A DNA stretch of 41,855 bases, taken from the NCBI GenBank assembly GCA_019119335.1, contig DWXF01000056.1, positions 1 to 41,855 on the forward strand, read 5' to 3'. Position numbers and translations under genes: made by a program. Positions 1 to 41,855 of this stretch are shown here, one piece after another; position 1 is the first letter of the stretch, and every line of letters starts with the position of its first letter. This stretch comes from Candidatus Flavonifractor merdavium. Lineage in GTDB: Bacteria; Bacillota; Clostridia; Oscillospirales; Oscillospiraceae. The notes beneath the pieces are model-generated. The model was not told the DNA's origin and made no database searches. It worked only from the letters and a program-made list of their open reading frames with translations.

Positions 1-3
1 TAC

Positions 4-624
4 ATGAAAAGAGAAATGCTCTCGCTTCTTCTGTGCGGAGCAATGACCATTTCAATGGCAGCATGTTCAGTAAACTCCGGAAGTGAAAAGGAATTAGCTT
101 CCGAGACGCCTAGTTCACCCGTCACAGAAAGCACCCCTGATTCACAGGATAGTTTGGAAGTTGATCAAAACCTATTTGATGTTGAAATCACGGTTCCGGC
201 ATCTTTCCTAGATCAGGGGACAACTCAGGAGGATTTGGACACAATTGCAGAAGAATCCGGCTTTAAGTCTGTGACACTAAATGATGACGGCTCTGCAACC
301 TATGTTATGACAAAGGCTCAGCATGACCAGATGATGCAGGATCTTCAGGAGAGTATTGATACAGGTCTTTCAGATATGGTCAACACTGAGGAGTATCCAA
401 ATATCACCGGGATATCCGCAAACGATGGGTATACGGAATTCACAGTGAACGTCGCCTCTTCGGAAGTAAGTATGACAGAATCCTTTATTGTACTTGGCCT
501 ATATTTATACGGCGGAATGTACAATGCCTTTAACGGAACCCCAGCACAAGATATCACTGTAAAATTTGTGAACGAAAATACGGGTGATGTCATTCAGGAA
601 GCTCATTCAAGCGATATGGGATAA
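4..624 (+). CDS. Small lipoprotein of unknown function
   Basis: The 206-residue product starts with a lipoprotein signal peptide: two basic residues, a hydrophobic stretch to about residue 20 and the lipobox MAAC with Cys at residue 21. The next 30 residues are Ser/Thr/Glu-rich and look like a flexible linker. The rest is a soluble domain rich in Asp, Thr and Val that I do not recognise. I expect it on the outer face of the membrane. The start lies 3 bases from the window edge, so a ribosome site cannot be seen and an upstream start is possible. Base composition is clearly AT-richer than the injection-system genes, consistent with cargo of the integrative element whose integrase follows. Confidence 0.8.
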   Translation: MKREMLSLLLCGAMTISMAACSVNSGSEKELASETPSSPVTESTPDSQDSLEVDQNLFDVEITVPASFLDQGTTQEDLDTIAEESGFKSVTLNDDGSATYVMTKAQHDQMMQDLQESIDTGLSDMVNTEEYPNITGISANDGYTEFTVNVASSEVSMTESFIVLGLYLYGGMYNAFNGTPAQDITVKFVNENTGDVIQEAHSSDMG

Positions 625-664
625 TATATTCCCGCTGATGATGGATGGATGATATTATAAAAAA

Positions 665-698
665 TGCCCCGCTCGGTGTTGGCGCACCGGGCGAGGCA
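665..698 (-). terminator. GC-rich hairpin, terminator-like when read leftwards
   Basis: Bases 665-678 pair with 685-698 (14 positions, one mismatch and one wobble) around a 6-base loop. On the - strand the stem is followed by six T residues, the arrangement of an intrinsic terminator. Both neighbouring genes run on the + strand, so what it would terminate is unclear; it may instead shield the element from incoming antisense transcription. Confidence 0.45.
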
Positions 699-699
699 A

Positions 700-741
700 G
701 GGGCAGAGGTTTTGACGGGCCATCTGCCCCTCCATTATACT
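700..741 (+). promoter_or_regulatory. Inverted repeat and possible promoter before the integrase
   Basis: Bases 700-707 (GGGGCAGA) are a perfect inverted repeat of 723-730, with 15 bases between. The gap contains TTGACG (712-717), and TATACT lies at 736-741, 18 bases further on, which would be a sigma-A-like promoter. The predicted start would fall about at the Shine-Dalgarno of the integrase, leaving almost no leader, so this is uncertain. The inverted repeat overlapping the -35 could be an operator. Confidence 0.3.
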
Positions 742-756
742 GGAATGGAGGGTAAA

Positions 757-1854
757 ATGCAATACATTCGGAAAACCGCCCGCTATAACGGCAGGAAGTA
801 CGAAGCCACGGGAAAGACTGAGCGCGAGGCCATGATGAAGCTGGCCGAAAAGCTGGCTGCCGCGAAGCGGGGCGAGGAGGTCATTGGCGGGTCCATGTCT
901 GTGGACGCATGGTATCATCAATGGAAAGCCACCTACAAGGACCCGGCCGGACTAACCCCAAAATCCCTTGGCATGTACGACGAAAAGTATAGCGGGTACA
1001 TAAAGCCCATGATCGGCCACATGAAGCTGCGGGACGTGAAGGACATCCACTTGCAGCGGCTGATGAATGGGCAGGCCGGAAAATCTCATTCCCACGTGGA
1101 AAAGCTCCGCCGGGTACTGCGGGAAATGTTCAGCCGGGCCAGGAAAAGCAGACTGATCCCCTACGACCCATCAGAGGATCTGCAGTTCCCGGCAGTGGTA
1201 AAGGGCTCCCACCGGAGCCTCACCGACCTGGAGCGGACCGTTTTACTCAACGTAGCTGAGACCCACCCAGCAGGCCTCTATATTCTGGCCCTGCTATACA
1301 CCGGCATGAGGCCCGGCGAGGCGGCAGCTCTGAACTGGGCGGATGTGGACTTCGCACGCAACGAGATCCACATCCATGCCGCCCTGGAAAGTGGGACGGG
1401 CCGCATAAAGGGACCCAAGACGCAGGCCGGCATACGGGACATCCCCATTCACGCCGCGCTATTGCCCAGGCTTCTGGCGGCTAGGGGCGAGCCCTTTGCA
1501 CCGGTGTTTACCGGGCGGGAGGGCCGCCGGCTGAACTCCAACAGCCAGTACCGGCAGTGGGCCACGTTCAAGCGGGCCATGGACATCGCCATGGGGGCGG
1601 AGGTCTACCGGAACAAGATCACCCGCTCGGTGATCGCTGATGATCTTACCCCCTACTGCCTGCGGCATACCTTTGCCACGGACTGCGCCCGGGCGGGCGT
1701 GCCTCTGGAAACCGTTCGTTGGCTGCTGGGCCATGAGGACATCTCTACCACCGCCAACATCTATCAACACCGCGACTCCACCACTTTGCACTCCGGAATG
1801 GCCCTTCTGGACGGGTCTGGTGGGAAAGGTGGTGGAAACGCAAAACAAGCATAG
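757..1854 (+). CDS. int: Tyrosine-type site-specific integrase
   Basis: Integrates and excises a mobile element by strand exchange at short attachment sites. The protein has a basic N-terminal arm-binding region (YIRKTARYNGRKYEA), a central SAM-like core-binding domain and a C-terminal catalytic domain. The catalytic set is visible: Arg in TGMRPGEAA, His-x-x-Arg in LRHTFATDC, His in LLGHEDIS and the nucleophile Tyr in NIYQH. I chose the ATG at 757 (365 residues) because GGAGGG lies 4 bases before it; ATGs at 664 and 745 have no such site. The gene ends 47 bases before a tRNA-Gly 3' fragment, the usual place for an integrase next to its attachment site. The element therefore lies to the left, outside the injection-system locus. 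Confidence 0.9.
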   Translation: MQYIRKTARYNGRKYEATGKTEREAMMKLAEKLAAAKRGEEVIGGSMSVDAWYHQWKATYKDPAGLTPKSLGMYDEKYSGYIKPMIGHMKLRDVKDIHLQRLMNGQAGKSHSHVEKLRRVLREMFSRARKSRLIPYDPSEDLQFPAVVKGSHRSLTDLERTVLLNVAETHPAGLYILALLYTGMRPGEAAALNWADVDFARNEIHIHAALESGTGRIKGPKTQAGIRDIPIHAALLPRLLAARGEPFAPVFTGREGRRLNSNSQYRQWATFKRAMDIAMGAEVYRNKITRSVIADDLTPYCLRHTFATDCARAGVPLETVRWLLGHEDISTTANIYQHRDSTTLHSGMALLDGSGGKGGGNAKQA

Positions 1855-1901
1855 TGTCTACCTATTGGAGCACAGTCAGTTTCGGTGAAGCAATGAACTG
1901 T

Positions 1902-1945
1902 TTCCCAAGCTGAATATGAGGGTTCGATTCCCTTTACCTGCTCCA
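1902..1945 (+). repeat. tRNA-Gly(CCC) 3' fragment, probable attachment site
   Basis: The sequence reads as the anticodon loop TTCCCAA, the 3' side of the anticodon stem, variable loop, a well formed T arm (GAGGG/TTCGATT/CCCTT) and a 3' acceptor strand ending TGCTCCA. The 5' side of the anticodon stem does not match (AACTGT instead of a complement of GCTGA), so the gene is not an intact tRNA. Curiously GGAGCA at 1867-1872 would pair with the acceptor strand. I read it as the displaced 3' end left by insertion of the element, or a degenerate tRNA. Confidence 0.6.
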
Positions 1946-1982
1946 AAAGGCAGACACGACCTGCGTCGTGTCTGCCTTTTTT
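1945..1982 (+). terminator. Rho-independent terminator after the tRNA fragment
   Basis: GGCAGACACGAC (1949-1960) pairs perfectly with GTCGTGTCTGCC (1965-1976) around CTGC and is followed by a run of T. It has the position expected for the original terminator of the tRNA-Gly gene and also ends transcription of the integrase. Confidence 0.85.
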
Positions 1983-2093
1983 AAGCCGCCTGAAAACCAT
2001 GGGCCGCCGTGTTTTCGCCATCCTCTTAATGATTTAATGGGCATACACGAATTCGAGTAGGAGGCGAAGCAATAAATCTGATATTATAAAGCT

Positions 2094-2119
2094 TATCGCG
2101 GATTTTACATGCTGCGATA
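2094..2119. repeat. Inverted repeat in the response regulator leader
   Basis: TATCGC at 2094-2099 is repeated inverted as GCGATA at 2114-2119, 14 bases apart, just after a -10-like TATTAT at 2082-2087. No -35 element lies at the right distance. It could be an operator or a short leader hairpin; it does not match the direct-repeat pattern I know for LytTR sites. Confidence 0.25.
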
Positions 2120-2148
2120 CGGTAAATAGAGAAAGGAACCGGAGATCT

Positions 2149-2880
2149 ATGTCAGAGCTCTCTATTGCCATCTGTGACGACCTGATTGAGGAAAGGATCA
2201 ATTTGGCCAAGCTTATCCAAGCCTATTGCAAAAAATGCGCCTTATCTCCTCAAATACATCTGTTCTCCAGCGGAGAAGAGTTGCTGGAGGCCTTTACCCA
2301 ACCGGGACTGTTCCAGATCATCTTTCTGGACATTTATATGCCAGGTATGTCCGGCGTGGACACCGCCAAAAAAATCCGCGCCATTGACAGCAGCGTATTC
2401 CTCCTGTTCGCCACCACCAGCCAGGACCATGGTATGGACAGCTTTCAGGTTCAGGCCTCCGATTATCTGGTCAAGCCCATCCAGGCTGAGAGCGTGGCTC
2501 AGGCAATTGACTGGTGTCTGGAGCATATGCCAAAGCCTCTGCGCCAGCTGACAGTCCTTGTGGAAGGTGAGCAGCGAACCTTTCCCCTGGCCGTGATCCA
2601 CTACATCGATGTCTACGGCCACCAATCCAGAATCCATACCAATCAGGAGCTCATTGTGACCCGCCGGGGGCTGGACGATCTGGAGGCCGCCATTGACAGC
2701 CCGGATTTTCTACGCTGCCACCGGAGCTATCTGGTAAATATGAACTATATCCAGGGTATGGAGGGAAACGACTTCCAGATGTCTGACGGCTCCCTGGTCC
2801 CTATCGGCTCCACCCACACCACGCAAATCCGCAATCAGTTCATTGATTGGACCTATCTGAAAGCCTGGAAACAGGAATGA
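2149..2880 (+). CDS. LytTR-family response regulator
   Basis: A 243-residue two-component response regulator. The receiver domain (about 1-125) keeps the acidic pair in ICDD, the phospho-acceptor Asp61 in FLDIYMPGMSG, the Thr/Ser switch region and the conserved Lys in YLVKPI. The C-terminal LytTR DNA-binding domain (about 135-240) shows the family features DVYGHQSRIHT and FLRCHRSYLVN. CGGAG lies 4 bases before the ATG. No histidine kinase is next to it. It is divergent in position from the injection-system train, converging on a shared terminator, and is the only DNA-binding regulator in the window apart from the integrase. A role in controlling that train is inference. Confidence 0.9.
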   Translation: MSELSIAICDDLIEERINLAKLIQAYCKKCALSPQIHLFSSGEELLEAFTQPGLFQIIFLDIYMPGMSGVDTAKKIRAIDSSVFLLFATTSQDHGMDSFQVQASDYLVKPIQAESVAQAIDWCLEHMPKPLRQLTVLVEGEQRTFPLAVIHYIDVYGHQSRIHTNQELIVTRRGLDDLEAAIDSPDFLRCHRSYLVNMNYIQGMEGNDFQMSDGSLVPIGSTHTTQIRNQFIDWTYLKAWKQE

Positions 2881-2900
2881 CATCACCCTTTAACCACAGA

Positions 2901-2942
2901 AAAGGTGCGCCGCCCTCTGGGCAGCGCACCTTCTTGTTTTTT
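2901..2942. terminator. Bidirectional terminator between regulator and injection-system train
   Basis: GGTGCGCCGCCC (2904-2915) pairs over 12 positions (one wobble) with GGGCAGCGCACC (2919-2930) around TCT. T-rich tracts follow on both strands. It serves the response regulator from the left and the last gene of the long - strand train from the right. Confidence 0.85.
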
Positions 2943-3864
2943 AATCCTCCCCACAGACTGCAGAGTATTTCTCCACCATACAGTCGGGATAATAGGACTC
3001 CTTGGCTTTCCGCAAGCCCTCCAGCCCCATATCGTCCTCCCGGTTCAGATAGCGCACGTCCGGGTAGTGGTCCCGGACCCAGCGGGCAAATTCCCGGTTG
3101 ATCATGGCGTAGGCCCCCTGGATTTCTCCGTAAGCCTTTTCAAAGTGGACGTCAAAGGTGTCCGCGCTGATAGGACTGCCCATGGTAAAGGCAATTACAC
3201 GCCCTTCCGCCCGCAGCAGCAGCCCGGACAGCCCCAATGCCTCATAATAGGCAAAGGCCTTGGACATGGCGTGGCGCTCATTCATCCGGCTCTGCGCCGT
3301 CTCCGCTTCATTCGCCCGCTCCTGCCGGTAGAGGCGATTCCACTCCAGATCCATCTCAGCGCACTCCGCCAGATTGTCTATGCTGATCTCCTCCACCCGC
3401 CAGTCAGGGTAGTTCTCCTCAAAGCGGTGGATATGGTTGCGCTTGCCGTGGAGCTTCTTACCACCCAGCTCTGCCAGCTTCTGCACCTCATAGAGATAGT
3501 CCCAACCGTCCCGGTCCGGCGTACAGGTATACCGTCCGGGGCAGACCTGTTCCAACTGCTCCATCTGCTCTGGCGTAACACACAGCAGGCGGCAAATATC
3601 CCCCCGCTCCGCCGCGTCAGCCTCCAGCGCATCCAGCACCGGCTTCAGCGGTCCGCTGCCGGCGGGAAACAGATAGCCGCTGCCCACCCGGCCGCACAGA
3701 CGTTCCAAGACATAGCCGTCCATCCGCGCCACCTCTTGCTGAAAGGTTCCGCTCCACAGAAATACAGTGGCAAAGCTATACTCACAGCCCCTGTTGCCGG
3801 CAGCACGGAAGCAGGCGTCAATCCATGGTTTGTCCTCTATTTCAGGGGGATGAAATGCGATCAT
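2941..3864 (-). CDS. DUF2156 (phosphatidylglycerol lysyltransferase C-domain-like) protein
   Basis: A 307-residue protein of the DUF2156 family, two fused GNAT-like folds related to the soluble domain of MprF. The family signature LGGKKLHGKRNHIHRF sits near residue 140, and the C-terminal half has the typical AFTMGSPIS and YLNREDDMGL stretches. MprF-type domains move an amino acid from aminoacyl-tRNA to membrane lipid, but this protein has no membrane segments, and stand-alone members have no settled substrate. It is the last gene of the train, 15 bases after the RsbW-like gene. AGGAG is 12 bases before the ATG, a little far. Whether it belongs functionally with the injection system is not shown. 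Confidence 0.8.
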   Translation of the reverse strand: MIAFHPPEIEDKPWIDACFRAAGNRGCEYSFATVFLWSGTFQQEVARMDGYVLERLCGRVGSGYLFPAGSGPLKPVLDALEADAAERGDICRLLCVTPEQMEQLEQVCPGRYTCTPDRDGWDYLYEVQKLAELGGKKLHGKRNHIHRFEENYPDWRVEEISIDNLAECAEMDLEWNRLYRQERANEAETAQSRMNERHAMSKAFAYYEALGLSGLLLRAEGRVIAFTMGSPISADTFDVHFEKAYGEIQGAYAMINREFARWVRDHYPDVRYLNREDDMGLEGLRKAKESYYPDCMVEKYSAVCGED

Positions 3865-3879
3865 ATTCTTACTCGACTC

Positions 3880-4305
3880 CTATCCTATCTGGATATTCTT
3901 TTTAATGGTCAGGATATTTTTTCCGTCCTCGTAGGTGTAGTCCACTGCGTCCATGCTCTTTTTCACCATCAGAATTCCCAGTCCGCCGATATCCCGCTCC
4001 TCCGCCGATAAGGTAATGTCGGCATCCGGCTTTTTCAGCGGGTTAAAGGGCTTTCCGTTGTCCAGGAATTGGATGGTCACCTGCAGCGGGTCTCCTCCGA
4101 CGCAGCAGCGCACGGTGGCCTCCCCGGTTTTCTCAGGATAGGCATAGTGGGCAATGTTCACAAAAATCTCTTCTACCGCCACATCCAGCTGAAATTTCAC
4201 CTTGGCTGGACACTCGTGGAGCTCCAGCTGCTCTGCCACAAAGGCCTGCACCGGTTCCAACTGCTCCAGTGTGGCCGGAAAAATCCGTTCAGCCATCTGT
4301 TCCAT
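3880..4305 (-). CDS. RsbW/SpoIIAB-like anti-sigma serine kinase
   Basis: A 141-residue stand-alone HATPase_c_2 protein. All ATP-site boxes are present: N box VEEIFVNIAHYAY with the Mg-binding Asn, G1 box FLDNGKPFNPL and G2 box GGLGILMVKK. Family members phosphorylate a Ser in STAS proteins and hold a partner when the STAS protein is phosphorylated. A STAS protein (9767-10063) and SpoIIE-type phosphatases (4289-7965) are in the same train, so a complete partner switch can be built. Its start lies 17 bases inside the 3' end of the phosphatase gene, so the two are translationally coupled. No sigma factor is nearby, so the controlled partner may be part of the injection system itself. Confidence 0.88.
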   Translation of the reverse strand: MEQMAERIFPATLEQLEPVQAFVAEQLELHECPAKVKFQLDVAVEEIFVNIAHYAYPEKTGEATVRCCVGGDPLQVTIQFLDNGKPFNPLKKPDADITLSAEERDIGGLGILMVKKSMDAVDYTYEDGKNILTIKKNIQIG

Positions 4306-5938
4306 CTCCTCTTTTCAGATATTCCAGACCCAGCATGGTAATGTCGTCAAACTGCTCTGCTTCCCCCACAAAGGCGCCGATACAGCCCTTGATCTTGGAC
4401 AGCATCTGGTTTACCGGCAGCATCGGCTGTTCATTCAGCGCCGCCTGGAGCCGTTCCTCCCCAAAAAGCTGCTGATGGACGTCGGTAGCCTCGGTGACAC
4501 CGTCGGTGTACAGGTACAGCACATCCCCGGGAGCCAGCTCCATCTCATTCTCCCGGTAGCGCACGCCCTCCATGCCTGCCAGCACAAAGCCGGGCCGGGA
4601 TTTCAGCCACTCAAAGCTGCCCCCCGCCCGTCGGAGCAGGGGCGGATTATGGCCGGCGTTTACATAGACAAAATGTCCCGTACTGATCTGCAGAATGCCC
4701 ATCCACGCCGTTACGAAGAGGCCGGCATCATTCCCCTCACAGAGCTGCTCATTGGTATGGGTGAATACCTCTCCCGGCGTCTCCTTGTTTTGCGCGTGGT
4801 TCTTGATCAGGGTCTTGGCAATCACCATGAACAGAGCCGCCGGAACACCCTTGCCGGACACGTCGGCGATGACCACCGCCAGATGGTCGTCGTCCACCAG
4901 GAAGAAGTCATAGAAGTCTCCCCCCACCTCCTTGGCGGGGTTCATGGTGGCATAAATGTCGAACTCCTGCCGCTCCGGGAAGGCGGGGAAGATCCGGGGC
5001 AGCATATCCGCCTGGATCTGAGTTGCCACGTTCAGCTCCGCTCCGATACGCTCCTTTTCCGCCGTAATCTTCATGAAGCTGCGGATATAGGAGATCATGT
5101 CCTCCTCCATCTTCCGGAAAGAGTCGGCCAGCTCCTCCACCTCGTCGCCTGTCCTGATCTCCGGCACATTGACGGTGGCTGTCCCCGCCGCCAGTTCAGC
5201 CTCATTGTTCTGGATAAAAGCCCCCGTAGCCTGAGTAAGCTGATCAATGGGCCGGATCACCTTCCGCCGCAGGATCATCAGGAACAGCACGATAAAGGCC
5301 ACGGTCAGGGCAACCAGCAGCACCACCAGCGTGATGAGAAAGGTCTGTCTGGTGTGCATCACATCGTTCATGCTGATGTCCGCCATGACATAGCCCGCCA
5401 TGGTACCATCCTCATGGAGCACCGGAACCATCGCCGTCATCAGCCAGCCAAATCCAGCGTCCTGCTGTATGATGGGCTCCACATCTTCGCCGGCCAGCAG
5501 CTTATCCAGATTTTCGGCAAAGCCGCCCACCAGGTCCACATAAGTACCCAGCGCGCAGTAGCCGCCGTCATAATACTCGCCGCCCTCTCCTACTTCCATA
5601 TCGGAATCAAAGAGGAAGGTGACTCCCACCCCATTGGGGCGCACCACATAGAGGTATTCCACGTTATTGCTGGCCACCAAGTCCTGGATGAACTTCTGCG
5701 TCTTATAGTAGTTCTCGTCCATTTCCCCCGTCTCGTAATAGTAGTCCAGCTCATCCGCATCCAGCTGGCTGGCCAGTGTGCGCACCAGATTGGTACCCAG
5801 CTCTTTGTAGTAACGGGTCATGGTAGAACTGAAAATGCGGTAGCTCACCAGAATGGCTACCAGGCTCAGAGCCACGCTCAGAAATACGATCATGGCCGTC
5901 AGCTTTTTGCCCAGGGAAAATTTCACGTTCTGTCTCAT
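4289..5938 (-). CDS. Membrane sensor SpoIIE/RsbU-type PP2C phosphatase
   Basis: A 549-residue protein: membrane segment about 14-34, an outside sensor domain to about 205 (Cache-like, with FLFDSDME and GYCALGTYVDLVGG), a second membrane segment about 205-230, a HAMP domain starting RRKVIRPIDQLT, and a PP2C/SpoIIE domain from about 300. The metal-binding motifs GGDFYDFF and ADVSGKG are intact, as is YTDGVTEA near the end, so it should be an active phospho-Ser phosphatase acting on the STAS protein. Its ATG overlaps the stop codon of the upstream paralogue (ATGA, 5935-5938), and its end overlaps the RsbW-like gene. Its N-terminal half is strikingly similar to that of the upstream protein, so the pair arose by tandem duplication. 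Confidence 0.92.
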   Translation of the reverse strand: MRQNVKFSLGKKLTAMIVFLSVALSLVAILVSYRIFSSTMTRYYKELGTNLVRTLASQLDADELDYYYETGEMDENYYKTQKFIQDLVASNNVEYLYVVRPNGVGVTFLFDSDMEVGEGGEYYDGGYCALGTYVDLVGGFAENLDKLLAGEDVEPIIQQDAGFGWLMTAMVPVLHEDGTMAGYVMADISMNDVMHTRQTFLITLVVLLVALTVAFIVLFLMILRRKVIRPIDQLTQATGAFIQNNEAELAAGTATVNVPEIRTGDEVEELADSFRKMEEDMISYIRSFMKITAEKERIGAELNVATQIQADMLPRIFPAFPERQEFDIYATMNPAKEVGGDFYDFFLVDDDHLAVVIADVSGKGVPAALFMVIAKTLIKNHAQNKETPGEVFTHTNEQLCEGNDAGLFVTAWMGILQISTGHFVYVNAGHNPPLLRRAGGSFEWLKSRPGFVLAGMEGVRYRENEMELAPGDVLYLYTDGVTEATDVHQQLFGEERLQAALNEQPMLPVNQMLSKIKGCIGAFVGEAEQFDDITMLGLEYLKRGDGTDG

Positions 5939-7965
5939 ACGCGCTTCTCTCTTTCCAATGTTCCTGCTCCTTCCAATTGCTTCACCACTGTAACAGTATC
6001 CATGGTGCCGTCGCTCTCAAAGAGAACCCGGCTGCAGTTCTGGACGATAAATTCAGCCGCATGCTTCGAGGCATCGTCCTGGATCTCCTCCAACGGACTG
6101 TGTCCGCCAAAGCCCCCCTTCAGGCGAAGGATGGCCTGCCCCTCTTCCTGCGGAATAGCGCACTCCGCCATCAGGCGGCTGTCCGAATCGGCCCGGCGGC
6201 AGCACAGGGTAAACAGCTCGTCCGCCAGCACCAGCATCCGCGCCATCTGTCCGCCCTGGAGCTGATTGGCCTCCAGCTGGCCCCGGAGAAATTCCAGCAG
6301 CCGGGCGCTGCCCTTGGCGTCAGGCGTCAGAACACAGTGGGCCTGGGCCCGGTCCCGACGGCGGTATTCCATTGCCAGAAGGACATATCCGTTGATGTCC
6401 TCCACCCGTCGGGCATAGACCTTGCCCGCATCGCTGATACCCTGCAGCTGCCGCTCCAGCTCCGCCTGGCGGCTCTTGCTTTCATTCAGGGACAGGCGGA
6501 GCTGTTCTGCTGCAAAGGGTCTTCCATCACGGCCCGTGATGCCGTCCAGTCCCGCTGTGTGGAAGAGAATCCGGTCTCCCTGCCGCAGTTCCACTTCCAT
6601 GGTCTGATAGACCACATTCTCATTCTGACCAAGAGGTGCATAGGGCAGAACCCCCATCCACTGATACTGGTCCTGGCTGCGCATCAGCAGCGGATCACTC
6701 TGACCGGCATTGATACAGGAGAAGTGTCCGGTAATGCCGTCCAGCACACCCGCCAGCACATTCAGGCTCAGCTCCCCGCTCATCTCATACAGCTGCTGGT
6801 TGGCGGCGGTCATAGCCTCCGCCAGGGGCAGGCCGGAGCGCATCTGGCTCTTAATGGTGGCCTGGGCCATGGCGGTATACAATACCTGGGGGATTCCCCC
6901 GCCCGGCACCTCGCCTACCAACACGCACAGCCTGTCCTGATCCAGCAGGAAGTAATCATAAAAGCAGCAGGACAGTTCATGTCCCTGGTAAATCTGCCCC
7001 CGTATGGCAAAGGGATAGCCGCCCTTCCGCTCCGGCAGTTCTCTGGGCAGCATGGACACATTGAGCTGGTTGGCCAGCTGAAGCTCGCTCTCCAACCGCT
7101 GCTCCCGCAGGGCCAGCTCCTGCTGCTCCCGGTTATTCAGCTCTATCTCCGCCAGCATCATGCGGAAGGCGTCCGCCAGCGTACGCAGCTCATCGTTGCT
7201 CTTGATCTTCACCTGGCTGAAGGCCCGTTTGTTTTCTCCGCCCTCATAGCCCTGGGCGGCAGCGGTCAGCTCCTGAACGGGGCGGATAAAGCTCCGCCGG
7301 ATCAACAGCAGATAGATCCCGGCAAAAACCACGGTCAGCGCCGCCAGCAGGCCGCCGCTGTACAGCAGAAAGCGCTGCTGCTCCTCTACCACATCGTTCA
7401 TACTGATATCCGCCATGACGTAACCGGCCACGCTGCCATCCTCATGGAGCACCGGGGTCATGGAGGTCATCAGCCAGCCGTAGCTGGGGTCCTTCTGGAC
7501 AATGGGTCCTACCTCCTGGCCGTCCAGCAGCTTATCCAGATTGTCCGCAAAGCCGCCCACCAGATCGGTATAGGTACCCAGGGCGCAGTATCCGCCGGAG
7601 AGATAGTCGCCGTTTTCCCCCGCCTCCATATCTGAATCAAAGAGAAACGTTACACCTATCCCGTGAGGACGCACCACATAGAGGTACTGCACACCATTGC
7701 TTTCCACCAGATCGGCAATGAACCGCTGGATTTCATAGTAGCGGTCATCCATCTCCAGGGTCTCATAGTAGCGGTCCAGATCCTCCGCCTCCAGCTGGCT
7801 GGCCAGGGTCGCCACCACGTTATGGCCCAGTTGCTCATAAAACGCCATGGTACGCCGCTGATAGGTCTGATAGCTGACGAAGAGCGCGGTGGCGCAGAGA
7901 ATGACACTCATTGCCAGGATCATAACCACAATTTTCTTCCCCAGGGTAAACCGTATCTTCTTCAA
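5935..7965 (-). CDS. Degenerate SpoIIE-type pseudophosphatase with HATPase-like tail
   Basis: A 676-residue paralogue of the next gene with the same plan: membrane segment, outside sensor (FLFDSDMEAG, GYCALGTYTDLVGG), second membrane segment, HAMP-like region and SpoIIE domain. In the catalytic domain GGDFYD is replaced by LSCCFYDYF and DVSGKG by EVPGGG, so the metal-binding Asp residues are lost and it is unlikely to dephosphorylate anything. A C-terminal stretch from about residue 575 looks like a worn RsbW-type ATPase domain (ADELFTLCC in place of the N box, without the Asn). It probably binds or senses rather than catalyses. TTG start, with GGAGG about 14 bases before it. Confidence 0.87.
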   Translation of the reverse strand: MKKIRFTLGKKIVVMILAMSVILCATALFVSYQTYQRRTMAFYEQLGHNVVATLASQLEAEDLDRYYETLEMDDRYYEIQRFIADLVESNGVQYLYVVRPHGIGVTFLFDSDMEAGENGDYLSGGYCALGTYTDLVGGFADNLDKLLDGQEVGPIVQKDPSYGWLMTSMTPVLHEDGSVAGYVMADISMNDVVEEQQRFLLYSGGLLAALTVVFAGIYLLLIRRSFIRPVQELTAAAQGYEGGENKRAFSQVKIKSNDELRTLADAFRMMLAEIELNNREQQELALREQRLESELQLANQLNVSMLPRELPERKGGYPFAIRGQIYQGHELSCCFYDYFLLDQDRLCVLVGEVPGGGIPQVLYTAMAQATIKSQMRSGLPLAEAMTAANQQLYEMSGELSLNVLAGVLDGITGHFSCINAGQSDPLLMRSQDQYQWMGVLPYAPLGQNENVVYQTMEVELRQGDRILFHTAGLDGITGRDGRPFAAEQLRLSLNESKSRQAELERQLQGISDAGKVYARRVEDINGYVLLAMEYRRRDRAQAHCVLTPDAKGSARLLEFLRGQLEANQLQGGQMARMLVLADELFTLCCRRADSDSRLMAECAIPQEEGQAILRLKGGFGGHSPLEEIQDDASKHAAEFIVQNCSRVLFESDGTMDTVTVVKQLEGAGTLEREKRV

Positions 7966-7996
7966 GTTCGCCCCGCCTCCCCTCTCTTTTTACAAC

Positions 7997-9745
7997 CTAC
8001 ACCCGGACCACCAGAGTATTGAAGCCCGCGTACCGCCGGTAGAAGAACTCTTTTGCCTTGCTCTTGATCATCTTGACGCCAATGATGTCCAGACCCGTGC
8101 CCTCCTCCAGGCTGATAGCGTCGGTGTTCAGCTCAAAGGGATTGAACTCCTTGGCGTTGTCCCGCACATGGAGCGTCACGGTCCCGTCCTCATGGGGCAC
8201 GATGGTCAGCTGGATGTAGCCGTCGTTGGCGGAAAAGGCGTGGCTCATGATCACCCCGCATACCTCCTCCACCGCGATGGTGGCAAAATAGATCTGGGTG
8301 GGGTTGGCATCCATCCGCTCCAGATAGGCGGACACGTCCTGCTCCACCGCCCCCAGGTCTGCCTCCCTGCTGTCCAGGAAGGCGCTGTAAATCTTGCTGT
8401 CATCCTCATTCAGATAGGTCCAGGAGCCCTTTTTCCAGTTGTAGATGCAGAGCACCAGCAGGGTAGCCGCCTCCATGCAGGGGTAGGTCCACCAGAACAG
8501 CATGACGCCGCCCCGGCTGAGGAGCAGGCTGAACAGCAGGAAAAACACAAAGGACCGCAGCGTAAACAGCAGATAGCTGGTAAATTCCTGTCCAAGGGCC
8601 TGGTAATAATAGGTCATCACCATATTAACGCCCGAGGGAAGGACACACAGGGCGTAGATCCGGATGGCCACGCTTCCCATGGCCAGTTCCTCCGCCGTCC
8701 GCAGACCGAAGGCGAAGCAGACCCATTGCGGGATGGCCACCAGCAGGGCGATCACAATGACGCTCATGACCGCCGCAACCTGAAATGCCTGCCGCAGGGT
8801 GCAGCGTACATTGGATTTGTTGCACTCGCCATGGAAGGTACTCACCATGGGCTGCAGCGCCATACTGATGGCATCATACACCGACGCCGCCACCAGCGCC
8901 ACATTGAACACGATGCCGAATACCGCTACTCCCAGCTCTCCGCTGATGGACATCAGCAGCCGGTTGCAGACCAGGATGGTGACAAACTGGAAGATGTACT
9001 GGATGGAAGTGGCAAAGCCGGTCCGGAAGGAGAGGGCCACGGTCTGGGGCTGAAATTTGGGCCAGGTAAACCGCAGGCAGCCCTGTTTCCGGATAAAATG
9101 GGTCACGCTGATAACCAGCATCACCGCCGCGCCCAGGCCGGTGGAGTACACCGAGCCCGCCACGCCCATGTCCATCAGCACCACAAACACATAGTTGAAC
9201 ACAATGTCGATGGTGTTGCTGGTGACCAGAGCCACCGCCGCCAGCTTGGGGTTATTGTCACAGTTGATGAAATAATAGAAAGGCCCCTGACAGAACATCA
9301 CCGGTACCAGGAGCAGCTGGGCCCGCACCAGGGCCTCGCAGTTCTCCCACACCTCGGTCCCCGGCGTACCGGCCCCCAGGAAGGTGAGCACCTGGGGCAG
9401 GAAAATCAGCCCCAGAACGCACAGCAGGATATTGGTAAACAGGTCGGCCCGGAGGACGTTGCCGAAGATCCGGTTGCCCTCCTCCTCCTTACCCTCGCTC
9501 AGGGCGTTTGCGTAATGGATCGAGCCGCCGATGGACAGGGAGTAGCTGATGGTATTGAACAGCATATACACCGGCTGGCCGATGCTGATGGCGGTCAAGC
9601 CCACCGCTCCCACGGTATTTCCGACAAAAACGCAGTCGGCCAGTCCCCCGATGGCCAGTCCCAGGCAGGAACAGAGGCTGGGCAAAAAGAAATTATAAAA
9701 CGCTTTGCGGACAAATATGTTCTCCCGCGCGGATGCACCAATCAC
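7997..9745 (-). CDS. MATE-family transporter fused to RsbW-like ATPase domain
   Basis: A 582-residue fusion. Residues 1 to about 440 are a MATE/MOP-type transporter with about 12 hydrophobic segments and typical sequence (LPSLCSCLGLAIGGLADCVFVG region, GLGAAVMLVISVTH). Residues about 460-582 form an RsbW-like HATPase domain: AVEEVCGVIMSHAF, DNAKEFNPFEL and GTGLDIIGVKMIK. The N-box Asn is replaced by Val and the G1 Gly by Ala, so ATP binding or kinase activity may be weakened. It begins with GTG 21 bases after the STAS gene; an in-frame stop lies just upstream. What it transports is unknown. The fusion ties a membrane transporter to the partner switch of this locus. Confidence 0.85.
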   Translation of the reverse strand: MIGASARENIFVRKAFYNFFLPSLCSCLGLAIGGLADCVFVGNTVGAVGLTAISIGQPVYMLFNTISYSLSIGGSIHYANALSEGKEEEGNRIFGNVLRADLFTNILLCVLGLIFLPQVLTFLGAGTPGTEVWENCEALVRAQLLLVPVMFCQGPFYYFINCDNNPKLAAVALVTSNTIDIVFNYVFVVLMDMGVAGSVYSTGLGAAVMLVISVTHFIRKQGCLRFTWPKFQPQTVALSFRTGFATSIQYIFQFVTILVCNRLLMSISGELGVAVFGIVFNVALVAASVYDAISMALQPMVSTFHGECNKSNVRCTLRQAFQVAAVMSVIVIALLVAIPQWVCFAFGLRTAEELAMGSVAIRIYALCVLPSGVNMVMTYYYQALGQEFTSYLLFTLRSFVFFLLFSLLLSRGGVMLFWWTYPCMEAATLLVLCIYNWKKGSWTYLNEDDSKIYSAFLDSREADLGAVEQDVSAYLERMDANPTQIYFATIAVEEVCGVIMSHAFSANDGYIQLTIVPHEDGTVTLHVRDNAKEFNPFELNTDAISLEEGTGLDIIGVKMIKSKAKEFFYRRYAGFNTLVVRV

Positions 9746-9766
9746 AATCTCTCACTCATTTCTCAA

Positions 9767-10063
9767 TCACTGAATATCCAGAATGTCCACGAACCCGGTG
9801 ATCTCGAAGACCTCCATGATATCCGGGCAGACATGATTCACCGTCATATGTCCCTGCTTGTTCATCCGCTTCTGCGCGGCCAGTACCACCCGCAGTCCCG
9901 CGGAGGAGAGATAGAGCAGCTGCTCCATGTCCAGCACCAGCTGCTTCACACCGTCCAGGCTGGCGTTCAGTTCCGCCTCCAGCTCGGGCGCGGTGGAGGT
10001 GTCCAGCCGCCCCTCCAGGGCAATGGTCAGCTTATCTCCATCTGTGTGTTTGGTAATGGTCAT
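9767..10063 (-). CDS. STAS-domain anti-anti-sigma-type protein
   Basis: A 98-residue single STAS domain (SpoIIAA/RsbV type). The conserved loop YLSSAGLRVV carries the Ser that RsbW-type kinases phosphorylate (about residue 54-55), preceded by the strand LVLDMEQL. AGGAGG sits only 2 bases before an ATG at 10069 but 8 bases before the ATG at 10063, so I take the latter start. It lies between the AAA+ ATPase gene of the injection system and the MATE-kinase fusion, as the hub of a partner switch with the RsbW-like kinase and SpoIIE-type phosphatase further down. With no sigma factor present, its partner may be an injection-system component. Confidence 0.9.
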   Translation of the reverse strand: MTITKHTDGDKLTIALEGRLDTSTAPELEAELNASLDGVKQLVLDMEQLLYLSSAGLRVVLAAQKRMNKQGHMTVNHVCPDIMEVFEITGFVDILDIQ

Positions 10064-10092
10064 TTTCATTTCCTCCTAATGATGTATTGTCT

Positions 10093-12240
10093 CTATTCAT
10101 CCAGCAGGTCTGCGTATTCCCGCAATTCCTCCCGGACCACCACAATTTCGTTTTTCTTCATCTCCCCCACGGCCGCCCGCAGCAGGTGGGCCATGCCGAT
10201 GGGTTGATTTTCCAGGGCCGCCAGAAAGGCGGCGGATAGGACGATATTTTTGATATGTCCGCCGGAGAGCTGAAATTTTTCTGCCAGGAAAGTCCAGTCC
10301 ACGTCGTCGGACACCGGCGCCTGAGGCGGCATGGTACGGCGGTAGATCTCCTCCCGCATGGCCGCGTCGGGAAAGGGGAAATGGACCACATAGGTAATGC
10401 GGCGCATAAAGGCCGCGTCGATGTTACCGATCAGGTTGGTGGCCATGATGCACACTCCGTCGTGCTCCTCTATCTGCTGGAGCAGGTAGGCCACCTCCAC
10501 ATTGGCGTTGCGGTCGTGGGCGTCCTTTACTTCACTGCGCTTGCCGAAAATAGCGTCGCACTCGTCGAAGAACAGCACGCAGTTGGACCGCTTGGCCTCG
10601 GTAAACACCGCCTGGAGGTTTTTCTCCGTCTCGCCGATGTACTTGCTGACAATCTGGGAGATGTTGATTTTGTACATCTCCATATTCAGCTCGTTGGCAA
10701 TGACCTGAGCGCACATGGTCTTGCCGGTACCAGGAGCCCCGGCAAACAGGATGGACAGGCCCCGGCCGTAGGTGATCTTCTTGTCAAAGCCCCAGTCGTA
10801 ATACACCTTGTGCTGAAATTTGATGTGGCCGCAGGCGTGCTGGAGCAGCCGCTTCTGGTCCTGGGGCATCACCACATCGCCCCAGCCAAAGGCGGGGCGC
10901 ACCCGGCTGGCCAGATCTCCCAGCTTGTGGACCACCTGACGGTAACAGCACTGGTGCATCTCCCGGCTGCTTACTGTGGCCCGGCCGTCCAGCTTGGCCT
11001 GCCCCGCCGCCTGGCGGCAGGCCAGTTCCACCTGTCGGGGAGAAAATCGGAACTTGGAAGCCAGCTCCTCCACCGTCAGCCCATCTTCCAGCATGGTCTC
11101 CCCCAAAAACGCCCGAAACAGGGCCATCCGCTCCTCTTCCGTGGTGGCGGGCACCTCCAGCTCGATAGACAGCCGGCTCAGCTGAGCCCGAATGGGCAGC
11201 TGAGAGAGGAAAAACACCTTTTCTCCAGGCAGCTCCAGACCCAGAATGGTCTGAAGGAGCTTTTCCTCCGGCGGCTGCTGTCTGTCCTCGGAATCCTGCC
11301 GCTCCATGTGGGTACAGCACAGGCAGGCCCCGGTGAGGCGGGCAATCAGCACGGCCTCCCGTGCCCGCTCCTCCTGCTGATCACAGTCCAGGGACGCGAA
11401 CACGCATCGCCTGCCCGTGCGGGCCATCAGGTGCTCTACCTGAAATCGTTTGCCCGCCCCCGGGCCGCCAGACAGGCAGATTACCTGCTCCCCCGGCTCC
11501 CCAAACAGCAAATCCAGTCGCCGGGCCAGCTCCTGGCCGATGACCAGAGGGCCGGAGGGCTGCTCTGTTTCTCCGTCAAAGAGCCGCAGGCCTGGGAGAG
11601 GGGCCACCGTCCCGGTACTGAGAAACTCCAGCACCGAGGGGCGCAGCATCAGCTGTCCCGCCGCCAGCCGCTCCCCGTCAAACAGAGCGGTAAAGGCGTC
11701 CCGACGGGAGAAACGGGAGAGGTACTCCTCCATGGTATGCTCCATCGGGAGAAAGAGCTGCACCGCCAGAGACGTAGTGGGGGCTTTTTTGGTAATGTCA
11801 TCTTGTAGATAGGCAAAGAGTTTCTCATATTTCTTGTCCAGCACCCCGGCATAGGACAGTACCACGCAGTTGGCCTCAAACTCGTCCAGGTCACACCGGC
11901 GGAACAGCTGATTTAAGGGAAATTCCTGCTCTGTCCGGCTCAGACGGGCCTGGATCGTGCTGTGAGATGCCTCCAACTGGGCCGCCTCGCCCCCCTCCAA
12001 CTGGGCGTTCAGCCCCAGCTGGGCCGCCTTCACCAGATTATGCTCAAACTCCTCCCGGCTGACCACCAACCCCAGCATGTTGCGCATATCATTTTTGGGG
12101 CCAAGCCATTGGTGGTGCTGATAAAAGAAATAAATCCGCAGGTCCAGCCAGGCAAACAGGTCGTCCATCAGTTCCCACTGGTTCTCGTATCCCCGGCTCA
12201 TCCGCTCATAGGCTACGTCCCGCAGGTCGTATTCCTCCAT
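10093..12240 (-). CDS. Contractile injection system AAA+ ATPase (Afp15/Pvc15-like)
   Basis: A 715-residue AAA+ protein of the type found in every eCIS cluster; family members act in assembly or maturation rather than in the particle. The active AAA module is C-terminal: Walker A GAPGTGKT about residue 500, Walker B LFFDECDAIFGKR about 557, sensor 1 in IMATNLIGN. An earlier P-loop-like GGPGAGKRF about residue 260 marks a degenerate first ATPase domain. I placed the start at 12240 because AAGGAGG lies 6 bases before that ATG; the reading frame is open further upstream but runs into the 3' end of the PAAR-like gene region. It follows that gene by 29 bases and precedes the STAS gene. Confidence 0.92.
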   Translation of the reverse strand: MEEYDLRDVAYERMSRGYENQWELMDDLFAWLDLRIYFFYQHHQWLGPKNDMRNMLGLVVSREEFEHNLVKAAQLGLNAQLEGGEAAQLEASHSTIQARLSRTEQEFPLNQLFRRCDLDEFEANCVVLSYAGVLDKKYEKLFAYLQDDITKKAPTTSLAVQLFLPMEHTMEEYLSRFSRRDAFTALFDGERLAAGQLMLRPSVLEFLSTGTVAPLPGLRLFDGETEQPSGPLVIGQELARRLDLLFGEPGEQVICLSGGPGAGKRFQVEHLMARTGRRCVFASLDCDQQEERAREAVLIARLTGACLCCTHMERQDSEDRQQPPEEKLLQTILGLELPGEKVFFLSQLPIRAQLSRLSIELEVPATTEEERMALFRAFLGETMLEDGLTVEELASKFRFSPRQVELACRQAAGQAKLDGRATVSSREMHQCCYRQVVHKLGDLASRVRPAFGWGDVVMPQDQKRLLQHACGHIKFQHKVYYDWGFDKKITYGRGLSILFAGAPGTGKTMCAQVIANELNMEMYKINISQIVSKYIGETEKNLQAVFTEAKRSNCVLFFDECDAIFGKRSEVKDAHDRNANVEVAYLLQQIEEHDGVCIMATNLIGNIDAAFMRRITYVVHFPFPDAAMREEIYRRTMPPQAPVSDDVDWTFLAEKFQLSGGHIKNIVLSAAFLAALENQPIGMAHLLRAAVGEMKKNEIVVVREELREYADLLDE

Positions 12241-12269
12241 GGCGCTCCTCCTTCCTGCCTTCCTGATAT

Positions 12270-12656
12270 TCAGGGAGTACTGACGGTGACGGCGGGAGTC
12301 ACCATGGGCTGGATCACGCCGCCATAGCTGCACATCAGTTTGCTGGTGTTATTCAGCAGCGGCTTGCCGCACACCATCACAGTGGGACAGCCGGGCATCC
12401 AGCTCACCGTGACAGGCAGGCAGGGGGCCGGCGTGGGCGTCCCCAGGGCCGCCGCCGTAGCCGCCGCCACCGCTGGATTGGCCGGATTGGTACACATACC
12501 GAAGGTGGGAATATTGCTCATGGCCGCCCCGTCCATAATGGTGGCCGCCGGCATGCCGCCCATAGTGACCGTCATCTGACTGGTCACCAGCAGCGTGGCC
12601 GGAGCCATACCGAAGGAACAGGTACACTGTGCCGTCTGAACCATTGGATTTGCCAT
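12270..12656 (-). CDS. DUF4280 PAAR-like spike tip protein
   Basis: A 128-residue Gly/Pro/Met-rich protein matching the DUF4280 pattern (TAQCTCSFGMAPATL at the N-terminus, then NIPTFGMC, PCLPVTVSWMPG and LMCSYGGVI). DUF4280 proteins are PAAR-like caps; the paired Cys residues in CTC, MC, PC and MC probably hold a metal at the tip. In injection systems such a protein sharpens the spike and can carry effectors. AAGGAG lies 7 bases before the ATG. It is separated from the spike gene by about 16 kb and sits next to the ATPase gene instead. Confidence 0.85.
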   Translation of the reverse strand: MANPMVQTAQCTCSFGMAPATLLVTSQMTVTMGGMPAATIMDGAAMSNIPTFGMCTNPANPAVAAATAAALGTPTPAPCLPVTVSWMPGCPTVMVCGKPLLNNTSKLMCSYGGVIQPMVTPAVTVSTP

Positions 12657-12669
12657 AGTCGTTCTCCTT

Positions 12670-13398
12670 TCAGAGAGGGATGGTCTGCCGGTTCTCCCCT
12701 TCCTCCAGCTTCAGGCTGGCCAAAAGGCCGGCCTCCTCGGCATACACCTCCACGGTGCAGGCCGCCCGGAACACCGCCGCCAGCTTCCCGTCCGGCCCGG
12801 TGTGATACCGCTGGGCGGGCAGCAGCAGCTTGCCCCGGCTGTGGGCGTGGCGGAGGGGCGTGGTAAGCATGCCCATCTCCCGTTCAAAGGACCGCAGGCC
12901 CACGATCTCGCTGTTTGTTCCGTCCGCGATCAGATAGGCGCCCATGGGGGCTGTCTCCTCCGGGCCCTTGCAGTAGAGCCGCAGCTGCTCCTCTCCCGCC
13001 TCCGCCTTGGTCTGGGCCAGCTTCAGCTCAAACAGGCCGGAAGGGGCCAGCCAGAGCTGTTGCCCTGGGGCGGGACGTCCCGCCGCCTCCACCGTCAGCT
13101 CCAGCCGGGTAATGGTCTGCAGGAAGGGATAGCCGGCCCCCGGCTTCATGGTAATATCCAGCTCCCTGGTCCCCCCGTCGGCCTGGAACTCCACCCATTC
13201 CTCCTGATATCCCCTGCAGCACAGGGCCAGCCGGTGCCGGCCGGGTGACAGGTTGAGCAGCACCAGATAGCCCCCCTGCTTGGCAACGGGACGGCAGAAT
13301 ACGCCGTCCAGCGTACAGCTCAGCGCGGAACCCTCCAGAGGCTTTCCGGTATAGCCGTCCACCACCCGGCAGACGGCGCTGGCATGCATGGAGATCAT
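12670..13398 (-). CDS. Injection-system accessory protein with carboxypeptidase-regulatory-like domain
   Basis: A 242-residue protein. The N-terminal 90 residues look like a carboxypeptidase-regulatory or Ig-like beta domain (CRVVDGYTGKPLEG followed by GGYLVLLNLSPGRHRLAL), a fold often used in adhesion or baseplate decoration. The rest is unrecognised, beta-rich, and includes a central patch (LEREMG-like, TTPLRHAHSRGKLLLPAQ). Its ATG overlaps the stop of the Pvc16-like gene (ATGA), so both are coupled, and the PAAR-like gene follows after 13 bases. Genes at this position in eCIS clusters are often cap or baseplate accessories. The function is inferred from position only. Confidence 0.72.
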   Translation of the reverse strand: MISMHASAVCRVVDGYTGKPLEGSALSCTLDGVFCRPVAKQGGYLVLLNLSPGRHRLALCCRGYQEEWVEFQADGGTRELDITMKPGAGYPFLQTITRLELTVEAAGRPAPGQQLWLAPSGLFELKLAQTKAEAGEEQLRLYCKGPEETAPMGAYLIADGTNSEIVGLRSFEREMGMLTTPLRHAHSRGKLLLPAQRYHTGPDGKLAAVFRAACTVEVYAEEAGLLASLKLEEGENRQTIPL

Positions 13399-13985
13399 GC
13401 CCTTCCCCCTCTCTGCATCTGCTCGGTGGAGATAGACACATCGGTAACACGGGTGAAGCGGCGTTCCTTCCGGGAGTCGATCTCGATGCCCGACAGCAGC
13501 ACCACAAAGGACAGCTTATAAGTGGTAGAGGTGTTGTTCCAGATCTTCAGCAGCTGGTCCTGGGGGGTCTTCTCCAGCACTACCCGGATGGTGGCGTTCT
13601 GCTCCGCCAGAGAACCGCCCAGATACTGGGAATCAATGACCGGGTGGTCCTTCAGGACCTGGAGAGCCGCCCCGATCATCCGGTACTGGTCGGCCTCCTT
13701 CAGCTGGGTGGGCGCCTTGGAGTGGGCGGTAACCAGAAAGCGGATGTTGTACTGGGTGGGCCGCAGCCGCTCCACATTCTCGCTGACCCGGTAGTAACCG
13801 CTCTGTCCCCCCTGGGTGTCCTCCTCCACCTGGTAGAGGTAGAGGGTCAGCTGATTGTTTTCGCTCTCATGCGGGGAACACAGGGAAATCAGCTCCCGGT
13901 TGGCGATGGGCTCCGGGGTCAGATTGTCCCGGAGCATCTCCACCAGGGCGTTGCCCGCCTCCACCAGAGCGGTATAGTCTGCCAT
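13395..13985 (-). CDS. DUF4255 tube-cap protein (Afp16/Pvc16-like)
   Basis: A 196-residue DUF4255 protein, the family of Afp16/Pvc16. Family members terminate the tube and sheath at the end away from the baseplate and so set particle length. Recognisable stretches are the N-terminal helix with LVEMLRDNL, the strand LTLYLYQVEED, LRPTQYNIRFLVTAHS and the LKDHPVI region. It starts 21 bases after the MORN-repeat gene and is coupled to the following gene by a 4-base overlap. The length fits the N-terminal family domain without extra modules. Confidence 0.88.
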   Translation of the reverse strand: MADYTALVEAGNALVEMLRDNLTPEPIANRELISLCSPHESENNQLTLYLYQVEEDTQGGQSGYYRVSENVERLRPTQYNIRFLVTAHSKAPTQLKEADQYRMIGAALQVLKDHPVIDSQYLGGSLAEQNATIRVVLEKTPQDQLLKIWNNTSTTYKLSFVVLLSGIEIDSRKERRFTRVTDVSISTEQMQRGGRA

Positions 13986-14006
13986 ACGCGCGCTCCTTCC
14001 TCTCTC

Positions 14007-16526
14007 TCAACGCTGGGCCGGGCTGGCGGAGGGCGCGGCGCTCTGGGCCGCCTCCTCCCGGATCGCCTGGCTTGCCTGTTCCTCCTGCTCCTGCCGCTGG
14101 ATCTTCAGGGCCGCCGCAGCCTCCTCGCCCCGGCGGATCTCCCCCTGGAACAGCACCTGGAAGGTGTCCGCCATCCAGTCCTGCTCCTGGGCCAGCCAGC
14201 CGCCGGACAGGGTATTCAGGGCGTTGGCCTGATGGGTAAAGGCGCCGGTGGCCAGCAGCAGGTCGGCCGCCGCCTGATTCAGAGCACACTGGGCCTCGTA
14301 CAGGTCGGCCTTGGTCACCGTACCCTTGGCATAGGCCGCCGTGGCCTCGTCCAGGGCGGTGGTTGCCTGTTCCACCGCCTTCTGGGCGGAGCGGATATCC
14401 TCATAGGCCAGATTCAGGTCGATTACCGCCGTCTTGACCTCCAGCTCCAGCTGGGCGGTGTCCACCTCATACCGCTGGGCGGCTACCGCGGTAGCATACT
14501 CCAGAGCGGCGTTATACAGTGCACCGGTATCCAGCTCCACCGGGTCGAAGGCCAGCAGCACCGCCTGTACGTCATAGTCGCCGGGGTTCAGCTTGCTCAT
14601 GCTCTGCCCGGTCAGGCGGCCCTGCTCGGCGCTGGCGGCATACTGTGTAAGCAGGCGGTCCAGATCCTCCAGCCGGCTGGTGAGGGAATCCACCGTCTCC
14701 TGGCTGCCGGAGCCCCGACTCAGCAGAAGCTGCTCCTCATCCAGCCGCTGCTGCAGAAGGGTACGGTTTCCCTCCAGCACCCCGCACATTTCGCTGTAAA
14801 CATAGTAGTCTGTCAGGGCGTCAATCAGCTCTTGGCCGTCCTGGGCGCTGAGCATCAGGCCCAGCATCCGGTCGATCTCCCCCTGGCTGGCGGCGCTGCC
14901 GCCGCCGGAGCCGCCGCCGATGCCATCCAGCGCGGCCAGCAGCTCATCCAGCCGCTCCTGAGACTGGGCCAGGGCATCGTCCCCGCCGCCGGTCCCCCCA
15001 ACAGGCATTTCGCCGGTGCGCACCCAGTGGAGCTGTTTGGGCGCCTCGTCCTCTCCCCGGCTCAGCCCGGTGCAGGTGTATTCCTCATAGATGTACCGGT
15101 GCAGCCACCAGTTGCCCTCCACCGTACCGTCGGCGTACTGGGCGCTGCCCTCCAGATTCTCAGTCTGGGTGGTGGACTCATGGCCCATCAGGGCCCACTG
15201 GTCGAATTCTTCGGCGCTCTCCCAAGGCAGCAGCGCGGTAGCGGAGCTGCCGGTCTGCGGCTGGAACCAGAGCTCATAGGCCTGGGGCTCACTCTCTCCC
15301 TGCTGGTAGCTGCACAACGCCCACAGTCCAAGAGCTTCGTTGACGATGCGGAAACCGCCGTCGCCGTCGGTCTCGGTAAGCGTTGCCTCCCCGAAGGCGG
15401 AACGCAGATCCTGGGCGGTGAGGCTGAGCAGCCAGGCCCCATCCAGGGCGCCCTGGTCGAATTCTCCGGCATAGATGGCCTTGCCGCTGTCGCTGTACAG
15501 CGTGCCGAATCCGTCGGGGACCAACTCCACCGCTCCGCCATTATACCACAGTTTTCCGTTCCGGTACCACTGAATCTCTCCGCTGGTGGCTCCCGCCACA
15601 AATTCCGCCTGGATCCTATCGCCGTTTTCCAGATAGCGGCTGCCGGTACCCTCGTACAAACCGGCTGCAAAAGAGCCTTTATAAAGAAGGCTGCCGTCCT
15701 CAGCGTACTCGGTGCCCTCCCCCTCCCGCAGGCCATCGGCAAAGTCGCCCACATAAGCGCGTTCTCCGCTTTCATAATACCAGGTACCGGTACCCTCGTA
15801 CAGGCCGGCGGCAAAGGAGCCCCTGTACTTCACCGTACCGTCGGGGTAATATTCCGTACCCTCGCCCTGGTAAAGGCCCTCCACGAAGGCACCGTCATAG
15901 CATTTGAACCCATCGGAATAGGCGGTGCCCATACCGTTGGCCAGTCCGCCGGAAAAGGCCCCGGAGTAGACCAGGGCGCCTGCCTCGTAGAGATTTCCGT
16001 CTCCCTCATATACGCCGTCCACAAACTGCCCCTCATAGAGCAGCAGGCCGTCCTCGTCGTATTCCTTGCCCTTCCCCTGCAGCACGCCGTCTGTCAGGGT
16101 ACCGCTGTACATGGGGTGCTCCTTGGCCTCATCATAATACACAATCACCCGGCCGGACCAGTTGGCCAGCTGTTCATCCCCCTGATAGAACCGTGCGGTG
16201 AAAAACCGGCTGAGCAGAAAGGGCCACGCCACGAAATAGATCAGCAATCCCAGCAGCACTACCCCAATGGCCAGCATAATCAGAAAGGATTTGGAGATAA
16301 ACAGCCGGCGGGTTTCGATATAGTCCTCCCGCTTGGTCGGCTTCTGGATCGCCGTGGCCGCCCCCTCAAAGGCGCTGGTGGCCACCTTGGTGGCCTGCCG
16401 GGAGACGTTGGTGATCCGGCGCAGACCGGCCCAGGCCCCCGTCAGTTTCCGGGTAAAGAAGGCCCGGATGGTACGGAAGAATATCCCGAAAGAGTTAAAC
16501 AGTTGTCTCAGCAGTTGGCTCAGCAA
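14007..16526 (-). CDS. Membrane MORN-repeat protein with TolC-like C-terminal coiled coil
   Basis: An 839-residue protein. Residues 1-79 are basic and amphipathic and presumably cytoplasmic; a single membrane segment covers about 80-103. About nine MORN repeats follow (roughly 138-365; units such as YEGQFVDGVYEGDG and YKGSFAAGLYEGTG). Residues about 370-510 are a globular region of unknown type. From about 520 it is helical, and about 680-770 carries the heptad pattern of outer-membrane efflux (TolC/OEP) proteins, with AYAKGTVTKADLYEAQ. The end is Gln/Glu/Ala-rich. A membrane protein inside an injection-system operon suggests an anchor or an outside receptor. It follows the tail-anchored protein gene by 31 bases. 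Confidence 0.8.
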   Translation of the reverse strand: MLSQLLRQLFNSFGIFFRTIRAFFTRKLTGAWAGLRRITNVSRQATKVATSAFEGAATAIQKPTKREDYIETRRLFISKSFLIMLAIGVVLLGLLIYFVAWPFLLSRFFTARFYQGDEQLANWSGRVIVYYDEAKEHPMYSGTLTDGVLQGKGKEYDEDGLLLYEGQFVDGVYEGDGNLYEAGALVYSGAFSGGLANGMGTAYSDGFKCYDGAFVEGLYQGEGTEYYPDGTVKYRGSFAAGLYEGTGTWYYESGERAYVGDFADGLREGEGTEYAEDGSLLYKGSFAAGLYEGTGSRYLENGDRIQAEFVAGATSGEIQWYRNGKLWYNGGAVELVPDGFGTLYSDSGKAIYAGEFDQGALDGAWLLSLTAQDLRSAFGEATLTETDGDGGFRIVNEALGLWALCSYQQGESEPQAYELWFQPQTGSSATALLPWESAEEFDQWALMGHESTTQTENLEGSAQYADGTVEGNWWLHRYIYEEYTCTGLSRGEDEAPKQLHWVRTGEMPVGGTGGGDDALAQSQERLDELLAALDGIGGGSGGGSAASQGEIDRMLGLMLSAQDGQELIDALTDYYVYSEMCGVLEGNRTLLQQRLDEEQLLLSRGSGSQETVDSLTSRLEDLDRLLTQYAASAEQGRLTGQSMSKLNPGDYDVQAVLLAFDPVELDTGALYNAALEYATAVAAQRYEVDTAQLELEVKTAVIDLNLAYEDIRSAQKAVEQATTALDEATAAYAKGTVTKADLYEAQCALNQAAADLLLATGAFTHQANALNTLSGGWLAQEQDWMADTFQVLFQGEIRRGEEAAAALKIQRQEQEEQASQAIREEAAQSAAPSASPAQR

Positions 16527-16557
16527 AGGAAGTCCCCCTATGTCTTATCTCACGGAC

Positions 16558-16959
16558 TCAGCGTCCGAATACACCCAGCTGAAGAAGCAGATAGACGGCC
16601 ACACAGGCTACTGCCGCCAGCGCCACAAGCCCAACGGCCCGCAGCAGCAGCCGGCGGTAGTAATTTTTTGCCCGATAGACCGGCTGCACCGGGGAGCGGC
16701 GCACATAGCCGTCTGCCGCAGGCTGCTGGGGCTGGGACGGCGTCTCCACAAAACCGTCGTTGGAGCCGCCCTGCCCGCCGGCCCAGCGGACTCCGCGCCG
16801 CAGAGCATCCTCTCCAGCCTGAAAGGCCCGCCCGGTAAACCGGTGGGCCTGATTGACCAGGCTGGTTTCCCGCCGCAGGCGGCTGGCGGCTCCTGCCGCC
16901 GCATTGCGGGCGGCCGCCTGCACCTGATCTCTTATAATGTCAAATTGTGTCGTGCCCAT
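16558..16959 (-). CDS. Small C-terminally anchored membrane protein
   Basis: A 133-residue protein. The first 50 residues form a basic amphipathic helix rich in Ala and Arg, followed by a Gly/Ser/Pro/Gln linker, and the last 30 residues contain one membrane segment (about 107-130) after the basic stretch RAKNYYRRLLLR. This is the plan of a tail-anchored cytoplasmic protein. It lies between two larger membrane proteins of the same operon, so an anchor or coupling role for the injection machine is plausible. I do not recognise a family. Confidence 0.7.
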   Translation of the reverse strand: MGTTQFDIIRDQVQAAARNAAAGAASRLRRETSLVNQAHRFTGRAFQAGEDALRRGVRWAGGQGGSNDGFVETPSQPQQPAADGYVRRSPVQPVYRAKNYYRRLLLRAVGLVALAAVACVAVYLLLQLGVFGR

Positions 16960-17003
16960 GGCGCGCTCCTCCTAGGTTGGCCCGCCGGCTTCTCCGCCGC
17001 CGG

Positions 17004-19631
17004 TCACAGGCCGGAATCCAGACTGATCTCCTCCTCCGGCCGTTTTTCCAGCCGGTCCGCCAGATACAGATAGTAGCGGGCTCCCCCATCGCCGGTGTTG
17101 TGATGGACCAGGCTGAGGAAAATACGCTTGGCCTGGGCAAAGTCCCGGCTGTAAAGGGCGTACACGCCCTGGGAGAACTGACCGCCGGTGTTCTCCTTTA
17201 CCTTGCGGATTTCATAGGCGTCTCCGTCAAAAATTTCATAGGTACGGATGGCCTGACCGCTCTCCATGCATTTGCCTATGTAGCGGCTGCCGTAACCTTT
17301 CACGCCGTCGATCACCGACTCGGTACACAGGATGTTGGCTTCCAGCCGTCCGCACAGCTCCACCAGATGCTTGACCACGGAAAAGCTGGAGGAGATGGAG
17401 GTGGGCTCGATCTGATTCTCGTCTCCCACCACGCCCATCATCACGCTGCCTTCATCCAGAGCGATGCGCACCACCACAGGAGGGCGGCCGGAGAGCTCCC
17501 GCTCCCGGTTGATGTCCAGTACCTCCTGCTGGATGGCCACGGCCGTGCTTACCGCCGCGGCGCTGCCCTCCTCGAAAACCGAGTCGTAGCCGTTGTAGGC
17601 AAAGTTAAACACCGCGCCTCCCTTTTGAGTGACAATGGAGGCAGTGCGTTCAATGATCTCGTTCAGGTTGTCAAACAGCTCCCGGCCGCTCTTTTCATAC
17701 ACCTGGGGCGGGAACTGAAAGGTAAGCATCATAGTGGCCAGATCCCGGGCCACAAAGGTCTGCTTATCCACCTCCAGGATGCTGGTCTTGCCCAGCAGGG
17801 AGAGCACCCGCTCCGGGACAAACCTCCGATAGGACTGGGCCAGCTCGTTCTGCTGCCGGTCCACCGCCTGCAGCGCACCGGACAGGGCGTTCACATCCTC
17901 CGCCAGACTGGTCAGCTCGTCGCCGCCGCCCTGGACAACGCAGATATCCCGTTCTCCCGCCGCCAGCCGCTCCATCCCATGGAGGGAGCGCCGCAGACCA
18001 ATGGTGATCCAGCACAAAATCGCCAGGGCCAGAGCGGTAAGCAGTACGGCCAGGGCCGCCAACCCCCGCACCATCCACTGGCAGCCAGTCCAGCTGGCAG
18101 CCAGCAGCCCGGCGCCGTTTACATCCACCGCCAGCAGCTGCTCGCCCACCATCTGATAGAGAATGTAATGGGTCTCGCCCCCCTGGGTGCAGCTCCAGAA
18201 GGCGGAACCTGCCGTCCGGGCCTGTTCCGCCTGAGCCCAATCAAACCCGGCCCACAATTCCGCCCGGCTGCCCGCCATACCGCCGGCGTTGTCCGCCACC
18301 AGCGTCCAGACGCCGGCAGCGTCCCGCTCATACAGCGCCGCTGCGGCATCCCGGTAGAGACCACCCTGGGCCGCCGCCAGGCTGTCGCCCAACAGCTGGG
18401 GCAGGTCACCCGTCTCCTGTCCATCGCGGCTCTGGCTGGCCTGCACCGCCGCCGTACCCAGCAGGGCGGCGGCCTCCCGCTGCGCCATCCGCTGGCTGGC
18501 GGGACGGATCACCCCCCGCACCAGAATGGCGGTACCCAGCAGAGCCACCGCCCCGAACAGCACGCCCCAACGTACCAACAGCGGCAGCCGGAACTGACGC
18601 TGCTCACACACCGCAAACCACAGCAGTACGGTCAGCACCAGCACACCCAGGGCTATGCCGCCCAAAATCAGCACACACTGAGCCGACGGACGGCACAGCA
18701 TTCCGCTCAGGTCGGACACGGTGCTCCCCCGGTCCAGCAGCAGGGTGTTCCCCTCCATCAGCAAAAGTACGTCCCCGTCCCGGGTTACCCACAGATCGGT
18801 GCAGTCATCCAGGTCATAGTCCTCTTTTACCAGGTCCAGGAAGTTATAGGGCTTCCAATCGGCAAAGTCCGCATAAAACACCTTAAGACTGGCACCATCC
18901 ACGTAATAAACGCCTGTGCCAGCCTGGGTAATCTGTATGATATTTTCCCCATTGGTCAGGGTGACGGCCTCACGGTCGGTGCGCAGCAGGCTGTCCCCGG
19001 TGGCCAGCACCAAGGAGCCGTCAGAAAGGGCGGTGGCGGCCTGGAGACCCGGCTGGGTCATCTGCTGCAGCTGCTCCAGCCCGCTGTCTGCGCTGGTCCT
19101 CTGATAGAAGGAGGCGGTATCCCCCTCCAGCACAGCAAAGGTCACCACATTGTCCACCTGGGAAAAGGCGGACAGACGGACGCTGGCCATCTGTTCCTGC
19201 AGGTTTGTTCCGGTGCAGGCCCGGTCCAGCAGCAGCTCCGCCGACCGCCCCCGCTCCGTGAGCCGGTAGAGCTGGAGATGGGCGGTCTCCTCCTCCGTGT
19301 TGTACAGACCCAGGTAGACCGCGCCGCCGGCGGCCGGATAGAGCACGGAGGGCGTGCTCTGGGCAGGCAGCCCCTCGGCAGTCAGCTCCCACCGCGCCGT
19401 CCGCCGGCCGCTCTGGTCGCCCAGCACCAGCGCATACCCTTCCCCGGTGCGGCAAAGGGCGTAAATGCCCCCCTCCGCGTCGGAGGCAGTCATCAAATAG
19501 TCCACCTGGGCTTTCCCAGTTCGGAGCGTGGACAGGCACTCCCCACCCACTTCCCAAAACAGCAGGGCGGCCCCGCCTCCCAGCAGGACCAGAAGCACCA
19601 CAAAGACGCCCAGTTTTTTCAGTCCTATCAT
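17004..19631 (-). CDS. Membrane sensor with degenerate class III cyclase domain
   Basis: An 875-residue protein. A membrane segment at 8-27 is followed by an outside domain to about 325 with recurring strands that suggest a beta-propeller. Two close membrane segments (about 328-350 and 356-378) and a second outside domain lead to a fourth segment (about 525-550), a HAMP-like linker and a class III adenylate/guanylate cyclase fold from about 600. The cyclase fold is recognisable in RRFVPERVLSLLG, in the VVVRIALDEGSVMMGVVGD strand and in FSVVKHLVELCGRLE. The two metal-binding Asp positions are gone: the first strand reads MMLTFQFPP, and the IGD position reads AYN. It is probably a pseudocyclase used for sensing or dimerisation. 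Confidence 0.82.
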   Translation of the reverse strand: MIGLKKLGVFVVLLVLLGGGAALLFWEVGGECLSTLRTGKAQVDYLMTASDAEGGIYALCRTGEGYALVLGDQSGRRTARWELTAEGLPAQSTPSVLYPAAGGAVYLGLYNTEEETAHLQLYRLTERGRSAELLLDRACTGTNLQEQMASVRLSAFSQVDNVVTFAVLEGDTASFYQRTSADSGLEQLQQMTQPGLQAATALSDGSLVLATGDSLLRTDREAVTLTNGENIIQITQAGTGVYYVDGASLKVFYADFADWKPYNFLDLVKEDYDLDDCTDLWVTRDGDVLLLMEGNTLLLDRGSTVSDLSGMLCRPSAQCVLILGGIALGVLVLTVLLWFAVCEQRQFRLPLLVRWGVLFGAVALLGTAILVRGVIRPASQRMAQREAAALLGTAAVQASQSRDGQETGDLPQLLGDSLAAAQGGLYRDAAAALYERDAAGVWTLVADNAGGMAGSRAELWAGFDWAQAEQARTAGSAFWSCTQGGETHYILYQMVGEQLLAVDVNGAGLLAASWTGCQWMVRGLAALAVLLTALALAILCWITIGLRRSLHGMERLAAGERDICVVQGGGDELTSLAEDVNALSGALQAVDRQQNELAQSYRRFVPERVLSLLGKTSILEVDKQTFVARDLATMMLTFQFPPQVYEKSGRELFDNLNEIIERTASIVTQKGGAVFNFAYNGYDSVFEEGSAAAVSTAVAIQQEVLDINRERELSGRPPVVVRIALDEGSVMMGVVGDENQIEPTSISSSFSVVKHLVELCGRLEANILCTESVIDGVKGYGSRYIGKCMESGQAIRTYEIFDGDAYEIRKVKENTGGQFSQGVYALYSRDFAQAKRIFLSLVHHNTGDGGARYYLYLADRLEKRPEEEISLDSGL

Positions 19632-19637
19632 GTTTCC

Positions 19638-20369
19638 TTACCTCCGCTTCCGGCGGGCGGCATACCACCTGATGCGCCCCCACACCAGGGTGCACCAGCG
19701 CCAGAAGAAATTCTTGCGATACAGTTTCTCATAAGCTGTCTGGATTTCCTGACCCCGCTCCCGCCACAGGGCATAGAGCTGCACCACATTGAGACAGGTT
19801 CCCCGGTCCAGTTCATCCAGAAACTCCAGCTCCGCCCGGGGGGAGGAGAAGCGGGACAGCAGGATCTTCTTCACCTGGTCGCAGGTCAGGTAGACCAGCT
19901 CTCTGGGATTCATGCCCTCCAGGGGGAGCACATGGTACCGCAGGCGCAGTTCCCGGTTTTTCTCGTCCACCAGCAGATTTTCCGACAAAAAGACCGCGCA
20001 GCTCACCTCCGGGGGCAGATCCGCCATGTTCAGAGCCTGGTGAAACAGCTTCTCGGCGTATTCCAGCCTGGTCTGCCAGTCATGCTTGTCGCCCCGGTAA
20101 AACACCTGGTCGATGGGTGTTCCGGTACAGTCCTGGAACACCGTTACCAGACTCTCCCCCTCCAGAAAGATCCCCAGAAAGGCGGGACAGGCGGCCATCT
20201 GATCAAAACAGTGCAGGTACTCCCGCAGGAGAGGTCCTTCATACAGATTCAGCAGGCAGCCGCTTTTTTCCCGGTCCAGAATGTCCACCGCTTCGGCAAA
20301 GGCGTAATTTTCCCGTACATCCGACACCCGAACCACTTTATAGCGCTCCCGCACCAGCATGGCCTCCAC
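19638..20369 (-). CDS. Protein with pseudokinase-like sequence, unknown role
   Basis: A 243-residue protein I cannot place firmly. The order of motifs recalls a small Ser/Thr kinase fold that has lost its chemistry: an N-terminal strand RYKVVRV, YEGPLLREYLHCF, then SENLLVDEKNRELRL in the place of the catalytic loop NxLLD of kinases. The nucleotide-binding Lys, HRD and DFG are absent. The C-terminus is very basic (RWYAARRKRR) after an aromatic, possibly membrane-apposed stretch FFWRWCTLVWGRIRW. GTG start with GGAGGGG 5 bases before it; an ATG at 20360 is the alternative. It ends 6 bases before the cyclase-like sensor gene and is probably its partner. Confidence 0.65.
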   Translation of the reverse strand: MEAMLVRERYKVVRVSDVRENYAFAEAVDILDREKSGCLLNLYEGPLLREYLHCFDQMAACPAFLGIFLEGESLVTVFQDCTGTPIDQVFYRGDKHDWQTRLEYAEKLFHQALNMADLPPEVSCAVFLSENLLVDEKNRELRLRYHVLPLEGMNPRELVYLTCDQVKKILLSRFSSPRAELEFLDELDRGTCLNVVQLYALWRERGQEIQTAYEKLYRKNFFWRWCTLVWGRIRWYAARRKRR

Positions 20370-20406
20370 ACAGTCCCCTCCTCTCCCTCAAATTCAGCCT
20401 CACGCC

Positions 20407-22185
20407 TTATTCCACAATGACAAAGGCGCTGGCGCTCATCGTCTCGTCCGCTCCGGCCACAACCACAATCTCGTAGGTGCCGGGCAGCTCGGGGGCCTGA
20501 TAGAGCCCGTTGCGGTCGATGGCCCCGCCGTTCTCCTCCCGGACGCTCCAGACCACGCTCTTGTCCTCGGAGCCCACCACGTCCGCCTGGAACTGCAGCT
20601 TGCCCCGGCGGCTCAGCCGGGAGAACTCCGGGGTCACCGTCAGGCTCACCCGCCGCTGGGACAGGATGCGGCTGGTGTCCCGCTCCGGCTTCTGGGCAAA
20701 GTAGTGGACCCGCACCAGATTGCCGTCTATTGTGTCGTGGATCCACAGGCCGATGCGCATGGTGCCCCGCTCCGGATACACCACCGCCGCCGCCTCCGCC
20801 CAGGGGGGCGCGATCTTCAGCGTCTTGGATTTGAACACCTCGCTGTTGCCGCACAGCAGAGCGGTCTCACCGGTGGTTCCGTCGGCAAATTCCAGACTCA
20901 GGCGCACATCCACCGCGCCGCTTCCCAGGCCGTGGGCGATCTCCTCGGAGAATACCCGGCTGTTCACCCGGATTCCGCCGGGCAGGGTCAGCTCCACCGT
21001 ACCGTGGGCCACCGCGTAATCGTACTGCTCCGGAGAGGGAATGCCGAAATTCAGGTGCAGCCCTCCGGTGGAAGGCTGGTACACCGCCTTCACGTCCGGC
21101 TTCTGCCAGTACTCCAGACTGCGCACCGAGGTGGTCACGGTCAGCTCTCCGGCGCCGCCGCCCTTGCTCTCGCCCTCGCCGGCCACCTGCTGTTGGAAGG
21201 GCAGATTGGTCACCGCGCCCACAAACACCCCGCCGGCGGAGTGGATCAGCTCCAGCTTGGCCAGATACAGCGGCACATCCCGGCCCCGCAGATGGCGAGA
21301 GAGATCGTCCATCTGGCGGCGGCGGAGCCGGGCGGACTCCCCGTCCCGGCACAGCCGGACGGCGGTTTCCACTGTCAGATAGTTCTTATAGTGGTGGCTG
21401 CCCAGCTCCACGTTGAGCTCGCAGCCGTTGGGAAACAGCTGGCTGTCCACATCGCTGAGGGCCTTGGCCCGCATGGGAAATTCCACGGTGTATACGCACC
21501 GCTGCTCCTCCCGGCTCTCCCGGTACTCCAGACGGACCCGGCCGTTTTCGCTCTCCACAAAGCTGTTCTCGCCCTCCAGAGAAAACTGCACCGGCGGCGT
21601 CTTTTCATGCTTCACCACCAGCATCTGGGCCTGGAATTCTTCCCCGGCACACAGCACGGAGGGCAGAGAGAGCACCAAAATCAGATCCTCGCTCTGGTAG
21701 AGCACCGATACGTTTTCCCGTCCGGCGGCCTCCAGCAGGCTCTGGTAGGCGGGAGGCTCCGGGGTCAGGAACAGGCGGTAGCCCTCCCGGGTCAGGTCAA
21801 ACTGCCGCTGGGCCCCCACCTCGGCTCCGGTGGCGTTCACCGGCTCCACATCTTCCTCAGCATAGGTCAGGCAGAGATAGGCGTCCTTGCTGCCCGACAG
21901 GGTCTCCTGCCCCTCCAGCATCTGCAGCTTGCGGAACAGGGTCTCAGGCACCACGATTTCCCGGCCCTGGTAATCCAGCGCCATGCCGCTCTCGATCATC
22001 AGGGTGGATTCGTCGCTGGCGGTTACCCCAAGGCCGCATACCACGCCGGCGCCATGGACCAGCCGGTTGAGCAGCGCCCGCTTGGTGCAGTGGTACCGCT
22101 GTTCCACCTCAAAGTCCCGGACGGTGAGCAGCTTGCCGTAAAAATACCGGTTGCGCTCAAAGGGGAAATAATTGGCGTTATTCAT
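20407..22185 (-). CDS. eCIS-cluster structural protein with Ig-like C-terminus
   Basis: A 592-residue protein. Its N-terminus (PFERNRYFYGKLLTVRDF, then LLNRLVHGAGVVCGL) matches a protein type I know from many eCIS and phage-tail-like clusters downstream of the J-like baseplate genes. The middle consists of several beta-rich stretches without a clear family. The last 80 residues form a bacterial Ig-like (Big) domain with VVWSVREENGGAIDRNGLYQAPE. Ig-like ends usually decorate surfaces, so it may contact the cell envelope or a target. It overlaps the gpI-like gene by 8 bases and has GGAGG 8 bases before its ATG. Confidence 0.75.
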   Translation of the reverse strand: MNNANYFPFERNRYFYGKLLTVRDFEVEQRYHCTKRALLNRLVHGAGVVCGLGVTASDESTLMIESGMALDYQGREIVVPETLFRKLQMLEGQETLSGSKDAYLCLTYAEEDVEPVNATGAEVGAQRQFDLTREGYRLFLTPEPPAYQSLLEAAGRENVSVLYQSEDLILVLSLPSVLCAGEEFQAQMLVVKHEKTPPVQFSLEGENSFVESENGRVRLEYRESREEQRCVYTVEFPMRAKALSDVDSQLFPNGCELNVELGSHHYKNYLTVETAVRLCRDGESARLRRRQMDDLSRHLRGRDVPLYLAKLELIHSAGGVFVGAVTNLPFQQQVAGEGESKGGGAGELTVTTSVRSLEYWQKPDVKAVYQPSTGGLHLNFGIPSPEQYDYAVAHGTVELTLPGGIRVNSRVFSEEIAHGLGSGAVDVRLSLEFADGTTGETALLCGNSEVFKSKTLKIAPPWAEAAAVVYPERGTMRIGLWIHDTIDGNLVRVHYFAQKPERDTSRILSQRRVSLTVTPEFSRLSRRGKLQFQADVVGSEDKSVVWSVREENGGAIDRNGLYQAPELPGTYEIVVVAGADETMSASAFVIVE

Positions 22186-23284
22186 GGTTGGCTCCTCCGA
22201 TCGTGGTATCGTAATGAATGGTCACCTGCTCGTCAATAGCCGCAGGCACATAGCCGCCTACCCGGGAGTTGATCCCCAGATAGGTATGCCAGTCCAGCTG
22301 GACGCAGGGCTTGATCTGGATCATCTGCATGCTCATCCCCGCCGGGATGACCTCCTCCATGTCCTGCTGGAACTGCTCCCGCTCCCGCTGGCTGGAAAAG
22401 GTGTCCTCGGGCAGCAGCACGAAAAAGCGGTAGGGGTCCTCCCCGTACAGCCGCCGGTAGAGCTCCGGGTTCCGGCAGTCCGGCCGGTTGGGTGACACCT
22501 GAAAATGCTCGATGAGAATGGGATCCCGGCCGGTGAGCCGGCGGACGCTTCGCCGCACCCCCTCTACCGTATACCGGTCCTCATAGTCGGACAGGGCGGT
22601 GCGGATGCGCTCCTGCAGCCGCTCGTCGCTGCCCCCCTGGTCCACACACACCCAGGAGGCCAGGGTACGCAGCATGTCTCCCCCGGTGTGCTCGTAGTCC
22701 ATCTGCCCGGGCAGGGCGTCGATGGCCCGCTCCATATCGGCATACATGCTGTTGAACACAGAGAGGAACCGCCGGGTGAAGTCCTCCCCCTGATATATGG
22801 CGGGCAGGTAGTCCACCATATGGTCCCCCCGCATCTGCAGCCGGAGAGCGCGGATCACCGGAGACTGGGTCCCCGTGGCCGCCAGCTCCAGCATCAGCCA
22901 CAGGTACCGCCCCGTCTTACGGAGCAGGCAGTCCCCCTGCTGGGCCACCGGCGGGCCGAATACAGCCCGAAGCGCCGAAGTGGGGTCCCCCTCCAGCGAC
23001 CGGAGCCCCTGGTCCAGATCGGCCCAGTCCCCCCATTGTCTGGCGTCGGAGGCGTAGGCGTACACCCGCAAGGCGGTGTCCGGCGGAAGGTCAGCCTCCA
23101 CCACCACCCGCTCCCAGGAGAAGCCGTTCTCCCCGCTGTCCACCGCCGCCGTACAGTATAGGCCGGCGGAAAAGCGGGCCGCGTCCAGCCGCAGGCCGTC
23201 TCCCCAGGGTTCTATCTGGTGGAAACACCCGCCCAGCCACTGCTCCGCACAGCAAAAAACCATCTGCGCCTGGATCGGCTCCAT
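22178..23284 (-). CDS. Tail protein gpI-like (TIGR02242 type), baseplate periphery
   Basis: A 368-residue protein. The central part (LPAIYQGEDFTRRFLSVF, then LRTLASWVCVDQ and the GVRRSVRRLTGRDP stretch) fits the phage tail protein family related to P2 gpI, which links the wedge to the baseplate edge. The N-terminal 150 residues are a beta-sandwich-like domain preceding that core. It follows the second J-like protein by 37 bases and is coupled to the next gene by an 8-base overlap. The J, J, gpI order is the usual baseplate order. Confidence 0.85.
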   Translation of the reverse strand: MEPIQAQMVFCCAEQWLGGCFHQIEPWGDGLRLDAARFSAGLYCTAAVDSGENGFSWERVVVEADLPPDTALRVYAYASDARQWGDWADLDQGLRSLEGDPTSALRAVFGPPVAQQGDCLLRKTGRYLWLMLELAATGTQSPVIRALRLQMRGDHMVDYLPAIYQGEDFTRRFLSVFNSMYADMERAIDALPGQMDYEHTGGDMLRTLASWVCVDQGGSDERLQERIRTALSDYEDRYTVEGVRRSVRRLTGRDPILIEHFQVSPNRPDCRNPELYRRLYGEDPYRFFVLLPEDTFSSQREREQFQQDMEEVIPAGMSMQMIQIKPCVQLDWHTYLGINSRVGGYVPAAIDEQVTIHYDTTIGGANHE

Positions 23285-23321
23285 CTTGCCTTCACACTCC
23301 TTCTTTAAACAGGGTCCAGTC

Positions 23322-25397
23322 TCAGCGGAGCGTCCGCTCCACCGGCAGGCACTCCACCCGCAGCTCCTTCAGGCGGGGAATGGCCCGCCGGGGCAGCCGG
23401 ATATCCCCGTCGGAATTTTGATAGCAGCCCGGATTGGGGGAGCGCAGGTCCACCTCCCGGACCTGAAGCACGCCGGGGGCGCTCTGCGCCAGAGCGGCCA
23501 CATCCGCCGCCCGGAGACTACCGCCAATTCCCGCCTGCTCCAGGTAGGCCCGTACCCGCCGGGCCAGAATATCCTCCACACCGTCCTCACCGCCCCGCAG
23601 GGTGAGGCGCACAGAAAGGTCCACATAGACCGGCGGCACCACCTTTACCTGGGTGCCGATGGGGCGCACCCCGTCCAGCTGCCCCTGGACCGCGTCCAGG
23701 AACCGCCGGTCGGGCTGGGGCCGCTCCCCAGTGCCGTCCGGTACCACCACCACCGTCACGGTGGGCATCCGGCTCACGCCGGCGGGCTCGTCCGGATCAT
23801 AGGCGGGCAAGGCCTTGGCCGCTGCCACCCGCAGGCCCGGGGTCTCCCTGGCCAGCCGCTCATAGTCGGCGGCGGACACACACTTGCGGGTGGTATCCAG
23901 CATCTGGAGCAGCCTGGCCTGGGCCTGGGCAGGGGTCTCCCGGTCCGCCCCGCCGACGGCGGCATGGTTGGGCACCCGCAGTCCGCTGTCGGAAAAGGCC
24001 AGATTGTCTCGTCCGGCGGGGATATTGCCCCCTGCTCCGTAGCTCAGCGTCAGGTCGGCCACCAGCACCGCGCCCTCCCCCCGGCACAGCAGCGCACCGT
24101 GCTCGCCGTCGCCGAAGGTAATGGTCTCCCGCTGGGGATCGTAAGTAAACACCCTGTCTCTGGGACCGCAGGCGTAAAAATCCTCCACCCACCGCCATAT
24201 GGTGGGCCGGACCTGTCCATCCCGGTCCAGAGTGTTGCACAGCAGCGCAAACGACTGGGTCAGGGCCGTCCGCCCGTCCAGATTCAGAAAAATCGTCTCG
24301 CTGGGCAGGCCCTTGGCGTCAAACAGCAGCTGCTCACTGTAAGCGGCGTTCAGGCTGATCACCAGCACGTTGTCCGCACCGTCCTGCACCGCCTCGGTGG
24401 TGTCCAGCTGGAGCAGCCGACCCTGTGTGGTGGCGGCCGCCACCCATTTTCCGGTCTGGGTCCAGCAGTCCGCCGTGCGGATAAATACCGCCAGCTCGCT
24501 CTCCATCGCCTGGGCGTCCTGCAGGCAGACCGACCAGTCTTCCCGGCCTTCCGCCCGGAACCGGTGGCTTCTGGCCCAGGTCTCCTGCTGAAGGGCGGGC
24601 CACCGCCGGGCCGACAGACCGGACAGCCGCACACTCTCCTCACAGCCGGGATCGGTCAGAGTGAGGACCAGCCAGTGGAGGCCCTCCGCTCCAACAGGCC
24701 ACACGCCCTCCGGCTGAAGGGTCACATAGCCGCTGACGCTGAGGGCGTGGGTCTCGTCCCGCACCAATCTGGTGCCCGCCGCCCCCTCACACTGCCAGGA
24801 GATCACCCGAGGGGTCTGCTCCGGGTCGGCAAAGGGGTTGCGGGGCACGCCTGCCGGAGCGGCCACGTCAAACCACAGCCGCAGAGCCCCCTCCCCGATC
24901 TGGGAAAAGCCGATGCGCAGCGTCGCCGGAGTTTCCCCTTCCCCGGCAAAGGGCTGGAAGGTAATGCGCCGGTCACCCAGCACCTCCCCCACGTCCACCA
25001 GCCTGCTCCCCTGGGCGACCTGCACCCGGGCGATCACCGGCCGCCGCTCCGGCAGGGCCTCGGCCAGCTCAAAGGGGATTCCTTCCCGGGTGGTCAGGGC
25101 GCTCCCCGCCAGACGGGCGGGGCAGTCCTCCCCCAGCTCCAGCGCGCACCGGGCCGGGGCCGCCGGACGGCGGCTGATCCCCACCAGCTTGAGCAGCTTG
25201 CACCGCAGCTCGTCGGTAAACTGGTTCATGTGGTACTGCTGCATTTCCTTGTACCACGCCATCAGCTCCAGGATGGTAATGCCCGGATCGTGGGCATTGT
25301 GGTCCGTCCAGGCCGGACACAGCCAGGGAAGCCGGCCCTCCGCCGTCCTCACGATCTGTTCATAGGTCTGGTCGTCCAGATTGCGGGCGTTCAGCAC
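23322..25397 (-). CDS. J-like baseplate wedge protein, second copy
   Basis: A 691-residue protein of the putative baseplate assembly family (TIGR02243), distantly related to P2 gpJ and Afp11/12. It opens with NLDDQTYEQIVRTAEGRLPWLCPAW and ITILELMAWYKEMQ, the typical start of this family. The J-like core lies in the second half, with YDPQRETITFGDGEHGALL and LSYGAGGNIPAG, followed by IGTQVKVVPPVYVDLSV. GTG start, GGAGG 9 bases before it. It is one of two dissimilar J-like proteins that together form the wedge ring. Confidence 0.88.
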   Translation of the reverse strand: MLNARNLDDQTYEQIVRTAEGRLPWLCPAWTDHNAHDPGITILELMAWYKEMQQYHMNQFTDELRCKLLKLVGISRRPAAPARCALELGEDCPARLAGSALTTREGIPFELAEALPERRPVIARVQVAQGSRLVDVGEVLGDRRITFQPFAGEGETPATLRIGFSQIGEGALRLWFDVAAPAGVPRNPFADPEQTPRVISWQCEGAAGTRLVRDETHALSVSGYVTLQPEGVWPVGAEGLHWLVLTLTDPGCEESVRLSGLSARRWPALQQETWARSHRFRAEGREDWSVCLQDAQAMESELAVFIRTADCWTQTGKWVAAATTQGRLLQLDTTEAVQDGADNVLVISLNAAYSEQLLFDAKGLPSETIFLNLDGRTALTQSFALLCNTLDRDGQVRPTIWRWVEDFYACGPRDRVFTYDPQRETITFGDGEHGALLCRGEGAVLVADLTLSYGAGGNIPAGRDNLAFSDSGLRVPNHAAVGGADRETPAQAQARLLQMLDTTRKCVSAADYERLARETPGLRVAAAKALPAYDPDEPAGVSRMPTVTVVVVPDGTGERPQPDRRFLDAVQGQLDGVRPIGTQVKVVPPVYVDLSVRLTLRGGEDGVEDILARRVRAYLEQAGIGGSLRAADVAALAQSAPGVLQVREVDLRSPNPGCYQNSDGDIRLPRRAIPRLKELRVECLPVERTLR

Positions 25398-25435
25398 AGG
25401 TTTTGGCCTCCTTTTCCGTTTCTCTCATCAGGCAC

Positions 25436-28354
25436 TCACTCCACCTGCACCAGGTGGAGTCCGCTTTTTACCGTGGCATACGGGAAGGCGTCGTCCTTCT
25501 CCAGGGGTACCACCCGCTGGACGCCCGCCTCGTCAAACCGGCCCTCCAGCAGGATGCCCCGCACCAGGCGCACGTTGGGGGTGTCCCGCACCGTCTGCCA
25601 CACCTGGGCAATGCGCAGCTGGCTGCCGATATCCCGCTCCCGCCAGCGGCCGTTGATGAGTTCCTCCAGCCGCCGGGCGATCTCCTGCTGGGTCACCGCG
25701 CTCTGGTCCAGGTCCTCCATCTCCACCGTGATGGTACTGCTCACCGTAATAACCGTGGAGCCCACCACGTGGAGCCGCCCTTCCGCCGCCAGCACGCAGT
25801 CGCACTGTTGGGACAGGGCCTCGTAGATCCGCTGGCACAAATCGTCGGTCACCCGGCGGCTGTCCAGGTCGTTCCCCTCCACCACCACGCTGACGTGGCC
25901 GGGGGCATACGCCCCGGCGCCGTCCCGGCCGGGAAAGCACTTCACATGCCTGGCCTGGGGAAAGTCCTGGGTAATAATCTCCTCAAAATCCCGTACACCG
26001 GCGGCTTTGCTCCGGTGACGCAGGCGCTTGTTTCCAATGCGCTCCGCCTTTTCAGGCGAAAAGCGGTCGGTGCCTCCGCTCATGGGGGTCACATTCTCCA
26101 CCCGGCTGATCCGGGGCAGGGCGCCGATAAGCTGCCGTACCGCGCCGGCGGGCCGGTTACCCCGGCTGCCGCCGCCGTAGCAGTAGCGGACCCGCAGGTT
26201 GTTTTCCCCCTCCGGCGGGACCCGGCCGTGGATACCGTTGCCAAAGGTCACGGTTCCGGCATAGGGGTCCAGGGCGTAGCATCGCTCCTCCGGCCCGGCC
26301 AGCGCCAGTTCGTCCCGGCGGTCCCAGCGCACCCAGCAATGAATGAGCACCCGGTCGTCCCACTCCAGCTCCACCCGCTGGGGCATGGCCGCCGCCAGGG
26401 CCTCCGCATCGGTCACCGCCAGGGCCCGCACCTCGTCCACCCACACCTGGCACTCCAGAATGGGGCGGCGCAAAAGAGGCAGAATCTTGTTGGCCTCATA
26501 GATGCCGGTGGAGAAGGTCTGCTCCTCCGCCCGCTGCCGCTGAATTGCCTCCACCATGTTCAGCCGGACGGTGTTCACTCTGGGCCAGCCTCCGCTGTTC
26601 TCCAGGTAGGAGCTGCGGGAGAGCCGCAGCCAGCAGCCTTCCATTCCGAACCGGCTGTGGGTGGGCAGAGGCTTTGGCAGATAGAGCAGCATCACGCCGG
26701 GGTGGAGCAGGTTACGGGTCAGGTCCACGGTCCGCACCGGCTCAAACCGCTCCCCGGTCCAGGCCTCAAAGCGCAGCTTGTCCTCCAGCTTTACCCGCCC
26801 GGCCACATCAAAATAGATGGACAGCGGCATGGCGTGGGGCGAGCGGTCGAAGCAGAAATACATGGCCCGGGGGTGCTCCTCCATGCCCACCAGAGCGGAG
26901 AATTCCAGCCGGTTCACCTGGGCGACATCCTCCATCTGGACCGTATCCCCATTGTTCTCCCCCCGGCAGCGGTCCACCGGCAGGCCATCAGGATAGTCCC
27001 AAGCGCAGTCCGCCCCTTTCAGGAAGGGCACCACCCAGCGGGGATTCGTGGAGAACTGATTCTCCACATGGATGACCCGGGCCCGGATAAAGTAGCCCTC
27101 CTCCGCATTGACCTCGCTCCGCTCCATGTCGGCGGGGACCTCAAACACCACTTCCAGCGGCCCTTCCTGCTTGCAGGAAAAGGGATTCCGGTTGCCGGAC
27201 ACCGTCAGCGGCCGCCAGCCCGTTCCGTTGAAATACTCCCATACCACCTGAGACACATACACGTCGTCCGGGGTGATCACCACCGCGTCCCGCTTGTCGA
27301 TGATCCGCTGATTGAACTGATAATGGGGTGCCTGGTCCGCCAGGTCGGTAATGATAGGCGCAATCTCCAAATGCAGATTCACCCGGGCGCCCCGCTTGCG
27401 GAAGACCTGGTCGGAGCGGAAATAGCAAAGGCTATATGGGGTAGGACGGCGGCCGAAACAGTAGCCCCCTTCCTCCAGCTCCAGGGGGATATCCCCGTTG
27501 GACACCCCATCCAGCGCCAGCCGGCCCGCAGGCTGGCTGCGCAGCTTGATTCCATCCAGTACGATCCGTCCGCTGCCGAAGCTGCCGGTACAGGAAATGG
27601 TATAATGCCCCTCCTGGTCCGGCTCAAAGGCACCCTTCCCCTCCCAGGTCAGGATGATCTGGCTGCCCTCCGCCCGGACGGCGGAAAAGGGGACTTCCGT
27701 CCCATTGGACCGAAAGCTCCACTGGCCCAGCCTGGGGTCGGCCAGCCGGGCTGCGGTTTCACTGGCCAAATGTCCGCCCTCCTGGCGCAGCTCCACCTCC
27801 ACCTGACAGGGACCGGACAGGGACAACACATCGTCCTGGCTCAGGGTAAAGCGGTGATGCTGGAGATTTTCCCCGCCGGTGGGGGAAAAGAAGGGCTGCG
27901 GATGGTCCAGGTCCAGCCGCTGGATGACCCCCTCCCGGGAGTCCACATAGAACAGCGCCTGCAGACCGGCTGGGGTGGACTCAATCCGCCGGTCCGTCTC
28001 ATAGACCACGTGTTCCCGGTTCTCGTCCTCGGTAAATACCTGGGTCCCCTCCGGCACGGGCACCGGCTCCTCCACCGTGTCGTTGGCGGTAAACTGGAGT
28101 AGGCCGGTTGCCGGCACCGGATCGGGCATCCGGAAGCCGGTGAGATTGAGAAACTCTGTGTGGAGCTTGCCTGGAACCGAATTCATCCGGTCCACCGTTT
28201 GGTAAAACATATCGCCGAACAGCTCCGCCAGGGCGGAGCCGGGATCGTCGGCCGCCCCCTCATACCGCCAGTCCGGCGTATAGGAACTGGCGTGGTTGGC
28301 CAGCTGGGCCATAATATCCCCCCGGCTTCTGGGGTCCAGAACCGGCTGTTTCAT
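25436..28354 (-). CDS. J-like baseplate wedge protein, large copy
   Basis: A 972-residue protein of the same TIGR02243/J-like class as the following gene. The N-terminus has LDPRSRGDIMAQLA, YTPDW and ALAELFGDMFYQTVDRM; the core has DPYAGTVTFGNGIHGRVPP and VRYCYGGGSRGNRPAGAV, then IITQDFPQARHVKCFPG. Afp12-like proteins are also about this long. Its ATG overlaps the stop of the gp25-like gene (ATGA at 28351-28354), so wedge parts are made together. Confidence 0.9.
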   Translation of the reverse strand: MKQPVLDPRSRGDIMAQLANHASSYTPDWRYEGAADDPGSALAELFGDMFYQTVDRMNSVPGKLHTEFLNLTGFRMPDPVPATGLLQFTANDTVEEPVPVPEGTQVFTEDENREHVVYETDRRIESTPAGLQALFYVDSREGVIQRLDLDHPQPFFSPTGGENLQHHRFTLSQDDVLSLSGPCQVEVELRQEGGHLASETAARLADPRLGQWSFRSNGTEVPFSAVRAEGSQIILTWEGKGAFEPDQEGHYTISCTGSFGSGRIVLDGIKLRSQPAGRLALDGVSNGDIPLELEEGGYCFGRRPTPYSLCYFRSDQVFRKRGARVNLHLEIAPIITDLADQAPHYQFNQRIIDKRDAVVITPDDVYVSQVVWEYFNGTGWRPLTVSGNRNPFSCKQEGPLEVVFEVPADMERSEVNAEEGYFIRARVIHVENQFSTNPRWVVPFLKGADCAWDYPDGLPVDRCRGENNGDTVQMEDVAQVNRLEFSALVGMEEHPRAMYFCFDRSPHAMPLSIYFDVAGRVKLEDKLRFEAWTGERFEPVRTVDLTRNLLHPGVMLLYLPKPLPTHSRFGMEGCWLRLSRSSYLENSGGWPRVNTVRLNMVEAIQRQRAEEQTFSTGIYEANKILPLLRRPILECQVWVDEVRALAVTDAEALAAAMPQRVELEWDDRVLIHCWVRWDRRDELALAGPEERCYALDPYAGTVTFGNGIHGRVPPEGENNLRVRYCYGGGSRGNRPAGAVRQLIGALPRISRVENVTPMSGGTDRFSPEKAERIGNKRLRHRSKAAGVRDFEEIITQDFPQARHVKCFPGRDGAGAYAPGHVSVVVEGNDLDSRRVTDDLCQRIYEALSQQCDCVLAAEGRLHVVGSTVITVSSTITVEMEDLDQSAVTQQEIARRLEELINGRWRERDIGSQLRIAQVWQTVRDTPNVRLVRGILLEGRFDEAGVQRVVPLEKDDAFPYATVKSGLHLVQVE

Positions 28355-28770
28355 TCCGCGCCGCCCCCTTCCGACCCCTCTGTCTGATAGAAGGGATAGA
28401 CGTGGTTGTATCGGTTATTGGTGCTGCGCACCGTATAGCTCACATAGATGACCACCGAGCCGTTGCGCTGATTCAGGTCCTCGCAGCGGATCTCCACGTC
28501 CCGGATGCGGGGTTCCTGCTCCAGCAGCACCAGCCGCAGCTCATGGGCGATGGCATTGGCCGTGGAGCTGGAGAGCGGCATAAAGGCGTAGTCCATGGTA
28601 TTGGCGCCGAATTCCGGCCGCATGACACGCTCTCCCCGGCCGGTGCGCAGAATAATACCGATGGCCTCCTTGATATCCTCCTCCTGGTCCACCATGGCCA
28701 GCTTTCCTGTCTTGGGGTCTACCTGGAGCGGGAACTTCAGTCCGCGTCCCAGAAATTCTTTTCCGTTCAC
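28351..28770 (-). CDS. gp25/gpW-like baseplate wedge protein (Afp9-like)
   Basis: A 139-residue protein of the T4 gp25/P2 gpW family. The signature region is EDIKEAIGIILRTGRGERVMRP followed by EFGANTMDYAF; the catalytic-looking EPRI motif common to the family is present as QEPRIRDVEI. The protein joins the wedge to the sheath. GTG start with GGAGGGG 5 bases before it. It is coupled to the large J-like gene by a 4-base overlap and follows the spike gene. Confidence 0.9.
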   Translation of the reverse strand: MNGKEFLGRGLKFPLQVDPKTGKLAMVDQEEDIKEAIGIILRTGRGERVMRPEFGANTMDYAFMPLSSSTANAIAHELRLVLLEQEPRIRDVEIRCEDLNQRNGSVVIYVSYTVRSTNNRYNHVYPFYQTEGSEGGGAE

Positions 28771-28804
28771 CCGCTCCCCTCCTCTCCAACTGCGGTCTTG
28801 TTCC

Positions 28805-29584
28805 TTAATTGATACTTACCATGGCTCCCTTGACGGCGGTGGTACCGGAGGCCTGCATATTCAAAGAGGCATCCGCCTTTACCTCCACCGCCGCCCCCTG
28901 GACGGCCACCTTGGCGCTTCCCTTTTCCTCTATGGTCGCCGCCTCTATGGCTACCTTGCCGCTGGCCTTCTGGGTCATATTACCTGAGGCCTCCAGCACC
29001 ACAGAGGTACCCCCCGCCGACAAGGTCAGCTTATTTTTGGCCTTGAGCTCCAGGTTGCCCCCCTTCAGGTCCATGGTCAGCGCGTTCTCGCCGCTCTTGT
29101 CCTGAAGGGCCACCGCCTGCTTTTCGTCGTCTATGGACAGCACCGTGCCGGAGGGCAGGGTGAGGGTCACCCTCTGTTTCTCCGGCTCGTCGTAAAACAG
29201 CAGCTCACTGCCGCTGGGGGTTTTGATGGTGTAGTTGTGTACCTTGCCCTCCGTGATCTGATAGGGCGGAGTGACCTCGGTATTCCAGTAGGCCCCCAGC
29301 ACCATGGGCCGCCGGGGATCGCCCCCCAGGTAGGCCAGCACCACCAGATCGTTGACGCTGGGGAAGAAGAACTGGCCGCAGCCCTTGCCACCCAGAGGCG
29401 CCATCACATAGCACCAGTCGGTCTCCTCCTGCTCGTCGTTCTCAATGGGAATGCACTTCACCCGGTTGAGCTTCTCCTCGTCGTTGACGTTGGTCACCAC
29501 CGCCAGATAGAGGCCGGTCCTGCGCATTTCGTCGTCCTGCTGAAAGGCGCCCGCGCCTCCATGCAGCTCTTCCCAAATGCTCAT
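28805..29584 (-). CDS. gp5-like spike protein (OB fold plus beta-helix)
   Basis: A 259-residue spike. After a short lead, an OB-fold (about 20-95: LAVVTNVNDEEKLNRVKC, MAPLGGKGCGQFFFPSV, VVLAYLGGDPRRP) is followed by LLFYDEP and a long regular series of short strands rich in Val, Lys, Ala and Ser (about 120-259), the intertwined beta-helix of gp5/gpV. The ATG at 29584 shares one base with the stop of the hub gene (TGATG), so re-initiation is likely; reading further upstream in this frame only enters the hub gene. In many eCIS hub and spike are one VgrG-like chain; here they are separate. Confidence 0.9.
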   Translation of the reverse strand: MSIWEELHGGAGAFQQDDEMRRTGLYLAVVTNVNDEEKLNRVKCIPIENDEQEETDWCYVMAPLGGKGCGQFFFPSVNDLVVLAYLGGDPRRPMVLGAYWNTEVTPPYQITEGKVHNYTIKTPSGSELLFYDEPEKQRVTLTLPSGTVLSIDDEKQAVALQDKSGENALTMDLKGGNLELKAKNKLTLSAGGTSVVLEASGNMTQKASGKVAIEAATIEEKGSAKVAVQGAAVEVKADASLNMQASGTTAVKGAMVSIN

Positions 29585-30678
29585 CAGACCCTGGCCCCCT
29601 TTACAGTGAAGTCGGTGTAATAGCCCTCCCGGCTGAAGGTATGGGTGACGGAATCCATGTAGTAGCTGCCTACCGTCATGGCATCCATGCCCTTGATGCT
29701 GATATAGCGGCCGGGAATCAGCTCCGGGATACCTACGCATCTACCCTCGCCCTTGACAAACTCCATGGCCTGGGCGTTGAGCCGGCACTGGGCCATCCTG
29801 GTACACTCCGCCTCGGTGCGGACACACTCGTTGTACTCCCGGGCCACCACGTTTTTATAGGCTGGGGCGATTTCCGCCGCCCATTTCTTCTTCGTGTCAC
29901 CTACGGTGACCTTGTCCGCCGACCCCACAATGCGCTTTTGGTTGATATCCTTGCCTCGGATCTCCACCTTGCCCAGCTGGGTATGGAGGCTGATGCGCTT
30001 TCGGAAATCCAGCAGCCCAGCCCCCAGGGTCAGGGAGATCAGCGCCTTGGAGTCGCTAATCAGGTCGCCAAAATAGAGCTCCCCCCGCACCGCCAGCAGG
30101 CTCAGGTTATACATCTGGGACAGCTTCCGCAGGTAGTTGTAGTCGCTGGTCACTTCCTTCACCAGGGGGGTAACCAGATTTTCCATATTGTCCACCTGGG
30201 TGCTCTTGGCATACCCCGCCCGGACCGCCTTGAAGAAGATCTCCTCCACCACCGCCTTGGGCCTCTTGTTGCCGTGATAAATGGGCTCGTAGCAGTTGGT
30301 CAGAAAGGCCAGGCCGTCCATGCCCTTTACCACCAGCCGGGGCGGCTTGTCCCGGCTGTGCTCCAGGTTGTACTCAAACACAAAGCCGTAGAAGAGCTGC
30401 TCCTGCTTGGTATAGCCCCCGGAGACCTTCAGCGTGGCGCCCACCTTGATGGTCTCCTCCAGGTTGTTGATCCACTTGGACTTTTCGCTGTCATAAAGGC
30501 TCTCCACGCTGAAGGTACAGCTGCTGATCATGCTCTCGCTCAACTTGACCTCCAGCCGGACAATGGGCATTTCCGTGCTGCTGAGCTCCTTGCCATCCAC
30601 CAGAATCGTAAAGGCGGGACCGCGGAAATCTTCATATTTTTCACTCAACGCCTGAAAGGTATAGGTGCTTTTATCCAT
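29584..30678 (-). CDS. gpD/gp27-like hub protein
   Basis: A 364-residue protein of the phage late control gene D family, the trimeric hub between tube and spike. Family features are FTILVDGKEL, the strand-rich TFSVESLYD, DYNYLRKLSQMYNL near residue 180 and the C-terminal LIPGRYISIKGMD with YYMDSVTHTFSREGYYTDF. GGAGGAG lies upstream of its ATG. It follows the LysM adaptor and is coupled to the spike gene by TGATG. Confidence 0.9.
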   Translation of the reverse strand: MDKSTYTFQALSEKYEDFRGPAFTILVDGKELSSTEMPIVRLEVKLSESMISSCTFSVESLYDSEKSKWINNLEETIKVGATLKVSGGYTKQEQLFYGFVFEYNLEHSRDKPPRLVVKGMDGLAFLTNCYEPIYHGNKRPKAVVEEIFFKAVRAGYAKSTQVDNMENLVTPLVKEVTSDYNYLRKLSQMYNLSLLAVRGELYFGDLISDSKALISLTLGAGLLDFRKRISLHTQLGKVEIRGKDINQKRIVGSADKVTVGDTKKKWAAEIAPAYKNVVAREYNECVRTEAECTRMAQCRLNAQAMEFVKGEGRCVGIPELIPGRYISIKGMDAMTVGSYYMDSVTHTFSREGYYTDFTVKGARV

Positions 30679-30709
30679 CGCCTGTTCTCTCCTCCGGTGG
30701 AACGCTCTG

Positions 30710-31435
30710 TTATTTCAGCGCCGGCAGAACCAGCCGGGACCCGGTACGCAGCATCCTGGGATTGGCCAGACCGTTGGCGTCGGCAATGGCCCGCCACTGC
30801 TCCGGCTGCCCATATTCCTTGGCCGACATGGACCACAGGGAATCACCCTGATGGACCGTACGGTACTTGGTGGTGTCGGGCGACTCCAGCGGCCGGGGCA
30901 GGTTGGCCTTCAGCGGCGCCACAAATTCCTGGAACGTGCAGTCCAGCCAGGCACGCAGTGGAATCCCGTGCTCATTGAAACGGACAAAGTTCTGCTTACA
31001 GGATATCAAATGCCCCTTGAACTGGAGGGAGGACCACTCCAGCTTGACCAGCGGCGGCACATGCTTGTCCGGGTCAATCTCCATCAGGCTGTACACCTTT
31101 TTGGTGTAATTGCGCACGTCAACCATCTTTCCAAGGGTGGGAAGCAGACTGTTGGCCGCAAATTTTGCCTGATCCAGCAGATTTCCGCCCACCTCTGTGC
31201 CGGCGGACATGCTGTCAAAAAAGAGGCGAAATTCCAGAATCTCCATAGTACCGCCGGCAAACTGCACCACCGGAGTATTGGTGGACACGCCGTTTGCCTC
31301 GGCATAGCGCACACTCCGGCTCTGGGTATAGCTCTCCGGGTTATACAGCACCTTGAATTTGCTCTTTCCCTCCGGCTCAATGGTCATTTTATCCAGAGGA
31401 ACAATAATGTTCGGATTCGGGATGCCTACATACAC
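30710..31435 (-). CDS. LysM-domain tube/baseplate adaptor (Afp7-like)
   Basis: A 241-residue protein. The first 180 residues are the beta-rich part of Afp7-type adaptors (FKVLYNPESYTQSRSV, LEFRLFFDS, PPLVKLEWSSLQFKG). Residues about 191-240 are a LysM domain (YRTVHQGDSLWSMSAKEYG, WRAIADANGL, GSRLVLP). In the family the LysM part sits in the baseplate under the tube rather than necessarily binding cell wall. GTG start with AAGGAGG 10 bases before it. It follows the repeat protein by 24 bases. Confidence 0.9.
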   Translation of the reverse strand: MYVGIPNPNIIVPLDKMTIEPEGKSKFKVLYNPESYTQSRSVRYAEANGVSTNTPVVQFAGGTMEILEFRLFFDSMSAGTEVGGNLLDQAKFAANSLLPTLGKMVDVRNYTKKVYSLMEIDPDKHVPPLVKLEWSSLQFKGHLISCKQNFVRFNEHGIPLRAWLDCTFQEFVAPLKANLPRPLESPDTTKYRTVHQGDSLWSMSAKEYGQPEQWRAIADANGLANPRMLRTGSRLVLPALK

Positions 31436-31459
31436 AGCCTTTTTCCCTCCTTATCGCAA

Positions 31460-34400
31460 TCAGAAGCCCAGACGGATGCGCTCCTCCCGGATGCGGTCCT
31501 CCAGGATCCGATAAACTCTGTCCGCGGCCCGCTGTATCTCCGCCTCACTGAGGTGGATCTGCTGAGGCTTCTGGGGCCGCTCCTCTTTCCGCTTTTCCCG
31601 GTGTTCCAGCGGAACATTCGGCTTGTAGCTGGGCGCCGACCACTCCATCATTTCCGTGCTTTGCTCCGGCAGCGTGGCAATCTGCTTGGCCACCCCAATC
31701 TCCTGGGCAGCCGGAGCCGCAGTCCAGCTATCCCGCAAAAAACGTCTGGCCCAGTCGGGCAGGCTGCGGACGTAATCCGATTCTTCCGGAAGCTGGGGCG
31801 CTTGGGGCTGGACAGGCGGCAGAACCTGGTTGGCGGCCTGCTGGCCGGGGCTGTAAGTCAGCTCCAGAGGCTGCTGTCCGGCGGTATCGCCAGCCTGCCG
31901 CGTGTTGCTCCGGGCTGGTACCGTCTGCTGCCCTCCCTGCTGGCCCTGCACGCGCGCTCCATAATCCAGCGCCACGTTTGGAACGGCTATGGGTGGGATG
32001 TCCCTTCTGCCGTCAACTTCAAGCGGCAGACTGTTCCTTCCAATCAGGCGCTGCCCGATCCGAATGTCTCCCCGCAGCGCACCGGCATACGGCTGGCCCA
32101 CAGAAGCCCCCTGTCCCACTGTGGGAGGCTCCAGAGTCTCCGCCGTGGGTGAGACCGCGGCGCCCTGCTCTGTCCTGAGGGCCAATTCCTCACCGGACAA
32201 AGTTCCTTGTGTGAGCGTACTTTCTATTGTTCGGTTTGCCGCGGAAGGCAGGGTATGCTCCTCACTCTGTCCTTCCAACCGATGGATCAATCGCCCACCG
32301 GAAAGGGTTTCCACTTTACGCTGATCTCGGCTCCCTTCCTCGCCGGTAGAACTGGCAGCTGCCGTACGAATATCCCGGGCAGTCACCAGTCGGGCCTTCC
32401 CCGTACTTTGTTTTGCCCTGGATATTTGCGCCGTCCTGCTGGTATCTGTCTCTTTTTGATGATTCGTCTCCGAACTGGAAAGGAGTTTCGCTTTACGCTG
32501 ATATAACCGATTCTCTTGCCCGGCGATACTAGCGCTGGCTGTGCTGTGCGTCTCCTTGCCAATATGCGTCTGACTTTGGGTTACCGGCTGCGTCGCTCCG
32601 TCCCTCTGCTCCTCCTGCCGGTGTGTCAGCTCCTCACTGGGGAGAATTTCCCCCAATCGCTCCTCCGGCTGGGTCGCCTGTTCCCCGGACTCCGGAATGA
32701 CAGTTCGGATATCCCGGGCGGTTACTTTCTGGCCCAGCCCTGCATGCGGCTGCGCCGGAACAGGTGGGTTCGTCGCCCCACCATCCTGTTCCTCCTGCCG
32801 GTGCGTCAGTTCTTCACCGGGGAGAACTTCCCCCAATCGCTGCTCCGGACGGGCCGCCTGTTCGCCGGACTCCGGAATGACTGTCCGGATATCCCGGGCG
32901 GTTACCGTCTGGCCCAGCTCTGCATGTGGCTGCGCCGGAACAGGCGGGATAGTGGCCACAGGCGGGGTTATCGCCCCACCGCCCTGTTCCTCCTGCCGGT
33001 GCGTCAGCTCCTCGCCGGGGAGAACTTCCCCCAATCGCTGCTCCGGTTGGGCCGCCTGTTCGCCGGACTCCGGAATGACTGTTCGGATATCCTGGGCGGT
33101 TACCGTCTGGCCCGGCTCTGCATGCGGTTGTACCGGAACAGGCGGGATAGTGGCCACAGGCGGGGTTATCGCCCCACCGCCCTGTTCCTCCTGCCGGTGC
33201 GTCAGCTCCTCGCCGGGGAAAACTTCCCCAAATCGCTGCTCCGGATGGGCCGCCTGTTCGCCGGACTCTGGAATGACTGTTCGGATATCCCGGGCGGTTA
33301 CCGTCTGGCCCGGCTCTACATGCGGTTGTACCGGAACAGGCGGGATCACGGTCGTAGTCGGGGTTGTCGCCCCACTCTCCTGCTCCTCCTGCCGGTGTGT
33401 CTGCTCCTCGCCGGGGAGAACTTCCCCCAATCGCCGCTCCGGTTTGGTCGCCTGCTTGCCGGACTCCGGAATGACAGTTCGAATATACCGGGTAGTTACC
33501 GTCCGGCCCGGCTCTGCATGCGGTTGTACCGGAACAGGCGGGGTCGTGGCCGCAGGCTGGGTCGTCGGCCCGCTGTCCTGCTCCTCCTGCCGGTGTGTCA
33601 GCTCCTCACCAGGGAGATCTACCCCCAATCGCCGCTCCGGCTGGGTCGCCTGCTCGCCGGATTCCGAAATGACAGTCCGAATGTCCCGGGCGGTCACTTT
33701 CTGGTCCGATTCCGCATGCAGCTGCGCCGAATGAGGCTGAGTCATGGCCGCAGGCTGGGTCGTCGTCCCGCTGTCCTGCTCCTCCTGTCGGTGCGTCAGC
33801 TCCTGACCGGGGAAAAAACCGGGCTGATGCTGCTCAGGCTGGCTTCCCTGGACGGCAGAGTCAGGAATGACCGTTCGAATGTCTTTGGCTGTGGTCGTCC
33901 GCTCTTCTTTTCCCGATGGCTGTTCCGTCAGAGGTTTGGCAGGAGCCTGCCTCTGCGTCTCCATCTGCGGAAACACAGTCTCCGCAGTCCGCGCCGCGCG
34001 CTCCACAGCACGGGCTATCTCGCTCTGCTCTGTCAAAGAAGGCGTTTCCAATGTATGTAGGCTGCCGGTGGGGTCCCCGCCCTGACTGGCAGGGTGTTTC
34101 GGCAGATCATGTCCTTGCTTAGGGCCCGTATGTTGAGTTACGGGCATATGCTCTCTCTGCTGTATGCTCTGTGTTTGGGTGGGACGGGCGTCTTTCTGCC
34201 GGAGTTCCCGCTCCAGCTGTTCCGCCGTCCGCATCAATCTTTTGGCGGCCTGAACGCCGCCCTGTTGGGCGATTTCCGCCGCCGGCTCCCCCTCCTCCAA
34301 ATGGGTCAGAGGGGGTACTGTCTGATCTCCCAGTGTGGGATATTTCGGTCTTTGAGCCGGTGTAGCGGCTTGCTCCGCCGACTGCTGCGCGGGAAAGGAT

Positions 34401-34993
34401 TTACCTTCCTCCCGCAGTGTCTGCAACATCTGGGTAAACACCGCGGCCCGCTGGCCCAACTGGCCCGGACGCCCGGTCTCCCCTGTCATGGCTCCGGGCT
34501 GCTGCCGGAACCCATCCCCGGTCCGCTGTCCATCCGGGCGCTGGAATAAAAAAGTCTGATGCAGAGTCTGCAAGATGTTCTGCTGAAAACGCAGGGCTGC
34601 CTGAGCCGTTGCAGCGGGCGCCACAGCGGCAGCTGCCGCCGGAGCGGACCGTGCCGCCTCACGCTGAACCTCCTGCCGCTGCACAATACGCTCCACAATG
34701 CGTTCGGTGGCCCGCAGGTACTCTATATTCGGTCTGTCTTTCCGCAGCGCGTCCAGTACCAGTTTGAGATTGAGCTGAACCACTGTCTGGGCCGACGAAG
34801 CCGGCGAGACGGGCGGTTCTTCCGCCTCCTGAAGCAGCTCCAGAGGCACAAAGGACCAATACCCCTCTTCCTGTCCCGCCCGGGCTATCAGTTCCTCCGC
34901 AAAGGACTGGGCCAGAGCGCCGAAAGGGGATAGCGCCAGTCTCTCCTGAGAGAGCACCCCCATATTGGGTTTTGTCACCGCAATGGAATCCAT
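31460..34993 (-). CDS. Long repeat protein, tape-measure candidate
   Basis: A 1177-residue protein, by far the longest in the cluster. Residues 1-120 contain helical stretches (FGALAQSFAEELIARAG, then IEYLRATERIVERIVQRQ). About 130-360 is Gln/Ala/Arg-rich. About 364-880 carries eight copies of the motif VTARDIRTVI; the central ones recur every 66 residues and are Glu/Gln/Pro-rich. The last 60 residues are again helical and charged (SEAEIQRAADRVYRILEDR). The ATG at 34993 overlaps the stop of the preceding gene (TGATG). No other tape-measure-like protein is seen, and its place after tube and chaperone-like genes and before the hub fits one. The Pro content argues against a simple long helix, so a linker or secreted role is an alternative. 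Confidence 0.8.
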   Translation of the reverse strand: MDSIAVTKPNMGVLSQERLALSPFGALAQSFAEELIARAGQEEGYWSFVPLELLQEAEEPPVSPASSAQTVVQLNLKLVLDALRKDRPNIEYLRATERIVERIVQRQEVQREAARSAPAAAAAVAPAATAQAALRFQQNILQTLHQTFLFQRPDGQRTGDGFRQQPGAMTGETGRPGQLGQRAAVFTQMLQTLREEGKSFPAQQSAEQAATPAQRPKYPTLGDQTVPPLTHLEEGEPAAEIAQQGGVQAAKRLMRTAEQLERELRQKDARPTQTQSIQQREHMPVTQHTGPKQGHDLPKHPASQGGDPTGSLHTLETPSLTEQSEIARAVERAARTAETVFPQMETQRQAPAKPLTEQPSGKEERTTTAKDIRTVIPDSAVQGSQPEQHQPGFFPGQELTHRQEEQDSGTTTQPAAMTQPHSAQLHAESDQKVTARDIRTVISESGEQATQPERRLGVDLPGEELTHRQEEQDSGPTTQPAATTPPVPVQPHAEPGRTVTTRYIRTVIPESGKQATKPERRLGEVLPGEEQTHRQEEQESGATTPTTTVIPPVPVQPHVEPGQTVTARDIRTVIPESGEQAAHPEQRFGEVFPGEELTHRQEEQGGGAITPPVATIPPVPVQPHAEPGQTVTAQDIRTVIPESGEQAAQPEQRLGEVLPGEELTHRQEEQGGGAITPPVATIPPVPAQPHAELGQTVTARDIRTVIPESGEQAARPEQRLGEVLPGEELTHRQEEQDGGATNPPVPAQPHAGLGQKVTARDIRTVIPESGEQATQPEERLGEILPSEELTHRQEEQRDGATQPVTQSQTHIGKETHSTASASIAGQENRLYQRKAKLLSSSETNHQKETDTSRTAQISRAKQSTGKARLVTARDIRTAAASSTGEEGSRDQRKVETLSGGRLIHRLEGQSEEHTLPSAANRTIESTLTQGTLSGEELALRTEQGAAVSPTAETLEPPTVGQGASVGQPYAGALRGDIRIGQRLIGRNSLPLEVDGRRDIPPIAVPNVALDYGARVQGQQGGQQTVPARSNTRQAGDTAGQQPLELTYSPGQQAANQVLPPVQPQAPQLPEESDYVRSLPDWARRFLRDSWTAAPAAQEIGVAKQIATLPEQSTEMMEWSAPSYKPNVPLEHREKRKEERPQKPQQIHLSEAEIQRAADRVYRILEDRIREERIRLGF
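32372..33910 (-). repeat. Tandem 198-bp coding repeats
   Basis: The DNA block reading (A/G)TCCCGGGCG recurs at 32372, 32711, 32891, 33089, 33287, 33485, 33683 and 33881. The last six are spaced by exactly 198 bases; 32711 to 32891 is 180 (a 6-residue deletion) and 32372 to 32711 is 339. All spacings are multiples of 3, so the frame is kept. The middle copies are most alike, the outer ones most diverged, as expected for recent unequal exchange in the centre. Confidence 0.93.
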
Positions 34994-35409
34994 CAGTAGC
35001 ACCCGTTATGCATCAATTCAATCCGAGAAACTGCCACGCTGGCCTGGTTGCTGTTCAGCTGGGGACCCACATATTTGACCAGGTGGGCACCCACAATGCT
35101 CCAGGTCCGCTGGGCGGAGCCAAAACTGTCCTTGAGTATGATGGTGCCTGCCAGCGGAATGGACATACCCTGGTTCACCAGACCCATCAGGATGGAAACG
35201 CTGTCCACATTGGTGATCACGCCACGCTCCAGAATCAGGCGCTGGGGCTTCACATTCTGGAAGTAGTAGCGGGGATAGCTGCTCCCACCCTCCGTATAGA
35301 CCTCGTACTCCACTTCCATGTCCAGGCCGGACACGGCGGAGAAGCCGCCCTGCAGGATGCCTCCCGTGCCAAGCAAATAGACGTCAAAATAAGCGCCGGA
35401 AAGTACCAT
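34993..35409 (-). CDS. Tube-like adaptor protein (gp19-like), third copy
   Basis: A 138-residue beta-rich protein with the tube-fold signature: FDVYLLG then GGFSAVSGLDMEVEYEVYTEGG, LILERGV and a C-terminal strand SRIELMHNG. It resembles the T4 gp19/Afp tube family but is shorter and diverged, as tube-initiator or adaptor copies are. GGAGGAG precedes the ATG. It is coupled by TGATG to the repeat protein gene and probably forms a ring between the tube and the LysM/hub assembly. Confidence 0.8.
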   Translation of the reverse strand: MVLSGAYFDVYLLGTGGILQGGFSAVSGLDMEVEYEVYTEGGSSYPRYYFQNVKPQRLILERGVITNVDSVSILMGLVNQGMSIPLAGTIILKDSFGSAQRTWSIVGAHLVKYVGPQLNSNQASVAVSRIELMHNGCY

Positions 35410-35457
35410 GCCGCTCTCTCCTCCTTCCTGTCGCCGCCTTTAATATAAATCAGTCTC

Positions 35458-36084
35458 TCATTCCTTGCCCTGGTTTGCTTTGGGAATAGGGCTTGGATTG
35501 GGCTTTTGCCTCGGTTTGATCTCTTTCCTCGGCTTGGGGCTGGGCGAGACTTTTTTCCTCGGCGCCTTCTTCGCCGGGATCTCCGGGGAAAAGCTGCTCC
35601 GCTTTAACCCAGTAAAGGCAAAGGTGACGCTCTCCATCAGCACCTCGCTTCGGCTGCCGTCCAGCTCTGATAACTCATAGCCGATGGGCATGGCCTGACT
35701 CAGGGTCCAATCCACTTTGGTGTTCCCGTACTTATCCAGGCCGCATATATGAATGGTGCGCCGGAGATTGTTACCCCTTGGTCCGCTGCTGGCATTGGCG
35801 GAGGCCTCCAGAATCCAGTTCCAGAATTCATAATCCCCCACCACACCTTTGGTAAAGGTAATCGGCGCGTATCCGGTAAACACCGGTGTATACTCCTTCA
35901 CACCCCGGTTGTCATCGCCGGAGCGGAACTGAAGGGTCTCCACCTGCATCCGGATCCCGGAGCAGCGGGCAAATGCGGCCTCGACCTGCTCGCCATCCCC
36001 TATTTTGATCAGAAAGCGGAAGGCCTGCAGCGGCTCCAACGGCTCCAGAGGTACCGTTGTCTCCATTCCTGTCTCATTTGCCAT
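35458..36084 (-). CDS. Tube-like protein with Lys/Pro-rich tail, second copy
   Basis: A 208-residue protein. Residues 20-165 have the tube fold (FRFLIKIGDGEQVEAAFARCSGI, YTPVFTGYAPITFTKGV, DYEFWNWILE, AMPIGYELSELDG, MESVTFAFTGL). The last 40 residues are a low-complexity basic tail of alternating Lys/Arg and Pro. Afp5-type tube variants occupy this place in eCIS clusters. The tail has no counterpart in the main tube protein and could line the lumen, bind cargo or contact DNA or lipid. AGGTGAG lies 5-6 bases before the ATG. Confidence 0.85.
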   Translation of the reverse strand: MANETGMETTVPLEPLEPLQAFRFLIKIGDGEQVEAAFARCSGIRMQVETLQFRSGDDNRGVKEYTPVFTGYAPITFTKGVVGDYEFWNWILEASANASSGPRGNNLRRTIHICGLDKYGNTKVDWTLSQAMPIGYELSELDGSRSEVLMESVTFAFTGLKRSSFSPEIPAKKAPRKKVSPSPKPRKEIKPRQKPNPSPIPKANQGKE

Positions 36085-36102
36085 AGTGTCTCACCTGCCG
36101 TT

Positions 36103-36432
36103 TTACCGAAATTCAAAGGTCTTGTTGTTGTCGCCGCTGAGCTTCTTGTTGATGGCGGACACCTCACGGCACCAGCGCCGCCGCTCCCAGTGATCCAAAG
36201 CCATCAGCGCCTCGTTGGACCAGTGCAGATAATAGGCCAGAAACGCCATCTCCTGATAGAGGCGCTCCTGGGGGTAGAGCGACACCCCCCGGGTGTGCTT
36301 CAGAGACAACGGGCTGCTCGTCTGTCGGGGAAGGTCCCGCCAGGCGGCAACTCCCTCCCGGGACTGCTCCGGGGGCCTGACCCGCCGGATGGGAAGCCCT
36401 TCGTTCTCCGCGGAAGCCCACTCTAGCCCAGC
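36103..36432 (-). CDS. -1 frame extension of the chaperone-like gene (DUF6760-like)
   Basis: This frame is open from 36450 to the stop at 36103 and has no ATG or GTG; the only usual start codon is a TTG at 36309 with no ribosome site. It encodes 109 residues after the shift point; the last 60 (YPQERLYQEMAFLAYYLHW, then HWERRRWCREVSAINKKL) match a short eCIS protein type I remember as DUF6760. The upstream 40 residues also look coding. It is exactly in the -1 frame relative to the preceding gene at the heptamer TTTTTTG. I therefore read it as the second half of a frameshift fusion of about 226 residues; independent initiation at 36309 (68 residues) is the alternative. Confidence 0.72.
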   Translation of the reverse strand, partial: AGLEWASAENEGLPIRRVRPPEQSREGVAAWRDLPRQTSSPLSLKHTRGVSLYPQERLYQEMAFLAYYLHWSNEALMALDHWERRRWCREVSAINKKLSGDNNKTFEFR

Positions 36433-36782
36433 AAAAAATCCAGCGGCACCTCAAACTGCTGGTTGCAGTGGGGGCAGGTCAGCTGGTAGTGGGGCATTTC
36501 CGACATATTGATGCGCTGATACATATCCTGCAGATAAGCCAGGTCCATGGTGAACAACCGCTCAATCACCCGGGTGTCGATCCCGTTCAGCGTACCCAGC
36601 TTGGTAACCACCCGGGAAAGCAGGATGATGGTGAGATAGCCGGAGTTCTGCTGAACCCGGGGATCCCGCAGGGGCAGGATCTCGTCCGCCGCCGTGGCCA
36701 GACGCATGACCCCCCGCTTATGTACCTCCCCATTCTGGTCCACATAGCCCTTGGGCAGTTCAAATTCAAATTCGGTCTGCAT
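36423..36782 (-). CDS. Tail-assembly-chaperone-like protein (T4 baseplate family), zero-frame product
   Basis: A 119-residue protein of the kind annotated as phage tail assembly or T4 base plate protein in eCIS clusters (FEFELPKGYVD, HKRGVMRLATAADEILPL, YLTIILLSRVVTKLG, LAYLQDMYQRIN). A CPHC pair near the end could be half of a metal site. It lies directly after the tube gene and before the long repeat protein, the place of gpG/gpE in phage tails. Its last codons contain the slippery heptamer TTTTTTG (36438-36432), so a fraction of ribosomes is expected to continue into the DUF6760-like frame. Confidence 0.85.
   Translation of the reverse strand: MQTEFEFELPKGYVDQNGEVHKRGVMRLATAADEILPLRDPRVQQNSGYLTIILLSRVVTKLGTLNGIDTRVIERLFTMDLAYLQDMYQRINMSEMPHYQLTCPHCNQQFEVPLDFLLG
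36432..36452 (-). other. Predicted programmed -1 ribosomal frameshift site
   Basis: On the - strand the zero frame reads gat ttt ttg, giving the heptamer T TTT TTG at 36438-36432 in the X XXY YYZ phase. The internal Shine-Dalgarno-like GAGGTG at 36452-36447 lies 8 bases upstream, comparable with the stimulator of the dnaX frameshift. The zero frame stops at 36425-36423; the -1 frame continues for 109 codons. I did not find a convincing downstream hairpin by eye. Confidence 0.7.
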
Positions 36783-36807
36783 GGCGTCCTCCTAGGTGAG
36801 ATTCCCC

Positions 36808-36839
36808 ACAGCCCACAGGCAAAAAAGCCTGTGGGCTGT
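36808..36839 (-). other. Perfect 13-bp hairpin after the tube gene
   Basis: ACAGCCCACAGGC (36808-36820) pairs perfectly with 36827-36839 around a loop of six A (six U in the - strand RNA). No T-run follows in the direction of transcription, so it is not a standard terminator. Between the tube gene and the chaperone-like gene it may protect the tube/sheath mRNA from 3' decay or partly reduce read-through, so that tube and sheath are made in excess. Confidence 0.7.
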
Positions 36840-36855
36840 AGAGATGTTATAAGAC

Positions 36856-37335
36856 TCAGATGGTGGAAGCGGCGCCGGCCATGGCGCCGGGGGTGTGCTC
36901 CAGACCCTCGTGGCACAGCTCCAGGGACTGGATGGCCACCTCGCCGCCCATACCGTTCAGGTCGGGCACGGTGTAGCCCACGGGCCAGGCGTTGATCAGC
37001 CGCCAGGAGGGACCGGCGTTGCCGGCGTCGTCAATGAGGGTAATGGTCACGTTATGCCGCACCATGCCGGTGGGCGGGGCATTGTTGGTGGGAGCCACGG
37101 AGTAGAGCCAATCCAGGAAGTCGGTGTCGTCGGACACGCCCCAGCGGAGGGTCACGTTACCGAACTTGGTCAGGCCCGCCAGCTTGCGGGGGGTATTGCG
37201 CAGGTCGTCGCCTTCGCGGTACTCCACGGCGTCGGTGGAGGAACTCATGCCGGAAACCTCCGAGAAGCCCGCCCGGCTGATTCCGTCGATCTCCACCCTA
37301 TATCGAAATACTCTGTATGGATAATTGATGGCCAT
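36856..37335 (-). CDS. Inner tube protein (Afp1/gp19-like)
   Basis: A 159-residue tube subunit (T4 gp19/Afp1 family, Hcp-like fold). Recognisable parts are YRVFRYRVEIDGISRAGFSE, VSGMSSSTDAVEYREGDD, the PRKLAGLTKFGNVTLRWG strand pair, FLDWLYSV and NAWPVGYTVPDLNG, and the final ELCHEGLEH. Hexamers of this protein stack to form the needle. It follows the sheath gene by 43 bases and is followed by a 13-bp hairpin. The best ribosome site is AAAGGA about 12 bases before the ATG, rather weak for a major structural protein. Confidence 0.93.
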   Translation of the reverse strand: MAINYPYRVFRYRVEIDGISRAGFSEVSGMSSSTDAVEYREGDDLRNTPRKLAGLTKFGNVTLRWGVSDDTDFLDWLYSVAPTNNAPPTGMVRHNVTITLIDDAGNAGPSWRLINAWPVGYTVPDLNGMGGEVAIQSLELCHEGLEHTPGAMAGAASTI

Positions 37336-37378
37336 TCTTATTTTCGTCCTTTCTGTATCAGTTTAGGAGGAGGTCGGC

Positions 37379-39142
37379 TCACTCAGAAGCGGTCTTCTGG
37401 GTGATGCGGAAGATTACAAACTCAGCAGGCTTCACCGGGGCAATGCCGATCTGGCAGATCAGCCGGCCGTTGTCAATGTCGTCCTGGGTCATCGTGGTGG
37501 GGCCGCACTCCACAAAGAAGGCCTCGGAGGGCGTGGAGCCAGCCAGAGCGCCGTCCCGCCAGCAGGTGGACAGGAAGGTCTCGATGGTGCGGGTGACCCG
37601 GTCCCACAGCTCGGTGGAGTTGGGCTCAAAGACCACCCAGCTGGTGTTGGCCTTGATAGACTCCTCCACGTAGATGAACAGTCGGCGGACGTTCAGATAC
37701 TTCCACAGGCCGTTGGAGCTGATGGTGCGGGCGCCCCACACACGGATGCCACGGCCGGTGAAGGAGCGGATCAGGTTGACGCCGATGGGGTTGAGCACAT
37801 CCTGCTCGCCCTCATTGTAGGCGCAGGACAGACCGGTGCAGCCCCGGACAACCTCATTGGCGGGCGCCTTGTGAACGCCCCGCTCCACGTCGGTGCGGGC
37901 ATAGATGCCGGCCATGGCGCCGGAGGGCGGGAAATAGGCCGAACGCTTGGAACCAGCGTCGTACATCTCCAGCCAGGGGTGATACATGGCGGCATAGGTG
38001 GAATCGTACATATCCCGGAAGTTGGCCACATCGTTGGTCTTCTTCAGCTCCATGGGCACGTCCAGAATAGCGAAGCAGCTCTTCTTGCCCTCGCAGAAGC
38101 CCACCAGACCGGCCTGAACCTCGGGCATGGTGACGCCGGGGATGGCCATGATGGAGACGTTGCCGTTCTCCTGGAAGGCCTGCAGGCCGGTGCGTTTACC
38201 GGGGCCGTCGTCCTTGCCCAGGAAAGCGTCGGGGGTAGCAGTACGCACAGAGCCATTGCTGCCGCCCTGAAGGGTGAGCACCAGATCGGCCCCATTGCCG
38301 CCGCACAGGGCAAACGGCACGATGGAGGGCGCCTTGGGGGCGGGAGCGGGAATCTCCTTGCCGTCCTTATCCTTTTCCTTGACAGGCGCGGGGGCAGCCT
38401 TGCTCTCCAGCACCTCCACGGTGATCAGGTCGGACTTGGCGGTTTTGGCCACGATGTCATTCAGAGCGTCGGGCTTGAGAGAGAGGTTCTCAAAGGTCTC
38501 CACATTCTCGCCCAGGCGGACGGTGAGGGTAATCTCACAGGTCTTGATGTACTTGACGGTGCCCACCTTGGCGTCGGCCACATCCAGAGAGCAGGGAGCG
38601 TCCAGGGTGACCACCTTGTCCAGTACGTTTTTCACGGTGGCATAGGCCGTAGTCTTGCCGTCGTAGAGCTCCACCACATCGCCGGCATTGAAGCCGTCGG
38701 CGTTCTTCAGGGTCAGATCGGCCCCGCTTACCGCCAGGACCTGGGTCTTGGCCTTGGAGGCGGGAGAAACCACCACCCGCAGGTCCTCTGCCCAGGCGCC
38801 GGGGTTGGCGGCGGAAATCTTCAGCACACCGGAAACGCAGCTGCCGGTTCTGGCATCGCCGGGCACCGCCCGCATGATGTACGCCCGGGCGCCGCCGTTG
38901 CTGAAGAACTGCTCCACAGCATAGGGCAGGAAACGGTTGCTGCCGTAACCGGCCTCGCTGAGGTAGCCGCCGTACATCCGCTTGTAGTCGGCAAAGCTGG
39001 TGACCAGCTGGGGCTGACCCATAATGGGCCCCCGCTCCGCCAGACCCACAAAGCCAGCGGTGCTGGTGCTGACGCCCTGCATGGGCGTGGCACCGGAATC
39101 ATACTCCTCTACGTAAACGCCCGGGGATAAATACTCTGCCAT
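37379..39142 (-). CDS. Contractile sheath protein
   Basis: A 587-residue phage-tail-type sheath. The N-terminus AEYLSPGVYVEEYDSGATPM with VSTSTAGFVGLAERGP is diagnostic, as are FFSNGGARAYIMRAV and the C-terminal core FAILDVPME, AAMYHPWLEMYD, PPSGAMAGIYARTD, NLIRSFTGRGIRVWGARTIS, WKYLNVRRLFIYVEESI and QIGIAPVKPAEFVIFRI. A variable insertion (about 110-290) holds two small domains and a Lys/Pro-rich loop and probably faces outside. Only one sheath gene is present, whereas Afp/PVC clusters have three. The ATG has no ribosome site directly before it; see the hairpin feature at 39149. Confidence 0.95.
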   Translation of the reverse strand: MAEYLSPGVYVEEYDSGATPMQGVSTSTAGFVGLAERGPIMGQPQLVTSFADYKRMYGGYLSEAGYGSNRFLPYAVEQFFSNGGARAYIMRAVPGDARTGSCVSGVLKISAANPGAWAEDLRVVVSPASKAKTQVLAVSGADLTLKNADGFNAGDVVELYDGKTTAYATVKNVLDKVVTLDAPCSLDVADAKVGTVKYIKTCEITLTVRLGENVETFENLSLKPDALNDIVAKTAKSDLITVEVLESKAAPAPVKEKDKDGKEIPAPAPKAPSIVPFALCGGNGADLVLTLQGGSNGSVRTATPDAFLGKDDGPGKRTGLQAFQENGNVSIMAIPGVTMPEVQAGLVGFCEGKKSCFAILDVPMELKKTNDVANFRDMYDSTYAAMYHPWLEMYDAGSKRSAYFPPSGAMAGIYARTDVERGVHKAPANEVVRGCTGLSCAYNEGEQDVLNPIGVNLIRSFTGRGIRVWGARTISSNGLWKYLNVRRLFIYVEESIKANTSWVVFEPNSTELWDRVTRTIETFLSTCWRDGALAGSTPSEAFFVECGPTTMTQDDIDNGRLICQIGIAPVKPAEFVIFRITQKTASE

Positions 39143-39148
39143 GTCTTT

Positions 39149-39196
39149 GCTTCACGCCATATATTGGCTGGGGGCCAGACGTGAAGCGCCCCTCCT
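39149..39196 (-). promoter_or_regulatory. Hairpin between Shine-Dalgarno and start codon of the sheath gene
   Basis: On the - strand AGGAGG (39196-39191) is 48 bases from the sheath ATG (39142-39140), too far to act. Between them GCTTCACG (39187-39180) pairs perfectly with CGTGAAGC (39156-39149), with an inner TGGC/GCCA stem. When folded, only 3 + 6 = 9 bases remain between AGGAGG and ATG, a normal spacing. This looks like a structure-bridged ribosome site that could make sheath translation dependent on folding. Confidence 0.6.
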
Positions 39197-39219
39197 TTCT
39201 ATTGATAAAAATTTGCTTA

Positions 39220-39687
39220 TTATAAGGTATCATCCAAAGGCACGGCGGAACTGCGCCTGGATTCCAATGGGAAAAGAGAGCCCTGGGCTCCCGCGGCCAA
39301 CCGCTCCCACCAGTGGGAGAGCACGGCGGCATTATATTCCAGCGCGGCGGCAATGCGCGCCTGCGCCTCAAAGCGTTCGGTCAACCGGGCGCTGGTGCGG
39401 AAGATCAGCCGTCTCTCCTGAAGGAAAAAGCTGCCCTCCACCACCTGGCTGTTGAGTTGGCTGCACAGCTCCAGCGCCTGCTGCGGCTGGGTCACGGGGG
39501 TGGGGTGGACGCCGTAGATCAGCACCCGCTGATCCTGGCAGTTGCAAACCGTCTGCCAGGTGCAGCCCCGGCTGGAAAAACGCAGGCGAAACCGGCTGCC
39601 CTCCCGGAGGAAGTCCACGCCGCTGCGCTGCAGCAGCGTCTCCAGTTCCGTTCCTCCGTCAGGAGGTACGTCAAACTCTTGCGCCAT
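39220..39687 (-). CDS. Leader protein, possibly YbjN/secretion-chaperone-like
   Basis: A 155-residue protein. The alpha/beta order with LELCSQLNSQVVEGSFFLQE followed by RRLIFRTSARL and a long C-terminal helix recalls the YbjN/type III secretion chaperone fold, in which small dimers hold effectors. This is a fold guess, not a family match. I place the start at 39687 because AGGAGG lies 8 bases before that ATG; an earlier in-frame ATG at 39726 has none. The gene sits 77 bases before the sheath and 14 bases after the stop of the preceding leader gene. Confidence 0.65.
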   Translation of the reverse strand: MAQEFDVPPDGGTELETLLQRSGVDFLREGSRFRLRFSSRGCTWQTVCNCQDQRVLIYGVHPTPVTQPQQALELCSQLNSQVVEGSFFLQERRLIFRTSARLTERFEAQARIAAALEYNAAVLSHWWERLAAGAQGSLFPLESRRSSAVPLDDTL

Positions 39688-39700
39688 GGGACCCACCTCC

Positions 39701-40087
39701 TCAGAAGGATAGCGCCGTCGGGTCAAAGGCTCTCCCCGCCGACTCTCCCGTTGTCACATCCTGGGGCGGCCCGGTCAGCGGCGGTTCTGTCTCCGGCACG
39801 GGAAAGGGCTCCGTCTCCGGCGCCGCCTCCGGGAGTACAAAGTGGGCTTCCGCTACGGCTCCCCCCTGGGCCTCCAGCAGAGCCGCCATGTTCTGGTTAC
39901 CCAGCCAACCGGCCAGCTCCTCCAAACGAGCTGGGGGCATATCCAGCAGGGACGCCCCCTCCGCTACGGCCCGGATCACATATCCGGCGCCGCTGAGCCG
40001 TTCCCGCTCAGGAATCCGGCTGGTCTGCCGCTCCGTCTCCCGGGTCTGCTCCGTCTGGCGGGTTTTCTCCTGACTCCGCTGCTCCAT
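39701..40087 (-). CDS. Small leader protein of unknown function
   Basis: A 128-residue protein. The first 30 residues are almost entirely Glu, Arg, Gln and Thr (a charged helix), the middle has a short ordered part (GAGYVIRAVAEGASLLDMPP, then LGNQNMAALLEAQG), and the end is Pro/Glu-rich. It has AAGGAGG 5-6 bases before the ATG and begins 80 bases inside the 3' end of the preceding gene, in another frame. I do not recognise a family. Position before the sheath gene suggests an assembly or cargo role. Confidence 0.7.
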   Translation of the reverse strand: MEQRSQEKTRQTEQTRETERQTSRIPERERLSGAGYVIRAVAEGASLLDMPPARLEELAGWLGNQNMAALLEAQGGAVAEAHFVLPEAAPETEPFPVPETEPPLTGPPQDVTTGESAGRAFDPTALSF

Positions 40088-41060
40088 CGTCCCCTCCTTC
40101 TCCTTGGTCCGGAGGCGGCTCCTCCGCGCCCGTCGCCTCCCGCAGCGCCTGATCCAGCTCCGCGGAAAACCCAGGCTGGGAAAAAACCGTCAAGGCCTCG
40201 GTGGCCCGATCGGAGAGGAAACGGAGCTTATTGATAAACTCCTGCTTCATCTGGGCCTTCTTCCCCACCAGCGCCTCCATGCGGGCAATAGCGCTTTGCA
40301 GGGCGGCCTTCTCCCGGGGATCCTCCGTCTGCTTCAGCTGGCCGCGGTACTGCTCCAGCAGTTCCCGCTCCCGGCTGTCATCCAGAAAAGGGTACATGGT
40401 CCGCAGGGTATCCGCCCCATAGTCTCCCGCTTCGGTCTGGCTCAGGCTACCCTGAACCAGGCCCTGCATATCCTCTACGGTGCGCCGGGCGTCCCGCAGG
40501 GTATCCACCACAAGCCCCACCGCGCTGTCGGTGAAGCCCCGGTTGAACACCACCTTGTCGGGCGAATGCCCCGGCACGTTGCGGATGGGAGAGCTCTTTT
40601 CAAAGAGCTTCTGCTGCTGCCACCGGGTGGGCTGGGACTGGCCGATGGTCTTTTTCAGGCAGGAAAACAGCATCATCTTGCCGGAACCCTGGAGCACTGC
40701 GCCCGAAAGGGTACCGCGCTGAAAGGCGTTCTCGGAAAACCGGCGGAGCATGTCCTGGTCCTCCGGTGAGGAGCGCTCATAAAAGGCCCGGGAGGAGGTA
40801 TCTCCCAAGCCCGCAGCCGGTTCCCGGCCTGTCTGCTCTCCCCCGGCGTTCTCCTGTGTCTCGCCCTGCATCTGGGCCGCGTGGCGGCGGCCCATCGCGT
40901 CAAAGGTCTGCTGAAAATTCTCGGTCACATGGTAGAGCGGGTCTCTGTGCTGGAATTGCTCGGTACCCGCCGCCCACGCCATCTGGCGGCGGAGGGCCTG
41001 CTCCATCGGCTGTCCCTTCGGGACAGGGTCTGCCTTTCGCCTGAGGTGAATCCGACTCAT
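40008..41060 (-). CDS. Leader protein with helical core and acidic tail
   Basis: A 350-residue protein without a family I recognise. It starts basic (SRIHLRRKADPVPKG), contains a mostly helical core (about 90-300; LRTMYPFLDDSRERELLEQY, FINKLRFLSDRATEAL) and ends in about 40 residues of Asp/Glu/Gly/Pro low complexity. The short motif RRKAD at the start resembles the beginning of eCIS core proteins, but the HExxH peptidase motif of DUF4157 is absent. The ATG at 41060 has AGGAGGGGG before it and overlaps the stop of the receiver gene (ATGA). It could be an effector, a scaffold or an inhibitor. Confidence 0.72.
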   Translation of the reverse strand: MSRIHLRRKADPVPKGQPMEQALRRQMAWAAGTEQFQHRDPLYHVTENFQQTFDAMGRRHAAQMQGETQENAGGEQTGREPAAGLGDTSSRAFYERSSPEDQDMLRRFSENAFQRGTLSGAVLQGSGKMMLFSCLKKTIGQSQPTRWQQQKLFEKSSPIRNVPGHSPDKVVFNRGFTDSAVGLVVDTLRDARRTVEDMQGLVQGSLSQTEAGDYGADTLRTMYPFLDDSRERELLEQYRGQLKQTEDPREKAALQSAIARMEALVGKKAQMKQEFINKLRFLSDRATEALTVFSQPGFSAELDQALREATGAEEPPPDQGEGGDDGAAESGENPPDGADPGDGAADQPDS

Positions 41061-41422
41061 CGCATCCCCCCTCCTGTGGCCAGGCCCATACTCCGGACAA
41101 TGTGCCGGAACTCTACCGGACGGAGAATGAAATCCGTACAATGAATCCGTACGCCCTGCACCGCAAACTGCTGGGTGTCGTCCAGCAGAATGATCCGGCA
41201 GCTGTGATCCCGCTCCCGCAGCATTCTGGCCTGGAGAAAACCGGTGTTTCCGCCAAAGCCCACAAAGGCCACGTCGAACCGTCCTTTACAGCCTGAAAAC
41301 GCCTCCGCGGTAAGGAAGCACTGAACATCCGCGGAAAGCTGATAAAGCAGGCAGTATTGTTCGATCCATCCCCGGAGCCGTTCCACGGCAGCCTGGGTGT
41401 TTTCACATACGGCAATTCTCAT
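41057..41422 (-). CDS. Stand-alone degenerate receiver domain
   Basis: A 121-residue protein with the layout of a response-regulator receiver and no output domain. It aligns by eye with the receiver of the LytTR regulator at 2149, but the acidic pair reads EN, the phospho-acceptor position reads G (FVGFGGNTG in place of FLDIYMPGMSG) and the Lys of YLVKP is Arg (ILRPV). It therefore cannot be phosphorylated in the usual way and is probably a binding module. I chose the ATG at 41422: the promoter at 41466-41494 lies inside the longer frame, which would start at 41494. It is the first gene of the train. Confidence 0.72.
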   Translation of the reverse strand: MRIAVCENTQAAVERLRGWIEQYCLLYQLSADVQCFLTAEAFSGCKGRFDVAFVGFGGNTGFLQARMLRERDHSCRIILLDDTQQFAVQGVRIHCTDFILRPVEFRHIVRSMGLATGGGMR

Positions 41423-41465
41423 TCGTCCGTCCCCACACCGCATCCTTCTCTTTTGACCTGTTTGT

Positions 41466-41494
41466 ATTGTATGGAATCTGGAGAAGCATTTCAA
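41466..41494 (-). promoter_or_regulatory. Sigma-A-like promoter of the injection-system train
   Basis: TTGAAA (41494-41489), 17 bases, then TACAAT (41471-41466) on the - strand. Transcription would start near 41459, about 37 bases before the first ATG at 41422. No other promoter of similar quality is visible in the small gaps of the train, so most or all genes down to 2941 may depend on it. Confidence 0.65.
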
Positions 41495-41565
41495 CGAAAT
41501 TGACCTGAACGCCCGTTATGTGGTGCAAAATGACTTTTCTCGACAGACACAAGGTTCAAAAAAAG

Positions 41566-41605
41566 CAAAAACCCCTGGAACCGCAACGGTTCCAGGGGTT
41601 TTGTT
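41566..41605 (-). terminator. Terminator of tRNA-Gln
   Basis: AAAACCCCTGGAACCG (41568-41583) pairs perfectly with 41587-41602 around CAA. On the - strand the stem runs straight into T-rich sequence. It separates the tRNA gene from the injection-system promoter 70 bases further on. Confidence 0.9.
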
Positions 41606-41679
41606 TGGCAGCGGGAGAAGGATTCGAACCCTCACATACAGAGTCAGAGTCTGCTGTGCTACCCTTACACAATCCCGCT
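41606..41679 (-). tRNA. tRNA-Gln (anticodon CTG)
   Basis: A complete cloverleaf on the - strand: acceptor AGCGGGA/TCCCGCT, D loop with GTAAGGGTAGC, anticodon stem GCAGA/TCTGT enclosing CTCTGAC (anticodon CTG, reads CAG), T arm GAGGG with TTCGAAT, discriminator G and encoded CCA. The gene has its own promoter and terminator and marks ordinary chromosome beside the injection-system locus. Confidence 0.95.
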
Positions 41680-41711
41680 ATTTCTGCGCCGCTCTCGCAA
41701 GCACAAGCGAT

Positions 41712-41740
41712 ATTATACGCATGGAGGAGTAATTTGTCAA
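41712..41740 (-). promoter_or_regulatory. Consensus promoter of tRNA-Gln
   Basis: TTGACA (41740-41735), exactly 17 bases, then TATAAT (41717-41712) on the - strand, a perfect sigma-A consensus, ending about 33 bases before the tRNA. As expected for a stable RNA gene. The rest of the window to 41855 is AT-rich and shows no gene. Confidence 0.9.
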
Positions 41741-41855
41741 TAGCTTTTTCAAAGTTTTTTCAAAATTTTTTATACGCTCTCTCAGCTGTCCCAAAGGCCA
41801 TATACGGCACGTATAATTCCGCCCGTTTTGCCAGACAAGCTGCAAATCTCAAGGC

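Follow-up and report, generated by a model that had tools for sequence, protein, structure and literature searches.

The window (the whole stretch of DNA that was analysed, 41,855 nucleotides in length) carries on its minus strand a pair of reading frames, one for a homologue of phage tail assembly chaperones (TAC) and one for a domain of family DUF6760 (PF20546), within the gene cluster of a contractile injection system (CIS). The features of the junction and its surroundings are listed below in the order of transcription.

37379–39142, minus strand: sheath protein (Phage_sheath_1, E 1.2e-21)
36856–37335, minus strand: tube protein (Phage_T4_gp19, E 4.1e-39), upstream of the pair
36423–36782, minus strand: zero-frame ORF of 119 aa, tail assembly chaperone homologue (PHROG_508, E 8e-7)
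36447–36452, minus strand: GAGGTG, Shine-Dalgarno-like, possible stimulator (from the sequence)
36432–36438, minus strand: slippery heptamer T TTT TTG in the phase of the TAC frame (from the sequence; identical to the end of P2 gene E)
36423–36425, minus strand: zero-frame stop codon TAG (from the sequence)
36283–36432, minus strand: −1 frame linker of 50 codons, whose protein sequence is conserved in relatives (from comparison with them)
36307–36309, minus strand: TTG, at which a free DUF6760 might start instead; the 42nd linker codon and the first possible start
36283–36285, minus strand: GTG, another codon at which a free DUF6760 might start, with a run of G immediately before it
36106–36282, minus strand: DUF6760 (PF20546) domain in the −1 frame (E 5.8e-18 and 2.5e-17; Pfam match 36118–36282), homologous to the P2 gpE' extension
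36103–36105, minus strand: −1 frame stop codon TAA (from the sequence)
35458–36084, minus strand: second gp19-like protein (E 3.1e-26), downstream of the pair

The order of genes on the minus strand is sheath, tube, the chaperone/DUF6760 pair, two more gp19-like genes, and a gene for a 1,180-residue repeat protein without a Pfam match over the cut-off. The initial annotation had placed the pair between the tube gene and the long repeat protein, and the tube gene indeed lies directly upstream, as in the similar orders of phages P2 and Mu. A CIS_tube-LysM protein, a spike, gp25 and baseplate J proteins are encoded in the same cluster, with an AAA ATPase further on. Sheath, gp19-type tubes, a LysM tube protein, gp25, baseplate J and an AAA ATPase are the set that defines extracellular CIS (eCIS), and this set, together with a spike, is present in one cluster. 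Among the 25 ORFs scanned with Pfam, which are part of the ORFs in the window, no capsid, portal or terminase match was found at E 0.001. Two other genes of the cluster deserve mention. The 1,180-residue protein (31460–35002) has evident internal repeats and occupies the position where a ruler gene might be; long antisense frames overlap it. A small ORF adjoining the sheath gene (39220–39726) weakly matched TY-Chap1 (E 0.005) and YbjN (E 0.006), both below the cut-offs; these are peptide-binding chaperone families of the T3SS type.

Across the junction, the zero frame reads GAT TTT TTG CTG GGC TAG. The heptamer is in exact X XXY YYZ phase (36438–36432), GAGGTG stands 8 bases upstream of it (36452–36447), and no stop interrupts the −1 frame between 36432 and the TAA at 36105–36103, which leaves 109 sense codons after the shift, so that a fused product would have 117 + 109 = 226 residues. 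These points agree with the initial annotation. Its further statement that the −1 frame lacks ATG and GTG was wrong, since the frame contains, besides the TTG at 36309 and the GTG at 36285, an ATG at 36249. The first 41 codons after the heptamer nevertheless contain no ATG, GTG or TTG, and inspection by eye found no convincing Shine-Dalgarno sequence upstream of the later start candidates in the window. In-phase XXXYYYZ heptamers occur 24 times in 5,797 codons of 15 operon ORFs, the present heptamer included, and about 0.03 would be expected by chance in the approximately 8 codon positions compatible with a productive shift, the number of positions being an estimate. Taken as a single locus, the heptamer is suggestive of a shift site beyond chance.

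Homology searches connected both halves of the pair to phage tail proteins. The PHROG_508 profile ('tail assembly chaperone') matched all 34 TAC family members scanned (best E 5.9e-9). It covers residues 5–92 of the TAC in the window, and the C-terminal tail of the protein, which is CPHC-type and zinc-ribbon-like and precedes the shift site, therefore falls outside the profile. The Pfam family Gp41_Mu was matched by 2 of the 34 members (best E 5.4e-4) and weakly by the TAC in the window (E 0.038). An AlphaFold model of the latter (pLDDT 78) resembled phage baseplate proteins in Foldseek at a TM score of about 0.6; the best hit was an unnamed phage protein (E 7.7e-7), and two proteins described as 'baseplate hub assembly, T4-like' were also found (E 4.6e-6 and 7.3e-4). 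The DUF6760 model had a pLDDT of 70. An hhalign comparison of 50 DUF6760 representatives with P2-type gpE' from nine phages gave 93% (E 3.4e-7 for the one comparison), with a score of 33.6 versus at most 17.7 in 200 column-shuffled controls, and the extension was in the identical relative frame in 9/9 phage pieces. Support from single proteins was weaker: hhalign against P2 gpE' alone gave 72%, and the Pfam family gpE was matched by two of three DUF6760 proteins below the cut-off (E 0.014 and 0.07) and not by the third. Judging from the profile comparison, DUF6760 and the extension that frameshifting adds in P2 gpE' are distant homologues. No viral relatives of DUF6760 were found in IMG/VR (31 pattern matches, none confirmed) or INPHARED, and none of one TAC by tblastn. 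The DUF6760 in the window had no PHROG match, PF06528 was absent from 196 genomes of the class to which the window belongs, and searches for sequence relatives of TAC or DUF6760 in the PDB returned nothing convincing.

DUF6760 is widely distributed. PF20546 was present in 22/300 and 32/400 genomes of the family of the window (overlapping draws), 12/291 of its class and 6/249 of its phylum. A scan of named genomes yielded 548 confirmed stretches, and the best 80 of these were used; they came mostly from Bacillota and included Methanoperedens, Methanosarcina, Nitrospirota and Aminicenantes. DUF6760 was also found in 34 plasmid records, and the 18 analysed belong to Actinomycetota, Cyanobacteriota, Pseudomonadota, Bacillota and Haloferax. 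A recognisable chaperone adjoins DUF6760 in 146 of 147 loci. The alignment of homologous loci suggested by the initial annotation bore out its expectation, the −1 relation between DUF6760 and the chaperone being kept in 142/146. The 142 loci formed 50 clusters (80% identity, single linkage), which removes duplication such as that of L037 and L040, two loci among the 142 that have an identical junction and look like one genome.

The exceptions to the −1 relation are L034 and L133, where DUF6760 is in the same frame as the best chaperone piece, and L104 and L147, where it is in the third frame. In L034 (genome G478), the chaperone and a shortened DUF6760 share a frame with one TAG between them, pointing to decay or to readthrough as an alternative to frameshifting. 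The run before the stop differs in L147 and L104, which places DUF6760 in the third frame; in L147 it reads TGG GGG AAT, and a −2 slip on GGGGG, of the kind annotated for Mu, would reach DUF6760. Together with L133, where the TAC is interrupted, and L023 (the second CIS of genome G182), where the chaperone is nearly all gone and its apparent first codons run straight into DUF6760, the same-frame locus L034 gives a few broken-looking cases, which would fit the view that there is no recoding and that the DUF6760 frame is a remnant left by decay or faulty sequencing. The domain, however, is conserved with invariant residues over many assemblies and several phyla, in the same relation to the chaperone at nearly every locus, and we regard a remnant as extremely improbable.

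The sequences at the junction fall into a small number of classes. Among the 142 loci, T TTT TTN, the class of the window, occurs in 67, A AAT TTN in 24 and G GGG GAN in 38; nine loci retain XXXX for the P site only, and four have other sequences. A canonical XXXYYYZ heptamer or GGGGGA was found in phase within some 45 nt of the end of the TAC gene in 49 of the 50 representatives, versus 11.4 expected from synonymous shuffles. Canonical heptamers alone accounted for 28 (7.4 expected) and GGGGGA alone for 26 (4.4 expected); G GGG GAN is not canonical and its class was defined after the data were seen, so that the excess of GGGGGA is partly post hoc. GGGGGAA was the commonest non-canonical string, found in 17 representatives. 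In the portions consulted of a study of SEA-PHAGES frameshift data (PMC10885494), the 'fivetwo' slippery motif occurs in this form alone, with about a thousand cases, and G:U re-pairing is given as the rationale for its slippage.

Codon choice at the site was strongly biased. The phenylalanine codon was TTT in 99 and TTC in 4 of the 103 Phe-type loci, with a background of 396:266; among representatives the ratio was 23:4 versus 132:96 in the background (p 0.006). In the 34 Gly-type loci the codon was always GGG and always preceded by G (background GGG 207/979). Five of the 142 loci fit neither type. The comparative data turn the suggestive case of the single heptamer into a strong one for a predicted shift site. 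Three members of the cluster of the window (L007, L009 and L014) have T TTT CTG/CTC in place of T TTT TTG while both ORFs are intact, and an ATG precedes the domain in all three. The initial annotation had proposed to check whether the heptamer is conserved among relatives; a shift-prone string is present in 49/50 representatives, with constraint on synonymous positions, and these three relatives keep only T TTT. Loss of the heptamer in close relatives with both proteins intact had been named as evidence against a shift; we read the three as variants rather than as a refutation, because slippage in the P site is retained.

The repetitive nature of these sites could also mean that RNA polymerase, and not the ribosome, slips on the T or G run and thereby makes the fused frame. 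The window has six Ts and the G class has runs of five Gs, which would suit such slippage. Runs of five to six are nonetheless short for polymerase slippage, and the class A sites (A AAT TTN, 24/142) have runs of only three to four. In addition, the phase of the site relative to the zero frame is kept, a property for which polymerase slippage has no need. We consider this explanation very unlikely.

If the ribosome enters the −1 frame at the heptamer, the linker between the heptamer and DUF6760 should be translated, and selection on it was analysed in the window and 11 relatives, whose spacing is 44–52 codons. L014 was excluded from these 12-locus tests; its linker is different and shorter, with GTG and ATG. 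The first start in the 12 long-linker loci, if any, is at codon 42 or later, and the linker of L004 contains no start whatever. The −1 frame is open in 12/12 linkers, whereas one other frame has one or two stops in every linker and the third has none or one. The pooled pN/pS was 0.66 over 38 aligned codon columns bounded by the chaperone stop and the first start of the window locus; for six linkers of equal length, the −1 frame had 0.60 and the two other frames 1.20 and 1.16. By parsimony, 57, 52 and 85 changes fell on codon positions 1, 2 and 3 (chi-square p 0.0075), third positions varying most, a pattern that the initial annotation had proposed to look for in homologous loci; the signal came mostly from the first part (11, 11 and 28 in codons 5–17; 46, 41 and 57 in codons 18–40). 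These comparisons argue with moderate strength for selection in the −1 frame, and selection on a stretch without a start suggests that the stretch is translated in that frame.

The principal alternative is that DUF6760 is made as a separate protein by termination-reinitiation (translational coupling) near or after the TAC stop, from AUG or GUG or from a poor codon such as AUA or CUG, the heptamers being incidental. It agrees with the finding that an ATG or GTG overlaps the chaperone stop in 14 of 142 loci, which implies that some lineages can produce the domain on its own. The overlap is GTGA in five loci (Streptomyces and relatives) and ATGA in Rhizobium, Haloferax and others. Several plasmid records also annotate DUF6760 as a gene of its own, some with ATA, ATT or CTG starts; the annotated starts in L120, L125 and L129 are such codons, as a gene caller might choose when a proper start is lacking. 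Furthermore, ATA overlaps the stop in 19/38 G-class loci, and GGGGGA could pass for a weak Shine-Dalgarno sequence. On the other hand, GGGGGA is only 3 or 0 nt from the stop-overlapping codon (offsets −10 and −7), GGG was used in 34/34 cases without being needed by a Shine-Dalgarno sequence, and T TTT TTR has no Shine-Dalgarno value. The start-free 41 codons after the heptamer in the window and the −1-frame selection on the linker also speak against coupling, as does the absence of any ATG, GTG or TTG between site and domain in 93/142 loci. A DUF6760 with a good start and Shine-Dalgarno sequence of its own, which the initial annotation had regarded as contrary to its proposal, is encountered in part, in the 14 loci with an overlapping ATG or GTG. 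Two further loci (L054 and L103), which lack both TTR and a start, speak against the frameshift reading. On balance, coupling as the general explanation appears improbable.

Overlapping starts differ in frequency among the site classes. They were found in 0/67 loci of the T class, 2/24 of the A class, 7/38 of the G class, 4/9 of those with only the P-site part and 1/4 of the others. The four P-site-only loci with ATGA come from two Brevibacillus and two Tumebacillus, and in them TCA, CCG or CAG takes the place of TTN after T TTT. Brevibacillus formosus, which has ATGA, and Paenibacillus, which has T TTT TTG, form a natural contrast. The difference between the intact T TTT TTN site (0/67) and the weakened site (4/9) gave p 1e-4 in Fisher's test, although the loci are related. 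On a tree of 132 of the 142 loci (duplicates removed), the direction of the anti-correlation between site and start agreed in nearly every pairing, and it was not significant because the independent pairs were too few (3 or 2 on supported branches).

No unusual RNA structure was found 3' of the site in the window: the fold of 36431–36330, the region proposed by the initial annotation, was not better than those of shuffles (z +1.2). Certain tailed phages reportedly shift without an RNA stimulator, according to the portions consulted of PMC5009743. Shine-Dalgarno-like tetramers upstream of the site were weakly enriched (14 of 22 T/A-class representatives versus 9.3 expected).

The reading of the pair as a phage-like chaperone frameshift, proposed by the initial annotation, is supported by the PHROG_508 match, the homology to gpE', the heptamer and gene order shared with P2, the −1 relation across loci and the synonymous-site constraint. 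We conclude that a conserved programmed −1 frameshift very probably yields a short (119 aa) and a fused chaperone of about 226 residues in CIS. The TAC/DUF6760 pair would then be one recoded CIS gene. The majority of ribosomes would stop at the TAG and release the short TAC, and a minority would move back by one base at T TTT TTG, so that translation in the −1 frame would yield the fused form with DUF6760 at its end. If the two products work like those of lambda G/GT and P2 E/E', the short one would cover a ruler or scaffold, and the additional tail of the fused one would bring in tube subunits. This division of roles follows the account of lambda in portions of PMC5009743. The analysis shows the layout of the sequence and its conservation, the relationship of the two halves to phage chaperones and to gpE', and the absence of standard starts beyond the site in most relatives; the occurrence and efficiency of slippage, the partner proteins and the function in assembly are inferred.

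How far this can be generalised is a more evenly balanced question. There is about an even chance that a P2-like −1 frameshift is a general and ancient part of a large CIS branch in bacteria and archaea, exchanged in several lineages for separate proteins coupled through ATGA or GTGA; the ratio of short to fused chaperone would thus be a controlled parameter of the assembly of injection machines, possibly of their length. Frameshifting in phage chaperones is already known, and what is new is its predicted presence in cellular injection machines, together with the zinc-ribbon-like chaperone tail and the lineages with overlapping start codons. No earlier report of a CIS chaperone frameshift was found in the portions of open-access literature covered, a scope outside which bioRxiv and most subscription journals lie, and DUF6760 was not found mentioned by name in the open-access literature. 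The eCIS papers, in the portions returned by term searches, contained no passage on 'frameshift' or a tail assembly chaperone. CIS are phage-derived yet cellular. If the proposal is true, DUF6760 can be overlooked or wrongly placed by gene finders that insist on a start codon, and an assembly factor may be lost from CIS expression constructs in which the junction is altered. How CIS length is controlled and how the tube is initiated could then be tested with the known phage model, and these CIS would be tied to P2-like tails by the type of recoding site that they share and by the homology of the extension.

The window resembles Afp, PVC and AlgoCIS in having the sheath, gp19-type tubes, LysM tube protein, gp25, baseplate J and AAA ATPase. 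It differs from AlgoCIS, for which a small Alg6/Afp6 plug is described in the portions of the source consulted; we take the Alg6 family to be distinct from DUF6760. In organisation the pair is like the E/E' genes in the FETUD operon of phage P2, which share the order sheath, tube, chaperone and −1 extension, the heptamer T TTT TTG and an extension homologous to DUF6760. In the P2 record a −1 shift is annotated, and the genes follow one another as sheath, tube, E, E', T. The last codons of gene E are GGT TTT TTG and six more, and phage 186 has identical codons. P2 is unlike the window in that it builds a virus tail, whereas the window encodes a CIS and has, in addition, two more gp19 genes and genes for a CIS_tube-LysM protein and an AAA ATPase. 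The likeness to P2 rests on the extension, the site and the gene order, the TAC half having matched PHROG_508 and, weakly, Mu gp41. Phage Mu, with gp41 and its frameshift product Mu_56, is similar through this weak TAC homology, and its gp41 gene lies between tube and tape measure; it differs in using a −2 shift, given as verified in the record, and in an extension that by eye has no HW motif. The lambda G/GT pair is comparable by description, a low-level −1 shift giving short and fused chaperones in a set ratio (portions of PMC5009743). The T4-like tail chaperones are similar in that the TAC model resembles 'baseplate hub assembly, T4-like' proteins. They are unlike the pair in the window in that, going by the title of Vladimirov 2022, they reportedly use a mechanism other than frameshifting, and by analogy the minority of loci with ATGA or GTGA may employ such a non-frameshift mechanism as well.
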